Part shown: positions 1-56,870 of the stretch, piece after piece
Position numbering within the stretch: position 1 is the stretch's first letter
Layout: every line of letters starts with the position of its first letter
Source: Chitinophagaceae bacterium
GTDB lineage: Bacteria > Bacteroidota > Bacteroidia > Chitinophagales > Chitinophagaceae
Direction of reading: 5' to 3'
Assembly (NCBI GenBank): GCA_025363355.1
Contig: JANYEB010000116.1
Coordinates: 1-56,870, forward strand
Length of the DNA stretch: 56,870 nucleotides
The notes under the pieces: generated by a model
Told to the model about the DNA's origin: nothing
The model's input: the letters and a program-made list of their open reading frames with translations, nothing else
The model's database searches: none
Translations under genes and position numbers: made by a program

Positions 1-73
1 AATACAGTTGACGAACCATTACTCCAACTCCAACTTAATGAAGATGTGTAATTCGTGCCTACAATACCACCAA
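1..73. repeat. 73-bp exact direct repeat with 13919-13991
   Basis: Bases 1-73 are identical to 13919-13991 and diverge directly afterwards. Both lie in the same reading phase of the two adhesins and encode the join of a jelly-roll-like module (LSWSWSNGSSTV). The window starting inside a long exact repeat suggests an assembly break or a recombination point. Confidence 0.9.
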
Positions 74-3000
74 GTCTCATGTTAGGACGTTGAGAAAGTG
101 TCGTGAATGTAGTTAATGCACAAACTCCAGCAGCATCTTGGTTCGTGTATAACGTTGAAGCGTAAGTTGTAGTAGTTTGATTACAAACAGCATTTGTTGT
201 AAACGCACTATTTTGATTACATATTTCTATTACAATGTTCGAAGAACCATCCCAATAGAAAGGAGTTGCAAAGTTGATAGTGTTATTTGAATAGCCTAAT
301 AAACCTGATGGAGTATATGAAGCACTGCTATAAACTGTTGTTAATCCAGTTTGATATGCTGTTAAGGCAGATGCTGAAGTACTACCAACAGATAAATAGA
401 AACTTAATAAAGGATTTGTATGACCAGTAGTAATATCAAATGCAACTGAAGTTAAATTACCTTGTGCTAAACCCGATGCTGTAAGTTCACTTGCTTTGAT
501 TAAGAATTGATGCTTATCACCCCAATAATATTGTGCAAATGGTGATGGGTAACCAGTTGTTGTATTTACAACTGTTCCTGTACCAATAGTAGCAGTTCCA
601 ACAACATTAGGGAAACTAGCAGCAGTTAATGCTACAGATCCACCAGAACAAACAGTTGCTGGACTTGCAGTAGCTGTTGTAATTTGTGGATTACTATAAA
701 CTGTTAAACTAGCTGTTGCAAAGTTTGAACAACCACCACCAGTATTAGAACCAGTTAAAGTAATTATTTCAGCACTTGTTGTTGCACTAGTACGCTTGTA
801 GTAAATAGTAGTAACACTAGATGTTCCATTATAAGCCACGGTTGCAGCAGCATCTGTATAAAGGTTAGTTGCTGGTGACCATACATAAGAATTATAATTA
901 CCTGAAGTAGATGTTAAGCTTAATGCTACGACTCTATTAACACAAGAGCTTTGAACTCCAGAGTTAGAGAAAGTTATTGCAGGAGCAGCGGTAACGACTA
1001 CACTAATTGAAGTTCTAGGTCCTTCGCAAGTTCCAGATATTGCCGAAACGTATAATGTATTTGTAGCACCTGCTGTATAACCTGTGTAAGCATAACTACC
1101 AGTTGTAGTTGTCGCTACAGCTACCCCACCAGTTGCAACTGTGTACCATTTGAATGAAGCTCCAGTAATATTTGAACTAGCAACATAAACTGGCAAACCA
1201 CATTGTGAGCTAACTGTTGATGATATAGGTGCAGTTGGTGCAGGGTTTATTGTTATAGACGCTGCTGCTAAACTACTGAAACATCCTGTTGAAGCATTCG
1301 TTGCTGTTGCAGTATACGTTTTAGTTATTGGAGCTGTTGTATTGTTTGTTGGCGTAATTGCAGATACTGCAAAATTACCAACTGTACTCACGCCATCGCT
1401 CCAATTCCAAGTCCAACTTCCGGTAAATGTAGTAGAACCCACTACACTAGCACCAGTTAAAGTAACTGTTGAACCAGTACAAGCACCAGATGGTGATGCT
1501 ACAGCACTTGATACAACTGGATTAGGATTAACTGTAAACTTGCTAGAAGCAGTACTTACACACAAGCTACCTGAAGATTGAGAAGCATATAAAGTAATGG
1601 TATCTGAACCAGAAGTACTTCTCTTATAGTAAACTGTTGTTGGATTTCCAGTACCAGTGTATGCAACTGTTGCAGCAGCATCAGTGTATAAATTAGTAGT
1701 TGGTCCCCAAACGTAAGTGTCAAAACTAGATATTGTAGATGTTACACTTAAAGATTGAATAACACCAGCACAAATTGTATTTGTTGATGAAGATAATGTT
1801 AATGTTGGAGGTGTAGTTACGGTAACGTCTACTTTAGTTCTATTGCTTTCGCAAGTATTACCATCAGTTACAGTTACCCAAACACTGTTAACACCAACAA
1901 CATAAGTTGTTTTATAATATGTAGCACTTGCACCTGATTGTAATAAATTACCACCAGTAGCAGCATCATAGAATTTGTAAATTGGAGAACCAACACTAGA
2001 AGCAACAACATATACAGGCGTACCACACTGATTAGCAACAGTACCTGTTGAAGTAGGTGCAGTTGGCAAAGGATTAACAGTAACTGTTATAGGTGACGAT
2101 GTCACTGAACAACTTCCGTTATTGGTTGTACGTAAGTAATATGTTTGTGTAACTGGTGATGATGTGTTATTAATTGCTCCATTGTAAGCATAAGGGTTTG
2201 CAGAACTTAAATCAGCAACACCATTAGTCCAAGTATAAGTATTAGCTTGATCTATTGTTACCACAAAATCTTCTGTTGAACCAGAACCAAATGAAGTACA
2301 AGCGTCCACACTACCATTTGTATTACCAGTTGCTCTAGAACGTATTCTCATACCTGTTGCTCCAATGCTTGCATTAGCAGGAACAGTAATTGTCGTAGAA
2401 CCAGTGGTTGCACTAGTATAAGGTTGAACCCATTCTGTAGCTTCATAAACACCATTTCTGTTAAAGTCAATCCAAACTGAAACGATAGCAGCAGCATTAA
2501 CAGTTACACTCACTTGATAAGTAGCACCTGGAGTTAACAATGTAGTTGCACTACCTGTTGGAGCATTGTAGTGATAATAAGGACTAGCTGTTGGACCAGC
2601 TATTGTCGTATTTAATGTATTTAAGATAACATTAGTAACCAATGAACCACCACTATTAGTTGTAGCACAATATCCCGATGGAACTGAAGAACCAGCACCT
2701 CCACCTAAGCCACTAGCACTAGTGTTTGTTGTGAATGTTACTGTACTTCCACTACATACTGTAGCAGGGCTAGCAGTAATTGTAGTTGGCATTGCAGGAT
2801 AATTACTAATATTAAATGCTGCATAAGTTAAGTTAACACAACCAGTGCTGTTTGAAGCATTCAGGTAAATAGTATCTGCAATTGTTGTTATTGAACTACG
2901 CTTATAATAAACAGTAGTTGGGTTACCAGTACCATTATAAGCTACAGTTGCAGCAGCATCTGTATACAAATTTGTAATTGGCGACCAAGTATAAGTATCG

Positions 3001-6000
3001 TAGTTGCTAGCTGTAGAAGAAATATTTAAAGTTTCTATTCTATTAATACAACTATTTACAACACCAGTTTGACTTACAGTTAAAGCAGGTGGGGTAGTCA
3101 CATTTACAATTACCATTGCTCTTGGACCTGCACAACCATTGCTAGATGCTGCAACCCAAAGTGTATCATTAGCATTTGGCGTGTAACCAACGTAAGTGTA
3201 AGTACCAGTCGTTGTTGTTGCAATAGCAGTTCCACCAGTAGCAACTGTATACCAATTAAAGGATGCACCAGTAATATTACTTGTTACATTGTAGGTTGGA
3301 GTGCCACATTGTGGAGATACAGTTGAAGTTGAATTTGGTGTAGCTGGTGTTGGATTAACCGTAACAATAGCAGCAGACGAACTAGTTGAACAGAAAGGTG
3401 CTGATGGTTGTGTGGCAGTAACGGTATATGTAATTCCTACTGGTGCAGTAGTGTTGTTAACTGGATTAACATTTCCAGCAACCACAGATAATACATTTGA
3501 AGTACCGTTGCTCCAACTCCAATTTAAACCACTAGGGTTTACCAATACAATTTGATATTCTTCATATTCACCCCAAGTAAATGTTTGGGTAGGGCTAGTT
3601 ATTAATCCTTCATTAACAGCAACTCTCATTCTGCACAAACCAGGGTTGATACCAACAGGAACGGTGAAAGTACCAGTTTCTGTGTGTTGACCACTTGTTG
3701 TAGCAGATGCAGTATAAGCTAATTCTGTAGATGGATCAAAGGTTCCATCTCTATTGTAATCAATCCAAATAGCTGTTGCACTAGCAAAAGTTGAAGTAGG
3801 TGTAGTTAAAAGCGTTTTTGTTTCGAAACTATATGTTGTACCTTCTGATAACACATAAGGTCCAAATGCTGTGAAATCAGAATAACTACCTAATGTTCCA
3901 GTAGCAGTTCCAATAGTTCCTACCATACTAGTGATAGGTGTTGAGTTGTTTAAAATAGTATCAGAACCATTCCAAATTTTAATTCCACCAAAATCCTCAT
4001 CAGTTGTTGGTGTTCCAACAGCAGGTGGTGCAGTATAAGTTGGTGCAGCACTACTAGCAGCAGAAGGGTTATAACCATTACCACTTAGTGCAACAGTAGA
4101 ACCACTACATACATTTGATGGAGTAGCTTTTGATACACTAATTACAGGTGCAACAGCCACAGCAAATACTTTAATAGCTTTGTTTCCACAAGTAATTCCA
4201 CTATTAGTGTAACTAGCATTTAAGGTAATAGTATCAGCACTAGATGCAGTAGTACGTTTGTAATATAGAGAACTTGGATTACCCGTGCCATTATAAGCAA
4301 CTGTTGCAGCAGCATCAGTGTATAAATTAGTAGCAGGTATCCAGTTTAAAGTTGTATAAGTTCCTGCTCCAGCAGTTACTGTTATTTGATTAATTGAATT
4401 AGCACAAACACTAGAACTAGCAGAAGTTATGCTAAGAGCAGCAGGTGTACTAACAACAACATCACATTGTGTTCTACCACCCTCACAACCAGAAGCAGGA
4501 TCTATTAAACTAACCCAAAGTGAGTTTGTGGTTCCAGCAGTAAATCCTGTGAAAGTATATGAAGCAGTTGTTGATGATTGTAACGCAGTACCACCTGTAG
4601 CAACACTATACCATTTGTATATAGCACCAGTTACAGCACTAGTTGCAGTATATGTAGGAGTACCACATTGAGATGCTACAGAAGTATTTGTAGGAGCAAC
4701 TGGTGGTGCAGCTACAGTAATAGCAGTTGCATTTAAAGTTGTATAACAACCTGTTGCAGAATCTGTTGCTTTAACTGTGTAAACTACACTAGTTGAAGTA
4801 GAACCAACATTATATGAAGTTGCAGTAGTTGAATATCCTGTTGCAACTGTTCCAGCTTGTCCAGTTGCAGACCAAGTAAATCCTAAACCACTAGCACTAA
4901 CTAACAAGATAGAATATTCTTCATATTCACCCCAACTGAATGTTTGTGTTGGGCTTGTAATAGTTCCTTCATCAACAGCAACTCGCATTCTGCACAAACC
5001 AGCATTTACGCCAGCAGGCACAACGAATGAACCAGTTTCTGTGTGTGTACCACTTGTAGTTCCAGCAGCAGTATAAGCTTTTTCGGTAACTGGATCAAAT
5101 GTTCCATCTCTATTGTAGTCAATCCAAATAGCCATCATATTACCAAAAGCGGTAGTTTGTTGAGTAGAGCTTACAGCAAAATTATAGGTTTGACCAGCAA
5201 CTAACTGGTAAGGACCAAAGGCAGTAAAATTTGAATAACTACCTACAGTTCCTGTAGCTGTACCAATAGTGCCTACCAATGAACCCCAAGGTGTGATATT
5301 TTTTAAGATAGTATCTACACCATTCCAAATTTTGATTCCAGTAAAATCCTCATCTGTAGTAGGATTAGATACTGCTGGTGGTGCGGTATAAGTTGGTGCA
5401 GTTCCTCCAGATATTTGTTTATAACCATTAGATGTTAAAGTAACAGTTGCATTAGGGCAAATTGCTGTAGGAGATGCAACAGCAGTTGCTACCACAGGAT
5501 TACTACCAACTTTAAATACTTTAACAGAAGATGCGTTACAAGGACCATTAACAGCAGTTAAGGTAATAGCCTCGGTAGTAACAATTGAGCTACGTTTGTA
5601 GTAAACAGTAGTTGGATTACCAGTACCATTGTAAGCTACAGTTGCAGCAGCATCAATATATAAATTTGTTGTTGGAGACCATACATAGCTATTAAAGCTT
5701 GTAGCTCCAGTTGTTACGCTTAATGTTTCAATTCTACCTACACAAGTTTGAATTGTATCTAATTGACTAACCACCAATGTTGGAGGATTAGTAACAGCTA
5801 CATCAATTTGTGTTCTACCACTTTCGCAACCAACAGGTCCAGTTAAACTAACAAACAACGTATTTGTTGTTCCAGCAGTATATCCAGTATAAACATAAGA
5901 ACTAGAACCTAAAGTGCTATCTACTGTTGTTGCTAAAGGTGTAGCTCCATTAGAAGTTGTGAACCATTTGTAAGTAACTTTTCCGGATAAGCCAGATGAA

Positions 6001-9000
6001 GTTACATTATAAGTTGGTGTTCCACACTGAGAGGCAGTTGTTGTGCTAGTTGGTGCAACTGGTGGTGCATAAACGGTTACAGCACTTGCAGCTAAACTAC
6101 CAGAACAAGTAGTTGTTGGGTTTGTAGCAGTAAGTGTGTAAACTACAGATGCATTAGCAGCACCCGGTGTTGGGTTAGAAGCTACAACTGAAGTAGTGTT
6201 AGCAGTAGATAAACTTCCTGCACCTGCACTCCAAGACCAAGTATAGTTTACGCCATCAGTAATCACCATTGTGTACTCTTCATACTCACCCCAACTAAAA
6301 CTCTGTGTTGGGCTTGTAATTGTTCCTTCATTAATAGCAACTCTCATTCTACAAACACCTGGCGATGCTGTTAAAGGAACAGTGAATGAACCAGTTTCTG
6401 TATGAGGACCAGATATTGTTGTTGTAGAAACAGAAACTTTTTCTGTAGTTTGATCAAATACACCATCTCTGTTGTAATCAATCCAAATAGACATCATATT
6501 ACTGAAGCTTCCACCTTGTGTAATACCAGTAGTTGAAAAATTATACGTTTGACCAGGGATCAATACATAAGGGCCAAAGGCTGTAAAGTTTGAATAGCTA
6601 CCAGCAGTACCTGTAGCTGTACCAATGGTACCAACTAAAGACCCACCAGCAGTTGTATTATTTAAAATTGTAGTTGCACCTTTTGTAATTGTTATATTTC
6701 CAAAATCCTCATCTGTTGTTGGATTTGAAACCGCAGGAGGTGCTGTATATGAAGGCGATGTTGTTGGGTAAACATTACCATTTAAAGCAACTGAACTTCC
6801 ACTACATAATGCAGCAGGTGTTGCAGTAGCAAAAGAAACAGTAGGATTAGCACTTACAGCAAATGTAACAGCAGCACCATTACTACAAAGTGTAGTACTA
6901 TTTGTAGCACTTGCAGTAATTGTTTCACTTGTTACACTTGTTGAGCGTTTATAGTAAACTGTTGTTGCATTACCACCAGTGTATGGCGTAGTTGCAGCAG
7001 CATTCGTATATAAATTTGTTGTAGGTGACCAAGTATAAGAATCATAAGAAGCCAAAGTAGACGTTACACTAAGTGTTTCAATTCTATTTTGACAACTGTT
7101 AACTGTACCTGTTTTAGAAATAGTGAATGCATCAGGTGTACTAGCAAAAACATCAACAGATGCTGTTCTATCACTCACACAACCGCTTGTTGTATCTGTT
7201 AAGCTTACATATAAAGTGTTAAAAGCATCTGGTGTATAACCTAAATAGCTAAATGTACCTGATTGGCTTGTTCCTGCTAAAGTACCACCAGTAGCAGCAG
7301 TCCAATAGCTATATTTAGGTACGCCAAAAGTAGTTCCTGTAAATACATAAACAGGAGTACCACATTGTGATTGTTGTGTAGCATCGCCATTTGGTGCAGT
7401 TGGTAAAGAATTAATTTTAACAACTGGTGTAGATGCAGTTATTGGACAAGTACTAGCTGTGAAATTAGCTGTATAAGTATTGTTAAATGGAGAAGATCCT
7501 GTTGGTGTATTAGTAGGATTGATAGTTAATGGAGACCCACTACCAATAACATTGGTATTTTGATCTTTCCAAACTAAACTACTATAAGTTCCAATGCTAT
7601 TACCTTTAAATTGAATAGCAGGTCTGCTTGTAGATGAATTAACAGATGGATTGCTTGTCCAGAAGTTAGGGTTACTTGTTCCTGTTGAATTATAAGCATA
7701 CAACATTCTAGTTGCTGGTGCTGTGTAATACCAACTCGTTGGTGAGTTTGTACCAAATCCATTAGTACCAGTATATTTAATATCTACAAGTACAGAAGAA
7801 ACACCATCCCAAGTAAATGGTGTGGTGAAATTATGCGTATTCCAACCTGTAGTTAATATAGACAGTGAAGGAATAGTTGACATAACACTTCTTAAACCTG
7901 TAGTTGTGAAAGTACTTAAAGATGTTGTTGTTGAAGGCAAACTACCCATAGACAAAGTCCATCCTGTTCCATTTGCACTACCAGTTGCATTTACATTGAA
8001 AGCAACTGCTGTGATATCTCCTGCATATATACCCATTGCATTCAACTCACTTGCAGTGTATAAATACTGGTTCCACATTTGCAAATAATAATTTGTATAT
8101 GGATTAAACCCATAAGTAGTTGTGCTAGAAGTAAGGCTACCTATTTGCACCGTTTTTGGTACATTTAGTTGGGCACTTAGTGTTAAACTAGACGCACTAC
8201 AAACACTAGTTGCAGATGCACTAGCTGCTGCAGTTGTGTAGTACAATGGAGCATCTGTATAAGAATTTCCACTGTAAGACGTTGCAAGTGGTACGCTATT
8301 CCAAGCAGCAACACTCCAAGTTACAGTTGTGTAAACTGGGTTGGCAACAGGTATAGTGTATGTGTAATTACTACCTCCAGCACTTGTCATAAATGCTGTA
8401 ACATTTCCAGCACCAACATTGTAAGTAATTTTTACACTATCAATAGTTCCACTAGGCGTAGTAACACTAACAGTAATATCACGAGCTACTGCAGCACACT
8501 GTGCAAGGCTGCCATCTGTTGTGGTGCCAGTAACATAGTTACTAACAACACTAACTGCAGGAGCTGGTGTTAAACCAGAAAACTCCCAAGCACCCACATC
8601 AGGTGCACCACCACGAGTAGCCCCAGAAAAATCTTTATTATAATTATTTAAAGTACTAGGTAATCCGCTAGCACCACTTTCTACACGTGTAGTTATACCA
8701 TTAACAGGTTGCAAATAATTAGAACTACTTGTTGTTAAACTTTGAAAGAAACTTCCAGCAGTTGCGTAACTAAAGCTACCATCTGTAAAAGAGAAAGATT
8801 CTCTTGTGCTACCCACAGCTGTAAAATAGTCAGAGAAATTTACATAGCTATTAGTAGTATCGTGCATTATAATTTTATTACCACCAGAGCCAGCGTAGAA
8901 AAAGTTATTATTACTTGTGCTAGCAAAGTTTGTTAAACTACTACCACCTCTTCTAAATGCAACAACTTGTGTTAAGCCTGCACCACCTGGTGTAGATAAA

Positions 9001-11315
9001 TTAACAATGATATTATTTCTTAAATCTAGTTTAGCAGTAGTTGCAGTAGTGCTTGCTAAATGATAAATACCAGCAACACCAAATGAACCAAAACCATTTA
9101 AACTGCTTGCATTAAGATAAACAGTATTATTATAAACGTTATAAGAGGTAGTGGCAGTTGAAGAAGTAATAGATATACCTCTGATAGCTTCTTTAGAAGC
9201 TGTTGAATCTGCTGTTAATCCACCAATAATATTGTTATAAAAATTAACAGTAGTACCACCAGAGAATAAAGCACCGTTAACAACAGCTGCACTATTATAT
9301 GCAACACCAGTTGTTTGACCAAGGCTCACTTTTCTAGGTACAGTTAAATCAGTAATTTTGTTTTGATAAATATTGATAGTTGTTCCACTGCTAACTACCA
9401 AACCAGAAGCTACAGGTGCTGTAGTTCCAGTTGCAATAATATTTTTAATAGTATTACCAAAGATATTGGCAAGTGTTGGACCCGCAACATAAATACCAGT
9501 AGGTGCACCACTCACGTTTGTGCTGGTAACACCATTAATTGTATTGTTAGATACATCAACAGTTCCACTTGTTAAATAAATCCCATAAGTAGTGATACCA
9601 CCATTCGTTAAATTACTTATACTATTATTATTAACAACAGTATAAGTTGCTGAACTACTCATATAAACACCATAAATAGTGCCGTTACCAACCATTGTAA
9701 TATTATTCAAATTATTGTTGGCAACACTATCCGATGTTCCACTTGATACTTTATAAAGACCATAGAAAGTTCCTGGCCCACCATTTGAAAAATTAGTAAT
9801 AGTGTTATTATTAATAATTCTACCACCACTTGGAGGTGTGCCAGAACAATACATACCATAGAATGTTCCTGAACCAGTACCTAAAGACTTAACTCTATTA
9901 TAAGTGTTATTAGAGATACTTGAAAACCCAACAAAGTTATAAATACCATAAACACTACCAGTATGAGTGCTAGGGAAGTTAATAGAATCTAATATGTTTC
10001 CAGTAAAAACACCCTGTGTACCACTACTCATATAATATAAATAAGTAGTACCACTAGTTCTTAGATTAAAATTAAGGTTATACATGTAGTTATTAGTCCA
10101 GTTTACTGTTGTACCACCACCACAATACATACCATAGAATGTACCAGAAGTTGAACCTACGCCAGTTAGATTTCTAACAGTATCTTGATTAAATGTAATA
10201 GTGTTAGAACCTGAACTAGAAACGTTGTAAATACCATAGAAAGAACCAGTTCCAGTTCCACTATATGTAATATCAGATATAGTATTTTTACTTACTGTAG
10301 AAGCAGAACCAGCAGCAGCCATACCAAAATATATAGAGTAATATGTCAAGGCTACTGTACCATTATAAGTTGTTACACCAGTTCTTGTTTTACTTGCATA
10401 ACCAACAGTATTACCTGTAACAGTAAACCCACCAGAATTATTTGCTGTATTATTAACATAAATACCATAAGAAGCAGTTGTTCCTGTTTGTGTTTTTGTA
10501 GCTGTTTGATATACTCTATTGTTTGTAACAGTCCAAGCATCGTTACCTGTTGCTACATAAATGGCAGAGAAAGCTCCACCTGGCAAAAAGCAGTCGAATA
10601 TATTGTTGTTAGTAACAGTATTACCGCTATTTTGTATTGTTTGGTTTGTTGTGCTACCAAATGACGATATACCATTTGATACAGTTGTACCACTTGTAGT
10701 GATATCACAGTTAGAAATAGTGTTACCATCATTACCAGTAGTTGTACCCGTTGCAAAAATAATAGCACCACTTAAAGTTGCAAATGATGTTGCAGTTGCA
10801 CGAGCTTTAATGGTTGCATTGGTAATAGTATTATTATTTGCATCATTAATAAACCAAATAGCAGATGTGTTTGCCGTTGCTGCAGTTGAAGCATTATCAA
10901 TGGTTAAAGAGTTAGTACCATCGTTTAAGCCATTGATAGTAACATTATCTGCACCATTTAATTTAATCAATGAACCACCAGCTACAGTACCTGTAACAGA
11001 TGCTGCACCACTTGGGGTAATTGTTAAACTGGTCCAAGTTCCAGTACTTTGGTTTAAAACCGCACTCGCTGTTTCAGCAGTAGTACCAGAAATGGTAATA
11101 CTAATAGTGTTACCAGCTTGGCTAGATAAGTTGATGTTATCAAAAGCAGCTTTCAATGTGGTATAAGGGCTACCAGCATTTGTTGCTACATCTGCACCAG
11201 TTACTACTACTGATTGTGCATTAGCTTTTTGCAAGCTAATTACAGAAAATGCCATAGCCATTAAAAACGCCATAGCAAACTTTCCTACCCTTAGGGTGGA
11301 GTACATTTTGTTCAT
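1..11315 (-). CDS. Giant secreted adhesin A (beta-helix plus repeated Ig-like/GEVED modules), 3' end outside window
   Basis: The minus frame from ATG at 11313-11315 reads open to the window edge, about 3,771 codons, so the C-terminus is missing. A signal peptide (MNKMYSTLRVGKFAMAF..., cleavage near NAQS) is followed to about residue 900 by beta-helix-like repeats rich in NNTI/ITGNT strings. This part closes with a DVGAWEFSG motif, then an Ig-like domain. The rest is scaffold units carrying QCGTP, RIETLSV, WSPTTNLYTDAAATVAYNG and YYKRSS. Inserts between units are four GEVED-like domains (WIDYNRDG...WGEYEEY; about 6270-6750, 4910-5390, 3550-4030, 2230-2700) and two copies of the module dominant in adhesin B (about 8160-7575 and 615-1). 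A T9SS sorting domain at the missing end is expected by analogy with adhesin B but not seen. Likely an extracellular adhesin; the ligand cannot be told. Confidence 0.92.
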   Translation of the reverse strand, partial: MNKMYSTLRVGKFAMAFLMAMAFSVISLQKANAQSVVVTGADVATNAGSPYTTLKAAFDNINLSSQAGNTISITISGTTAETASAVLNQSTGTWTSLTITPSGAASVTGTVAGGSLIKLNGADNVTINGLNDGTNSLTIDNASTAATANTSAIWFINDANNNTITNATIKARATATSFATLSGAIIFATGTTTGNDGNTISNCDITTSGTTVSNGISSFGSTTNQTIQNSGNTVTNNNIFDCFLPGGAFSAIYVATGNDAWTVTNNRVYQTATKTQTGTTASYGIYVNNTANNSGGFTVTGNTVGYASKTRTGVTTYNGTVALTYYSIYFGMAAAGSASTVSKNTISDITYSGTGTGSFYGIYNVSSSGSNTITFNQDTVRNLTGVGSTSGTFYGMYCGGGTTVNWTNNYMYNLNFNLRTSGTTYLYYMSSGTQGVFTGNILDSINFPSTHTGSVYGIYNFVGFSSISNNTYNRVKSLGTGSGTFYGMYCSGTPPSGGRIINNNTITNFSNGGPGTFYGLYKVSSGTSDSVANNNLNNITMVGNGTIYGVYMSSSATYTVVNNNSISNLTNGGITTYGIYLTSGTVDVSNNTINGVTSTNVSGAPTGIYVAGPTLANIFGNTIKNIIATGTTAPVASGLVVSSGTTINIYQNKITDLTVPRKVSLGQTTGVAYNSAAVVNGALFSGGTTVNFYNNIIGGLTADSTASKEAIRGISITSSTATTSYNVYNNTVYLNASSLNGFGSFGVAGIYHLASTTATTAKLDLRNNIIVNLSTPGGAGLTQVVAFRRGGSSLTNFASTSNNNFFYAGSGGNKIIMHDTTNSYVNFSDYFTAVGSTRESFSFTDGSFSYATAGSFFQSLTTSSSNYLQPVNGITTRVESGASGLPSTLNNYNKDFSGATRGGAPDVGAWEFSGLTPAPAVSVVSNYVTGTTTDGSLAQCAAVARDITVSVTTPSGTIDSVKITYNVGAGNVTAFMTSAGGSNYTYTIPVANPVYTTVTWSVAAWNSVPLATSYSGNSYTDAPLYYTTAAASASATSVCSASSLTLSAQLNVPKTVQIGSLTSSTTTYGFNPYTNYYLQMWNQYLYTASELNAMGIYAGDITAVAFNVNATGSANGTGWTLSMGSLPSTTTSLSTFTTTGLRSVMSTIPSLSILTTGWNTHNFTTPFTWDGVSSVLVDIKYTGTNGFGTNSPTSWYYTAPATRMLYAYNSTGTSNPNFWTSNPSVNSSTSRPAIQFKGNSIGTYSSLVWKDQNTNVIGSGSPLTINPTNTPTGSSPFNNTYTANFTASTCPITASTPVVKINSLPTAPNGDATQQSQCGTPVYVFTGTTFGVPKYSYWTAATGGTLAGTSQSGTFSYLGYTPDAFNTLYVSLTDTTSGCVSDRTASVDVFASTPDAFTISKTGTVNSCQNRIETLSVTSTLASYDSYTWSPTTNLYTNAAATTPYTGGNATTVYYKRSTSVTSETITASATNSTTLCSNGAAVTFAVSANPTVSFATATPAALCSGSSVALNGNVYPTTSPSYTAPPAVSNPTTDEDFGNITITKGATTILNNTTAGGSLVGTIGTATGTAGSYSNFTAFGPYVLIPGQTYNFSTTGITQGGSFSNMMSIWIDYNRDGVFDQTTEKVSVSTTTISGPHTETGSFTVPLTASPGVCRMRVAINEGTITSPTQSFSWGEYEEYTMVITDGVNYTWSWSAGAGSLSTANTTSVVASNPTPGAANASVVYTLTATNPTTTCSGSLAASAVTVYAPPVAPTSTTTASQCGTPTYNVTSSGLSGKVTYKWFTTSNGATPLATTVDSTLGSSSYVYTGYTAGTTNTLFVSLTGPVGCESGRTQIDVAVTNPPTLVVSQLDTIQTCVGRIETLSVTTGATSFNSYVWSPTTNLYIDAAATVAYNGTGNPTTVYYKRSSIVTTEAITLTAVNGPCNASSVKVFKVGSNPVVATAVASPTAICPNATVTLTSNGYKQISGGTAPTYTAPPAVSNPTTDEDFTGIKIWNGVDTILKNITPWGSLVGTIGTATGTVGSYSNFTAFGPYQLVAGQTYNFAVSSTQQTTAFGNMMAIWIDYNRDGTFDPVTEKAYTAAGTTSGTHTETGSFVVPAGVNAGLCRMRVAVDEGTITSPTQTFSWGEYEEYSILLVSASGLGFTWSATGQAGTVATGYSTTATSYNVGSTSTSVVYTVKATDSATGCYTTLNATAITVAAPPVAPTNTSVASQCGTPTYTATSAVTGAIYKWYSVATGGTALQSSTTASYTFTGFTAGTTNSLWVSLIDPASGCEGGRTQCDVVVSTPAALSITSASSSVCANSINQITVTAGAGTYTTLNWIPATNLYTDAAATVAYNGTGNPSSLYYKRTTASSADTITLNASYTNSGITCGNKAIKVFAVAVAPVISVSKATPSNVCSGSTVALSGNGYNPSAASSAAPTYTAPPAVGTPTTDEDFGGIKIWNGSDTILNNSTPITSMVGTIGTATGTLGSYSDFTAFGPYVLSEGTTYSFETKTLLTTPTSTFASATAIWIDYNRDGTFDPSTELAYTASATTSGQHTETGTFTVPVGINPGLCRMRVAVNEGLITSPTQTFTWGEYEEYQIVLVNPSGLNWSWSNGTSNVLSVVAGNVNPVNNTTAPVGITYTVTATQPSAPFCSTSSSAAIVTVNPTPATPNSTSTVSPQCGTPTYNVTSNITGASFNWYTVATGGTAIATTTTGTYTYVGYTPNANDTLWVAASSNGCAGPRAMVIVNVTTPPALTVSQTGVVNSCINRIETLNISSTASNYDTYTWSPITNLYTDAAATVAYNGTGNPTTVYYKRSSITTIADTIYLNASNSTGCVNLTYAAFNISNYPAMPTTITASPATVCSGSTVTFTTNTSASGLGGGAGSSVPSGYCATTNSGGSLVTNVILNTLNTTIAGPTASPYYHYNAPTGSATTLLTPGATYQVSVTVNAAAIVSVWIDFNRNGVYEATEWVQPYTSATTGSTTITVPANASIGATGMRIRSRATGNTNGSVDACTSFGSGSTEDFVVTIDQANTYTWTNGVADLSSANPYAYNGAINNTSSPVTQTYYLRTTNNGSCSVTSSPITVTVNPLPTAPTSTGTVANQCGTPVYVVASSVGSPIYKFYDAATGGNLLQSGASATYYKTTYVVGVNSVWVTVTDGNTCESNRTKVDVTVTTPPTLTLSSSTNTICAGVIQSLSVTSTISSFDTYVWGPTTNLYTDAAATVAYTGTGNPTTVYYKRSTSGSDTITLYASQSSGSLCVSTASSKFTVNPNPVVSSAVASPSGACTGSTVTLTGASVVGSTTFTGSWTWNWSDGVSTVGNFAVSAITPTNNTTAPITKTYTATATNASTGCFSSLAAASITINPAPTAPISSTVSSQCGLPVYVASSNITGASFKWYTVATGGVAVATTTTGSYAYTGYTAGATNTLYVSAISGTCEGPRTSISVVVTAAPAITFSNSGVQSSCVNRVVALSLTSTSGNYNSYVWSPATNLYTDAAATVAYNGTSSVTTIYYKRTSATTSAEIITLTGSNTGGGCSNFATASLTVYSNPQITTATASPATVCSGGSVALTAASFPNVVGTATIGTGTVVNTTTGYPSPFAQYYWGDKHQFLIKASELTASGLAQGNLTSVAFDITTGHTNPLLSFYLSVGSTSASALTAYQTGLTTVYSSASYTPSGLLGYSNNTINFATPFYWDGSSNIVIEICNQNSAFTTNAVCNQTTTTYASTLYTNQDAAGVCALTTFTTLSQRPNMRLGGIVGTNYTSSLSWSWSNGSSTV
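794..7015 (-). repeat. Six-copy scaffold repeat within adhesin A
   Basis: The conserved DNA segment encoding NLYTDAAATVAYNGTGN followed by YYKRSS occurs near 794-868, 1624-1692, 2898-2970, 4256-4330, 5590-5668 and 6948-7015. The last four intervals are about 1.3 kb, which is scaffold plus a GEVED insert. The first interval is about 0.83 kb and has no such insert. Confidence 0.85.
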
Positions 11316-11400
11316 ACCTGTTTGTTTTTTATTATTAAAATTGATTTCACTAATTAAGGTACCAAGCATAGGGGTTTGCTTAGTTATTGAGGGAGAATTA

Positions 11401-11408
11401 CAAAAATA
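11401..11408 (-). promoter_or_regulatory. Possible -7 element upstream of adhesin A
   Basis: Minus-strand TATTTTTG fits the Bacteroidota -7 consensus TAnnTTTG, 85 nt before the adhesin A start. No clear -33 TTG lies at the usual spacing, so this is weak. Confidence 0.25.
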
Positions 11409-11542
11409 ATTTTCGTAAGTACTTTTTAGTTGATTTAAATTCATAATCACCATTTTTAAAGTTTGTTCTCAAGTAGATTATCCACTTTCGATTAAATTTA
11501 TTACTGAAAAGAGGTGAATTTTTATTCACAAACAATGCTAAT

Positions 11543-11664
11543 AAACTCAATAGAAATGAGCTTTTCAGCAATATTTGCAATCAATAAATCAACGTTTGTT
11601 CAGATGTTCAACCGATTTTGCAGGAAGTGTTCAGGGGCAATAATACAAAATAATGTTAATATTT
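11543..11664 (-). promoter_or_regulatory. Conserved leader of adhesin A
   Basis: In the 505-bp gene-free spacer 11316-11820 this block shares ordered motifs with the leader of adhesin B: AGCTTTTCAGC (11559-11569), TTCAGGGGCAATA (11630-11642) and GTTAATATTT (11655-11664), as read on the plus strand. The first two are 71 bp apart in both leaders. A small imperfect hairpin (CTCA/TGAG, 11546-11560) abuts the first motif, as in the other leader. Probably promoter and/or 5'-UTR regulation common to both genes. Confidence 0.5.
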
Positions 11665-11731
11665 AAAAAAATAATTTAACATTTTGTTAAGATGTGGATA
11701 ACTAGCAAGTCATAAACAATATTTCTTTTAA

Positions 11732-11774
11732 AAACTATAAAGCCCTTCACGGTGTGTGAAGGGCTTTATAGTTT
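11732..11774 (-). terminator. Terminator of adhesin B
   Basis: A perfect 19-bp inverted repeat (11732-11750 and 11756-11774) encloses a 5-nt loop. On the minus strand it is followed by a short T-run. It lies 47 nt beyond the adhesin B stop codon, as a Rho-independent terminator would. Confidence 0.85.
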
Positions 11775-11820
11775 AAGTATTCCTTAATCCTGAGGATTAC
11801 TCTCAAAATTTAGAATCTAC

Positions 11821-14800
11821 TTATTCAACGATTAATTTTTTAGTACTTCTGCTACCATCATTGGTAATAACACTTACCAAATAGAAGCCTTTACTTAAAG
11901 TATTAATGTCTACTTGATTTGTTCCTATACTTAGTGATTGTGTCTTAACTTGTTTACCATACATATCTGTTAAGATAACTTTCCCTCCTGCTTCAACGAA
12001 GTCGATATTGAATGACACTCTGCCTTTAGCTGGATTTGGATACAATGTAAAGTCTAACAGCGGTTTAGTTGCATCACTATTGATATCAACTCCTCTTGAC
12101 GCACAAGTTACACCTGAACCAACCATCACTCGCTTATTTGAACAACCAGCTGAATTAGTAACAGTATAAACAATATTTCCTGTTCCTACACCAATAATTC
12201 TTACAGTACCCCACCAATTATTGGCTGATACTAAACTGTCTGCTATGGTTGCAACTCCAGTATTTGTGAAAGTCCAATGCCCCCCAGTTGGATTACCTAC
12301 TACTGTGAACTTCTTACCTACACAGTATTGACCTGATACTCCTGTACCTGCTATTGGATTACCTGAATTTGATCCATAAGCCATTAAAGGTACTGCTGGT
12401 ATAGCATTCACAGTAATAACTCTTTCCTTGTAACTTGAACATCCGCTATCATTAGAAATAGTATATCTAATCGTTGGCGTGCCTGCATTACTGCCGGATA
12501 ACAAACCTGTATTGCTAATAGCTGCCCAACTACTACCTGATGATATTGCCCAAGTACTTGTTGAACCAATTGGTGCTGTTGTTGATGTCAACTGTAATGT
12601 CGAACCAGCACATACAGATGAAACACCTCCTTGTGCAGTAATTGCTGCTGGAGTAGTTGCTGGTGCTACTTTCAACTGGAAGCTAGCCGTTGATGCACAA
12701 CCTGATGATAATAATGTATAAGAAATATTTGTAGCTCCACGACTCACTGGTAGAATATACGCATATTTCTCACTAGTGTTAGTAGCAATTGGCGTAATTG
12801 ATGCTACGCTGCTATTACTACTACCCCAAACACCACCTGTTGTATAATCTCTTACAAACAAAGTATCTGCAAAACTACAAAGTGATGCTGCTGTAATAGT
12901 AGAACCATTAGCTCTATAGATCGCTCCTACTGCTGGACTTGGTGTAACACTTAATGTTAATGTGTTACTTGTTGCTACTGCTGGTAATGCACAAGGATTA
13001 CTTGAAGTAACTGTACATACTATCACATCGCCTGTAACTAATGTATTAGATGCGAAAGCTAACGTACTAGAATTAGTTCCAACTACAGTACCATTACGCT
13101 TCCATTGATACACTGGTGTACTGCCTGGATTACTAGCAACTGCTGTAAACACTGTATTGCTACCACTACAAATTGTTGTTGAAGTTGTAGAAATACTAAT
13201 TGTTGATGCTGAACCATCAAAGACTGTTAAAGTACCAAATGATGAGTAAAGCTGTGAACAAGTTGCATTCTGTACCAATGCTCTTACATATGTTGTTGCA
13301 CTAATAGCTCCTACTGATGAACCAGGTAATGAAGCACTCGTGCTTGATATATCTACTACTCCTGTTGTAAATGATGAATCAGTAGACTTTTGCCATTTAA
13401 CAACACTACCTTGATAGCCCGTTAATACTACATTATTTGATGGTGCTGTTCCACCACCTGTTACACATACTGTTTGGCTAGATGCAGAACCTCCTACTGT
13501 AACAACTGGGGTTAATACACCATTTGAAGAGTATACTGATGAACAAACTCCACTTTGTACCAATGCTCTAACATAAGTAACAGCTGATATCGTGCCTACC
13601 TCAGCTGCCGTTAATGTTGTTGTCGTATTAATAATATTCGTAACGCCAGTTGAAAAACTTGCATCCGTTGACTTCTCCCATCTTACGACACTACCTAAAC
13701 TGCCTACCAAACTAATATTATTAGATGGTTGGAATCCTAAACATACGATTAAACTTGATGGTGTGCCACCAACTGTGCCAGAATTAACTGTTACCGCTCC
13801 TGTTGTTACTGCACTTGTTGTAGAACAAGTATTAGCATCAGTTGCAGTTACACTATATGTAACGTTGGTACTAGTAGAACCATTATTAATTGGTGTAACA
13901 CTACCTGTAGCTGTACTCAATACAGTTGACGAACCATTACTCCAACTCCAACTTAATGAAGATGTGTAATTCGTGCCTACAATACCACCAAACACAACAT
14001 TCAAGCGATTTGTGCTTAAACTAGCAGCATTAGTTGATGCAGTAGCCGTATAAGCAACTGTGTTACCCGTTGTAGCTGTGTAGTATGTAATTGAATTATT
14101 TGTTAAATCAGCACCACTATGGACTACTTGAACAATAATATTTGAAGTACCATTCCAAACAAATGGTGTTGCGAACGTAATTGTGTTCAAGCCTACAGCG
14201 TGTGTGTAGGTTTGTGAGGGATATACAGTAGTAAATCCTGTTGTAGTATCTGCAAATGCTGTTAATGTTGATAAAGAAGTATTACCAATTTTCACCGTAT
14301 AATTAGCATTTGTAGCACCATCTCCCAAAGTTGTAATATTAAATGCCATTGATGTAATATTACCAGCAGCCAAACCAGCAGCTGTTAATTCAGCGGCTGT
14401 ATACACCGTTTGCATACGGTAAGATGGCCACCTGTTACAAAATGCAGTAGGTTGTGTAGTTGCTCCTGTCAGTGTAGTTGCAGTACCAATAGTTGCAGTA
14501 CCTGTTGTTGATGGGAAACTTGCAGCAGTTAAGGTAACATTACCACCAGAGCAAACAGCTGTTGGTGATGCTGTTGCTGTTGTAATAACAGGGTTTGCAT
14601 TTACAGTAAATATTGCTGTTTTAACATTAGTACAACCAGAAGCACTACTAGCAGATAATGTAATAGTCTCTGATCCTGTTGCAGAGCCACGTTTGTAATA
14701 AATTGTTGTTGGATTACCTGTACCATTATATACTACTGTTCCAGCTGCATCCGTATATAAATTAGTAGTTGGACTCCAAGCATAAACATTGTAATTGCTT

Positions 14801-17800
14801 AAAGTTGAACTTACACTTAATGCTGTAACTCTATTAACGCAAGTACTTGCAGTTGGCGTGCTTACAGATAATGCAGGTGGTGTTCCAACTGCTACAATTA
14901 TCTGCGTGCGACCACTTTCACAACCATTCTTGCTAACACTTGCCCACAATGTATCATTGCCTGATGCATTTGTTGGATAAGTAGCATATACATAGCTTAA
15001 ACTACTACTACTACTTAATGCTGTACCGCCTGTCGCTTTGGTGTACCAATTAATAGTAGCTCCGGTTTCTGATGTTGTTATAGCATAAGTTGGGGTACCA
15101 CATTGGCTACTAGTTGTTGCATTTGTTGGTGCAGCAGCTATATAATTTACAGTTACAGTATTTGTATTACCAGTGCTTACACAAGTTGTAGCGGCATTTG
15201 TAACTGTAACACTATAACCTGCTGTTATAGGTGCACTTGTTGTGTTTGTTGGAATATGTGTAGTAGAAGCTCCATTTGTTATTGAGACACCACTATGAGT
15301 TGTAGTCCAAGCCCAAGTGTATGATGAACTAATATTTGCAGTGTCAGTTACATTCCAGTTATAGAAATAGAACCTAGATCCTCCAATAATGTTATTACCA
15401 TCTATTGTATTACCAGTAATGCTAAATCCACTAGCATTGGTGTAAGGATAGTTGTAAGTTAATTGACCGCGATTAATTGCTAATGATGAATAATATAATT
15501 GCCATGCAGTTGAGCCTGCTGGTATATTAAAATTAACAGCTAATGTTTTGGCAACTGTAGTGCTAATATCTCCAGCAACAATTGTAAAGCTCCTACTGTC
15601 AATTACAGTACTACTAGAATTTAATAATTGAATAGTTAATGTGCCTGCAGTTGATGGATAAACATCAACAGTATTAATTCTTGAAGCGTTTGGAGAATTA
15701 AAATACATACCATAACCACTTAAAGAACCAAAACCTGTTTCACTTATTTCTCCAAGATTAGATGTAATTGCACCAAATGATGTACCATTTAAATTAACTG
15801 CTGAACCACTACAAACTGTTGTAGGGGTTGCAGTTAAAGTTGTTATAGTTGGGTTAGGATTAACATTCATTGTTACTGAAGTAGTATTAATACAAGCTCC
15901 AGCACCAGAATTACTTACACTAAGTGTAATAACTTCTGCACTGTTTGAAGAACTACGTTTATAGTAAACAGTAGTCGGGTTACCAGTTCCAGTATATGCA
16001 ACTGTTGCAGCTGCATCTGTATATAAATTGGTTATTGGTGTCCAGCTAAAGTTGCTGTAATTACCAACTGTTCCTCCTGTTACACTTAATGTTTCAATTC
16101 TATTTAAGCAGGTAGTAACAGTACCAGTTTTAGTTAATGCTATTGAAGCAGGACTAGATACAGTTACTGTAATAGCAGTTCTTGCACCCTCACAACCACC
16201 AGATGTAACGCTAACATATAAAGTATTTACACCTACTGTGTATCCAGTATAAACATAACTTAAACTACTACCACTGCTAATTGATGAACCGCCACTTGCT
16301 GATGTGTACCAGTTAATAGTTGGTGAACTAATACTAGTAGAAACAGTATAAGTTGGAAGACCGCATTGATTAGCCACAGTTCCATTATCTGTAGGTGCTG
16401 GTGGTATCGGATTAACTGTTATTGTTGCAACTGAAGTCTTAGTTGTAGAGCAACTTGGTGCACTAGCAAGAGTAGCAGTAACACTATAAGTAACATTAAC
16501 AGGCGATGAAGTAACATTCGTTGGGTTGATCATACCTGTGTTAGCACTTAGTACGTTGCTTGTACCATTACTCCAAGTCCAATTATATCCATTACCATTA
16601 TTATTTAGGACTTGAGCACCAAATGTAAACTTAGGACGACTAGTGCCAGTTGAAGTACCAGTTGTTTGTGCTAACATTTGTGCAGGAGTTTGATTATCTA
16701 CTTGTTTATAGACACTACAAGTAAATCCAGGATTATCAACATTCATTGAAGATGCTGTAGCAGTTGAAGCAGAAGGAACTCGGCTCCAAGAAATAGATAC
16801 AACAATGTTTGATGTGCCATCCCAATTGAAATTAGCATTTGAACCACTACCTGTGCCAAATGTCAAAGTGTTTGGATTACTAGCATCCGGCGTAAATCCA
16901 TTGTCAGTTCCTTCTGTTCCAAAGTAAACTTGCGTCAAATTAGCATTAGGAATAAAGGTTGTTGTAGCAGCAGCTTGTGCCGTTAAACCTAAATGAACAT
17001 AAAATCCTTGGTATTGTTGACCAGATGTAGTTGTTTCAAAAGTTAGAGAGGTTAAATTACCAGCTGAAATACCAGCAGCTATTAATTCTGATGCCTTAAT
17101 AATATATTGTGTTTTAGTTCCACCCCAAAATCCTGGGAAAAAACTTGCAGCTGTACTGGTAGATGCTACAGCACCTGCACCAATAGTTGCTGTACCTGTT
17201 GTAACATTATTTGAACCTGCATATAAACTTACAGCATTACCACTACAAATAGTCGTAGGTGTGATTAGAGTAGAATCTATTGTAGGATTAGCAGCTACAT
17301 TAAACATTGCTATTGTATTGTTAGAACAAGTTGTTCCACTGTTAAAATAACTAGCAGCCAATCTAATGGTGTCTGCAGCACTCGCACTGCTACGTTTGTA
17401 ATATAAAGTTGTTGGATTGCCAGTGCCGTTATAAGCCACAGTTGCAACAGCATCTGTATATAAATTAGTAGTTGGTGTCCAATTATAAGTAGTGTAAGTT
17501 CCAGCACCACTATTTACACTGATAGCATTAATGCTACCAGCACAAACATTTGTTAAACTTGCTGGGGTAATGCTCAATGCAACTGGTGTGTTAACAATTA
17601 CATTTAATTGAGTTCTGCCACTTTCACAACCAGTAATAGGGTCTGTTACACTAACCCAAAGGCTATTAGTGGCACCTCCACCAGTAAAGCTATTTTGAAC
17701 ATAAAAACTAGAACCTGTATTGCTACTTGTGGTAGTAACCAAATTTCCAGCACTTGCGGCATCATACCATTTATAAGTAACTGTTCCAGAAATTCCAGTA

Positions 17801-20800
17801 CTAACACTAAATGTAGGTGTACCACATTGTGATGCTGCACTTGTATTAGCAGGACTAGTTGGTGTTGGATTTACTGTAATAGCTGTACCATTTAAAGAAC
17901 CATAACAACCTGTTGCACTATTTGTTGCTGTAGCAGTATACGTTACACTTGTTACGGTAGAACCAGCATTTGTAGCTATATGGGTAGTGCTTGCACCACT
18001 TACGACACTTGTACCTAAAACTCCAGTTGTACTCCAAGTCCAATTGTAAGATGAAGTTACATCAACAACAGCTTGTCCTCCGAATTTCATATTAGGTCTT
18101 TGACTGTAGCTAAAAGTAATACTTGGGGCTGCACTACAAACTGTTGTTAAATCAGCTCTGTAAACTAACGTTGATTGATAGCTAGTGGTTGATTGATTAA
18201 ACACGGCATTAGTAGTAAATCCTGTGTTAGCAAAACAAGTTTGAATAATAATATTACTTGTCCCATCCCAATTAAATGGTGTAGAAAAAGTAATGGTATT
18301 GGCAGCATAGCCTGCAGTGCTAGATGGTGAATAAGAGGCAACAGCATAAACTGTTGTAAAGTCTAACGTTTCAAAACTAGTTAATGAATTTAAACTAGTT
18401 GCTTTAATAGCTACATTGAATCCGCTTAAAGCAGTAGTTACAGGTGTAACAACATCAAATGCAACTGAAGTAATATTTCCAGCTCTTAAACCAGCAGCAG
18501 TTAAATCTGTAGCAGTAATTAACATTTGGTTTTTAGCACCTTGATAATAGTTACCAAATGGTGCAGGATAGCCTGTGCTAGTGGTTGATGATGTAGCATT
18601 ATTTACTACTCCAGTACCAACAGTTGCAGTGCCTATACCCACACCTAACGCTGTTCCACTTAAATTAACCGTAGCACCATTACAAACTGTAGCAGGTGTG
18701 GCTACAGCTGTACTTACAACAGGGTTTGCACCAACATTAAATGTTGCCACAGAAGTAGCTGTACAAGCACCTACAACAGCTGTTAATGTAATGGCTTCAC
18801 TTGCAACAACATTACTGCGTTTGTAGTAAACTGTTGTTAGATTTCCTGTACCATTATATGCAACAGTTGCAGCTGCATCAGTATATAAATTAGTATTTGG
18901 TGTCCATACATAACTTGTGAAACTTGCATTACCAGTTGTAATATCTAAAGTTTCTATTTTATTCACACAAGTTTGAACGGCACCAGTTTTATTAACTACT
19001 AAGGTTGGAGGATTAGTAACAGTTACATCACACTGTGTTCTACCACTTTCACAACCACCGGTTGCTGTTACAGAAACATACAAGCTATTAACACCACCTA
19101 CATAGCTGTTGAATATATAAGAACTAGAACCGGTACTCCTTGTAGTTGTTGTAACTAGATTACCACTATTAGCTGCATCATACCATTTGTAAGTAACGTT
19201 ACCACTTAACCCTGTTGATACAGAGAAAGTAGGTGTACCACATTGATTGGCGTTTGATGTGTTAGTAGGAGAAACTGCTAATGAATTAACAGTAACAGCA
19301 CTTGCAGCCAAACTGCTTGAGCAGAAAGGTGCACTTGCACTTGTACCAGTTACTGTATAAATAACAGTTGTTGCAGTTGAACCTGCAGGTATATTTGTTG
19401 GATTAACAATACCAGTAGAAGCACTTGGCCCACCATTGTTCCAGCTCCAGTTTAATGTACCTGCACCTGTTGTTTGAACTTGACCTCCTAATACTATCTT
19501 AGGTCTTAGAGTACCAACAGTACCAGTAGTAAGAGCCTGATTGGCTGATACTGTTACATTATCTGTTGCTGCTTTAGTGAAACAATTAAATGAAGGGCTT
19601 GGAGTATCATATTTTACCTCAGCAGCAGTTCCTCCACCATTATTATTACTCCAGCTAATTTCTACTATTACGTTATCTGTGCCATTCCAAGATACAGTTG
19701 AAGAAGAACCTGAGCCTGTACCAAACGAATAAGTATTAATACCCACCGTTGGCGTAACAGTGCCGGCAATACCAGCGTAGTAAACTTGTGTTAAGCCAGT
19801 TGCAAAAGTTGTAGTTAATGCTGATGCTGAAGTTGTACCAACTTGAATCATAAAGCCTGTGTATGCTGTGCCAGCTGAAGCCACATCAAAACCAACAGAA
19901 CTAAGATTACCAGCAGAAATACCAGCACCGGATAATTCAGATGCCTTTATCATATATTGAACCTTTAAACCGCCAAAATAATGTGAATAAGGACTGGCAT
20001 AGTTAACACTAGAAGTACCACTACTCGCAGAAGTTGAAGCTCCAGCTCCAACTGGTGCAGTACCAGAACCTATAACATTTGTCAATCCTGTTAATGTAAC
20101 ATTTCCACCACTACAAACTGAAGCAGGCAATGCTGTAGCACTTGCGATTGTTGGATTTGCATTCACTGTAAATATTGCAGAAGCAGTATTAGTACAGCCT
20201 TCATTTCCAGAACCACTTGTAGAGTTAACAGCTGTCAAAGTAATCGTTTCACTAGCTGTTGCTGAACTACGTTTGTAATAAATAGTTGTTGGATTTCCTG
20301 TGCCATTGTATGCAACTGTTGCTGCTGCATTTGTATATAAATTGGTTGTTGGTGACCAAGTATAAGAATCATAATCACTTAAAGTTGATGTAACAGATAA
20401 AGTTTCAACCCTACCAACACAGCTTGCAACAGTTGATTGAGATAAAGATAATGTTGCAGGAATATTTGCGAAAACATCAAATTGAGTTCTTGTTGCACTT
20501 ACACAACCTGAAGTGTTAGTTACTGCAACATAAACAGTATTGATGATTCCTTGAACTGGGGCAAGCATTTTATAAATACCAGTAGTATTACTATCAAGCT
20601 TAGTGCCACCAGTTGGAACACTATAGAAGCTATAATAAGAACCAACAACTGCACCAGTTGCAGTATAAGTAATAACACCGCATTGGGCTGTTGGAGTATT
20701 ATCACTGTTTGGTGCTGCAGGTAATGCAATTCCTGTAATTTGAACAGATGGAGATGCTGGACTTGTAGATGCACTTGTTGTACAACCGCTTGCAGTTAAA

Positions 20801-23800
20801 TTAACAGTATAAGTATTAGCTCCTAGTGCAGGTGTAACACTTGGAGTTGCCGATGTACTTGTAAAACTATTTCCATCGCTCCAACTATAACCTGCGATTG
20901 TTGCAGCCACTATACCTCCAAAAATAAACTTAGGTCTGCTTGTGCTTAATACCGGAGTATTTCCTCCACTTGGTGTACCTGTTGTTCCACATACGGTGGC
21001 TGGAGTTTGACTATCAACCTGCCACCCATAACTGCTATTGAAGCCAACTGCATCAGTTTGAACTGTACAAGAGGTAGAAGTTGTTAAAGCTGTACTCCAG
21101 CAAATTGAAACTATAACATCATTTGTGCCGTTCCAATTAAATGGTGAAGTGAATGTAATTGTATTATCAGAACCAATGGTTGGTGTAAATGATGTACCAG
21201 GAGCATAAACATCACTAGTGCTAATAAAGCTATTAGACATCACACCGTTTGTACCTGAGGCATGTGCCATACTGATGGCAAAACCAGGATATGCTTGTCC
21301 GCCTGATGTAGGTCTAAATGTTAAAGATGTTATATTGCCAGCAAACAAACCTGCTGCATTCAATTCAGATTTTCTTACTAGGTATTGCACCTTAGCACCA
21401 CCCCAGCTACCTGGGAAAATAGTAGTTCCAAGAGAACTAGAGGTTGAAGCACCAGTTCCCACAGTTCCTAAACCAGCTTTTTTCAAAGTGGCACTCAAAG
21501 TAGTAGAACCACCTGTACAAACTGAAGTTGAAGCAGCATTAGCACTAGTTGTAGCTCCATTTAATGGTAAGTAAATGAAGCTTGTACCGTTTGTAGTGGC
21601 AGTTAAACCAATATTGTTGGTGCTAGTAACACTCCAAGTTACAGTTGTACCTGCTGTTCCAGAAGGAATATCGTAACTCCAAGTATTACCACTTGTATTT
21701 GTCATTGCAACGGGGCCTGTAGCACTACCATTGTTATAGGTAATAGTAACACCAGTTATAGTTGTTCCAGTTGGGGTAGTTGCATCAACAGTGACTGTTC
21801 TTGACGAACCCGTAGTACAAACATTTGCAGGAGTTGATAAATTGCTATTTGATGGAGCTGGCGACTGTCCACTAAATTCATCAGCACCAATATCTGGTGT
21901 AGATGTGTTTCTAGTATCCCCATCATAATCTTGTGTAATAGCTATTGGGCTAGATACAACAGTTCCTCCACTTTCTACCAATGTCGTAATACCACTTACA
22001 AGATGTAAATAAGTTGTAGCAGAACCAGTTAAACTTTGGAAGAAATTTCCAGCAGTTTCATAAGGTGTTGCACTTCCTTCTTGCCAAGTAACCTCACCGC
22101 CAATTGAAGATGCTTCCCTTGGAGCTACAGCAATTGCACTTATTGTAGCACCTTGAAAACTTGCAAGCGTTTGATAGCTATTGGTTGCATCAGAATATAT
22201 TAGTTTGCTAGCACTAGGAGTACCAGCATATAACAAATTTTTATTTGAGATAGTAGCATAATTGTTCAATGCTACACCACTTCTTCTCAAAGCAACTGTT
22301 AAACCTGTACCTACAGGAACGATTCTATTGATAATAATATTATTTCTTAAATCCAATACAGCAGTTGTAGCAGTTACACTAGCTGTATGAAATATACCAC
22401 TACCGCCAAAATTAGCTCCAGTTGAAGTACCGTTTAAAAATATAGTATTGAAATGGATGTAATTAGTTGAAGTGCTACTTGAAGTAATACTAACACCTCT
22501 TATACCATCAGGGTTCGCACTAGTTGTTGCTGCTAAATTGCCTATGTAATTATTATATACATAAGCAGCAGTTGCAACAGAACTAATTCTAATACCATTT
22601 ACTACACCAGTTGTTCCAGTAGAATTTGACACAATACCATATATTTTATTTTTAAATACATAAGGAGTTGTACCACCACTAACTAAAATACCATCTGTTG
22701 TAGGACTAGCAGAACTTGTTGCTGCACCAACTGTAATATTTTTTACTATGTTGTTGTAAATACTATCATTAGTACCAACACCAACTACAATACCAGAAAC
22801 AACAGGCGAACCTGTTACTACTCCATTAAAGTTTAACGCACTAAAGGTATTATTATAGATATTGTAAGGTCCACTACCTGAAGTACCTGCATTAATTCCA
22901 ATCATAGAAGTTGGAGATGTAGTACTAGAAGTTAAAGAAATTGTATTTAAAGAGATACTTCCATATAAAGGCAAACCATTGCCAGGACCACTAGACGGCA
23001 CAAAATATCCTGCCCCAGCACTTGTATTATTTGGGTTTAATCCAATAAGAGTTGTTGCAGCATTACTTATTATAATGCTATTACCGGCAACTTTAGATCC
23101 CGATGAGTAACCCCAAGCTATGCCCGTAGTTGCACCAGTATTTGTACCAGAAATATTAATTGTATTGTTACAAATGCTCTTAACACCTGAAGTGCTCGGT
23201 CCACCTAACTCGCTAATACCAGTTGCACTTGTAGAGCCAGCAAGGCTACTAAAGGTGATAGTGTTACTAGAAACAGTATCTGCAACATTACTAGGACTAC
23301 CAGTTTGTGTTGTAAAACTTATAGCACCAGTTGCAGCAACACGATCTATAATTGCTGAATTACTTTTAATGTTGTATAAAACTGTCACCGTTGCTTCTGG
23401 TTTAACACAAATCAAAGTACCTGTAGAACGAATTGTAGAACCTGTAGTGTTGATAGTATTTCCAACAACATTTGCAGTTGCGTGAGTTGCACTTACGTCT
23501 ACACAAGTGATTGTACTAGTATATGTGTTTGTACCTGCCCCAGCTACAGATTCTTTGATAGTAATAGTATTTCCATTACCCACACTTCCAATATTTAATG
23601 TTGTTGTTGCTGTAGTTGATTGAATTCCTATTTGAGTTCCAGATAAAGTAGAAGTAAACGTTGCTGAAGCAGTGCTTGAACGATTTATTAATATAGAGTT
23701 ACTCAAAATTGACATTGTGGGCGTTCCAGTTGTTCCATTTGGCGTGGTAATACCTGTGAATGCAGATGAATTTGTAGTGGTCGCAGTTACATTTGCAGTT

Positions 23801-25017
23801 TGGTTTACTGTAATATTGTTTGAACTAACACTAGAAGATGCAGCAGCATAGGCAGCTTTAATACCAATCATTAAACCACTTTGAGCAATGTTTGCTGAAT
23901 TTTGATTAATAGTAACCGTATTATTATCACCAGTAATTGTTCCAGTGCTAATACCATATCCAAAATCAATACCAGTTAAAGTACCTGAAGTATTAGTCGA
24001 TGATGTCAAATTTACTGTATTGTTACTGATATTATTTGTGTAGGTAACTCCAGCAGGTGTAGTACCAGCAGAAAGAACGATACCATTGGTAGCAGTTGCT
24101 GCCAAAGAAATTGTACCACTAGTTACAGAATTGTATCGAATAGTAGAACCAACAACATTGCGAACAATAATACCACCATGAACTGTAGTTGACATATTCG
24201 TGTAGGAAGTTGTAATTGCAGCATTACCTACATAATTAATAGTGTTTCCAGCACTCGATTGACCAATTATCCAACCAGTTTCACTGAAAGTAGCTGTTGA
24301 TACTGGACTTACAACAGAAATACCAAATGCAACCGATGATATGGTATTACCAATAACTTTATTATTCGAATTTTCTCCCCCAGCAACAGATGCTTGTGCA
24401 GTCACTGTAGATGCATTTGCAGAACTAAAAGTAGAGGTAGAGAATATACCAAAGGATTGTGTGTAAGTTGCACTAAGTGAAATAGTGTTGTTACTTATAG
24501 TATTGTTCTTAGCACCATTAATTGTAGTTGCAGCGTAAATAGCAATACCAAACTCAGTCATTGTATTTGATGCAGGAGTTATTACAGTATTACTGCTATT
24601 CTCTTGCATTTGAAAACCTGTAATGGTAATGTAGTCACCACCAACTATTTTAAAAATAGCATCATTCACAAAATTAGCAGTTTGCAAACCAGCAGTAATA
24701 ATACTACCACTACCTGCACCAGTAATTGTAAGTGTATTTGAAATTGACCCAGTTGCTGTAATAGAATAACCACTGGTAGGAGCTGTTTGAGGAAAACCAG
24801 ACTGTAAAGTGATTGTTGTAGGTTGTGTTAAAGTACCCACACCATTAACAGCAGTAATTGCAGCTGCTAAAGTTGCATAAGGACTGCCACCTGCTCCATC
24901 ACCAGTTACCACTACTTGTGCATTAGCAGATTGAAGACTAGAGAAAGCAAGTACCATCGATAAGATGAATGCTGATACAATTTTTCCTACCCCATTTTTT
25001 TGTGTAGTTGTTTTCAT
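11821..25017 (-). CDS. Giant T9SS-secreted adhesin B (4,398 aa, complete)
   Basis: The start is set at ATG 25015-25017 (MKTTTQKNGVGKIVSAF..., signal peptide ending NAQ). It aligns with the adhesin A start and has the same AACAAAC-rich leader. An upstream ATG at 25140 would add 41 residues before the signal peptide. Residues to about 1,045 are beta-helix-like repeats ending DIGADEFSG, then an Ig-like domain. Scaffold units follow, alternating with five jelly-roll-like modules (AAGLxAGNITS...RPKFxFGG) near 21450-20915, 20075-19490, 18640-18070, 17215-16600 and 14525-13985. One different insert lies at 15780-15310. The C-terminus is a clear T9SS type A sorting domain (LYPNPAKGRVSF...KKLIVE, about 11824-12054). 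Expected to be exported through Sec, then T9SS, and anchored on the surface. An adhesive or gliding role is inferred. Confidence 0.95.
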   Translation of the reverse strand: MKTTTQKNGVGKIVSAFILSMVLAFSSLQSANAQVVVTGDGAGGSPYATLAAAITAVNGVGTLTQPTTITLQSGFPQTAPTSGYSITATGSISNTLTITGAGSGSIITAGLQTANFVNDAIFKIVGGDYITITGFQMQENSSNTVITPASNTMTEFGIAIYAATTINGAKNNTISNNTISLSATYTQSFGIFSTSTFSSANASTVTAQASVAGGENSNNKVIGNTISSVAFGISVVSPVSTATFSETGWIIGQSSAGNTINYVGNAAITTSYTNMSTTVHGGIIVRNVVGSTIRYNSVTSGTISLAATATNGIVLSAGTTPAGVTYTNNISNNTVNLTSSTNTSGTLTGIDFGYGISTGTITGDNNTVTINQNSANIAQSGLMIGIKAAYAAASSSVSSNNITVNQTANVTATTTNSSAFTGITTPNGTTGTPTMSILSNSILINRSSTASATFTSTLSGTQIGIQSTTATTTLNIGSVGNGNTITIKESVAGAGTNTYTSTITCVDVSATHATANVVGNTINTTGSTIRSTGTLICVKPEATVTVLYNIKSNSAIIDRVAATGAISFTTQTGSPSNVADTVSSNTITFSSLAGSTSATGISELGGPSTSGVKSICNNTINISGTNTGATTGIAWGYSSGSKVAGNSIIISNAATTLIGLNPNNTSAGAGYFVPSSGPGNGLPLYGSISLNTISLTSSTTSPTSMIGINAGTSGSGPYNIYNNTFSALNFNGVVTGSPVVSGIVVGVGTNDSIYNNIVKNITVGAATSSASPTTDGILVSGGTTPYVFKNKIYGIVSNSTGTTGVVNGIRISSVATAAYVYNNYIGNLAATTSANPDGIRGVSITSSSTSTNYIHFNTIFLNGTSTGANFGGSGIFHTASVTATTAVLDLRNNIIINRIVPVGTGLTVALRRSGVALNNYATISNKNLLYAGTPSASKLIYSDATNSYQTLASFQGATISAIAVAPREASSIGGEVTWQEGSATPYETAGNFFQSLTGSATTYLHLVSGITTLVESGGTVVSSPIAITQDYDGDTRNTSTPDIGADEFSGQSPAPSNSNLSTPANVCTTGSSRTVTVDATTPTGTTITGVTITYNNGSATGPVAMTNTSGNTWSYDIPSGTAGTTVTWSVTSTNNIGLTATTNGTSFIYLPLNGATTSANAASTSVCTGGSTTLSATLKKAGLGTVGTGASTSSSLGTTIFPGSWGGAKVQYLVRKSELNAAGLFAGNITSLTFRPTSGGQAYPGFAISMAHASGTNGVMSNSFISTSDVYAPGTSFTPTIGSDNTITFTSPFNWNGTNDVIVSICWSTALTTSTSCTVQTDAVGFNSSYGWQVDSQTPATVCGTTGTPSGGNTPVLSTSRPKFIFGGIVAATIAGYSWSDGNSFTSTSATPSVTPALGANTYTVNLTASGCTTSASTSPASPSVQITGIALPAAPNSDNTPTAQCGVITYTATGAVVGSYYSFYSVPTGGTKLDSNTTGIYKMLAPVQGIINTVYVAVTNTSGCVSATRTQFDVFANIPATLSLSQSTVASCVGRVETLSVTSTLSDYDSYTWSPTTNLYTNAAATVAYNGTGNPTTIYYKRSSATASETITLTAVNSTSGSGNEGCTNTASAIFTVNANPTIASATALPASVCSGGNVTLTGLTNVIGSGTAPVGAGASTSASSGTSSVNYASPYSHYFGGLKVQYMIKASELSGAGISAGNLSSVGFDVASAGTAYTGFMIQVGTTSASALTTTFATGLTQVYYAGIAGTVTPTVGINTYSFGTGSGSSSTVSWNGTDNVIVEISWSNNNGGGTAAEVKYDTPSPSFNCFTKAATDNVTVSANQALTTGTVGTLRPKIVLGGQVQTTGAGTLNWSWNNGGPSASTGIVNPTNIPAGSTATTVIYTVTGTSASAPFCSSSLAASAVTVNSLAVSPTNTSNANQCGTPTFSVSTGLSGNVTYKWYDAANSGNLVTTTTRSTGSSSYIFNSYVGGVNSLYVSVTATGGCESGRTQCDVTVTNPPTLVVNKTGAVQTCVNKIETLDITTGNASFTSYVWTPNTNLYTDAAATVAYNGTGNLTTVYYKRSNVVASEAITLTAVVGACTATSVATFNVGANPVVSTAVATPATVCNGATVNLSGTALGVGIGTATVGTGVVNNATSSTTSTGYPAPFGNYYQGAKNQMLITATDLTAAGLRAGNITSVAFDVVTPVTTALSGFNVAIKATSLNSLTSFETLDFTTVYAVASYSPSSTAGYAANTITFSTPFNWDGTSNIIIQTCFANTGFTTNAVFNQSTTSYQSTLVYRADLTTVCSAAPSITFSYSQRPNMKFGGQAVVDVTSSYNWTWSTTGVLGTSVVSGASTTHIATNAGSTVTSVTYTATATNSATGCYGSLNGTAITVNPTPTSPANTSAASQCGTPTFSVSTGISGTVTYKWYDAASAGNLVTTTSSNTGSSFYVQNSFTGGGATNSLWVSVTDPITGCESGRTQLNVIVNTPVALSITPASLTNVCAGSINAISVNSGAGTYTTYNWTPTTNLYTDAVATVAYNGTGNPTTLYYKRSSASAADTIRLAASYFNSGTTCSNNTIAMFNVAANPTIDSTLITPTTICSGNAVSLYAGSNNVTTGTATIGAGAVASTSTAASFFPGFWGGTKTQYIIKASELIAAGISAGNLTSLTFETTTSGQQYQGFYVHLGLTAQAAATTTFIPNANLTQVYFGTEGTDNGFTPDASNPNTLTFGTGSGSNANFNWDGTSNIVVSISWSRVPSASTATASSMNVDNPGFTCSVYKQVDNQTPAQMLAQTTGTSTGTSRPKFTFGAQVLNNNGNGYNWTWSNGTSNVLSANTGMINPTNVTSSPVNVTYSVTATLASAPSCSTTKTSVATITVNPIPPAPTDNGTVANQCGLPTYTVSTSISSPTINWYTSASGGSSISSGSSLSYVYTGYTVGVNTLYVSVTSGGCEGARTAITVTVSSPASIALTKTGTVTTCLNRIETLSVTGGTVGNYSNFSWTPITNLYTDAAATVAYTGTGNPTTVYYKRSSSNSAEVITLSVSNSGAGACINTTSVTMNVNPNPTITTLTATPTTVCSGSAVNLNGTSFGAITSNLGEISETGFGSLSGYGMYFNSPNASRINTVDVYPSTAGTLTIQLLNSSSTVIDSRSFTIVAGDISTTVAKTLAVNFNIPAGSTAWQLYYSSLAINRGQLTYNYPYTNASGFSITGNTIDGNNIIGGSRFYFYNWNVTDTANISSSYTWAWTTTHSGVSITNGASTTHIPTNTTSAPITAGYSVTVTNAATTCVSTGNTNTVTVNYIAAAPTNATTSSQCGTPTYAITTSETGATINWYTKATGGTALSSSSSLSYVYATYPTNASGNDTLWASVSKNGCESGRTQIIVAVGTPPALSVSTPTASTCVNRVTALSVSSTLSNYNVYAWSPTTNLYTDAAGTVVYNGTGNPTTIYYKRGSATGSETITLSASSASGCTNVKTAIFTVNANPVITTATASPTAVCSGGNVTLTAASFPSTTGTATIGTATTLTGATTQPTAFCNRWPSYRMQTVYTAAELTAAGLAAGNITSMAFNITTLGDGATNANYTVKIGNTSLSTLTAFADTTTGFTTVYPSQTYTHAVGLNTITFATPFVWNGTSNIIVQVVHSGADLTNNSITYYTATTGNTVAYTATASTNAASLSTNRLNVVFGGIVGTNYTSSLSWSWSNGSSTVLSTATGSVTPINNGSTSTNVTYSVTATDANTCSTTSAVTTGAVTVNSGTVGGTPSSLIVCLGFQPSNNISLVGSLGSVVRWEKSTDASFSTGVTNIINTTTTLTAAEVGTISAVTYVRALVQSGVCSSVYSSNGVLTPVVTVGGSASSQTVCVTGGGTAPSNNVVLTGYQGSVVKWQKSTDSSFTTGVVDISSTSASLPGSSVGAISATTYVRALVQNATCSQLYSSFGTLTVFDGSASTISISTTSTTICSGSNTVFTAVASNPGSTPVYQWKRNGTVVGTNSSTLAFASNTLVTGDVIVCTVTSSNPCALPAVATSNTLTLSVTPSPAVGAIYRANGSTITAASLCSFADTLFVRDYTTGGVWGSSNSSVASITPIATNTSEKYAYILPVSRGATNISYTLLSSGCASTASFQLKVAPATTPAAITAQGGVSSVCAGSTLQLTSTTAPIGSTSTWAISSGSSWAAISNTGLLSGSNAGTPTIRYTISNDSGCSSYKERVITVNAIPAVPLMAYGSNSGNPIAGTGVSGQYCVGKKFTVVGNPTGGHWTFTNTGVATIADSLVSANNWWGTVRIIGVGTGNIVYTVTNSAGCSNKRVMVGSGVTCASRGVDINSDATKPLLDFTLYPNPAKGRVSFNIDFVEAGGKVILTDMYGKQVKTQSLSIGTNQVDINTLSKGFYLVSVITNDGSRSTKKLIVE
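13919..13991. repeat. Second copy of the 73-bp exact repeat
   Basis: Identical to window bases 1-73. It lies inside adhesin B where a jelly-roll-like module joins a PKD-like strand, in the same codon phase as in adhesin A, so exchange here would keep the frame. Confidence 0.9.
14692..20340 (-). repeat. Five-copy scaffold repeat within adhesin B
   Basis: The NLYTDAAATVAYNGTGN/YYKRSS-coding DNA recurs near 14692-14760, 15957-16025, 17392-17462, 18815-18888 and 20272-20340, at spacings of about 1.27, 1.44, 1.42 and 1.46 kb. Each period is a scaffold unit plus one insert module. Nucleotide similarity to the adhesin A copies is high. Confidence 0.85.
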
Positions 25018-25903
25018 ATTTGTTTGTTTATTATTGTGTGTGTTGGTTTCAAAATATTTCTTCTCGAACAATTGAGAAAATGAATTAAACTGTTTACGCT
25101 TGGAATGCTCGTAAAATTGTAGAAGTTGATCTAGCAACATATTTTTTTATTTTTTCTAAAGCAGTTCCCTACTCTCGATTGTAATTTAAAAATTTAGATA
25201 AAAATGACCAAAAGGCTTAATATAATTAAGCTTTTCAGCCGTTTTGTATTTCTAAAAAAATTGGGTTTTAAACTGCGTAATCGTTGTTTGAGGAGAATTT
25301 TCAGAAGCAATACTAATGCTTATTAGTTAATATTTTCCTAACATCTATCTACTTTTTTTTAAGTGGTGTCTAAATTTAGCGATTTTCAAAATAAAGGCTT
25401 TTTTTTTAGAAATAATCTAATAAAATATTTTAATCGATTTACTAACTTCCGAAAAAAAATATTTTTAAATTGATATTCCTCCACAATGCAATCGATTTCT
25501 ATTTACCAGTTTTGCTATAAAATGACAAAAATTTTAATTTTGCATAAAACAACAAAAAGTTAAATCTGTTAGATTTTATAAAATAGGAAACTAATTTATT
25601 AAAAATCAATCATTATGCTAATTGAACGCGTAAAAAAAGTATAAAAATTGGGAATATAGTAATTTATACGTACTATGTAAGTGTACAGATTCTGTTCAAA
25701 GCACAATATATAATTGGCTTCCCCCCTTTAAAAGTAAGAATCAACAAAATTTATGTTCTAGTTCAATCTAATCTTTTTGAACAATTCTATCTTTCGAGTA
25801 CAGAAATGAAATTCGTTTCGAGTACAATAACTAATATGAAAAAATAATTTTTCAACAATTTTACACTTGATTTCAAATATTCTTAAAAAAAACTAATTTA
25901 ATT
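25018..25903. other. Long AT-rich spacer between adhesin B and rpsL
   Basis: About 0.9 kb with no credible gene on either strand. The left part (to about 25335) is the adhesin B leader. The remainder is very AT-rich with homopolymer runs, and I see no tRNA, IS end or hairpin terminator in it. Confidence 0.7.
25210..25335 (-). promoter_or_regulatory. Conserved leader of adhesin B with hairpin
   Basis: It carries AGCTTTTCAGC (25229-25239), TTCAGAAGCAATA (25300-25312) and GTTAATATTT (25326-25335), in the same order and almost the same spacing as upstream of adhesin A. A 7-bp hairpin (GCTTAAT 25215-25221, ATTAAGC 25225-25231) followed by CTTTT on the minus strand could act as an attenuator in the 5'-UTR. 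Confidence 0.5.
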
Positions 25904-25934
25904 TTTGGTAGTAATTCTACAACCCCTACTTTTG
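25904..25934 (+). promoter_or_regulatory. Bacteroidota-type promoter of rpsL-rpsG
   Basis: TTTG at 25904-25907, a 19-nt spacer and TACTTTTG at 25927-25934 match the -33 TTG/-7 TAnnTTTG consensus of Bacteroidota sigma-A. The rpsL ATG is 25 nt downstream. Confidence 0.75.
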
Positions 25935-25959
25935 CCGTCCGAAAAAAAATATTGGGATA

Positions 25960-26340
25960 ATGCCTACAATACAACAGTTAGTAAGAAAAGGACGTGAAAT
26001 CATACGTGCAAAAAGTAAATCAAGAGCTTTAGATGCTTGTCCTCAACGCCGTGGCGTTTGTACAAGGGTTTATACAACTACTCCAAAAAAACCAAACTCA
26101 GCTTTACGTAAAGTAGCTAAAGTAAGGTTGACAAACAAAATTGAAGTTATTGCTTACATTCCAGGTGAAGGTCATAATTTACAAGAGCACTCAATCGTAT
26201 TAATACGTGGTGGTCGTGTAAAGGATTTACCAGGTGTACGTTACCATATTGTTCGTGGTAGTCTTGACACTGCGGGTGTTAAGGATCGTAAACAAAGCCG
26301 TAGCAAATACGGAACAAAGAAAGAAAAACCAAAAAAATAA
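25960..26340 (+). CDS. rpsL: 30S ribosomal protein S12
   Basis: This 126-aa basic protein is the S12 component of the small-subunit decoding centre. It has the family-defining N-terminus [12 protein letters not shown], the [21 protein letters not shown] block around the streptomycin-site lysine ([11 protein letters not shown]), and the [12 protein letters not shown] and [10 protein letters not shown] motifs. Length and start are standard. It is the first gene after a good promoter and is followed 73 nt later by rpsG, the usual str-operon order. The wild-type-looking KPNS segment shows no obvious resistance change. Identification is certain. Confidence 0.99.
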
Positions 26341-26413
26341 CATTCAATACAACAGGTTGAGTAAAGTTTTAATACTTGAAGAAATTCAGCCCTAAATTTA
26401 AAAATTAAAATCG

Positions 26414-26881
26414 ATGCGTAAATCACAACCAAAGAAAATTCCTTTAGCACCAGATAGTAAATACAATGATAAATTGGTTACTCGTTTTGTTAACAATTTA
26501 ATGTGGCAAGGTAAAAAAAGTACTGCTATCACAATATTTTATGATGCTATTGATAAAGTATCTAAAATAACGAATGAAGATGGATACGAAATCTGGAAAA
26601 AAGCATTAAGCAACGTAACTCCTGCTGTTGAAGTTAAAAGCCGTAGAATTGGTGGTGCAAACTTCCAAATTCCTTCAGAAGTTCGTGCTGATAGAAAAAT
26701 TTCTTTAAGCATTAAATGGTTGATTCGCTACAGTCGTGATAGAAATGGTAAAACAATGGCTGATAAATTAGCTAATGAAATCATCGCTGCTAGCAAAGGT
26801 GAAGGTGCTGCTTTCAAAAAGAAAGAAGATACACACAGAATGGCAGAAGCTAACAAAGCTTTCTCTCACTTCAAAATCTAA
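26414..26881 (+). CDS. rpsG: 30S ribosomal protein S7
   Basis: This 155-aa protein is S7, which nucleates assembly of the 30S head and contacts E-site tRNA. It starts [19 protein letters not shown], typical of Bacteroidota, and carries [38 protein letters not shown] and a C-terminal [16 protein letters not shown]. It is co-transcribed with rpsL. A strong terminator follows 24 nt after the stop, and the next gene is nadC, so fusA and the S10 cluster that often follow in the str operon are not adjacent here. Confidence 0.99.
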
Positions 26882-26904
26882 TTGATAAACTCAATATATA
26901 TTTG

Positions 26905-26936
26905 TCCCTCTGCAAAAATTGCAGAGGGATTTTTTT
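26905..26936 (+). terminator. Terminator of rpsL-rpsG
   Basis: An 11-bp stem (CCCTCTGCAA core pairing with TTGCAGAGGG) with a 3-nt A loop is followed by seven T residues, 24 nt after rpsG. A classical intrinsic terminator. Confidence 0.92.
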
Positions 26937-26979
26937 ATACATAATTTGAAACTAAATTTAAAATCTTAAACTACAAATT

Positions 26980-27834
26980 TTGAATCTTAACCATCTTGCA
27001 ACCCTTATTAATAATGCATTACAAGAAGATATTGGCTCAGGAGATTACTCAACTTTATGTTGTATAGAAGCAACTAAAAAAGGTAAAGCAGTTTTAAAAA
27101 TAAAGCAGGATTGTGTATTAGCAGGAGTTGACATTGCAATGCAAATATTCAATCAGGTTGAACCAACAAATATTTTTCATCAGTATAAAAATGATGGTGA
27201 TAAAGTTGTGTTTGGTGAAATCGCTTTTGAAGTAGAAGCAAGCATTCATACCATTTTAAAATGCGAAAGATTGGTGTTAAATACAATGCAAAGAATGAGT
27301 GGTATAGCAACACTAACCAATACTTTCACAGATAAAATAAAAAACTATAAAACTAAGTTGTTAGACACAAGAAAGACTACTCCCAATTTTAGGCTCTTAG
27401 AAAAAGAAGCTGTTCGAATTGGTGGTGGCACAAATCATAGATTTGGATTATACGATATGATAATGCTTAAAGACAATCATATTGATTATTGTGGTGGCAT
27501 TGAAAAGGCCATAAACAAAGCATTTCAGTATGTTCAAGATAATAAATTAAATATAAAAATAGAAATTGAAACAAGAACAATTGAGGATGTGAAATTAGTA
27601 TGTGAAACAGGAAAAGGAAAAGTTGATAGATTAATGCTTGATAACTTCCCTCCTGCTCAAATTAAACAAGCTCTCGATATTATTAATCATCAATTTGAAA
27701 CAGAGGCAAGTGGTGGAATAACACTTGATAATATTGAAAGCTATGCAGCTACAGGTATTGATTTTATTAGCGTTGGGGCTTTAATACACCAAGCAAAAAG
27801 TGTTGACTTAAGTTTGAAAGCTCTCATAAGTTAA
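26980..27834 (+). CDS. nadC: Nicotinate-nucleotide pyrophosphorylase (carboxylating)
   Basis: Quinolinate phosphoribosyltransferase joins quinolinate and PRPP to nicotinate mononucleotide with loss of CO2 in de novo NAD synthesis. The 284-aa product has the N-terminal ALQEDIGSGDYS motif, DTRKTTPNFRLLEKEAVRIGGG with the substrate-binding R/K/H residues, LYDMIMLKDNHI, IEIETR and ISVGALIHQAKSVDLS. Length fits the family. No ATG lies before the conserved start region and the upstream in-frame stop is at 26959, so TTG at 26980 is the best start. Eleven nt separate it from the next gene, so the two are probably one transcript. Confidence 0.96.
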   Translation: MNLNHLATLINNALQEDIGSGDYSTLCCIEATKKGKAVLKIKQDCVLAGVDIAMQIFNQVEPTNIFHQYKNDGDKVVFGEIAFEVEASIHTILKCERLVLNTMQRMSGIATLTNTFTDKIKNYKTKLLDTRKTTPNFRLLEKEAVRIGGGTNHRFGLYDMIMLKDNHIDYCGGIEKAINKAFQYVQDNKLNIKIEIETRTIEDVKLVCETGKGKVDRLMLDNFPPAQIKQALDIINHQFETEASGGITLDNIESYAATGIDFISVGALIHQAKSVDLSLKALIS

Positions 27835-27845
27835 TTATTAGTAAA

Positions 27846-28187
27846 ATGAAAAAAATAAACAACTTTAATGGTTTAGTTTTTAGCACAGATCCAAATTTTA
27901 AAATTGAGGAAGAAGTTGAAAATAACGAAACACTTTTGCCAAATCAACAGAAACTGAGAGTGTGGCTTGAGACCAAACATCGTGGTGGAAAAACAGCTTC
28001 AATAATTAGTGGTTTTATTGGCAAAGATGAAGATTTGCAAAGCCTTAGTAAAAGCCTTAAGAATACTTGTGGCACTGGTGGCACAGCAAAAGATGGAGAA
28101 ATTATTATTCAGGGAGATCACAGAGAAAAAATAATCCAATGGCTACAAAAGAATGGCTACACCAATGCAAAAAAAGCGGGAGGCTAA
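27846..28187 (+). CDS. SUI1/eIF1-like translation factor (YciH family)
   Basis: A 113-aa protein with a C-terminal SUI1 fold: LRVWLETKHRGGKTASIISGF, then LKNTCGTGGTAKDGEIIIQGDHREKI and a final helix. The basic loop HRGGKT and the GTGGTAKDG strand are hallmarks of eIF1/YciH. In bacteria such proteins can affect start-codon discrimination on the 30S subunit, but their role is not settled. The first 35 residues are a variable acidic extension. It lies 11 nt behind nadC and ends convergently 16 nt from the next gene. Confidence 0.92.
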   Translation: MKKINNFNGLVFSTDPNFKIEEEVENNETLLPNQQKLRVWLETKHRGGKTASIISGFIGKDEDLQSLSKSLKNTCGTGGTAKDGEIIIQGDHREKIIQWLQKNGYTNAKKAGG

Positions 28188-28203
28188 ACCGTTCAACTTG
28201 TTT

Positions 28204-29430
28204 TTAGAATACTTCTCCTAAATTAACAAAAATTCCACTAGAACCATCAATACCAAAGCCATAATCAACAGCAAGGTTTGTTCTAGAATGCTTATTAAAC
28301 TTGATTCTTACACCAGTTCCAAAACCTGGAATCACTTTTTCAAATTTCTTTGAAGGATATTCTGTATAAGATTGTGCATTAAAAAACAATACCCCACCTA
28401 ACAACTGGTTTTTGGTGACATTGAATCTAAATTCAGATTCTAAATAAATTAAATCCGGGCTTCTGAATCTGCTTTGTATATAACCTCTGCCAAGATTATT
28501 AAATGGATCCCAAGCTGTACTAGGCAAGTCCAAATAAGGTGCTTTACCAGAAGGTGTAAACCAGTTATAACTCCACAATCCTAACACATTTTTTTTGCTG
28601 CCGATTTTAAAATATTTTCTAAAATCTACCACAACTCCTGTCCAGTTATCATTACTACCAAGTGCAGTGGTATTAAACCTTACAAAGGCATTGGCATAAT
28701 ACCCTTTTTGTGCATTGATTGGGTTATCTCGTGTGTCAGACAATATATTAATACTAACACCAGACGAAATAGATTCTCTGCTGTAACCATATTTATCAAA
28801 ATCAGATTGAGCAATATTATCTTGCGAAACTTTCCAATGTTTATCGGCCATTAAACCCAAACCAATATAAAAAATTGGTGTAATTTTTTTATATAAAGTG
28901 CCATAAAATCTAAAGAAAGAATAATTAACTAAAACTGCATCTAATTCTTTAGTGTATCCACCCAAGCCATAAGTATTTTGGGGATATTGGTAATATCGAA
29001 TATCACTAGTAATATTCCAATCATTGTTCTTAGTCCAATAGTCTGATTGAATATAAAATAACAACTGTTTTTTTGCTGTATAAGAAATACCCCCTACAAT
29101 AGCAGATAAATTTGTTGAATCATTAACACCATTATTAAAAACAACATTACCAGAAACATTTGCAACAAAGCTTGATTGAAGTGTATAGCCCAAGCCAGGC
29201 AAAATAGAAAATTGATATTTTTTATGGCTTTTTTGTTCACTCGATAGTGAATCTAATTTCTTTTTAGGATGAAGAATATGATTAATAATTTCAATGGCAT
29301 CCGTCTCAGCAATACTATCTTTTTTTGATATATGAATAACTGAATCTTTCATCGAATTTTGAGAATAACTTAAACAAAATAGAAGAACTAAAAAAGTAAT
29401 TAAATATGCCCTTTTGAAAACTAAATACAT
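28204..29430 (-). CDS. Omp85-type outer-membrane beta-barrel protein (surface antigen D15 domain)
   Basis: A 408-aa protein with a signal peptide (AYLITFLVLLFCLSYSQ) and a low-complexity linker to about residue 70. The rest is a predicted barrel ending in aromatic residues (VNLGEVF). The segments SINILSDTRDNPINAQKGYY, WTGVVVDFRKYFKIG and GFGTGVRIKFNKHSRTNLAVDYG match the bacterial surface antigen (BamA/TamA barrel) family. No POTRA domains are visible, so it is not BamA itself. Such short barrels are common in Bacteroidota and their cargo is unknown. It is divergent from accB, with 244 bp between starts. Confidence 0.85.
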   Translation of the reverse strand: MYLVFKRAYLITFLVLLFCLSYSQNSMKDSVIHISKKDSIAETDAIEIINHILHPKKKLDSLSSEQKSHKKYQFSILPGLGYTLQSSFVANVSGNVVFNNGVNDSTNLSAIVGGISYTAKKQLLFYIQSDYWTKNNDWNITSDIRYYQYPQNTYGLGGYTKELDAVLVNYSFFRFYGTLYKKITPIFYIGLGLMADKHWKVSQDNIAQSDFDKYGYSRESISSGVSINILSDTRDNPINAQKGYYANAFVRFNTTALGSNDNWTGVVVDFRKYFKIGSKKNVLGLWSYNWFTPSGKAPYLDLPSTAWDPFNNLGRGYIQSRFRSPDLIYLESEFRFNVTKNQLLGGVLFFNAQSYTEYPSKKFEKVIPGFGTGVRIKFNKHSRTNLAVDYGFGIDGSSGIFVNLGEVF

Positions 29431-29674
29431 AAATTCAAAGATGCAGAGAATCTAGCTAAGTTTAATATAAATTCAGCTGCCATAAACGCTACGTAAATGC
29501 AATATCCATATTTATTCAAATACCTTGAAAAAAAATCTGACAATCATTAAAAGCTATACTATAAAAATTAAGAAACATATCTTAATAAATTATATCTTCA
29601 TTTTACCATTTCTCCCCTATATTGCACCACTTTTCGGTCAAAAACCCTATTTTTTCACCAAAACTTGCCTAAAA

Positions 29675-30154
29675 ATGGACTTAAAGCAAATTCACGAATT
29701 GATTAAAATTGTCAATAAAAGTAACATCGGAGAAATCAGTATCGAAGACAAAGATGGTAAAGTAACCATCAAACAAAAAGAAGAACAAGTAGTTACAGTA
29801 GCTGCTGCACCACAACAAGTTTATAATGTTGCTCCACAAGCTTCAACTGCACCAGTTGCTGCTCAACCTGCTGCTCCAGCTGCACCAGTTGCTGCTGCAC
29901 CCGCTCCAAGTAATACAATAACAATAAAAAGCCCAATGATTGGTACTTTTTACAGAAAATCTTCTCCAGACAAACCTTCATTTGCAGAAGTTGGTACTGA
30001 AGTTGAGCCTGGCAAAGTAGTTTGTATTATTGAAGCAATGAAACTATTCAATGAAATTGAATCAGAAGTAAGTGGTAGAATCGTAAAAGTATTAGTAGAA
30101 GATGCTAGTCCTGTAGAATACGATCAACCTTTGTTCTTGGTAGAGCCAAATTAA
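29675..30154 (+). CDS. accB: Acetyl-CoA carboxylase biotin carboxyl carrier protein
   Basis: A 159-aa carrier that holds biotin for acetyl-CoA carboxylase, the first step of fatty-acid synthesis. The start is MDLKQIHELIKIVNKS at 29675; an upstream TTG in frame would add 50 unconserved residues. The Pro/Ala-rich flexible linker is at about residues 45-80. The biotinyl domain follows (IKSPMIGTFYRKSSP..., then EAMKLFNEI with the biotinylated lysine). Its partner accC follows on the same strand, but an unrelated small gene has come between them. Confidence 0.97.
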   Translation: MDLKQIHELIKIVNKSNIGEISIEDKDGKVTIKQKEEQVVTVAAAPQQVYNVAPQASTAPVAAQPAAPAAPVAAAPAPSNTITIKSPMIGTFYRKSSPDKPSFAEVGTEVEPGKVVCIIEAMKLFNEIESEVSGRIVKVLVEDASPVEYDQPLFLVEPN

Positions 30155-30165
30155 TGAGATAATTT

Positions 30166-30187
30166 GATGATGTGATAATTTGATAAT
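30166..30187. repeat. Left 22-bp terminal inverted repeat of the four-helix cassette
   Basis: It begins GATGATGTGATAATTTG and matches the reverse complement of 30587-30608 at 21 of 22 positions. It starts 11 nt after the accB stop and ends just before the ATG of the enclosed gene. Confidence 0.8.
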
Positions 30188-30188
30188 T

Positions 30189-30551
30189 ATGAAGAAAGAG
30201 AATATTGAGAATAATCCAATACTAAAACTTTCTTTTGAGTTCTCACTATTAATTGTCGAATATTGTGAATTATTAGAGTCGAAAAAAAAGTATGTAATTG
30301 CTCGCCAACTTTTAAAATCTGGAACTTCTATTGGTGCAAATGCAATGGAAGCACAAAATTCAGAGAGTAAAGCAGATTTTACTCATAAAATGAAAATAGC
30401 TGCAAAAGAGGCTGAAGAAACACAATATTGGCTTTTGATTTGTTCCTTATCAAGTAGTTATCCTAACTGCGATTTTTTGCTTCAGAAATTAGAAACAATT
30501 GGCAAAATTTTAAGTAGCATTATTTCATCATCAAAAAAAGTATCTATTTAA
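30189..30551 (+). CDS. Four-helix bundle protein (S23 / 23S rRNA intervening-sequence family)
   Basis: A 120-aa helical protein with the family pattern ENNPILKLSFEFSL, ARQLLKSGTSIGANAMEAQN and a lysine/glutamate-rich KAAKEAEETQYWLL helix. This family includes proteins encoded by intervening sequences inside 23S rRNA genes and is related to Avd of diversity-generating retroelements; its biochemical role is poorly known. ATG 30189 is preferred to TTG 30180, which lies in the inverted repeat. It sits between accB and accC, bracketed by 22-bp inverted repeats, which suggests it arrived as a small mobile unit. The reading direction lets accC still be transcribed. Confidence 0.9.
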   Translation: MKKENIENNPILKLSFEFSLLIVEYCELLESKKKYVIARQLLKSGTSIGANAMEAQNSESKADFTHKMKIAAKEAEETQYWLLICSLSSSYPNCDFLLQKLETIGKILSSIISSSKKVSI

Positions 30552-30586
30552 ATAAATGTGTGATAGCCATTTATAGGTATTATCAT

Positions 30587-30608
30587 ATTATCAAATTATA
30601 ACATCATC
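30587..30608. repeat. Right 22-bp terminal inverted repeat of the four-helix cassette
   Basis: Reverse complement of 30166-30187 with one mismatch. It ends 13 nt before the accC start. With the left copy it delimits a 443-bp unit. No clear target-site duplication is visible outside the repeats. Confidence 0.8.
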
Positions 30609-30621
30609 ACATTAAAAGACT

Positions 30622-31962
30622 ATGTTTAAAAAAATATTAATCGCTAACAGAGGTGAAATTGCACTGCGTGTAATTAGAACCTGTAGAGAAATGGGTATCA
30701 AAACTGTTGCAGTATATTCTACAGCAGATAAAGATAGCCTGCACGTTCGTTTTGCAGACGAAGCTGTTTGTATTGGTAAGCCTGCAAGTGTAGATAGTTA
30801 CCTAAATATTCCACACATAATGGCAGCTGCTGAAATCACAAATGCAGATGCTATTCATCCTGGTTATGGCTTCTTAGCAGAGAATGCAAAGTTCTCTCAA
30901 ATATGTGCCGATCACGGTATTAAATTTATTGGCCCTACACCTGCAATGATTAATGGAATGGGTGATAAAATTACTGCTAAAGAAACAATGATAAAGGCTG
31001 GAGTGCCTGTTGTTCCTGGTTCTGGCGGATTATTAGAAAGTGTTGATCAAGCAAAAGACTTAGCCAAAAATGTTGTTGGCTATCCAGTGATTCTTAAGGC
31101 AACTGCTGGTGGTGGTGGAAAAGGAATGCGTGTCGTGTGGGAAGAAAGCGAAATAGAAAAAGCATTTAATGCAGCTAAAGCTGAAGCTGCTGCATCGTTT
31201 AAAAATGATGGTATTTATATGGAGAAGTTTGTTGAAGAACCTCGACATATAGAAATACAAGTTGCAGGAGATCAGTATGGTCAGGTTTGTCATTTAAGTG
31301 AAAGAGATTGTAGTATTCAACGTCGTCATCAAAAGCTAGTAGAAGAATCTCCTTCGCCATTTATGACACCAGAATTACGTAAAGCAATGGGTGATGCAGC
31401 TATTAAAGCTGCAAGTGCTATTAACTACGAAAGCGTTGGTACTATTGAGTTTTTGGTGGATAAACATCGCAACTTTTACTTTATGGAAATGAATACTCGT
31501 ATTCAGGTAGAACATTGCGTTACAGAAGAAGTAATCAACTTTGATTTAATAAAAGAACAAATAAAAATTGCTGCTGGAGAGAAAATATCTGGTGCAAATT
31601 ATCAACCATCAATGTGTGCTATTGAGTGCAGAATTAATGCAGAAGATCCATACAATGATTTTAGACCAAGCCCGGGAAAAATTACTTATTTAAATACACC
31701 TGGTGGTCATGGTGTAAGAGTTGACAGTCACGTTTATGCTGGTTACGTTATTCCTCCTTATTACGACAGTATGATAGGAAAGCTAATAACTGTAGCTAGA
31801 ACAAGAGATGAGGCTTTAAACACGATGTATAGAGCTTTGAGCGAGTATGTAATTGAAGGTATCAAAACTACAATTCCATTTCATTTACAATTAATGCAGA
31901 ACGAGGATTTTAGAAAAGGTAATTTTACTACTAAGTTTCTTGAATCATTCACTATGAAATAA
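30622..31962 (+). CDS. accC: Acetyl-CoA carboxylase, biotin carboxylase subunit
   Basis: A 446-aa ATP-grasp enzyme that carboxylates biotin on AccB with bicarbonate and ATP. It starts [20 protein letters not shown]. It shows the pre-ATP-grasp domain ([29 protein letters not shown]), the glycine-rich ATP loop [33 protein letters not shown], the catalytic [14 protein letters not shown] and the C-terminal domain [11 protein letters not shown]...YDSMIGKLI. Standard length. It probably shares a transcript with accB through the inserted small gene. A perfect bidirectional hairpin follows. Confidence 0.98.
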
Positions 31963-31980
31963 AATTATTTTATAGTTGAT

Positions 31981-32025
31981 ATAAAACAAAAGAGCCACAT
32001 TATTGATGTGGCTCTTTTGTTTTAT
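31981..32025. terminator. Bidirectional terminator between accC and the PorP/SprF gene
   Basis: A perfect 20-bp inverted repeat (31981-32000 and 32006-32025) encloses a 5-nt loop, with TTTTGTTTTAT in the plus arm and an A/T-rich mirror on the other strand. It lies between two convergent genes and can serve both. Confidence 0.9.
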
Positions 32026-32045
32026 AAATTCTTTAGCTGTAATTA

Positions 32046-33050
32046 CTAGAACTTAGGGCAATTAATTGGTTTGTCTGTATTGGGTTGATGAGAATAAATT
32101 AAAGAGATTTCCAATCCACCCTTACCAACTGTTGCTGTTTTTAAGGAAGATGTGTTTACATCATAACTAATACCTAAACGTGTGTTAGAAAACTCTAATC
32201 CAACATAAGGAATTATTGCATCCTTAAAACGTATCCAACTACCAACATAAACACTTACAGGATTTGTTGCCAATGGATTTGCATTCAATTGAACAGCACC
32301 TCCAAAAAGTGTTTCAGTAGTTCCTCCTTGCGTGCTATGCAAACCACTCAAATGCAAGCCTACATTATCGTTGAATGTAAAATAGTAACCAGCCTGAAAT
32401 GTTATTCTTGGATTAACAATATACTCTGTTCCTGTAAATTTTTGCTTGGGGCTATTGATATGATACATACTTACACCAGCATAATAATTATTGGTTTCAT
32501 TACTACTTCCTGTGTACAAAATGCCTGCATTTAAATCAAAATAATTTGATTGCAGAGTAGAGTTATTAAACACTTCATTTGTTGTGCCAGTAAACCCAAG
32601 TGTCGTTAATTGATCTTCAAATTTTAGGCTCGTAGTATTAATAAGCATATTAGAATAAGTCGCTTGAACTCCAATACCTAATTGATTATTTCCATCTTCA
32701 TCTAATCCTTTATGGTATGCAGTTGATATACCTGCATAGTTAAATTTAACTGCACTGTTAGCACTGTTATCATTTAAAAACATAAAGCCAACACCAAACA
32801 TATCATTGTTTCTAATCTTATCTTGAAGTATATGAAAATCTATTGATGCTGTACTAGTAATAAAAGCATTGTTTATTGATGGCCATTGGTTCCTATGGTT
32901 TCCAGCAATACGATAATTGCCACTAAATTTTCCTGTAAATGCAGGATTAAGTGTTAAAGGTGATGCAAAAAATTGTGAGAAGTGTGGGTCTTGAGCAACC
33001 ACAACAACACTACAAATAATTGATAAAATAAAAATTGATAATCGCTTCAT
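32046..33050 (-). CDS. PorP/SprF family type IX secretion system membrane protein
   Basis: A 334-aa outer-membrane barrel with a signal peptide (LSIFILSIICSVVVVAQ) and the diagnostic mature start DPHFSQFFASPLTLNPAFTG, then GNYRIAGNHRNQWPSI. PorP/SprF proteins belong to or assist the T9SS and anchor or export specific cargo. Here it is a single gene, not in a PorKLMN cluster, so it is more likely one of the cargo-specific SprF-like copies than the core PorP. The window contains several T9SS cargos (two adhesins, a pectate lyase, the G9 protein). Confidence 0.93.
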   Translation of the reverse strand: MKRLSIFILSIICSVVVVAQDPHFSQFFASPLTLNPAFTGKFSGNYRIAGNHRNQWPSINNAFITSTASIDFHILQDKIRNNDMFGVGFMFLNDNSANSAVKFNYAGISTAYHKGLDEDGNNQLGIGVQATYSNMLINTTSLKFEDQLTTLGFTGTTNEVFNNSTLQSNYFDLNAGILYTGSSNETNNYYAGVSMYHINSPKQKFTGTEYIVNPRITFQAGYYFTFNDNVGLHLSGLHSTQGGTTETLFGGAVQLNANPLATNPVSVYVGSWIRFKDAIIPYVGLEFSNTRLGISYDVNTSSLKTATVGKGGLEISLIYSHQPNTDKPINCPKF

Positions 33051-33130
33051 TTAATAATCGAAAGTAACACAAAAAATCTTTGTATAATGTTGTTAGCAAA
33101 GTTTTAACAAATCACTAATAAATATTGATG

Positions 33131-33784
33131 CTACGATTGCATTTTGCTACCATAAGCCAAGTCTCCTGCATCGCCTAAACCTGGAACAATATATCCTTTG
33201 GCAGTAAGTTCTTCATCAATATCTCCACACCAAATTTTAATGTCATCACCACATTCTCTGTGTATATACTCAATACCAACAACACTTGCAATAGCACAAA
33301 CAACATATATCAAAGAGGGAGACCCTTCATCTTTCATAAAGTTTATTGTTTTAACTAAAGATGCTCCTGTTGCTAACATTGGATCACTAATAATAACAAT
33401 TCTATCATCAAGCGATGGGCAACTCATATAATCTAAACAAATTTCAAAAGTGCCATCAGTATGATGTTTTCTGTATGCAGAAATAAAAGCATTATCTGCT
33501 TTATCAAAGTAGTTTAACATTCCTTGATGCAATGGTAAACCAGCACGTAAAATAGTTGCTAAAACAGGCTGTTGTTTCAACATCTTACTTGAGTGAATAC
33601 CAAGTGGGGTTTGCACTTCAACTTCTTCAAACGGAAGTTCTTTACTAATTTCAAAAGCTGCCACCTCTCCTATTCTTTGCAGGTTTCTTCTAAAACGCAT
33701 TCTATCGCCTTGCACATTTACATCTCTCAACTCTGCTATCCAGTTGGTTAACAAACTATGTTTATTACTTAAATTAATGACCAT
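33131..33784 (-). CDS. upp: Uracil phosphoribosyltransferase
   Basis: A 217-aa salvage enzyme making UMP from uracil and PRPP. Motifs are ILRAGLPLHQGMLNYFD, the PRPP-binding loop IISDPMLATGASLVKTI and the C-terminal uracil-binding GLGDAGDLAYGS. Length matches the Bacteroidota enzyme. Starts MVINLSNKHSLLTNWI. Divergent from the PAP2 gene with a 67-bp shared upstream region. Confidence 0.96.
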   Translation of the reverse strand: MVINLSNKHSLLTNWIAELRDVNVQGDRMRFRRNLQRIGEVAAFEISKELPFEEVEVQTPLGIHSSKMLKQQPVLATILRAGLPLHQGMLNYFDKADNAFISAYRKHHTDGTFEICLDYMSCPSLDDRIVIISDPMLATGASLVKTINFMKDEGSPSLIYVVCAIASVVGIEYIHRECGDDIKIWCGDIDEELTAKGYIVPGLGDAGDLAYGSKMQS

Positions 33785-33851
33785 ACTAATTTTATTTGCG
33801 GGGTGAAAAATAGTTTAATTTGTACAAAACAGCCCAATTTTGTAAATACTT

Positions 33852-34493
33852 ATGACTAGATACAGCTACAGTAACTTTTACAAAGCCAATATCATTAGCT
33901 TATTTGCTGCAATTATCATTATTGGTTTCTCTATAATGCTTGGCAAAAATAATTTATTTCTGTTGCTAAATACAGATTTAGGAAGTATTGGAGATTTTAT
34001 TTTCAACTATGCTACTTATCTTGGCGATGGTGTTGTGTGGGCATTATTTGCTATCATTCTTTTATGGAAACAAAAACGTCAGCTACCCATCACTATTGCT
34101 GCTATTGTTATCTCTACCATTATTACACACTACATTAAAGGGCATTTATTACCCATTAATTACAGACCTGTTGAAGCATTGCCCAATGCAAGAAACCTTA
34201 TTCATACCATTGCTGGTATTGAAATACATTATGGCGGCAGTTTCCCATCTGGCCATACCACACAAGCATTTACTATGTATTTTTTGCTTTGTCTTTTGGT
34301 TGATAAAAAATGGGTTGTACCTATTGGATTTTTGGGTGCAATGCTAGTGGGCTATTCAAGAGTATATCAAGCACAACATTTTCCTTTAGATGTTGCTGGA
34401 GGCATTCTTGTTGCCTTGGTTACTGTATGGATTTCTTTATGGCTACAATTGAAGATTGAAGAGAAGTGGTTTACAACACCAGTTAAACCTTAA
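33852..34493 (+). CDS. PAP2-family membrane phosphatase
   Basis: A 213-aa integral membrane protein with about five or six hydrophobic segments. The three PAP2 motifs are present: KGHLLPINYRP (about residues 95-105), PSGHTT (about 132-137) and SRVYQAQHFPLD (about 173-184), including the catalytic histidines. Family members dephosphorylate lipid phosphates such as undecaprenyl pyrophosphate, phosphatidate or lipid A. The substrate cannot be told here. No operon partner is evident. Confidence 0.93.
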   Translation: MTRYSYSNFYKANIISLFAAIIIIGFSIMLGKNNLFLLLNTDLGSIGDFIFNYATYLGDGVVWALFAIILLWKQKRQLPITIAAIVISTIITHYIKGHLLPINYRPVEALPNARNLIHTIAGIEIHYGGSFPSGHTTQAFTMYFLLCLLVDKKWVVPIGFLGAMLVGYSRVYQAQHFPLDVAGGILVALVTVWISLWLQLKIEEKWFTTPVKP

Positions 34494-34507
34494 CTGCCAA
34501 AATGTAC

Positions 34508-34544
34508 GTTCGACCAAGGTTCGACTATCCTTCGACCGAGGCTC
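34508..34544. repeat. TTCGAC-containing interspersed repeat
   Basis: Three spaced TTCGAC units (TTCGACCAAGG, TTCGACTATCC, TTCGACCGAGG) lie in the spacer after the PAP2 gene. They resemble the common Bacteroidota intergenic family built on TTCGACAAGCTCAG, of which a further copy lies inside a gene at 36240-36260. Confidence 0.5.
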
Positions 34545-34598
34545 TATCACGCAAAGTGAAAGAGTGCCAAAATTGCAGAATGAAAAAGTGTTAATATT

Positions 34599-34871
34599 AT
34601 GATATATTCTACCGCAAAAGCAGATAAAAAAATGATAACCTTATTATCCAATAGCTTCTTTGTTGGTGAAAACACACAACAAAGGCGAAGATGGAAGCGA
34701 ACACCAACAAAGGCGAAAACCAATACTCTGGGTAAAGTTGAAATGTTTAATGATAAGCCAATACTAATCCGAAATATTAATATATCGTCGTTGCCAAATG
34801 GCTTACACTTTATTAAAGTTCAAAAAACGGATGGAACTATTAAAATAAGTAAACTTTTAATACAACATTAG
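34599..34871 (+). pseudogene. T9SS cargo C-terminal fragment carrying a REP-like insertion
   Basis: This 90-aa frame has no signal peptide. Its last 45 residues (GKVEMFNDKPILIRN...ISSLPNGLHFIKVQ...KISKLLIQH) look like the final half of a T9SS type A sorting domain. The first half is unlike any protein I know and contains a palindrome (34658-34684) and a 13-bp direct repeat (34677-34689, 34705-34717), typical of intergenic repeats. I read it as the remnant of a secreted protein whose body was deleted or replaced by repeat DNA. A terminator follows 18 nt after its stop, so the 3' end is an authentic gene end. A short real gene is less likely. Confidence 0.5.
34658..34717. repeat. REP-like palindrome and direct repeat
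   Basis: CTTTGTTGGTG and CACACAACAAAG form an imperfect hairpin around AAAA. CAACAAAGGCGAA is repeated at 34677-34689 and 34705-34717. It is of the GTTGGTG/CACCAAC type seen between genes of this phylum. Confidence 0.6.
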
Positions 34872-34889
34872 TATGTTCTACCTATTAAA

Positions 34890-34926
34890 AAAGCAAGGCA
34901 GATTATCTGCCTTGCTTTCATTTTTT
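34890..34926 (+). terminator. Terminator lying inside the next gene's signal-peptide codons
   Basis: A perfect 13-bp stem (34890-34902, 34906-34918) with loop TTA is followed by CATTTTTT. It is 18 nt past the T9SS fragment's stop but starts 17 nt after the ATG of the following gene. Confidence 0.75.
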
Positions 34927-35055
34927 ATACTTCCATTTTATGATACTAAGGCACAAATTAACCTTGTTCCTAATTCTTCTTTTGAGCAATATACCAATTG
35001 TCCGCAAGGCTACTTACACGACCATCCTGATTTTTGGTATCAGCCAGATAAAGGA

Positions 35056-35064
35056 GGGGGGGGG
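35056..35064 (+). repeat. G9 homopolymer in coding sequence
   Basis: Nine consecutive G residues, the longest G run seen in this AT-rich window. Frame analysis shows G10 or G7 would restore the full protein; G8 meets a TAA at once and G9 runs into an unconserved frame. Confidence 0.9.
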
Positions 35065-36010
35065 TATTTAATGCTTGCAGAACTGATGGCGGAAATGTAC
35101 CAAATACTTTTCTTGGTTTTCAGTATGCCCATTCAGGGATATCGATGATAAGTATGGCATATTATAATAATAACGCAAATAATTATTTTCAGATAAAATT
35201 GTTGGACAGCATAGAAACAAATAAGTATTACCATATTTCTTTCTATGCTATCAAAACAAAAACTCAAAAGCTTAGCTGCAATAATATTTCCCTATTGCTT
35301 ACCAAGCAGCCAATTTATGCAGATACTTTAAATGGTGTTAAAATAATATCCGCAACAGCACAGATTTACAATTATGGAAATCCCATTATTGCAGATACCA
35401 ATAATTGGGTGAAAATAAGTGCTATTTACAAAGCACAAGGGGGAGAGCAATTTATTACTTTGGGTAACTTTAAGCCAACTAGTCAAACGAGTTATATTGT
35501 TAGTAATCCCAATGGTAATTCTTATAGTGCAGGCTATTTTATAGATGATGTTTCAGTAATACCTTTAGATAGTATGTGTTTAAAAGCAGATGCAGGTAAA
35601 GACACAGCCATAACATTAGGTGATAGTGTCTTTATTGGTAGTTTAACCAATGGTTTGGATAGTGTTAAATGGTTTAATAGTTTAATGGTTATAGACAGCA
35701 CAAGACCTGGTTTTTGGGTGCACCCTACTGTTACAACAAGTTATGTTTTGCAGCAAGTGGTTAATGGATGTTTTAGTGCAGATACTGTTGTGGTTACAGT
35801 GGGTACTGTACCATTAAAAATGTTAGGGTTTACTGCTACCACCCCTACCCCTCCACAGGTGGGGAATGTGTTGCTGCAATGGCAAACTGCTAATGAGGTT
35901 AATGTTTCGCATTTTAATATTCAACGCAGCAATAATGGTAAAGATTTTACAACTATTGGCAAAGTATCAGCAAATAATAAAAGTTTGAATGAGTATAGTT
36001 TCACAGACAA

Positions 36011-36035
36011 CGGTCAACAGTCGACGGTCGACGGT
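36011..36035. repeat. GTCGAC-type intergenic repeat inside coding sequence
   Basis: Tandem CGGTC/GTCGACGGT units, a repeat style common between Bacteroidota genes. Here they are read in frame as GQQSTVDGG in a loop of the T9SS cargo protein. Confidence 0.55.
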
Positions 36036-36101
36036 GGTCTATACTACCGCATCGAAAGCATAGATAAAGATGGCAAAAAACAATATAGTGAGGTAAGAAC
36101 T

Positions 36102-36128
36102 TTAAACCTTAAACCTCAAACCTTAAAC
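36102..36128. repeat. AAACCTTAAACCTC-type repeat inside coding sequence
   Basis: Repeated TTAAACC/CAAACC units are translated as LNLKPQTLNS just before the T9SS sorting domain. The same kind of repeat normally lies between genes. Confidence 0.55.
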
Positions 36129-36239
36129 AGTGTAAGCATTTATCCAAATCCTGCAAAAGACCTAGTAACTATTGAATGTAAAGGAGCTAAAGAGTTATTG
36201 ATTATTGATTGTTTGGGAAGAATAGTTTATAAACAGATT

Positions 36240-36260
36240 CTTCGACAAACTCAGAATGGC
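36240..36260. repeat. TTCGACAAACTCAG-type repeat inside coding sequence
   Basis: The segment starting CTTCGACAAACTCAGAATGG is a close variant of the widespread TTCGACAAGCTCAG intergenic repeat. Here it is read as LRQTQNG in the sorting domain between two predicted strands. Confidence 0.55.
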
Positions 36261-36417
36261 AATAGTCAATCTTCCGTCATCAATGTTCAAGGATTTACCA
36301 AGGGTTTATACATTGTTAAAGCCATTACAAATAACAATCAAACAGTATATACTAAGTTTATAAAACAGTAAAATTCTCTTCCATAAATACATTAACAAAT
36401 CCTTAACGCTCAATCCA

Positions 36418-36425
36418 TAAATTTG
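36418..36425 (+). promoter_or_regulatory. Possible -7 element of the phosphosulfolactate synthase gene
   Basis: TAAATTTG matches TAnnTTTG and ends 24 nt before the ATG, the same spacing as for rpsL. No good -33 TTG was found. Confidence 0.4.
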
Positions 36426-36449
36426 CACTTTATTTTAAAATAAGCAAGT

Positions 36450-37211
36450 ATGAATTTTGAATTAACACAAATACCAGAACGTACGCCAAAGCCACGCCAA
36501 CACGGGCTTACAATGGTTATGGACAAAGGTTTAAGCATTAATGAAGTAAGAAATTTTCTTGAAGGTTCTAGCCCACACGTAGATATTGTAAAGCTGGGTT
36601 TTGGAACTTCTTTCGTTACGCCAAACCTTAGAGAAAAAATTGAAGTATATAAAAATGCAGGAATGCCCATTTATTTTGGAGGCACTTTGTTTGAGGCATT
36701 TTTAATTCGTAATAAAGTAGATGATTATGTAGCAATTTGTAAAGATTATGGAATTGAGTATGTTGAGGTGAGCGATGGTTCTATCACTATACCTCATACA
36801 GAGAAATGTGGCTATATAGAAAAACTAACAAAACACGCTATAGTTTTAAGTGAAGTTGGTAGCAAAGATGCTGCACATATTATGGCTCCATATAAATGGA
36901 TTGAATTAATGAAAGCTGAATTAGAATCTGGTGCTACTTATGTTATTGCAGAAGCTAGAGAAGCTGGAAATGTTGGTATTTACAGAGGTTCTGGCGAAGT
37001 TAGAGAAGGTCTAGTACAAGAAATTTTAACACAAATTCCTGAACAAAAAATTATTTGGGAAGCTCCACAAAAAGCTCAACAACTTTATTTCTTAGAATTA
37101 ATTGGCTGCAATGTAAACCTTGGCAACATTGCACCTAATGAGGTAATTGCACTGGAAGCTATGAGAATTGGCCTACGTGGTGATACTTTTTATTTATATC
37201 TTGATAAATAG
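36450..37211 (+). CDS. comA: Phosphosulfolactate synthase-like protein (ComA family)
   Basis: A 253-aa TIM-barrel protein of the ComA family, which in methanogens adds sulfite to phosphoenolpyruvate to give phosphosulfolactate for coenzyme M. Family motifs are GLTMVMDKGLSINEVRNFLE, DIVKLGFGTS, YFGGTLFEAF, YVEVSDGSI, VIAEAREAGNVGIY and IGCNVNLGNIAPNEVIALE. Length is normal. Homologues occur in Bacteroidota, which do not make coenzyme M. A role in sulfolactate or sulfonolipid metabolism is only a guess. It precedes aroE on the same strand, separated by 73 bp of repeat-like DNA. Confidence 0.9.
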   Translation: MNFELTQIPERTPKPRQHGLTMVMDKGLSINEVRNFLEGSSPHVDIVKLGFGTSFVTPNLREKIEVYKNAGMPIYFGGTLFEAFLIRNKVDDYVAICKDYGIEYVEVSDGSITIPHTEKCGYIEKLTKHAIVLSEVGSKDAAHIMAPYKWIELMKAELESGATYVIAEAREAGNVGIYRGSGEVREGLVQEILTQIPEQKIIWEAPQKAQQLYFLELIGCNVNLGNIAPNEVIALEAMRIGLRGDTFYLYLDK

Positions 37212-37284
37212 TTAATTGGTAAATTAGTTGATTTGTTAATTGGCAAATTATAAATCTTCAAATTAGAAATCTTCAAATTTTCAA
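37212..37284. repeat. TTTGAAGATTT-type interspersed repeat in spacer
   Basis: The spacer consists of short degenerate units such as TTAATTGGTAAATTAG and AAATCTTCAAATTAG repeated almost without interruption. The aroE ATG overlaps the last unit. Similar words precede nadC (26941-26990) and flank the four-helix gene. Confidence 0.55.
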
Positions 37285-38019
37285 ATGAATATTTTTGGCT
37301 TAATTGGGCATCCACTAACACATTCTTTTTCTAAACAATATTTTGATAATAAGTTTAAGAAAGATGGATTAGTGGATGTTTTTTTTGAGTTATTTGATAT
37401 AAAACATATTGAAGAAGTAAACACTTTAATTGCCAACAAATCATTAAAAGGTTTTGCCATTACTATTCCATATAAACAACAAATTATTCCATTTTTATCT
37501 AAAGCATCAAGTGTTGTTGAACAAATAAATGCCTGCAATTGTGTTAAGGTTGTAGATGGCAAATTAATTGGATTTAACACCGATGTTATTGGCTTTGAAA
37601 AATCGTTACTAAAAGACCTTAAACCACATCACACACAAGCTTTGGTGCTTGGTAATGGGGGTGCCTCGGCTGCGGTAAAATTTGTTTTAAACAAACATAA
37701 AATTCAATTTAAAACAGTATCAAGAACAGATACAAATGATTGTTTAAAATATGAAGATTTGAATGAAGCAATGTTGCAAACCCACACACTCATTATCAAC
37801 ACCACACCACTAGGAACTTATCCAGATATTGAATCGTTCCCTAATATTCCATATCAATATTTAACACCGCAGCATTACCTATTTGATTTGGTTTATAATC
37901 CAACTATAACAGCTTTTATGCAAAAGGGTTTGCAACAGCATTCTTTTGTTAAAAATGGTTACGAAATGCTTGCGATTCAAGCAGAAGAAAACTGGAAAAT
38001 TTGGAATGAAAGGAATTAA
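37285..38019 (+). CDS. aroE: Shikimate dehydrogenase
   Basis: A 244-aa enzyme reducing 3-dehydroshikimate to shikimate with NADPH in aromatic amino-acid synthesis. It has the N-terminal substrate motif GLIGHPLTHSFSKQYF, the catalytic-lysine motif FAITIPYKQQI, INACNCVKV...GFNTDVIGF, the nucleotide loop LGNGGASAAVKF, NTTPLGTYPD and the C-terminal NGYEMLAIQAEENWKIW. It is slightly shorter than E. coli AroE, as usual in this phylum. A bidirectional terminator follows. Confidence 0.95.
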   Translation: MNIFGLIGHPLTHSFSKQYFDNKFKKDGLVDVFFELFDIKHIEEVNTLIANKSLKGFAITIPYKQQIIPFLSKASSVVEQINACNCVKVVDGKLIGFNTDVIGFEKSLLKDLKPHHTQALVLGNGGASAAVKFVLNKHKIQFKTVSRTDTNDCLKYEDLNEAMLQTHTLIINTTPLGTYPDIESFPNIPYQYLTPQHYLFDLVYNPTITAFMQKGLQQHSFVKNGYEMLAIQAEENWKIWNERN

Positions 38020-38045
38020 TTAAACTACAAACTATTTTAAAAATT

Positions 38046-38078
38046 AAAAAGGCTATCTCATAATGAGATAGCCTTTTT
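38046..38078. terminator. Bidirectional terminator after aroE
   Basis: A perfect 15-bp stem (38046-38060 and 38064-38078) with loop TAA, T5 at the plus 3' side and A5 mirrored. It lies between convergent aroE and the lipoprotein gene. Confidence 0.9.
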
Positions 38079-38100
38079 ATATTATTACAATCAATAGAAA

Positions 38101-39462
38101 TTAGTTCTTAGAAATCTTCATATCATCTGGCTCATAAGTAGCAGCAGCTGATTTTGAAGTTCCAGCAGCAACTTCATATTTAAAAGCTAAATAGATTTTC
38201 TTACCAGCATAAGGAGTTAAATCATAAGGACCATAAGGCAAGAAAGCAGTAAATGCAGATGAATTGGCTTGAATAGTGTTTAATTCAGTCCAAGTTGCTG
38301 TTGATGGTGTTGCACTACCAGCATAGTCAATTGAAACCAATGCTTTTAATGTTCCTGATGTGTATCTATTTGCACAAGTATAGGTGTATTTTGGAGATAT
38401 ACCTGTTGGTATAGAAATACCTGGAGAAATTAACCAACTTGTAATATTGGTAGTTGCTAATACAGCAGAAGAAAATGCAGAAATTTTAGGGAAGACGCTG
38501 CTGCCAAAAGAAGCAATTGTAAATGGCACATCTCCTGACTCTTGAATGTTTTTCCATCCTGTTATTGCTAAAGGTGCAGTACCTGTTGTAGGATAAGCTT
38601 GAAAATCTTCCTCAAACAAAAAACATCTTGCACCAGAGAATTTAACATCAGTTGTATCTCTAATAATTAATTGTTTTGTTGAATTATAAACAGTGTAAAT
38701 AGCAGCAATACTACCATTTCCAGCTTCTGGAGCTTTAGCTGCAAAATCTGCATAACCACTTGTCATAACGATAAAAGGACCTGAACCATCGCAACTTTTA
38801 ATATTGATTTGACCGCCTAAAGTGCTTTTGTATGCAGATGTATCACCATAACTTCTTTTTGTATCTCCTATTAAAAACTCATATCCATCTAACTTAATCA
38901 AATCTCCTAATAAAGGATTTTGCATTGTAGTTGAACCAGAGGGTGTATTAAGATCTGCTGCTATAACTGATTTTGGTGATGCATCATTACCCAAAGAACC
39001 TCCAACAACATAATTAGGAATTAAAGGAGTTGGCACACTTTCTAAAGTTGGAATACCATTAGAAACAGATTTAATACCAAGTTGAATTAAATTGTGGTAA
39101 TCGCTTAAGCAAAGACCTTTACACTTAATAAACACTCTTTTTCCAACAGGATAATTTGTATATAAAGTACCAGCTAATTCAACAGCAATAGCACCTGTAG
39201 CATCTCTTATATACATTTCCTTGTAAAAATTACCGCTTTTATCACTAGCAATAACAACACCAGTAATAATGGCATCATCATTTATAATATCAAAAGCACC
39301 AGAAACAGTATGTCTAGCTTTTAACGCTTTAATTGTTGTATTTGCTGTTATATTTGGATCAGCAGCTTCTGGGGGTGCTTGGTAATTCTTTTTACAAGAA
39401 GTTGAAATAGTTGCAAATGATATTGCAAGAATTGATAAACGAAATAGTGATTTAATATTCAT
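38101..39462 (-). CDS. DUF5689-type lipoprotein with choice-of-anchor-J domain
   Basis: A 453-aa lipoprotein with signal and lipobox (AISFATISTSC, lipidated Cys 23). Residues about 40-270 (TTIKALKARH...ITGVVIASDKSGNFYKEMYI...YPVGKRVFIKCKGL) fit the DUF5689/OB-fold-like domain of Bacteroidota. The second half (FEEDFQAYPTTG...WKNIQ...SWLISPGISI...KIYLAFKYE) resembles a jelly-roll choice-of-anchor-J domain. It is 32 nt behind the TonB receptor and surely co-transcribed, so it is probably its surface-exposed partner. The ligand is unknown. Confidence 0.85.
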   Translation of the reverse strand: MNIKSLFRLSILAISFATISTSCKKNYQAPPEAADPNITANTTIKALKARHTVSGAFDIINDDAIITGVVIASDKSGNFYKEMYIRDATGAIAVELAGTLYTNYPVGKRVFIKCKGLCLSDYHNLIQLGIKSVSNGIPTLESVPTPLIPNYVVGGSLGNDASPKSVIAADLNTPSGSTTMQNPLLGDLIKLDGYEFLIGDTKRSYGDTSAYKSTLGGQINIKSCDGSGPFIVMTSGYADFAAKAPEAGNGSIAAIYTVYNSTKQLIIRDTTDVKFSGARCFLFEEDFQAYPTTGTAPLAITGWKNIQESGDVPFTIASFGSSVFPKISAFSSAVLATTNITSWLISPGISIPTGISPKYTYTCANRYTSGTLKALVSIDYAGSATPSTATWTELNTIQANSSAFTAFLPYGPYDLTPYAGKKIYLAFKYEVAAGTSKSAAATYEPDDMKISKN

Positions 39463-39494
39463 AAAACTAATTTTTATATTTAATAGATGTTGGT

Positions 39495-42050
39495 TTAAAA
39501 TCTTAATGAAACGCTTGCAGAATAATTTACTCCATAAGCATAATTATATTTTCCTGGAAATTTATCGAACTCAGCTGCATCAAATCTTAATTGTTCAAAT
39601 GCAAATGGTATGATTGATTTATTATTCAATAAATTACTAGCACTTAAACTAAATGCTAAGAAGGTATTCTTTTTATTAATGCTCCAACTTTTTGGAAGTT
39701 TTAAAGAATAACTAGCATACATATCAACTGTTGATTGGCTTTGTAATTTTGTTTGATCTAAAATATGATGCCACTCAGCACTACCTTCTGTTAATCCTTG
39801 AACTGCAGCAGCAGTTCTTCTTAAAGGATTAATTTCTGCATATATTTCATCAAAATAATTGTAAGTGATACTTACAGACCAAAACTTTGGAGAACGATAA
39901 CTTAAACCAATGCTATAAGCTTCTTGTGGTGTGCCACCAACATAATAATCTTTTGCATATACAACATCTCTACTAACAACAGAAGCATCATTATCAATAG
40001 TTGTAATAGCATTTTGTGTACTTGTATAATTATATCTGCCAACAGCTGCAGCACCATTAACTGTTAAGTTTGGTAATACTTTAGCTTCAACACCTAACTC
40101 TCCACCAGAATGTACTTTGTTGATGCCTGTGATACCATAATTAACTAGATTTAAATAAGTATCGTGGAAAAATGTTAACACGTTCATTTGATTGTGAAAC
40201 TCTGTATAATACCCAGTTAAACGTACTTTTATTTTAGGAGCGTTTAATGTATATCCAGCTTCTACACTTCTGATTTCTTCGTTATCAATTTTTTCTTGGG
40301 TTGTGTTTCTAACTCTTGGCGATAAATAAACATTATCATAAAATGGTGCTTTTGTTAAAGAAGCTATATTTCCATAAAAATAATTTCTACCATTTAATTT
40401 ATACGTAAATCCTGTTTTAAATGCATAGTTTGTAAACTCTTGCCTAACAGCTTTTCCATAAGAATTATTTGGAAAAAGCCCGTTCTTATAATTTCCTTTT
40501 CTGTAGAAAGATGTTCCAGAAAATTCTAATGAAGCAAAGTAGTCAACCTTATTATACTTCATAACAACTTGTGCCCAAGCAGCACCCTTACCAATTACAA
40601 TATCGTAGTTGTAACCATAATCATCACCAACTCTAACAACTCTATTAGGATTGTTTAAATTTGATTGAGGAATACTTTGATTGTTGGCATTTATTCTTTC
40701 TGCAAATTGATTCAAATCAACAAAATAATCACCACCTAATAAGTCAATAATTTTTTTGTAATTATTATTTTTTTGGTATTGAAAAGATGCACCAGCAGTA
40801 AATTCTGTATGATCTCCAATTCTTGAATTAAGGGTAGTATTTAAGTTAAATTTTGTAGTTTTTGTTAAATACTCATACTGAATATATCTTGATCTTTTAC
40901 CAGTAACTCCATTGTAAGTTTCTGTTTGACCTCTGTTAGCATCATATAATTTAGCCCAATTAATTTGTCTAACAGCATCATTAGTTTGCCATTCTTTTGT
41001 AAGTTGTGCTTTAATATTAGCATCATCCCAATAACTTGGCAAATAACGATAATATAACGGGCTAGGATTATCTGCATGATACCAATCAATATTGCTAGAA
41101 CCTCTATCACCAAAAGAAAAACTAGCAGCAGAGATTAAATTACTACTGTTATTAATTCTATAATCGTGTGTAAAAATTGCAACTGGCTGATTGGTTCTAT
41201 TTATTGTAGCATTGCGTTTTTTTCCTTCTTGCCAACCCCAGTTTGGGTTGTAATCATTACCAACTAAATCAAATGCTTCTTTAACAGCAGTTCCTTGTCT
41301 TCCACTTTTTGTTGGTGCACCAAATACTACTAATGAAAGTAAATGATTTTGACCAATTCTTTTGTCAGCAGCAGCAAACCAGCTCCAACCATCATAAGAA
41401 GTACCTGGGAAATAGCCTTCATTAGCATAACGTCTTGAAGCACTAAAACTAAATGCCCAACCTTTTTTGCTAATTCCTGTGCTGTGTGTAATTTCAAACC
41501 TATGTGTGTAGTTTCTATTGCTGAAAGCGTAACCAACTTCTGTTTGTTTACGTTGTTTGTTTGCTCTAGCATCGATTGAAGATGTACCACCAATATCGCC
41601 AAATGCAAATGTGCTAGTTCTTAATCCAATCGATTGATCTCTATTTCTTAACACATCATTTAAACCTCCCCATAATCCAAAAGGAGTAAATCCATTATCT
41701 AGATTATCCATTGAAACTCCATTGATGTAAGTTCCAGATAAATCAGATTCATATCCTCTAACTCTAAATCTTAGCACTCCAAAATTATAAGCAGCAGCAC
41801 TAGTAAAAGGATCTCTACCAGCTGTTAAAACTGAGGATACACTTTGTGTATTTCCTTCGCCTAAATCATTGTCGTCTAAGGAAACTGTAGAGAGAGTAGA
41901 TGCGGCATTATCTTCTTTTAAATCTTCTAAAGTGGTGACTAATGTTGAATCAGTCTTTTTTGTAGCATCTTTCTTGGGCTTATTTTTTATTTGAGCAATC
42001 GAATAAAAGCCAACAGAAAGAAAGCAAAGCAGTAAAGTTGTTTTCTTCAT
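39495..42050 (-). CDS. TonB-dependent outer-membrane receptor
   Basis: An 851-aa receptor with signal peptide (TTLLLCFLSVGFYSIAQ), a plug domain (VSSVLTAGRDPF...FRVRGYESDLSGTYINGVSMDNL) and a long beta-barrel ending YSASVSLRF. The N-terminal carboxypeptidase-regulatory-like extension found in SusC proteins is absent. Its downstream partner is the DUF5689 lipoprotein, not a SusD, so it is not a classical glycan SusCD pair. Plausible substrates cannot be named. A promoter-like TATTTTTG lies upstream. Divergent from the porin gene. Confidence 0.93.
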   Translation of the reverse strand: MKKTTLLLCFLSVGFYSIAQIKNKPKKDATKKTDSTLVTTLEDLKEDNAASTLSTVSLDDNDLGEGNTQSVSSVLTAGRDPFTSAAAYNFGVLRFRVRGYESDLSGTYINGVSMDNLDNGFTPFGLWGGLNDVLRNRDQSIGLRTSTFAFGDIGGTSSIDARANKQRKQTEVGYAFSNRNYTHRFEITHSTGISKKGWAFSFSASRRYANEGYFPGTSYDGWSWFAAADKRIGQNHLLSLVVFGAPTKSGRQGTAVKEAFDLVGNDYNPNWGWQEGKKRNATINRTNQPVAIFTHDYRINNSSNLISAASFSFGDRGSSNIDWYHADNPSPLYYRYLPSYWDDANIKAQLTKEWQTNDAVRQINWAKLYDANRGQTETYNGVTGKRSRYIQYEYLTKTTKFNLNTTLNSRIGDHTEFTAGASFQYQKNNNYKKIIDLLGGDYFVDLNQFAERINANNQSIPQSNLNNPNRVVRVGDDYGYNYDIVIGKGAAWAQVVMKYNKVDYFASLEFSGTSFYRKGNYKNGLFPNNSYGKAVRQEFTNYAFKTGFTYKLNGRNYFYGNIASLTKAPFYDNVYLSPRVRNTTQEKIDNEEIRSVEAGYTLNAPKIKVRLTGYYTEFHNQMNVLTFFHDTYLNLVNYGITGINKVHSGGELGVEAKVLPNLTVNGAAAVGRYNYTSTQNAITTIDNDASVVSRDVVYAKDYYVGGTPQEAYSIGLSYRSPKFWSVSITYNYFDEIYAEINPLRRTAAAVQGLTEGSAEWHHILDQTKLQSQSTVDMYASYSLKLPKSWSINKKNTFLAFSLSASNLLNNKSIIPFAFEQLRFDAAEFDKFPGKYNYAYGVNYSASVSLRF

Positions 42051-42068
42051 ATTTTCTTATTGAATCGA

Positions 42069-42076
42069 CAAAAATA
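42069..42076 (-). promoter_or_regulatory. Possible -7 element of the TonB receptor operon
   Basis: Minus-strand TATTTTTG, 18 nt before the receptor ATG. An upstream TTTG is present but at 15 nt, shorter than usual. Confidence 0.4.
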
Positions 42077-42193
42077 GAGGTTTCTTGATAGCAAATGATA
42101 TTTACGCATTAATTCTAGGTTAAACATCGTATTCAATGATTTGTTAAACCTGAAATAGTTTGATGCTGTATCTGTTACTTTGCAGCGTTTAAA

Positions 42194-44230
42194 ATGAATA
42201 ATAGAATTAAATACACTCTTCTTTCAATTTGTTTGCTGCTTGCAACAAACATTTTGTTTTCGCAAGGAACTTTGAAATCTGATGGTGGTGGAGTTGTTGG
42301 AGGAAACCCTGGTAGCATTGGCAACAGAGGTAATAACAGAGGTGCAGATACAGGTTTTCAACACAGAGACCCTAATGCCGATACTATAAATATTACCTAT
42401 AGATATTTTGATAAAAACAGAACATATATTATTGATTCATCTATCAACGATTTTTATTCTAGATACCCCTTGCCATACTATTATAATCATTTAGGCAATT
42501 TAGGAACTGCTGCAAAATCATTACTATTTAATCCAAATTCACAAGCAGGGTTTGATGCAGGATTTCATCAATTTGATGCTTATAATTATACTTTAGAAAG
42601 CACTAAACTTTATCAAACTACAAAACCATATACAGAACTTGGATATTTAATTGGTAGCAGTGCAGAGCAGATAATTAGTATTCTTCACACACAAAACAAA
42701 AAGGATAATCTTAATTATTCTCTCGAATACAGGTTCATCAATTCGCCAGGAATTTTTAAAAATCAAAATGCAAGTGTTAACAACGTAAGATTTGCATTAC
42801 ACTATCAAAGCCCCAATAAAAGGTATCATTTAACAACTGTTTATATTTCAAATAAAAATGCTGCATCAGAAAATGGAGGCACAACTAATTACAAACTTTT
42901 AGACTCCTTGGCATTAAGCAATCCTTTTGAGTTGGCAGTTCGTTTAGGTCCAGGAAATATTATTAGAAGAAATTTATTTAATACAACTGTTTATACTGGA
43001 AATATTTATAAACAAACACAAATAAGTATCAGAAACCAGTATGATTTAGGCGTAAAAGATTCTATTGTTACTGATTCATCAACTGTTAAATTATTTTATC
43101 CGAAGTATAGATTACAGCATTTTTTAAACATAAAAACTAGTAGCCATTGGTTTAATGATTTATATGCAGATTCTGCTAATTATGCTACTTTCTATAACTA
43201 TAATATTCGCAAAAATGCAACAGGATATTACGATACGATTTCTTTTAAAGATGCTTGGACAAATATTGAAAATGAGTTCAGCATTATTTCTTTTCCTGAT
43301 AAAAAAAATGCCTCTCAATTTTTAAAAGCTAGTGCCACATTTCAATATTTAAAAGGAAGTTTCAACGATACTACTAGCAAAAAGGATTATAATATTTTTA
43401 TTGGAGGAGAATATAGAAACAGAACAAAAAATAAAGTTTGGGATATTGAAGCCAATGCTCAGCTTTATTTAAATGGAATAAACGCTGGAGATTATGCAGC
43501 ATTCATTAGCTTGCAAAAACTACTTAGCAAAAAAGTAGGAAGTTTAGAAATTGGTTTCCAAAACGTGAATAAAAGTCCAGCATTTATTTACAACAATTCG
43601 TCTGCATTTAGAATCACAAACAGACAATCTTTTCTAAAAGAAAACACAACGAAACTGTGGGCAAATTATCAAAATAAAAAAATAGATTTAACCTTAACTG
43701 GCGAATACTTTTTAATGAGTAATTACATTTTTTTTGACAGTGTTTTTTCTGCAAAACAAGAATCAAGTATTTTTAATGTTTTGCATATTGGTTTAGAGAA
43801 AAAATTTAGGTTGTCTAGACATTGGAACTGGTATTCTGAAATTCATTTTCAACAAACAACAGCCAATGCACCTGTAAACATTCCTCAAATTATTACCAAA
43901 CAAAAAATTGCTTTTGAAGGAAATTTTTATACCAATCTGTATCTTTCAACTGGTATAGAAATTCGTTATCACACTAATTACAAGCCATCAGGCTATTCAC
44001 CTTTTAACGGTCAATTTTTTTATCAAGATTCTTACAGCACTAACAATAGACCAGATATTAATTTGTTCTTTAATTTTAGAATTAAAACTTTTAAAGCTTT
44101 TGTTAGAGCCGAAAATTTGAACACACTTATTCCCCCTAGCGGTTATAAACAATACAATTATAGTTCAGAACAATATCCAATGCAAACCCTTTGGATGAGG
44201 TTAGGTATTTGGTGGAATTTTATTAATTAA
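42194..44230 (+). CDS. Putative outer-membrane porin (PF14121-like)
   Basis: A 678-aa protein with signal peptide (LLSICLLLATNILFSQ), a Gly/Asn-rich stretch and then DADTINITYRYFDKNRTYIIDSSINDFYSRYPLP-like sequence. After that comes a long barrel with alternating strands ending LWMRLGIWWNFIN. The opening segment (YYNHLGNLGTAAKSLLFNP, GFDAGFHQFDAY) is typical of the putative porin family conserved in Bacteroidota. A general pore function is annotated for the family but not well shown. It ends 13 bp from a convergent gene. Confidence 0.85.
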   Translation: MNNRIKYTLLSICLLLATNILFSQGTLKSDGGGVVGGNPGSIGNRGNNRGADTGFQHRDPNADTINITYRYFDKNRTYIIDSSINDFYSRYPLPYYYNHLGNLGTAAKSLLFNPNSQAGFDAGFHQFDAYNYTLESTKLYQTTKPYTELGYLIGSSAEQIISILHTQNKKDNLNYSLEYRFINSPGIFKNQNASVNNVRFALHYQSPNKRYHLTTVYISNKNAASENGGTTNYKLLDSLALSNPFELAVRLGPGNIIRRNLFNTTVYTGNIYKQTQISIRNQYDLGVKDSIVTDSSTVKLFYPKYRLQHFLNIKTSSHWFNDLYADSANYATFYNYNIRKNATGYYDTISFKDAWTNIENEFSIISFPDKKNASQFLKASATFQYLKGSFNDTTSKKDYNIFIGGEYRNRTKNKVWDIEANAQLYLNGINAGDYAAFISLQKLLSKKVGSLEIGFQNVNKSPAFIYNNSSAFRITNRQSFLKENTTKLWANYQNKKIDLTLTGEYFLMSNYIFFDSVFSAKQESSIFNVLHIGLEKKFRLSRHWNWYSEIHFQQTTANAPVNIPQIITKQKIAFEGNFYTNLYLSTGIEIRYHTNYKPSGYSPFNGQFFYQDSYSTNNRPDINLFFNFRIKTFKAFVRAENLNTLIPPSGYKQYNYSSEQYPMQTLWMRLGIWWNFIN

Positions 44231-44243
44231 TATTTGACTTTTA

Positions 44244-45101
44244 TCAGCACAAAAAACAAAACTTATTAGGCAATACTTTAATTGTATAGTTTGTAGCAAA
44301 ATATAATTCTCCATCAATTTGAGCAGGTAATTCTTGATTGCATTCTACAAGTAATTTGTTGTTTTGGGTATAATTAATAAAAGGTAAATTCAAATGTTTT
44401 CCTTTTTCAATTACAGGTAAATTTTTCAACCTTTTCAGTAACGACAAAGGCTTGCATTTAATAATATCAAACAGACCATCATTAATGATTGCTTTGGGTG
44501 CAATATGAAAGCCACCACCAGTTCTAGAAGAATTAAACACAGACATTAAGAATAATTTTTCACTGACTTTTTTATCGTCTATTGTAACAGAAAAGTGATG
44601 CTCTTTAAAATTAAAAATTTTAGCAATTACAATTATTAAATATCCAAGATGACCACCCAACCAACGAATAGATTGCATATTTTTTAATATCTCTCCATCA
44701 AATCCAATACCTACACCATTTAAAAATAATTTATCATTGCAAATACCAGCGTCAACATATTTTCCTTTGCTGCTTAACACAATATCAAGCTGCTTATTAA
44801 GATTAATATCTCCATAAAGTTTCCAAGCAAAATCATTTCCAGTACCTCCTTTAAACAAAGCAATTGGAATATTGATATTGCGATATTTATTAATAAAATA
44901 ATTTAGTGTTCCATCGCCACCAACAACCCAAACTGCACTGTAATCAACTAAATCATCAATCCAATTATCAATAAAAACAACATATCTGATTTTGCGATTT
45001 TGTAAAGCTGCTTCCATTTTCTTTAGCAGCTTTAATCCTTTGCAATCACCAGATTTTGAGTTGACAAGAATAATAATATTTTGTGTAGATGTTGTGGGCA
45101 A
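44244..45101 (-). CDS. Diacylglycerol kinase-family lipid kinase
   Basis: A 285-aa protein with IIILVNSKSGDCKG at its start, the nucleotide-binding GGDGTLNYFINKY, ALFKGGTGNDFAWKLYG and FLNGVGIGFDGEILK motifs. A second domain includes FNSSRTGGGFHIAPKAIINDGLFDI and ends QIDGELYF. These are the signature parts of the DAGK/YegS lipid-kinase fold. It may phosphorylate diacylglycerol, sphingoid bases (made by many Bacteroidota) or another lipid. No ATG precedes the conserved first strand and a stop lies four codons upstream, so TTG at 45101 is taken as the start. Confidence 0.9.
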   Translation of the reverse strand: MPTTSTQNIIILVNSKSGDCKGLKLLKKMEAALQNRKIRYVVFIDNWIDDLVDYSAVWVVGGDGTLNYFINKYRNINIPIALFKGGTGNDFAWKLYGDINLNKQLDIVLSSKGKYVDAGICNDKLFLNGVGIGFDGEILKNMQSIRWLGGHLGYLIIVIAKIFNFKEHHFSVTIDDKKVSEKLFLMSVFNSSRTGGGFHIAPKAIINDGLFDIIKCKPLSLLKRLKNLPVIEKGKHLNLPFINYTQNNKLLVECNQELPAQIDGELYFATNYTIKVLPNKFCFLC

Positions 45102-45247
45102 AGCAATTTTTTATTATTGTATAATGTTTCAATATCAATTAAACTCATTATTATAAAAATAAAAGTAGGAGTTATTTATTATTGAGGTTTATTTATGTTG
45201 AGAAATCAGAATTACAATTAATTCTACCCTGCAATCTTTAATTTTTT

Positions 45248-45718
45248 ATGAAATATTTTCTAGTCATTTTATCTCTCTTACTTGTTCAATGCAAAAGCAA
45301 AAATAATATGCAAATACAACCTGTTAAAATTCACGCAATAACACTGAAATCTGGTCAAGATTTAAGAAAAGAGATTGAGAGTTTTGTTGTAAAAGAGAAA
45401 ATAAATGCAGGTTATATTATTACTTGTGTGGGCAGTTTAACACAAACTAATATTCGTTACGCTAATCAACAAAATGGAGCAATAATGAATGGCCATTTCG
45501 AGATTGTTTCTTTAACTGGAACAATAAGCACCAATGGGAGTCATTTACACATTAGTGTTAGTGATAGCACAGGCAAAACAATTGGTGGACACTTGCTCTA
45601 CAACAATTTGATTTACACAACTGCAGAAATTGTTTTGGGAGAAAGCAAAGATCTTTTATTTACAAGAGAAAAAGATGGATCAACTCCTTGGCAAGAATTA
45701 CAGATTAAAAAGCAATAG
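45248..45718 (+). CDS. PPC/DUF296-domain protein with lipoprotein signal
   Basis: A 156-aa protein whose body (HAITLKSGQDLRKEIESFV...GYIITCVGSL...FEIVSLTGTIS, then GSHLHISVSDSTGKTIGGHL) is a complete PPC/DUF296 domain with its metal-binding histidine cluster. The N-terminus MKYFLVILSLLLVQCKS looks like a short lipoprotein signal with lipobox LVQC. Alternatively translation begins at ATG 45308 (MQIQPVKIHAI), giving a cytosolic 136-aa form. Plant relatives carry AT-hooks; bacterial single-domain forms have no settled function. It ends 4 bp from the pectate lyase gene on the other strand. Confidence 0.85.
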   Translation: MKYFLVILSLLLVQCKSKNNMQIQPVKIHAITLKSGQDLRKEIESFVVKEKINAGYIITCVGSLTQTNIRYANQQNGAIMNGHFEIVSLTGTISTNGSHLHISVSDSTGKTIGGHLLYNNLIYTTAEIVLGESKDLLFTREKDGSTPWQELQIKKQ

Positions 45719-45722
45719 TTTA

Positions 45723-47669
45723 TTACTTTTTCATAACGATTCCTTCATCAATTACGCTTCCTTTTATTCTAAGTAAAAACATTCCTTTGGGCAAAATAGT
45801 ATAGGGCAAAGCAATAATATTATTGCCTTCATTAATTATGCTGTTTTGTTCCCATAAAATTTTCCCAGCAACATCACAAATCACAAGTTTTATTTTATCT
45901 GTACTTGCAGATTTAATACTAACACTACTACCCATTTGCAATGGATTTGGATACACATTAAAACTTTCTCCTTTTGCATTAGCAGTTACAAGCAATATAG
46001 ATGAATAAATAAATTTACCATCGCTATTAAGCACTTTAATTCTGTAGAAAATATTTCGCTTAACTGCAACATCTGCAAAACTATATTCGTTTTGTTTGTC
46101 TGAAACCATTGTTATTATTGGGTTAAACGCAAATCCATCAAAACTTTTTTCTACAATAAATTTTGCAACAGCATCATTATTTTCAATAACCCAATTAAGT
46201 TTAATTTTATTATCATTTTTTCTTTCTGCTACAAAAGAAATGATTTTTAATGGCAATGGATTTGCAACAGGAATGCTATTTAAATATTCCTCAAGTCTTG
46301 TATACCCATCAGGCAAAGTATCATTTCTGTCATCAGGGTTATTGGGGTCTAATCCTTTCATTGTTTCCCAAAAATCTGGCATTCCATCGTGGTCAGTATC
46401 TGTTGGAACGTTGTAAGTATTGTAAACACTCCAACCACCAACAGCACTTGGTAAATCAATAATGCCTAATTTATTTAAAGAACCTAAACCAGTTGCAGTG
46501 CCAGTTTTTGTTTCATTCATAATTCTTTTATCTGTGCTATCTCTTGCAGGATAAATTGCTCCAACATAAGCCAGTACTGAATCGTAGGCATTTTGTGCAG
46601 ATTGAATTGGCAACGAATCTTGAATATAAAATGCAGTATCATGTTTTGCACTATCTCTACTTGCTAAAGGAATATTCGCAAAATCAACACCCAACCAATT
46701 ATTAGCAGTTTTGTTGGCATCACCATTCATTATATTTCCTTTAACGTGCCAACGTGCAATGCCAACAGCACTTGCAGGATTATCTGGACGAACAAATTTT
46801 AATGTTGAGGCAGTTGCTGGACCTGGCTTATAAAAATTATTTACAATATTAGTATGTGCAAATCCATTGGGAATTTCAACCTCACCACCATAGCAAGCAC
46901 TACTACTAACCCAGTTATAAATAACATTATTTCTATAATCAACCAAAGCTGCTGTGTCGTGGGCTCTTGCACCATCAAACCTAACAGTACGGCTGTTTTG
47001 ATGTGCAATTAAATTGTGATGATAGCTTGCATTTTGCCCACCCCAAACACCACAATAACTTCTCACACCTTTTGCGTGTCCTGCATTATATAAACCCTCA
47101 CTCATAATGCACCATTGCACAGTGGTGTTTTTTGTATCATATAAAGCTGCACACTCTTCATTTGCCCAACTAAAACTGCAATGATCAACAATTACATCGT
47201 GGCAATTTTCCATATCAAAACCATAAACGCCAGTGCTTAAAGTGCTTCCTGGGCGAGAACGTATATATCGAACAATAATGTTGCCGTGATTGCCACCTAA
47301 ACTCACTGCCCTTGCACCATTTACTAAAAATGAGTTTCCTTTTAAACAAATGCCATCGCCAGGAGCTGTTTGCCCAGCAACAGTAAAATTGCTGCGATTT
47401 ATTTTTATTTGAGACTGCAAATCAATAATGCCACTCACTTTAAAAACAATGGTAATAGGATCGTTTGGATATTGAGTAAAAGACCAACGAAAGCTACCAA
47501 CACCAGTATCAGCGAGGTTTGTAACCTCTACAACTTTACCACCACGCCCACCAGTTGCATATTTTCCAAAACCTGCTGCATTTGGGAAAGCAATTTTTTG
47601 AGAGAAACTATTAAAAGACAAGCATAGAAATAATATTGCAGCCAATCCTTTGTTTAAACACTGATTCAT
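45723..47669 (-). CDS. T9SS-secreted pectate lyase (polysaccharide lyase family 1-like)
   Basis: A 648-aa secreted enzyme with signal peptide (AAILFLCLSFNSFSQ) and a beta-helix starting AFPNAAGFGKYATGGRGGKV, then TIVFKVSGIIDL, FTVAGQTAPGDGICLKG, VDHCSFSWANEECAALYDT and TVRFDGARAHDTAALVDYRNN, as in PL1-like pectate lyases. A Ca-binding-like DTDHDGMPDFWE segment follows, a fibronectin-like region, and a T9SS sorting domain (FNVYPNPLQMGSSVSI...GMFLLRI). It would cleave pectic polysaccharide outside the cell. No other pectin genes are near. Confidence 0.92.
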   Translation of the reverse strand: MNQCLNKGLAAILFLCLSFNSFSQKIAFPNAAGFGKYATGGRGGKVVEVTNLADTGVGSFRWSFTQYPNDPITIVFKVSGIIDLQSQIKINRSNFTVAGQTAPGDGICLKGNSFLVNGARAVSLGGNHGNIIVRYIRSRPGSTLSTGVYGFDMENCHDVIVDHCSFSWANEECAALYDTKNTTVQWCIMSEGLYNAGHAKGVRSYCGVWGGQNASYHHNLIAHQNSRTVRFDGARAHDTAALVDYRNNVIYNWVSSSACYGGEVEIPNGFAHTNIVNNFYKPGPATASTLKFVRPDNPASAVGIARWHVKGNIMNGDANKTANNWLGVDFANIPLASRDSAKHDTAFYIQDSLPIQSAQNAYDSVLAYVGAIYPARDSTDKRIMNETKTGTATGLGSLNKLGIIDLPSAVGGWSVYNTYNVPTDTDHDGMPDFWETMKGLDPNNPDDRNDTLPDGYTRLEEYLNSIPVANPLPLKIISFVAERKNDNKIKLNWVIENNDAVAKFIVEKSFDGFAFNPIITMVSDKQNEYSFADVAVKRNIFYRIKVLNSDGKFIYSSILLVTANAKGESFNVYPNPLQMGSSVSIKSASTDKIKLVICDVAGKILWEQNSIINEGNNIIALPYTILPKGMFLLRIKGSVIDEGIVMKK

Positions 47670-47897
47670 ATCTGGTTGTTTTATTTTAGGGTATCAAAAC
47701 GTTGTGAAAGTATAGAAAATAATCTACTTTGATTCGTATAAATACATAATAAAGAAGTTAGGGGTGCAACAAAATATGGTAGTGTTATGTTTTAAGCCTA
47801 AACAAATTTTACCTTTAATCACAATCTGTGGGTCTTAGTTAAATCATTGACATTGGTGTTGCAACTTGTGGCTTAATATTGCAACATATTTTTAAAG

Positions 47898-49136
47898 ATG
47901 ATTCAATACAATAAATTTATTTTAGATAATGGCTTGCGTGTTCTTATTCATAAAGATGATAGCACGCCCATGGCTGTTGTGAATGTGCTATACGATGTGG
48001 GTGCTAAAGATGAACTGCCTAATAAAACAGGCTTTGCACATTTGTTTGAACATTTAATGTTTGGTGGCAGCATCAACATAGAAGATTATGACGAGCCTTT
48101 GCAACGTGCAGGTGGCGAAAACAATGCTTATACAACCAATGATTTAACGAATTATTATTGTCAACTTCCAGCAGAAAATTTAGAAACTGCAATGTGGCTT
48201 GAAAGTGATAGAATGTTAAGTCTTGCTTTCAATAAGAAGAGTTTAGAAACACAACGCAAAGTTGTTTGCGAAGAGTTTAAAGAACATTATATCAATAAAC
48301 CTTATGGCGATGTTTGGGCAAAAATGAGAGCATTGACATATACTGTTCATCCTTATGGTTGGATGACGATTGGTAAAGAATTAAGCCACGTTGAAGATGC
48401 TACTTTGGAGGATGTTAAAGCATTCTTTAAAAAGCATTATTGTCCAGCAAATGCTGTTTTAGTTATTGCAGGAAAAGTAGAAACTACAACAGCTCTAGAG
48501 CTTGCTAACAAATGGTTTGGTTCAATTCCATCTGGAGAAAAGTATAATCGAAATCTTCCATTAGAACCTGTTCAAACTGCACCAAAATTTTTAGAAGTTA
48601 AAGCTGATGTTCCTTTAGATGCTTTGGTAAAAGCTTGGCATATTGATAGCCGTTTAGAAAAAGGGTATTATGTTGCTGATTTAATTACAGAAGTGCTTGG
48701 TGGCGGAGGCTCTTCAAGATTATTTCAAAAATTAGTGAAAGAAAAACAACTGTTTTCAAACTTAGATTGTTATCACTTTGGAAGTGTTGAAAAAGGATTA
48801 ATTGCAATTGAAGGAAAACTTGTAAAAGGCAAATCAATGCAAGATGCTGAAGATGCAATTGAAGAAGAATTGCAAAAAATAATGACTGAATTGGTGAGTG
48901 AAAATGAGCTACAAAAAGTAAAAAATAAAACAGAAAGTGTTATTGCATTTGAGGATATGGCATTGATGAGCAGAGCCAATAGTTTAGCTTTCTACGAACT
49001 ACTTGGCGATGCAACTATGATGGATACAGAGCTTAGTAAATACCAAGCCATTACAACACAAGATATTTTAGAGTATAGCAAAATAATATTTAATAAAAAT
49101 AACAGCAATACATTAAGGTACTACAGCAAGAATTAA
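47898..49136 (+). CDS. M16-family zinc peptidase, active subunit
   Basis: A 412-aa insulinase-like peptidase. The inverted zinc motif HLFEHLMFGG (HxxEH) lies near residue 46 and the distal glutamate in ETQRKVVCEEFKEH. The C-terminal half carries LGGGGSSRLFQKLVKEKQL. It has no signal peptide, so the site is cytosolic or unclear. Its stop codon overlaps the next start as TAATG, implying translational coupling with the inactive partner, as in heterodimeric M16B peptidases. Confidence 0.95.
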   Translation: MIQYNKFILDNGLRVLIHKDDSTPMAVVNVLYDVGAKDELPNKTGFAHLFEHLMFGGSINIEDYDEPLQRAGGENNAYTTNDLTNYYCQLPAENLETAMWLESDRMLSLAFNKKSLETQRKVVCEEFKEHYINKPYGDVWAKMRALTYTVHPYGWMTIGKELSHVEDATLEDVKAFFKKHYCPANAVLVIAGKVETTTALELANKWFGSIPSGEKYNRNLPLEPVQTAPKFLEVKADVPLDALVKAWHIDSRLEKGYYVADLITEVLGGGGSSRLFQKLVKEKQLFSNLDCYHFGSVEKGLIAIEGKLVKGKSMQDAEDAIEEELQKIMTELVSENELQKVKNKTESVIAFEDMALMSRANSLAFYELLGDATMMDTELSKYQAITTQDILEYSKIIFNKNNSNTLRYYSKN

Positions 49137-50434
49137 TGTATAATCAAAATAAAATGCTCAACAGAACAATACAACCACATATAACGCAGCCAACAGAATT
49201 TAATCTGCATTTAAAACCTTATCAGCATTTTACACTGGATAATGGTACAAATGTTTACGCAGTTGAAGCAGGTGAACAAGATGTATTAATGCTTGAACTT
49301 GTTTTTAATGCAGGCAATTGGTACGAGGATAAAAATATCATTGCAGGCTCTGCCAACTTTTTATTAAAGAATGGCACTTCTAGCAAAACTGCTTATGAAA
49401 TTAACGAGCATTTTGATTTTTATGGAGCATATCTAAACAGAAGTTGTTACAATGAAACAGCTACAATTACACTGCATTGTTTAAATAAAAACTTGCACCA
49501 ACTAACACCTGTTATTACAGAGTTATTGAGTGATGCAATTTTTCCAGAAAATGAATTAGCTATTTATAAACAAAATCAAAAGCAACGTTTAGAAGTTAAT
49601 TTAAAGAAATGCGACTTTGTTGCCAATCGTTTAATTGATGAATATTTATTTGGGTTTCATCATCCTTATGGAAGATATACATCAACATTAGATTATGATG
49701 CAGTAGACAGAGAAAGTATTGTTGAATTTTACAAACAGTATTATCAAAAAGGCAATTGTAAAATATTTATTGGTGGTAAACTTCCTGTAAATTATCAAGC
49801 AGTATTAAATGAAGCATTTGGCAAACTGCCTTTTAACAACACAGATTTATTTCAAAAAGAAATTCACTCTGCTCCTGCCATCACTAAAAAATATAATTTA
49901 ATAAATGATGCTAATGGTGTGCAAGCTGCTGTGCGTATTGCAAGAAACTTTCCTAATAAACATCATCCAGATTTTCAAAAAACATTGGTGTTAAATAATG
50001 TGTTTGGTGGATTTTTTGGAAGCAGATTAATGAGTAATATTAGAGAAGATAAGGGCTATACTTATGGCATACATTCCTATCTTCAAAATCATATTCACGA
50101 AAGTGCTTGGATGATTAGCACAGAGTGTGGTAGAGATGTAGCAGCTGCAACTATTGATGAAGTGTATAAAGAAATGAAGATTTTGCAAGACACATTAATA
50201 GATGCTGAAGAACTTGATTTAGTTCGTAACTATATGATAGGAACTTTGCTTGGCGATTTGGATGGGCCATTTCAAATTTTAAGTAGATGGAAGAGTTATA
50301 TTTTAAATGATTTGTCTATTGATTATTTCAACAATGCTATTAAAACTATTAAAACAGTTTCGGCAGAAGAGTTACAAAGTTTGGCAAAAAAATATTTGAA
50401 TCCTGATGAGTTTTATGAACTTGTTGTTGTTTAA
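49136..50434 (+). CDS. M16-family peptidase, non-catalytic subunit
   Basis: A 432-aa M16 homologue in which the HxxEH site is replaced (GSANFLLKNGTSSK at the equivalent place). The C-terminal signature is kept: NNVFGGFFGSRLMSNIREDKGYTYGIHSY, with the R/Y pair that positions substrate. It forms a heterodimer with the preceding catalytic subunit in known M16B pairs. Start ATG 49136 overlaps the upstream stop by one base. A second ATG at 49154 (MLNRTIQPH) is possible. Confidence 0.93.
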   Translation: MYNQNKMLNRTIQPHITQPTEFNLHLKPYQHFTLDNGTNVYAVEAGEQDVLMLELVFNAGNWYEDKNIIAGSANFLLKNGTSSKTAYEINEHFDFYGAYLNRSCYNETATITLHCLNKNLHQLTPVITELLSDAIFPENELAIYKQNQKQRLEVNLKKCDFVANRLIDEYLFGFHHPYGRYTSTLDYDAVDRESIVEFYKQYYQKGNCKIFIGGKLPVNYQAVLNEAFGKLPFNNTDLFQKEIHSAPAITKKYNLINDANGVQAAVRIARNFPNKHHPDFQKTLVLNNVFGGFFGSRLMSNIREDKGYTYGIHSYLQNHIHESAWMISTECGRDVAAATIDEVYKEMKILQDTLIDAEELDLVRNYMIGTLLGDLDGPFQILSRWKSYILNDLSIDYFNNAIKTIKTVSAEELQSLAKKYLNPDEFYELVVV

Positions 50435-50443
50435 AATTATATT

Positions 50444-50821
50444 ATGATAAAGTTTATTACAAAAGCAATTCTAACATCTGTTGCCGTTTTAGTTGCAGAC
50501 TTTTTTTTAGATGGAATTAAGATTGAAGACACTTTAACAGCGATGATTGTAGCTGTTATTTTGGGACTGCTTAATACTTTTGTTAAGCCCGCATTAATAA
50601 TGCTTACCATCCCTTTTACGGTATTTACACTAGGACTCTTTTTACTAGTTATCAATATTATCATTGTTTATTTAGCTTCAGAAATAGTACCTGGTTTCAA
50701 AGTTGCAAGTTGGTGGAGTGCTTTGCTATTTAGCTTTATTGTATCTTTTGTATCTGGTTTTTTAGAAAGATGGATTAATAAATACAAAATAGAAAAAGAA
50801 GAAAAAATACAAGAGTTTTAG
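50444..50821 (+). CDS. PF04020 (phage holin 4_2 / YvlD-like) membrane protein
   Basis: A 125-aa protein with four hydrophobic segments: AILTSVAVLVADFFLDGI, MIVAVILGLLNTFVKPALI, FTLGLFLLVINIIIVYLASE and SALLFSFIVSFVSGFLERW. The NTFVKPAL motif is characteristic of this family, which is widespread in chromosomes outside prophages. No phage genes are near, so a lysis function is unlikely. It follows the M16 pair by 9 nt and its stop overlaps the convergent hydrolase gene by 4 bp. Confidence 0.9.
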   Translation: MIKFITKAILTSVAVLVADFFLDGIKIEDTLTAMIVAVILGLLNTFVKPALIMLTIPFTVFTLGLFLLVINIIIVYLASEIVPGFKVASWWSALLFSFIVSFVSGFLERWINKYKIEKEEKIQEF

Positions 50822-51627
50822 TTTATCAAATCTACAAAATTTCTCGTCGATTCATTTAGCTTTTCAGTGGCTTCTATCATTGCCATATGCCCCACATTTT
50901 CTAGAATGTTTATATAGGATTGTTGTGGCAAATAGCATTGTTGTAAAACATCTTTTAGTGGTGCTGCAATATCTTCTGTTCCCATAATAAATAAAACAGG
51001 AACTTTTGCTTCTCTTAGTACATCAGTTGTATCTACCCTGTTCATCATAGCTACATAATATTGTTCAAGTGCAGCTTCTGTAAACTGTTTGCTTTGTTCT
51101 ATTAATTCATCAACTTGTTGAGGGTGTTTTTGCTTAAAATCAGCAGCAAAAAGGTTTGGGATAGTAGTCTTTAAAAAAGAATAAGCACCATATTGTTTAA
51201 TGGTCTCTATACCTCTTAATCTTATTTGTTTTTTCTCTTCACTATCAGCAAAAGCTGTTGAGTGTACTAAACCAAAACCATTTAATTTTTCAGGAAACAA
51301 TTTTGCAAAAGACAATGTTATATAGCCTCCCATACTATGCCCTAGTAAAGTAATTTTAGTGTTTTCATTAGGCAAAATGTCTTCTATCAACTGGTGAATA
51401 CAACTTGCATAGTCCTCAATAGAAAAAGCTGTTTTATTTAGTAAAGGTGAACTTCCAGAACCTGGAATATCTGGAACTATAACTCGAAAATATTGTGATA
51501 AATATTGTGCTTGTTGCTGCCATATACTTCCATCTTCACCAAAACCGTGAAGCAATACAACAATGTTTCCTGCTCCATTATCGGTGTAGGAAATTTGAAC
51601 TTCTTGATTAGTGAATACTTTTTGCAT
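50818..51627 (-). CDS. Alpha/beta hydrolase
   Basis: A 269-aa alpha/beta-hydrolase fold enzyme with the oxyanion motif VLLHGFGEDGSIW, nucleophile elbow GHSMGGY (Ser about residue 96), acid in MGTEDIAAP and catalytic histidine in ENVGHMAMIE. No signal peptide. The substrate cannot be told; the closest flavour is the small-ester or menaquinone/biotin-type carboxylesterases. It lies 116 bp after pdxA on the same strand, but with repeat sequence between them. Confidence 0.92.
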   Translation of the reverse strand: MQKVFTNQEVQISYTDNGAGNIVVLLHGFGEDGSIWQQQAQYLSQYFRVIVPDIPGSGSSPLLNKTAFSIEDYASCIHQLIEDILPNENTKITLLGHSMGGYITLSFAKLFPEKLNGFGLVHSTAFADSEEKKQIRLRGIETIKQYGAYSFLKTTIPNLFAADFKQKHPQQVDELIEQSKQFTEAALEQYYVAMMNRVDTTDVLREAKVPVLFIMGTEDIAAPLKDVLQQCYLPQQSYINILENVGHMAMIEATEKLNESTRNFVDLIN

Positions 51628-51648
51628 AAATGCGATGGTGTTTTAACT

Positions 51649-51674
51649 TACCACATAGGCACAGAGAGCACGGA
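51649..51674. repeat. ACCACATAGGCACA-type interspersed repeat
   Basis: The segment TACCACATAGGCACAGAG matches, in inverted orientation and with two differences over 19 bp, another copy at 55685-55703. Both lie between genes. Confidence 0.65.
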
Positions 51675-51705
51675 GTTATTATAGAAATATAAATCAAATT
51701 AGTTT

Positions 51706-51736
51706 AATCCGTTTTATCAGTGTTTATCCGTGTTCC
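51706..51736. repeat. TTATCCGTGTTC-type interspersed repeat
   Basis: Alternating CCGTTTTATCAGTG and TTTATCCGTGTTCC units are of a kind often seen between Bacteroidota genes. It fills the spacer just downstream of the pdxA stop. Confidence 0.5.
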
Positions 51737-51743
51737 ATAATGC

Positions 51744-52817
51744 TTATTCATCCACAGCATTTGCAATCAATCTTGCACTCATTCTTCTTAAAGGATTTAC
51801 TCTTGCTTCGGCAAAACCGTTTCGCTGACGAACAATATCAATTGCTTTAAAGGTTGCTTCTAAAAACGATTCGTGATTAGCAATTCCTTTACCTGCAATG
51901 TCAAATGCAGTTCCATGGTCTGGGCTTGTGCGAATAACTGGTAAACCAGCAGTATAATTTACACCTTCTCCAATAGCTAAAGACTTAAATGGAATCAATC
52001 CTTGATCGTGATACATTGCTAAAACTGCATCAAAATTTTCGTGTTGTCCACGTGCAAAAAAAGCATCAGAACTATATGGGCCAAATACCAGCATTGTTTG
52101 CTTTGCATCCTTAATGGCAGGTTTAATAATTGTTTCTTCTTCTTTACCAATAAGGCTTTCATCGCCTGCGTGTGGATTTAATCCTAATACAGCAATACGT
52201 GGTTTATCAATACCAAAATCTTCTTTTAAACAACCATTTAAGATTCTTAATTTACTAATGATAGCCTCCTTAGTAATGGCATTTGCTACTTCTAAAACTG
52301 GGATATGTTCTGTTACCAAACCTACTTTAATATTTTCGGCAACCATCAACATTACAACATCATTAGCAGCAAAATATTCTTTAAAATAAGGCGTGTGACC
52401 ACTGTATTTAAAGGTTTCTGACTGTATATTTTTTTTGTGAATTGGAGCTGTAACCAAAGCGTGAATATCTCCTGCTGCTAAAGCCTCAGTAGCTGCTTCT
52501 AATGAAAGTAAAGCGTATTTACCACCTGTTTCATTTAATGTGCCTGGCGTAATAGCAACTTCTTCTTCCCAACAATTAAAAATATTAACTTGTTTATTGC
52601 TTAGCTTAGAAAAATCTTTGATGATGTTATAGCTAATATTAATATCTGGAAAGCCTTTTCTATAAAAATTAAGGGCTTTGCTATTTGCAAAAACAACTGG
52701 AGTACAAATATTCAGTATCTCACTATTGCTTAAAGATTTAATGATAAGCTCAATACCAATTCCATTTAAATCGCCACAAGTAAAACCAATTACTGGCTTT
52801 TGAAAATCACTGCTCAT
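51744..52817 (-). CDS. pdxA: 4-hydroxythreonine-4-phosphate dehydrogenase
   Basis: A 357-aa enzyme that oxidises 4-phosphohydroxy-threonine in the DXP-dependent pathway to pyridoxal phosphate. Motifs are IGFTCGDLNGIGIELI, VTAPIHKKNI, SGHTPYFKEYF, LGLNPHAGDESLIGKEE, AMYHDQGLIPFKSLA and SPDHGTAFDIAGKG, including the metal-binding histidines. Length is normal. It begins 6 nt after the symporter stop, so it is the last gene of the small-peptide/symporter operon. Confidence 0.96.
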   Translation of the reverse strand: MSSDFQKPVIGFTCGDLNGIGIELIIKSLSNSEILNICTPVVFANSKALNFYRKGFPDINISYNIIKDFSKLSNKQVNIFNCWEEEVAITPGTLNETGGKYALLSLEAATEALAAGDIHALVTAPIHKKNIQSETFKYSGHTPYFKEYFAANDVVMLMVAENIKVGLVTEHIPVLEVANAITKEAIISKLRILNGCLKEDFGIDKPRIAVLGLNPHAGDESLIGKEEETIIKPAIKDAKQTMLVFGPYSSDAFFARGQHENFDAVLAMYHDQGLIPFKSLAIGEGVNYTAGLPVIRTSPDHGTAFDIAGKGIANHESFLEATFKAIDIVRQRNGFAEARVNPLRRMSARLIANAVDE

Positions 52818-52823
52818 TACTTA

Positions 52824-54536
52824 CTATTTAGGTTGGCGAAGATAGGCGTTTTTAAAGGCTAGTTGAAAAATCAGACTAAACAGTACTACCAACAGAGCAC
52901 CAATAACATTGAGCCATAAAAAACCTAAGCCAATAATATTCATTTTATCTAAAGTAAAAAGGGCAATTACAATTAATTCTGTAATGATCGCTGCTATAAA
53001 AACTGCATTTGCTTTTACTTGTTTACAATAAAACGCCACTAAGAAAATACCAAGGATAACACCATAGAATAAAGAGCCTAAAACATTTACAGCTTCTATT
53101 AAACTGCCCATTCCTGTGGCTAATTCTGCTACAACAATGCAAAAAATACCCCAAACAAATGTGTAGAATTTAGATAAATTGTATTCTCTTTTTTCTGTCG
53201 CTCTTTGTTTGGTGAAGCGAAGGTGGAAATCAATCATAGTGCAGCCTGCCAAAGAGTTTAACGATGCTGCAATGCTGCCCCAAGCACTTAAAAAAATGAT
53301 AGCAATTAATAATCCAACCAACCCTTTTGGTAAATTATCTACAACAAATCTTAAGAAAATATAGTTGGTATCTTTTCCATCTGGTGAAGCTTTTGACGCT
53401 TTGGCGTAATGTGATGCAAGTGACCGTAAAGAATCTTCTTGCAATTTTAAATTTTGAATTTTTAGTTTAGAATCAGCATTGTTTGTTTTTAAGTAATCAA
53501 TACTAATATCTTGCTTTTTTGTTTGCACCAAATAATAAGCATTCTGCACGTTTTGCATTGAATCTTTATAGGCAGATTGATATACTTTTATTTCGGCAGC
53601 TTTATCAAAATAAATGGGCATTGGTTTAAATTGATAGAACACAAATAGCAATGCACCCAATAACAAAATAAAAAATTGCATTGGCACTTTTACCAAGCCA
53701 TTCATTAATAAACCAAGCTTACTTTCTTTATCGTCTTTAGCTGTAAGGTAGCGTCCTACTTGGCTTTGATCAGTTCCAAAATAACTCAATGCCAAAAAAA
53801 ATCCACCAATAATACCACTTACAATATTGTACTTATCCTTCCAATCAAAACCGTTTTTTGTAAAGCCAGTTGTAATAACATTTAGCTTTCCATTTGCCCC
53901 ACTAATTTTTAAAGCATCTATAAATCCAACATTGTTTGGTAATAGATGAATGATATAATAACCAGCAGCAAACATTCCACAAAAAATAACAATCAATTGC
54001 AATTTTTGAGTATAAGCTACAGCCTTTGCTCCACCACTAACTGTGTATATAATTAGTAAGCCTCCCATTACGATATTGGTATAAAAAATATTCCAACCAA
54101 GTAAGGATGATAAAATGATAGAAGGTGCGTAAATGCTGATTCCTGTGGCAAGACCTCGTGATAATAAAAACAAAAAAGAAGTAAATGTTCTAACTCTTAC
54201 ATCAAATCTTTCTTCTAAAAATTGATAGGCAGTAAATACTTTTAGTTTATGAAATAATGGAACAAATGTGATGCACAAAACCACCATTGCAATGGGCAAT
54301 CCAAAGTAGTATTGCACAAAACGCATTCCATCGGTAAATGCTTGCCCTGGTGCAGAAAGAAATGTTATGGCACTGGCTTGAGTGCCCATTATACTTAACA
54401 AAACCAAGTACCAAGGCATACTTCTATTGTTCAAAAAATAGCCATCTAAATTTTTTGAAGTACGACTTTTATATAAGCCATAACCAATAATGGTGAGTAA
54501 TGTTATGGAAAGAATTATCCAGTCTAAGCTGCTCAT
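52824..54536 (-). CDS. Sodium:solute symporter family transporter
   Basis: A 570-aa SSS-family transporter with about 13 membrane segments. It opens LDWIILSITLLTIIGYGLYKS and has the family region GTQASAITFLSAPGQAF, YTVSGGAKAVAYTQKLQ, FGTDQSQVGRYL and FLSAWGSIAASLNSLAG. A long hydrophilic loop (YFDKAAEIKVYQSAY...ASPDGKDTNYI) is inserted before the PKGLVGLLIAIIF helix; part of it comes from repeat-like DNA. The substrate is unknown. Its ATG overlaps the stop of a 39-aa membrane peptide (ATGA), so it is translationally coupled. pdxA follows after 6 nt. Confidence 0.93.
   Translation of the reverse strand: MSSLDWIILSITLLTIIGYGLYKSRTSKNLDGYFLNNRSMPWYLVLLSIMGTQASAITFLSAPGQAFTDGMRFVQYYFGLPIAMVVLCITFVPLFHKLKVFTAYQFLEERFDVRVRTFTSFLFLLSRGLATGISIYAPSIILSSLLGWNIFYTNIVMGGLLIIYTVSGGAKAVAYTQKLQLIVIFCGMFAAGYYIIHLLPNNVGFIDALKISGANGKLNVITTGFTKNGFDWKDKYNIVSGIIGGFFLALSYFGTDQSQVGRYLTAKDDKESKLGLLMNGLVKVPMQFFILLLGALLFVFYQFKPMPIYFDKAAEIKVYQSAYKDSMQNVQNAYYLVQTKKQDISIDYLKTNNADSKLKIQNLKLQEDSLRSLASHYAKASKASPDGKDTNYIFLRFVVDNLPKGLVGLLIAIIFLSAWGSIAASLNSLAGCTMIDFHLRFTKQRATEKREYNLSKFYTFVWGIFCIVVAELATGMGSLIEAVNVLGSLFYGVILGIFLVAFYCKQVKANAVFIAAIITELIVIALFTLDKMNIIGLGFLWLNVIGALLVVLFSLIFQLAFKNAYLRQPK
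53438..53472. repeat. AAATTCAAAATTTAAAAT-type repeat inside the symporter gene
   Basis: On the minus strand the stretch reads as the common intergenic word AAAATTCAAAATTTAAAA. It is translated as SKLKIQNLKLQ in the extra hydrophilic loop of the symporter. An in-frame insertion of intergenic repeat DNA is inferred. Confidence 0.55.
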
Positions 54537-54652
54537 AAAAAGTAGTTAGTGAATAAAATGAACAGTATAATGTTTAAAGCCAAAATCGCTACAATGAAGA
54601 TGTACCAATGCTTCCAGCTTTTAAAAAGTGGTATATTATTTTTGTTTTTCAT
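54533..54652 (-). CDS. 39-aa single-pass membrane peptide coupled to the symporter
   Basis: A short gene reading MKNKNNIPLFKSWKHWY, then one hydrophobic helix IFIVAILALNIILFILF and a NYFL tail. The KSWKHWY pattern before the helix puts basic and aromatic residues at the membrane interface. Its stop TGA overlaps the symporter start (ATGA). Its own start lies within the end of an upstream 53-aa gene. I know no named family for it. Position and coupling suggest a small subunit or assembly factor of the transporter, like the small companions known for some SSS permeases, but this is inference. Confidence 0.7.
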   Translation of the reverse strand: MKNKNNIPLFKSWKHWYIFIVAILALNIILFILFTNYFL

Positions 54653-54797
54653 TGATTTTATTGCTTAATAAGCTACCACCTAGTAGCCCTAAAATTAAAC
54701 CCATTACTAAACCAATCTTTACCATTTTAAATTTTTCTCCAATGAAAAGACCAACCAGCACAAGGGCTACAACGGTTATTAATTTTCTTTGATTCAT
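54636..54797 (-). CDS. 53-aa two-helix membrane peptide, first gene of the symporter operon
   Basis: The frame from ATG 54795-54797 reads MNQRKLITVVALVLVGLFIG, then EKFKMVKIG and a second hydrophobic, glycine-rich helix LVMGLILGLLGGSLLS, ending NKINEKQK. Both helices are about 16-18 residues. The stop overlaps the start region of the 39-aa gene by 17 nt, which gives a chain of overlapping genes leading into the symporter. Family unknown. It may be a small membrane partner of the transporter; a leader peptide controlling the operon is the alternative. Confidence 0.6.
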   Translation of the reverse strand: MNQRKLITVVALVLVGLFIGEKFKMVKIGLVMGLILGLLGGSLLSNKINEKQK

Positions 54798-54960
54798 TAA
54801 TTTTTTGTTTATGTTTTTTATTTTAACACAGGGATAACAGCGTTTTATTGCAGCGTTTTGGGCATTTTTATTTGCTTTTTTTTGAAATATGCTGTAAAGT
54901 TATTAGGATTTATGTGGAGTGCCTTTACTCTTCTTCAAAACTACTTCTCATTCCATCATA

Positions 54961-55254
54961 TCATAAATTTATTGTTGATGTTTGTATAATCTCGATGTAA
55001 TCTTCCTTTATGTTATATGAACAGTTAGATGCTTTTTCTTTAATTGACTGTTCTGCAATAAATGTTAATATTCGGCTTCTATCAATTAAAGGTCTAGAAG
55101 TTTTGATTTCCCATTCCTCAATTGTTGGAATGAAGATGAATACCAAAACACTAGTTCCTCCAAATTCATAGGATACCTTTATTTCTCCTTTTTCATCTTT
55201 ATAAATGATAGAGCCACAACGCCCTTTATCTATAAATTCTAATTTTTGTTCCAT
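54961..55254 (-). CDS. Hypothetical 97-aa protein
   Basis: Not recognised. It starts best at MEQKLEFIDKGRCGSIIY (55254); a start at 55287 would add 11 Lys/Ser-rich residues. It contains alternating beta-like segments (GSIIYKDEKGEIKVSYEFGG, VLVFIFIP, EWEIKTSRPLID) and a helix ILTFIAEQSIKEKA, a small alpha/beta protein without signal or membrane helix. It follows a barstar-like gene on the same strand by about 45 nt, so it may be a second small immunity-type protein. Confidence 0.65.
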   Translation of the reverse strand: MEQKLEFIDKGRCGSIIYKDEKGEIKVSYEFGGTSVLVFIFIPTIEEWEIKTSRPLIDRSRILTFIAEQSIKEKASNCSYNIKEDYIEIIQTSTINL

Positions 55255-55299
55255 CTTTATTTTTTTCTTTCCAAAACTACTCTCCACAACATATTTCTA

Positions 55300-55593
55300 C
55301 TAATCTTTTTCAAATTCAATATGGTGTCTATGCTCCTTTATCTTTTCAACTAAAATATCAGTAAGCTCTTTGCCTAATTTTTTTTCACTTCTTTCAAAGT
55401 TCTTCCAAACTATTCTAATGTTTTCTTCATACTCAAAAGCCCCAAAACCACCCCATAATATATCATTAAAAGCATTTAAGTTATGTCCTGTTTCAAAATC
55501 TAAATCCTTTGTTAAAACTTTATCAATTTCTTTATAAAATGATTCTCTCGTAGAAAAGTTATTACCATTTATTATGAATACTTTATTACTCAT
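55300..55593 (-). CDS. Barstar-like (ribonuclease inhibitor) protein
   Basis: A 97-aa acidic protein with the barstar layout: first strand KVFIINGNNFSTRESFYKEI, central GHNLNAFNDILWGGFG, and IRIVWKNFERSEKKLG followed by an EKIKEHRHHIEFEKD tail. Barstar blocks barnase and related RNase toxins by filling the active site; homologues are immunity proteins of polymorphic toxins. No RNase or toxin gene is visible nearby, so it would be an orphan immunity gene. A weak TAGATTTG -7-like element lies at 55640-55647 on its strand. Confidence 0.85.
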   Translation of the reverse strand: MSNKVFIINGNNFSTRESFYKEIDKVLTKDLDFETGHNLNAFNDILWGGFGAFEYEENIRIVWKNFERSEKKLGKELTDILVEKIKEHRHHIEFEKD

Positions 55594-55684
55594 TTATTCA
55601 TTCTTTTAAAAATTTTTAAAATTCAAAACAACTTTTTAACAAATCTATGAAACAAGCTTAATCCTTTCTCATTTTCTATGATAA

Positions 55685-55703
55685 CTATGTGCCTATGTGG
55701 TTA
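55685..55703. repeat. Second copy of the ACCACATAGGCAC repeat (inverted)
   Basis: CTATGTGCCTATGTGGTTA is the reverse complement of the 51648-51666 segment with two differences. It lies upstream of the barstar gene. Confidence 0.65.
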
Positions 55704-55723
55704 TCCTTCCTCCCAAAACAATA

Positions 55724-55752
55724 AAAAAACCGCCCTTTTAAAGCGGTTTTTT
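55724..55752. terminator. Intrinsic terminator after the 21-bp repeat array
   Basis: A 10-bp stem AAAAAACCGC/GCGGTTTTTT with a 9-nt loop; A and T runs on both sides make it bidirectional. For the minus-strand gene at the right end it closes a 3'-UTR made entirely of the tandem repeats. Confidence 0.8.
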
Positions 55753-55895
55753 ACCCTAATTCGTTTGAATTTTACCCTACTTATCGACAGTTTTACCCTA
55801 CTTATCGATAATTTTACCCTATTCTGCCACAATTTTACCCTATTTATCAAGGGTTTTACCCTACTTATCTTCAGTTTTACCCTACTTATTGATTC
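55749..55895. repeat. Seven-copy 21-bp tandem repeat with core TTTTACCCTA
   Basis: Units start at 55749, 55770, 55791, 55812, 55833, 55854 and 55875, exactly 21 bp apart. Each begins TTTTACCCTA; the other 11 bases vary, often ending CTTATCGACAG-like. It overlaps the 3' end of the neighbouring minus-strand gene and reaches the terminator. One frame on each strand is open through all units (plus: FTLLIDS-like heptads; minus: SRVKLSI-like heptads). Confidence 0.95.
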
Positions 55896-56827
55896 CTTAG
55901 CACTGTAATAACGGCTGTTTCCAGTTCGCTTGGGTTGCTAACGGTAATAGTGCTGAAACCTTTGCCTATTCCATATTTCTCTCCTGCATGAATAACAATA
56001 GGATTGCCTGTTGTGCTGCTGCCTTTGTATAAATGCACGTCAATACTGCCGGTATTGGTTAATGTTCCTCCAATAACAACTCCTTTAAGTGTGGCTTTAT
56101 CTCCAAGTTTTATTTTAGTGGTTTGCAGTTTGGGTTTTGCTGGGTTAAGGTCTATTACAAAACCCCAATCGCCAAGTCCTTTGCTATTTTCGGCGTATAA
56201 TTTCATTAAATAATCGCCCATACCTTTCAGGTTTTCTATAATTGGGTTCCACAAAATGTCTCTTTGCTGCGTAGCGTTTTCGCTATTTTTTGCACTGCTG
56301 ATGGCTTTGCCTGCATAGTTTTGTGCAATGCCAATAGCAGCTTTATCGGTGGTAACGTTAATATTGTTTTTGGTGATATAAGGTTGCAGGGGCGATGTGC
56401 CTGCGGCATAGCTTAAATGTTTATCGAAAAACTTGCCAGCAACAATTGCCAACTCGTCAAAATTTACAGGATACGTTATTTTGTTGTTGCCCACAACGGT
56501 AATTGCCCAGTCGCCAAGTTGGTTAACATTGGGCTTAAACAAACCTTTTAAAAACTGCACTTCGCCTTTAAAGCGTTCAATAATTGGGTCAAAAGTTAAA
56601 TCTCGCAATTGGGTATAATTAGTGCTTTGTTTAAACAACACCAAACGGCTATCGTCTAGCGTTTTTGCTTGGTTGGCAATGGCAACCAAAGCAGTTAAGC
56701 TTAAACCATTTTGGGTAAGATAGGCTTTTAGCAAACTGCCAGCCCCATCGGCAGTGTCTTTGGCTTTAATAGCCTCTAGTAATGTTTTTTGAGAAGTAAA
56801 ATCTTCAGGAAAAAGAATGCGTGCCAT
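55886..56827 (-). CDS. Unrecognised 313-aa protein with internal duplication
   Basis: No family recognised with certainty. It starts MARILFPEDFTSQKTLLEAI and has no signal peptide. Two halves repeat a motif: RDLTFDPIIERFKGEVQFL...NQLGDWAITV and RDILWNPIIENLKGMGDYL...KGLGDWGFVI, about 110 residues apart. The last 85 residues look like a small beta domain (KLGDKATLKGVVIGGTLTNTG...GNPIVIHAGEKYGIG). Codons use more G and C (GGC, GCC, GCG) than the neighbours, a hint of transfer. Its stop lies inside the last 21-bp repeat unit; a -1 frame would extend it with repeated SRVKLSI heptads. Confidence 0.8.
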   Translation of the reverse strand: MARILFPEDFTSQKTLLEAIKAKDTADGAGSLLKAYLTQNGLSLTALVAIANQAKTLDDSRLVLFKQSTNYTQLRDLTFDPIIERFKGEVQFLKGLFKPNVNQLGDWAITVVGNNKITYPVNFDELAIVAGKFFDKHLSYAAGTSPLQPYITKNNINVTTDKAAIGIAQNYAGKAISSAKNSENATQQRDILWNPIIENLKGMGDYLMKLYAENSKGLGDWGFVIDLNPAKPKLQTTKIKLGDKATLKGVVIGGTLTNTGSIDVHLYKGSSTTGNPIVIHAGEKYGIGKGFSTITVSNPSELETAVITVLRNQ

Positions 56828-56870
56828 ACGATGTTGTTTTTAGTGTTTAAATATTTAATGTTTATTGAAA

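Follow-up and report, generated by a model that had tools for sequence, protein, structure and literature searches.

In the Chitinophagaceae bacterium studied here, the genes for the biotin carboxyl carrier protein (accB) and biotin carboxylase (accC) are split by a small S23/IVP-like four-helix-bundle gene that lies between inverted arms of tandem octamers. This combination of an S23 gene with arms is a real and general feature and not a lone insertion. Sequence comparisons indicate that arms and gene belong together, that the gene runs with its operon, that it is patchy at the same spacers, and that hairpins with the local unit occur elsewhere. The best reading, and in our judgment a probable one, is an element of the type of the rRNA intervening sequences (IVSs) that resides in protein operons, whose gene and arms co-evolve and which has gene-less derivatives.

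The window, that is the whole stretch of 56,870 nucleotides that was analyzed, contains accB at positions 29675–30154 (PF00364 Biotin_lipoyl; start codon and frame taken from the sequence), the S23 gene at 30189–30551, and downstream accC at 30622–31962 (PF00289, PF02786, PF02785), all three on the forward strand and in one common direction. The S23 ORF of 120 amino acids, assigned by PF05635, TIGR02436, a structure model, and its dN/dS, begins with the ATG at 30189 and stops at 30549–30551. The left arm (30153–30187, forward strand) consists of the tandem octamers AATGAGAT AATTTGAT GATGTGAT AATTTGAT, which start at 30153, 30161, 30169, and 30177, and it reaches back into accB, overlapping its stop codon. 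The right arm (30579–30614, reverse strand) carries the left-arm octamers in inverse. With relaxed matching each arm comprises five octamers; both are degenerate runs of RAT[TG][TAC]GNN reading inward from either end, and in composition they are low-complexity, A+T-rich repeats. The 22-bp inverted repeats noticed in the initial annotation (30166–30187 and 30587–30608) were confirmed in coordinates and match, being identical at 21 of 22 positions and spanning 443 bp (30166–30608), and a repeat search extended them to 28 nt (30160–30187/30587–30614) with 93% complementarity. RNA folding predicts that the two arms form the stem that encloses the S23 ORF, and the fold of the unit has a z of -3.2.

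The encoded protein passes the curated cut-offs of both PF05635 (71.3 bits, cut-off 33.8) and TIGR02436 (84.5 bits, cut-off 24). Its AlphaFold2 model, based on an alignment of 41 relatives, has a pLDDT of 95.8, and the nearest solved structures found by Foldseek are the S23 proteins 2rld (TM 0.81) and 2gsc; Avd (4dwl) and complexes of diversity-generating retroelements (DGRs) stand lower among the hits, with a TM of about 0.6. The kinship with rRNA intervening sequences and Avd that had been suggested from the DNA letters is borne out. Between the genome from which the window derives (G000) and G002, one of the three congeners compared with it (G001, G002, and G003), the accB-accC S23 gene has a dN of 0.042 and a dS of 0.652, rates that indicate strong purifying selection. 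Differences between the arms of the two genomes amount to 1 of 40 positions and 3 of 39, respectively; gene and arms are thus both kept.

G000 contains 12 PF05635 matches, two of which are pieces of a single broken copy, and inverted repeats span the gene at nearly all of these loci. Each locus has a different 7- or 8-nt unit (e.g., TTAGTAG, GTCGACC, TGTTTGG, AAAAGTC). The initial annotation had expected the 22-bp ends to recur around other four-helix-bundle genes of the genome; they were searched for but not found there, the arms differing from locus to locus, and the accB-accC ends recur on gene-less hairpins. One shared terminal repeat as the end of all copies is not supported: each S23 locus has its own, subfamily-linked unit. 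The broken copy, located between atpD and atpC (L012, G000:C173), contains several stops, yet its long and regular TTAGTAG-type arms persist.

Pairing of the arms was evaluated at 108 of 109 unique loci from the four congeners (G000 included) and other genera of the family, full flanks being required. Own arms paired with a median score of 16, mismatched arms with one of 8. At 82 of the 108 loci the own-arm score lay above the 95th percentile of the 540 mismatched pairs, the other 26 having no clear arms in this test; in a direct-orientation control, 12/108 loci lay above the limit. Inverted-repeat scores of at least 13 were obtained for 47 of 66 S23 loci and for 1 of 261 shifted windows within the same loci.

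The clades in a tree of 93 S23 proteins match, by eye, arm words resembling GGTCNAC, GTGAATG, and GAGCTAT. For 110 locus pairs that were non-syntenic, came from different genera, and had a protein identity of at least 0.42, taken from 74 loci with an inverted-repeat score of at least 12 and an intact protein, mean arm similarity was 7.46 vs. 5.70 ± 0.20 in permuted data, none of 2000 permutations being as high, with the cuts on score and identity picked after the protein tree and a null correlation over all pairs had been seen. In that all-pairs comparison, protein identity and sharing of arm 6-mers were not correlated (-0.014), so the signal that connects unit and protein fades below about 45–50% identity. 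The subfamily of the accB-accC protein was represented by 80 named relatives, nearly all labeled Bacteroidota, 78 of which were kept for pairing and orientation. Its flanks have a period of eight, with an autocorrelation of 0.575 at lag 8 vs. 0.22–0.33 at other lags (52 loci), and tandem RAT[TG][TAC]GNN occurs in both flanks at 42 of the 80 loci vs. 0 of 104 other S23 loci. The two free letters of the octamer coincide at a rate of 0.49 when both arms come from the same locus and of 0.20 between loci (0/2000 permutations). Octamers accompany S23 genes of the accB-accC type across Bacteroidota, and the other subfamilies have mostly heptamers. Only 29 of 78 own arm pairs in the octamer set, and 6 of 14 in a set of plasmid loci (see below), lay above the cross-pair limit because loci share units. 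These comparisons indicate that the arm unit is linked to the S23 subfamily, in different genera and across the phylum, and not to the genomic place.

The S23 gene is co-oriented with both neighbors at 92 of 106 loci of the family and opposed to both at six, a count in which 40 fetched loci had flanks of only 700 nt and neighbors were mechanically called ORFs. In the phylum-wide set of the accB-accC type, it runs with both neighbors in 71 of 77 cases and against both in two. The places are often housekeeping operons; neighbors in G000 include atpD-atpC, iscS-iscU, nuoF-nuoG (nuoF assigned by eye, its 60-aa piece having no Pfam hit), pfk-pyk, and the spacer before dapF. At two further places, L010:2114–3022 (G000:C138) and L078:4222–5067 (G001:C48), the S23 ORF continues in frame through the right arm into a RidA-like gene, giving ORFs of 302 and 281 aa, respectively; G003 has RidA alone. 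The right arm seems to be read as a linker here, so that a fusion protein would arise.

Seven S23 spacers of G000 were compared with their counterparts, and each of the seven is S23-free in at least one sister species; several gene names in this comparison were assigned by inspection of the sequence. Between accB and accC the S23 gene is present in three of the four congeners: G002 has it with arms nearly identical to those of G000, G003 has it with another octamer, and G001 is S23-free, its repeat-like spacer of 86 nt folding with p = 0.08 only. S23-free sites, which the initial annotation had proposed to look for in sister strains, exist in sister species. In other genera, 28 of 28 genomes have accB and accC 21–158 nt apart without S23. 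Among the S23-free accB-accC spacers, 15/29 (G001 included) fold better than 97.5% of shuffles. The atpD-atpC and pepP-pssA spacers are S23-free in G002, the aldehyde dehydrogenase-ridA spacer in G003, the one preceding dapF in both G001 and G003, and the nuoF-nuoG spacer in G002 and G003, with a GxxExxY gene in G001; no hairpin was seen by eye in the S23-free sister versions of the latter two spacers (nuoF-nuoG in G002 and G003, before dapF in G001 and G003). The iscS-iscU spacer holds gene-less hairpins in G001 and G003. In G002 (L185, G002:C105) a MazE/MazF-like pair, named by eye, occupies the iscS-iscU position of the sisters' hairpin or S23 element. Across the family, PF05635 matches number 0 to 16 per genome, with 28 of 40 genomes having any; a gene fixed between accB and accC throughout the family and lacking other copies was thus not what we found.

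The octamer word of G000 gave 27 pattern hits in G000, 21 in G002, 2 in G003, and 1 in G001, and the octamer word of G003 gave 24 hits in G003, 9 in G002, 7 in G000, and 1 in G001, where mirrored control patterns yielded 0 or 1 per strand and a single place may yield several hits. Most of the G000 hits represent short hairpins located within operons, in the spacers rplC-rplD, rplV-rpsC, the one preceding rplL, atpF-atpH, nuoA-nuoB, and grpE-dnaJ (nuoB, rplC, and dnaJ were identified by eye). By these counts, the words of gene-less hairpins track the local S23 element in G000, G002, and G003. A census of 248 kb (the window plus 20 contigs of G000) found 19 hairpins, mostly perfect and terminator-like, one of which (L173:5792) shows 8-nt units by eye; gene-less repeat hairpins are therefore not dense, and their numbers rest on pattern searches. 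Other cargo was observed as well: nuclease-like GxxExxY genes lie in inverted arms with ACGCAAAG- or CTTATG-like units at L213 (G001:C56), L204, L205, L212, and L214. Of 12 GxxExxY (PF13366) matches in the same genus, one at a contig end was left out, and at 7 of the remaining 11 loci the arms pair better than 95% of cross pairs.

The IVS in the 23S rRNA of Coxiella burnetii contains an S23 ORF and a 28-bp stem, is excised by RNase III, and has an arm of GACAGAT heptamers whose number depends on the strain; that source describes it as unclear what rRNA intervening sequences and their S23 protein do and where they come from (PMC4990558). The S23 gene of Azospirillum lipoferum AZO_p2 (L375) also lies within a 23S rRNA gene (RF02541) and has heptamer arms. 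Like these IVSs, the accB-accC element is about 430–440 nt long, has tandem arm units, and carries, in the loop of a stem of some 28 bp formed by inverted repeats, an S23 ORF that reads in the same direction as the host transcript. It differs in lying between two intact protein genes and not inside a 23S rRNA gene, in having octamers where the IVSs of Coxiella and Azospirillum and most other S23 loci have heptamers, and in the purifying selection on its gene, whereas the Coxiella ORF is described as decaying (PMC4990558). Operon element and rRNA IVS thus have a common anatomy; by analogy the element would work like an rRNA IVS, but by location it is not one.

Plasmid-borne S23 relatives are found mainly in cyanobacteria (19 records). 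In the 14 records used, with one place each, most loci have heptamer arms by eye, and the contexts comprise cas6-cas4, cas10-cmr3, and conjugation operons. On the cyanobacterial plasmids L362, L369, and L372, S23 genes with heptamer or heptamer-like arms are held in CRISPR operons, twice in cas6-cas4 and once in cas10-cmr3. Phage records gave no S23 match. The name STRR is tied to heptamer repeats of cyanobacteria. The heptamer repeats of cyanobacteria and Beggiatoaceae resemble the arms in being degenerate tandem units between genes, of 7 nt in that system, but they are treated as direct repeats and not as arms of an element, and the main text of the study contains no hits for S23 or four-helix (PMC4679880). 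Our literature search, outside of which most subscription papers and preprints lay, found no paper in which S23 genes of protein operons are connected with heptamer arms.

The S23 protein has the same fold as Avd of DGRs, but RVT_1 (PF00078) matches occur in 0 of the 4 congener genomes (control genomes match in 3 of 14), so a reverse transcriptase was rejected as mover. REP/RAYT systems resemble the element in their short palindromes, which are dispersed between genes and accompanied by a single resident protein gene bearing these sequences too; there this gene encodes a Y1 transposase, here it is S23. Y1 transposases occur in all four congeners (10 matches), but the four loci inspected carry other repeats or none, and none has S23 arm units, which led us to discard this candidate mover too. 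Two Y1 matches, L377 (G001:C57) and L379 (G002:C138), are flanked by other inverted repeats of REP-like look with scores of 19 and 20.

If the element is of the IVS type, the unit would spread with its gene and arms together, and gene-less hairpins would remain where the gene was lost. The S23 element would be read together with accB-accC, its arms would pair in the transcript, and RNase III or the S23 protein would act on the stem, separating the accB from the accC message in much the way that an IVS, which RNase III cuts out of the transcript without rejoining, divides 23S rRNA into two halves. As a structural relative of Avd, S23 may read its own arm unit. What speaks against an element is that the accB-accC gene is under purifying selection and present in three of four congeners, so that it is not obviously moving now.

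Purifying selection on the gene, near-identity of the arms between G000 and G002, and the gene-less hairpins of the accB-accC unit in conserved operons would also suit a resident host RNA-binding regulator. Such a protein would bind the octamer hairpins of rplC-rplD, atpF-atpH, and nuoA-nuoB as well as those of its own operon, and it would control itself via the arms. The S23-free sites of sister species, the uneven number of matches per genome, and a G000 copy broken by stops make such a regulator an unlikely explanation, but this role may hold on top of the element. A different order of events, in which hairpins came first and the S23 gene later inserted into the loop, assumes that operon spacers carry repeat hairpins anyway, and is in keeping with the S23-free accB-accC spacers that often fold well, the gene-less iscS-iscU hairpins in G001 and G003, and the MazE/MazF-like and GxxExxY genes in such spacers. 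We regard it as quite improbable, as the arm unit tracks the S23 subfamily even among unrelated places and some S23-free sister spacers (nuoF-nuoG, before dapF) are free of hairpins by eye.

From the mobile inverted-repeat unit proposed in the initial annotation, the patchiness between sisters and the many other copies stand, but a common 22-bp terminal repeat for one mover does not. In its strict form, an ordinary transposon-like cassette with terminal inverted repeats that is moved in trans by a transposase, this idea would account for the inverted repeats, the dispersal, and the S23-free sites, and Y1 transposases are present in all four congeners. It is largely refuted by ends that differ at every S23 locus, whereas a transposon or MITE would have identical ends on all gene-bearing copies. 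Moreover, no flanking duplication was seen among the repeats found, the empty-site junctions of sister spacers being too diverged to define, the four inspected Y1 loci have other repeats or none, and the strict co-orientation with the operon is unexpected for a DNA transposon; we therefore consider such a cassette very improbable. The arms, being tandem 7–8-nt arrays for which no target-site duplication was seen among the repeats found, are unlike classical terminal inverted repeats. The low complexity of the A+T-rich arms could suggest that simple repeats came to lie around a small gene by mere chance, but own pairing and the matching of unit and protein are far beyond the controls and refute this explanation, the probability of which we deem negligible.

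Within the preferred reading of an IVS-type element, it is conceivable, although on balance doubtful, that S23 proteins recognize tandem words by their sequence. Since 2rld and 2gsc each hold five chains, the reader could be a five-subunit ring that binds one 7- or 8-nt unit of single-stranded RNA or DNA per subunit, with word and word length specific to the subfamily, and whose targets would be the transcript that encodes it and, in trans, the gene-less hairpins of ribosomal, ATP-synthase, and respiratory operons. TRAP, a ring protein that reads tandem units, provides a model for such a ring. The match between subfamily and word gives the S23 protein a directly testable partner. If tandem words are indeed read in this way, the IVSs of rRNA, the S23 elements of operons, the gene-less hairpins, and the heptamer repeats of cyanobacteria would be one class of small elements spreading through transcribed regions, which would offer a common cause for the hairpins in housekeeping operons of Bacteroidota and the heptamer repeats elsewhere.

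Follow-up and report, generated by a model that had tools for sequence, protein, structure and literature searches.

A conserved single-helix membrane protein encoded with one Bacteroidota sodium:solute symporter: a probable unrecognised transporter subunit

Two very small genes precede the gene of a sodium:solute symporter (SSS) in a Chitinophagaceae bacterium, and they raise the question of whether such short reading frames encode real proteins and, if they do, whether these proteins belong to the transporter. We investigated this question in a window of 56,870 nucleotides, which is one whole contig of a genome that has Chitinophagaceae MAGs as its nearest named relatives, and in orthologous loci of other Bacteroidota.

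Layout of the locus

The symporter gene, of the SSS/SLC5 family, occupies positions 52824..54536 of the minus strand and encodes 570 amino acids with 13 predicted membrane helices (PF00474, TIGR00813). Upstream of it on the same strand lie pep2 (54533..54652), which starts with ATG and encodes a single-helix membrane protein of 39 amino acids that is our candidate for an SSS accessory subunit, and pep1 (54636..54797), which also starts with ATG and encodes a glycine-zipper membrane protein of 53 amino acids. In both products a hydrophobic stretch has charged flanks. The original prediction described two tiny frames of these lengths, positions and character together with their overlaps, and all of this agrees with what we find in the window: pep1 and pep2 overlap by 17 nt, and the stop codon of pep2 and the start codon of the SSS gene overlap as ATGA (54533..54536).

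The two overlaps fare differently at other loci. The ATGA geometry, in which pep2 stops exactly at SSS position +4, recurs in 112 of the 134 distinct loci that bear pep2, and it likely reflects translational coupling of pep2 and the SSS gene. The 17-nt overlap does not generalize: pep1 and pep2 overlap in 22 of 93 loci, and the length varies, with spacings of -17, -11, -14 and +2 nt in four congeners.

Downstream of the SSS gene is a pdxA-like gene (51744..52817, minus strand, PF04166), which is present at the same place in the window's three congeners (loci L071-L073) and absent from the other listed loci; it is probably not part of the system. A promoter scan scored no better than shuffles, no RNA family in Rfam matched near the locus, and no annotated copy of the locus was found in plasmid records. 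Upstream of pep1, at 54961-55593 on the minus strand, the window has a gene for a protein of the barstar family (PF01337, E=2.7e-9) next to a family-less ORF of 108 aa, and this pair sits where the congeners carry a gene with a PIG-L domain. Further along, a 21-bp tandem repeat of 5.7 copies (TTTTACCCTACTTATCGACAG, 55770-55889) lies at the end of an ORF of 313 aa that has no Pfam match. A single open frame of 4439 aa spans 11821-25140 on the minus strand.

Conservation of pep1 and pep2

We gathered SSS orthologues from 99 genomes and from named GTDB contigs, and we searched the DNA upstream of them with profiles built from the peptides. Once duplicates were removed, 139 distinct loci were left, 134 of which have a pep2 homologue upstream of the orthologous SSS gene. 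The peptide is mostly 36-41 aa long, and it is retained at loci where the ATGA overlap is lost. Across a diverse set of 26 sequences, W13 and Y17 never vary and P8 and T35 hardly do. The pooled dN/dS of pep2 is 0.16 (30 independent sequence pairs). Homologues of pep1 occur at 94 of the 139 loci, with a pooled dN/dS of 0.09 (31 independent sequence pairs). Both of the properties on which the original prediction hinged, namely conservation upstream of orthologous symporters and synonymous bias, are thus found for both peptides. We conclude that pep1 and pep2 are real genes under purifying selection.

The linkage of pep2 to the transporter was also approached without reference to the locus, by a blind profile search of 296 Bacteroidota genomes. 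This search typically gave one match per genome, and 54 genomes have a match at E<=1e-5; in 52 of these the match is directly upstream of this same SSS orthologue and on the same strand, where one of the 52 (G037) is counted from the search of upstream DNA rather than from the neighbourhood check of blind hits. The two exceptions are a genome in which an intact pep2 precedes an SSS gene whose N-terminal part is broken (G123, locus L236, G123:C19), and one with a pep2 match and no SSS gene nearby (G365). Matches weaker than E<=1e-5 are a mixture of diverged true copies and chance. In three genomes of the genus of G123 (L271, L273, L274) the SSS gene is present and no pep2 is visible.

In the reverse direction, the SSS orthologue is found at E<=1e-60 in 81 of 198 genomes, in a single copy each, and a pep2 profile match can be assigned to the locus in 58 of these 81. 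Of the remaining 23 genomes, 16 carry, immediately before the SSS gene, a diverged ORF that encodes a single helix and a motif of the W...Y type. In the other seven pep2 is absent or doubtful (five with none visible, two doubtful), and we count these seven against the idea of a subunit. The window genome encodes two other SSS paralogues, neither of which has a pep2-type ORF upstream; one of them comes after a stretch that by eye reads like the final part of a xylose isomerase gene. The tie of pep2 to one SSS orthologue across Bacteroidota is therefore near-exclusive, and pep2 resembles the small accessory subunits of SSS transporters in that its gene accompanies one SSS gene specifically (52 of 54 genomes; absent from both paralogues).

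The companion gene pep1 has a narrower distribution. It is present at 94 of 119 distinct Chitinophagaceae loci and lies upstream of pep2 in all 99 of the 99 loci that carry both (before removal of duplicates). Among the 198 Bacteroidota genomes searched it was found in 6, all of them Chitinophagaceae, and nowhere outside that family; this restriction counts against a subunit system that includes it. It has invariant glycines with glycine-zipper spacing. In an AlphaFold model pep1 is one long helix (pTM 0.39), and it may be either a hairpin or a single helix. A relationship to AtpI (ATPase_gene1, PF09527) was considered and rejected, as the score of 15.4 bits is below the gathering cut-off of 26.6 and 5 of 20 members match weakly. 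We regard pep1 as a lineage-specific second factor, whose membership in the system is less certain than that of pep2 and which could be a separate helper.

The transporter and known small partners

Membership of the transporter in the SSS family is clear from its matches to PF00474 (E=3.4e-33) and TIGR00813, both above cut-off, and from its fold. We built an AlphaFold model from 44 sequences (pLDDT 82.5, pTM 0.80), in which, by our own reading, there are 13 membrane helices and a helical insert at about residues 312-380. The closest solved structure is SiaT (PDB 5nv9/5nva), which matches over the whole length (Z 41.5, rmsd 2.2 Å over 464 residues; phmmer E 3e-43; about 24-28% identity). SiaT is thus the nearest solved relative of the transporter; PDB chains include no small-subunit relative, and the long insert belongs to the SSS of the window. 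With SGLT2, the model aligns only up to SGLT2 residue 549, before TM13. An analysis of covariation between pep2 and SSS by mutual information (Neff 54) gave top pairs that are scattered and concentrated in the variable SSS insert, and we treat these as noise. The linkage to a gene with a PIG-L domain, the amino-sugar genes found at the locus in one genus (see below) and the nearest structure, SiaT, together suggest that the substrate is amino-sugar-like. In 40 of the 80 named loci L071-L150, the SSS gene is followed on its own strand by a gene that by eye is alpha-amylase-like and that may bear on the substrate as well.

Small membrane proteins coupled to SSS genes are a kind already known, the examples being yjcH-actP and yhdT-panF of Escherichia coli. 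In both cases the gene of the small protein overlaps the SSS gene start, by 4 nt for yjcH and by 11 nt for yhdT. However, YjcH is longer than pep2, with 104 aa and, by eye, two hydrophobic stretches, YhdT has 80 aa, and neither has detectable homology to pep2. The family of YjcH, DUF485 (PF04341), has no match in 26 pep2 members (hhalign probability against YjcH 0.9%), and it is above cut-off in 1 of 61 Bacteroidota genomes searched. For DUF997, the family of YhdT, there is likewise no match in 26 members, and the hhalign probability against E. coli YhdT alone is 0.4%. DUF4212 (PF13937), the small subunit of VC_2705-type symporters, is likewise encoded next to an SSS gene at one Bacteroidota locus (L249), and its first helix opens with a YW.. 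pattern that by eye is similar to pep2. Unlike pep2, it is about 85-90 aa long and has two helices and an FWFAQQGS motif; no Pfam or NCBIfam match connects the two, and hhalign against 12 Bacteroidota members gives 0.6%. DUF4212 is found in other Bacteroidota genomes but not in that of the window. DUF3311 is a further family found beside SSS genes, and it had no pep2 match in the Pfam scan.

More generally, neither pep1 nor pep2 has a match in Pfam or NCBIfam, and pep2 has no relatives among PDB chains (best E 0.19). We count the absence of sequence kinship to known small SSS proteins against a role as a subunit. Since pep2 lacks this kinship and has one helix rather than two, any role like that of a small SSS subunit would lie outside the known small-subunit families. 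We found no description of either peptide in open-access papers, and the terms small subunit, YjcH, YhdT and accessory are all absent from a 2021 review of prokaryotic SSS transporters (PMC7918813).

Partners with one helix have been described elsewhere. MAP17 (PDZK1IP1) is a single-helix partner of the SLC5 transporters SGLT1 and SGLT2 (PMC9616851), and in human SGLT2 it binds peripherally at TM13 (PMC10803289). This is like the proposed role of pep2, but MAP17 is eukaryotic and, as far as tested, unrelated, and the model of the Bacteroidota SSS is without a counterpart of TM13. No MAP17 chain was matched when the pep2 profile was compared with PDB sequences, although single-helix peptides carry little signal. 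Small single-helix proteins are also known to modulate transporters by binding or by protection from FtsH, and AcrZ, MgtS and MgtR are membrane proteins of fewer than 60 residues that act on a transporter (PMC10710835). Their targets, however, belong to other transporter families. None of the three is known to be co-translated with its target through a stop/start overlap.

Candidate roles of the two peptides

Rearranged loci provide natural experiments on these genes. In most Chitinophagaceae a PIG-L-domain gene (PF02585, 800-900 aa) precedes pep1 (71 of 80 named loci). In the window genome this gene is on another contig with unrelated flanking genes, pep1 and pep2 remained with the SSS gene, and there is no pep1 beside the relocated PIG-L gene. 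The second case comes from one distant genus: in three of its genomes (G122, G148, G192; loci L279, L280, L281), pep2 and the SSS gene are separated by an opposite-strand cluster of about 15 kb. This cluster contains PIG-L and ROK kinase genes, genes of the glucosamine-6-phosphate-isomerase type and some that by eye are SusC-like and MFS genes. A single event probably underlies the arrangement in all three genomes, which we therefore treat as one observation rather than three. In all three pep2 is intact, with a pN/pS of 0.16-0.18 in the two more diverged pairs (for one pair, Fisher p=0.002 with rounded counts).

We give almost no credence to the idea that the two frames are open by chance, or that they represent a small membrane toxin located here by accident. 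It is true that short hydrophobic ORFs are common, and one pep2 member has a weak match to Ibs_toxin (E=0.011). However, conservation and dN/dS exclude chance ORFs, and the phylum-wide, usually single-copy link to one transporter, the purifying selection and the lack of an Rfam match nearby all argue against this idea. It might also be proposed that pep2 is a translated leader with a job only in cis, where ribosomes re-initiate at the SSS start through the ATGA and the peptide itself is irrelevant. Although the frequency of the overlap fits such a leader, selection on pep2 acts at the level of residues, and the peptide persists where the overlap is lost. In addition, a peptide needed only for coupling would be expected to be lost after separation from the SSS gene, so the intact and constrained copies some 15 kb away favour a function of the protein, and we consider a leader very unlikely.

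A further alternative is that pep2 is a conditional regulator of the SSS or protects it from proteolysis, like MgtS/MgtR or AcrZ, and is not a constitutive, stoichiometric subunit. Precedents of single-helix modulators that act by binding or by protection from FtsH make this a reading to consider, but the tight co-translation with the SSS would better suit constitutive stoichiometry, and we regard such a regulator as unlikely. As to pep1, its usual position between the PIG-L gene and pep2 is what one might see if it served the neighbouring secreted PIG-L deacetylase rather than the transporter. The window genome, where pep1 has stayed with the SSS gene and none accompanies the moved PIG-L gene, speaks against this, and we think it rather unlikely.

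The explanation that we favour, and that we consider likely when taken as a whole, is that pep2 is a single-TM accessory subunit dedicated to one SSS orthologue of the Bacteroidota, coupled to it by the ATGA, packed on the transporter and needed for its assembly, stability or activity, with pep1 as an extra glycine-zipper helper in Chitinophagaceae. The case for a subunit draws on the linkage (134 of 139 loci, 52 of 54 genomes, paralogues without pep2), on selection, on the separated copies, on the peptides staying when the PIG-L gene left, and on the precedent of yjcH, yhdT and MAP17. The original prediction had proposed an undescribed small-subunit system. Given the phylum-wide link of pep2 to one SSS and the lack of a curated family for either peptide, this is the best reading, and pep2 is probably an unrecognised SSS transporter subunit. 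The proposal holds less well for pep1, which is confined to one family and is possibly a separate helper, and the kind of system is one already known.

If this explanation is correct, pep2 would be made in step with the SSS through stop/start translational coupling. Its N-terminal stretch has a mean net charge of +1.6, which suggests that the helix runs from an inside N-terminus to an outside C-terminus. By analogy with MAP17, this helix might pack on the outside of the 13-helix SSS, and the transporter might depend on it for assembly, stability or activity in the way that SGLT2 depends on MAP17. A similar requirement may hold for YjcH with ActP and YhdT with PanF. In Chitinophagaceae pep1 would act as an additional helper. 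One could go further and suppose that the peripheral in-to-out helix TM13, which is part of the same chain in SGLT-type relatives, is here provided in trans by pep2. This idea comes from our count of 13 helices in the SSS and from the end of the SGLT2 alignment at residue 549; we think it decidedly unlikely. Were it true, the helices of the transport machine would be split between two chains, and the 39-aa protein would act as a MAP17-like scaffold.

The pep2 family is an apparently uncatalogued family of proteins of fewer than 50 residues. It is conserved phylum-wide, is linked to one orthologous transporter and joins the few known small partners of SSS proteins. If pep2 is required, then attempts to express these transporters or to study their structure in its absence would fail or give misleading results. 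In that case, the role of a MAP17-like helix in SLC5 transporters would also become testable in a simple bacterial pair.
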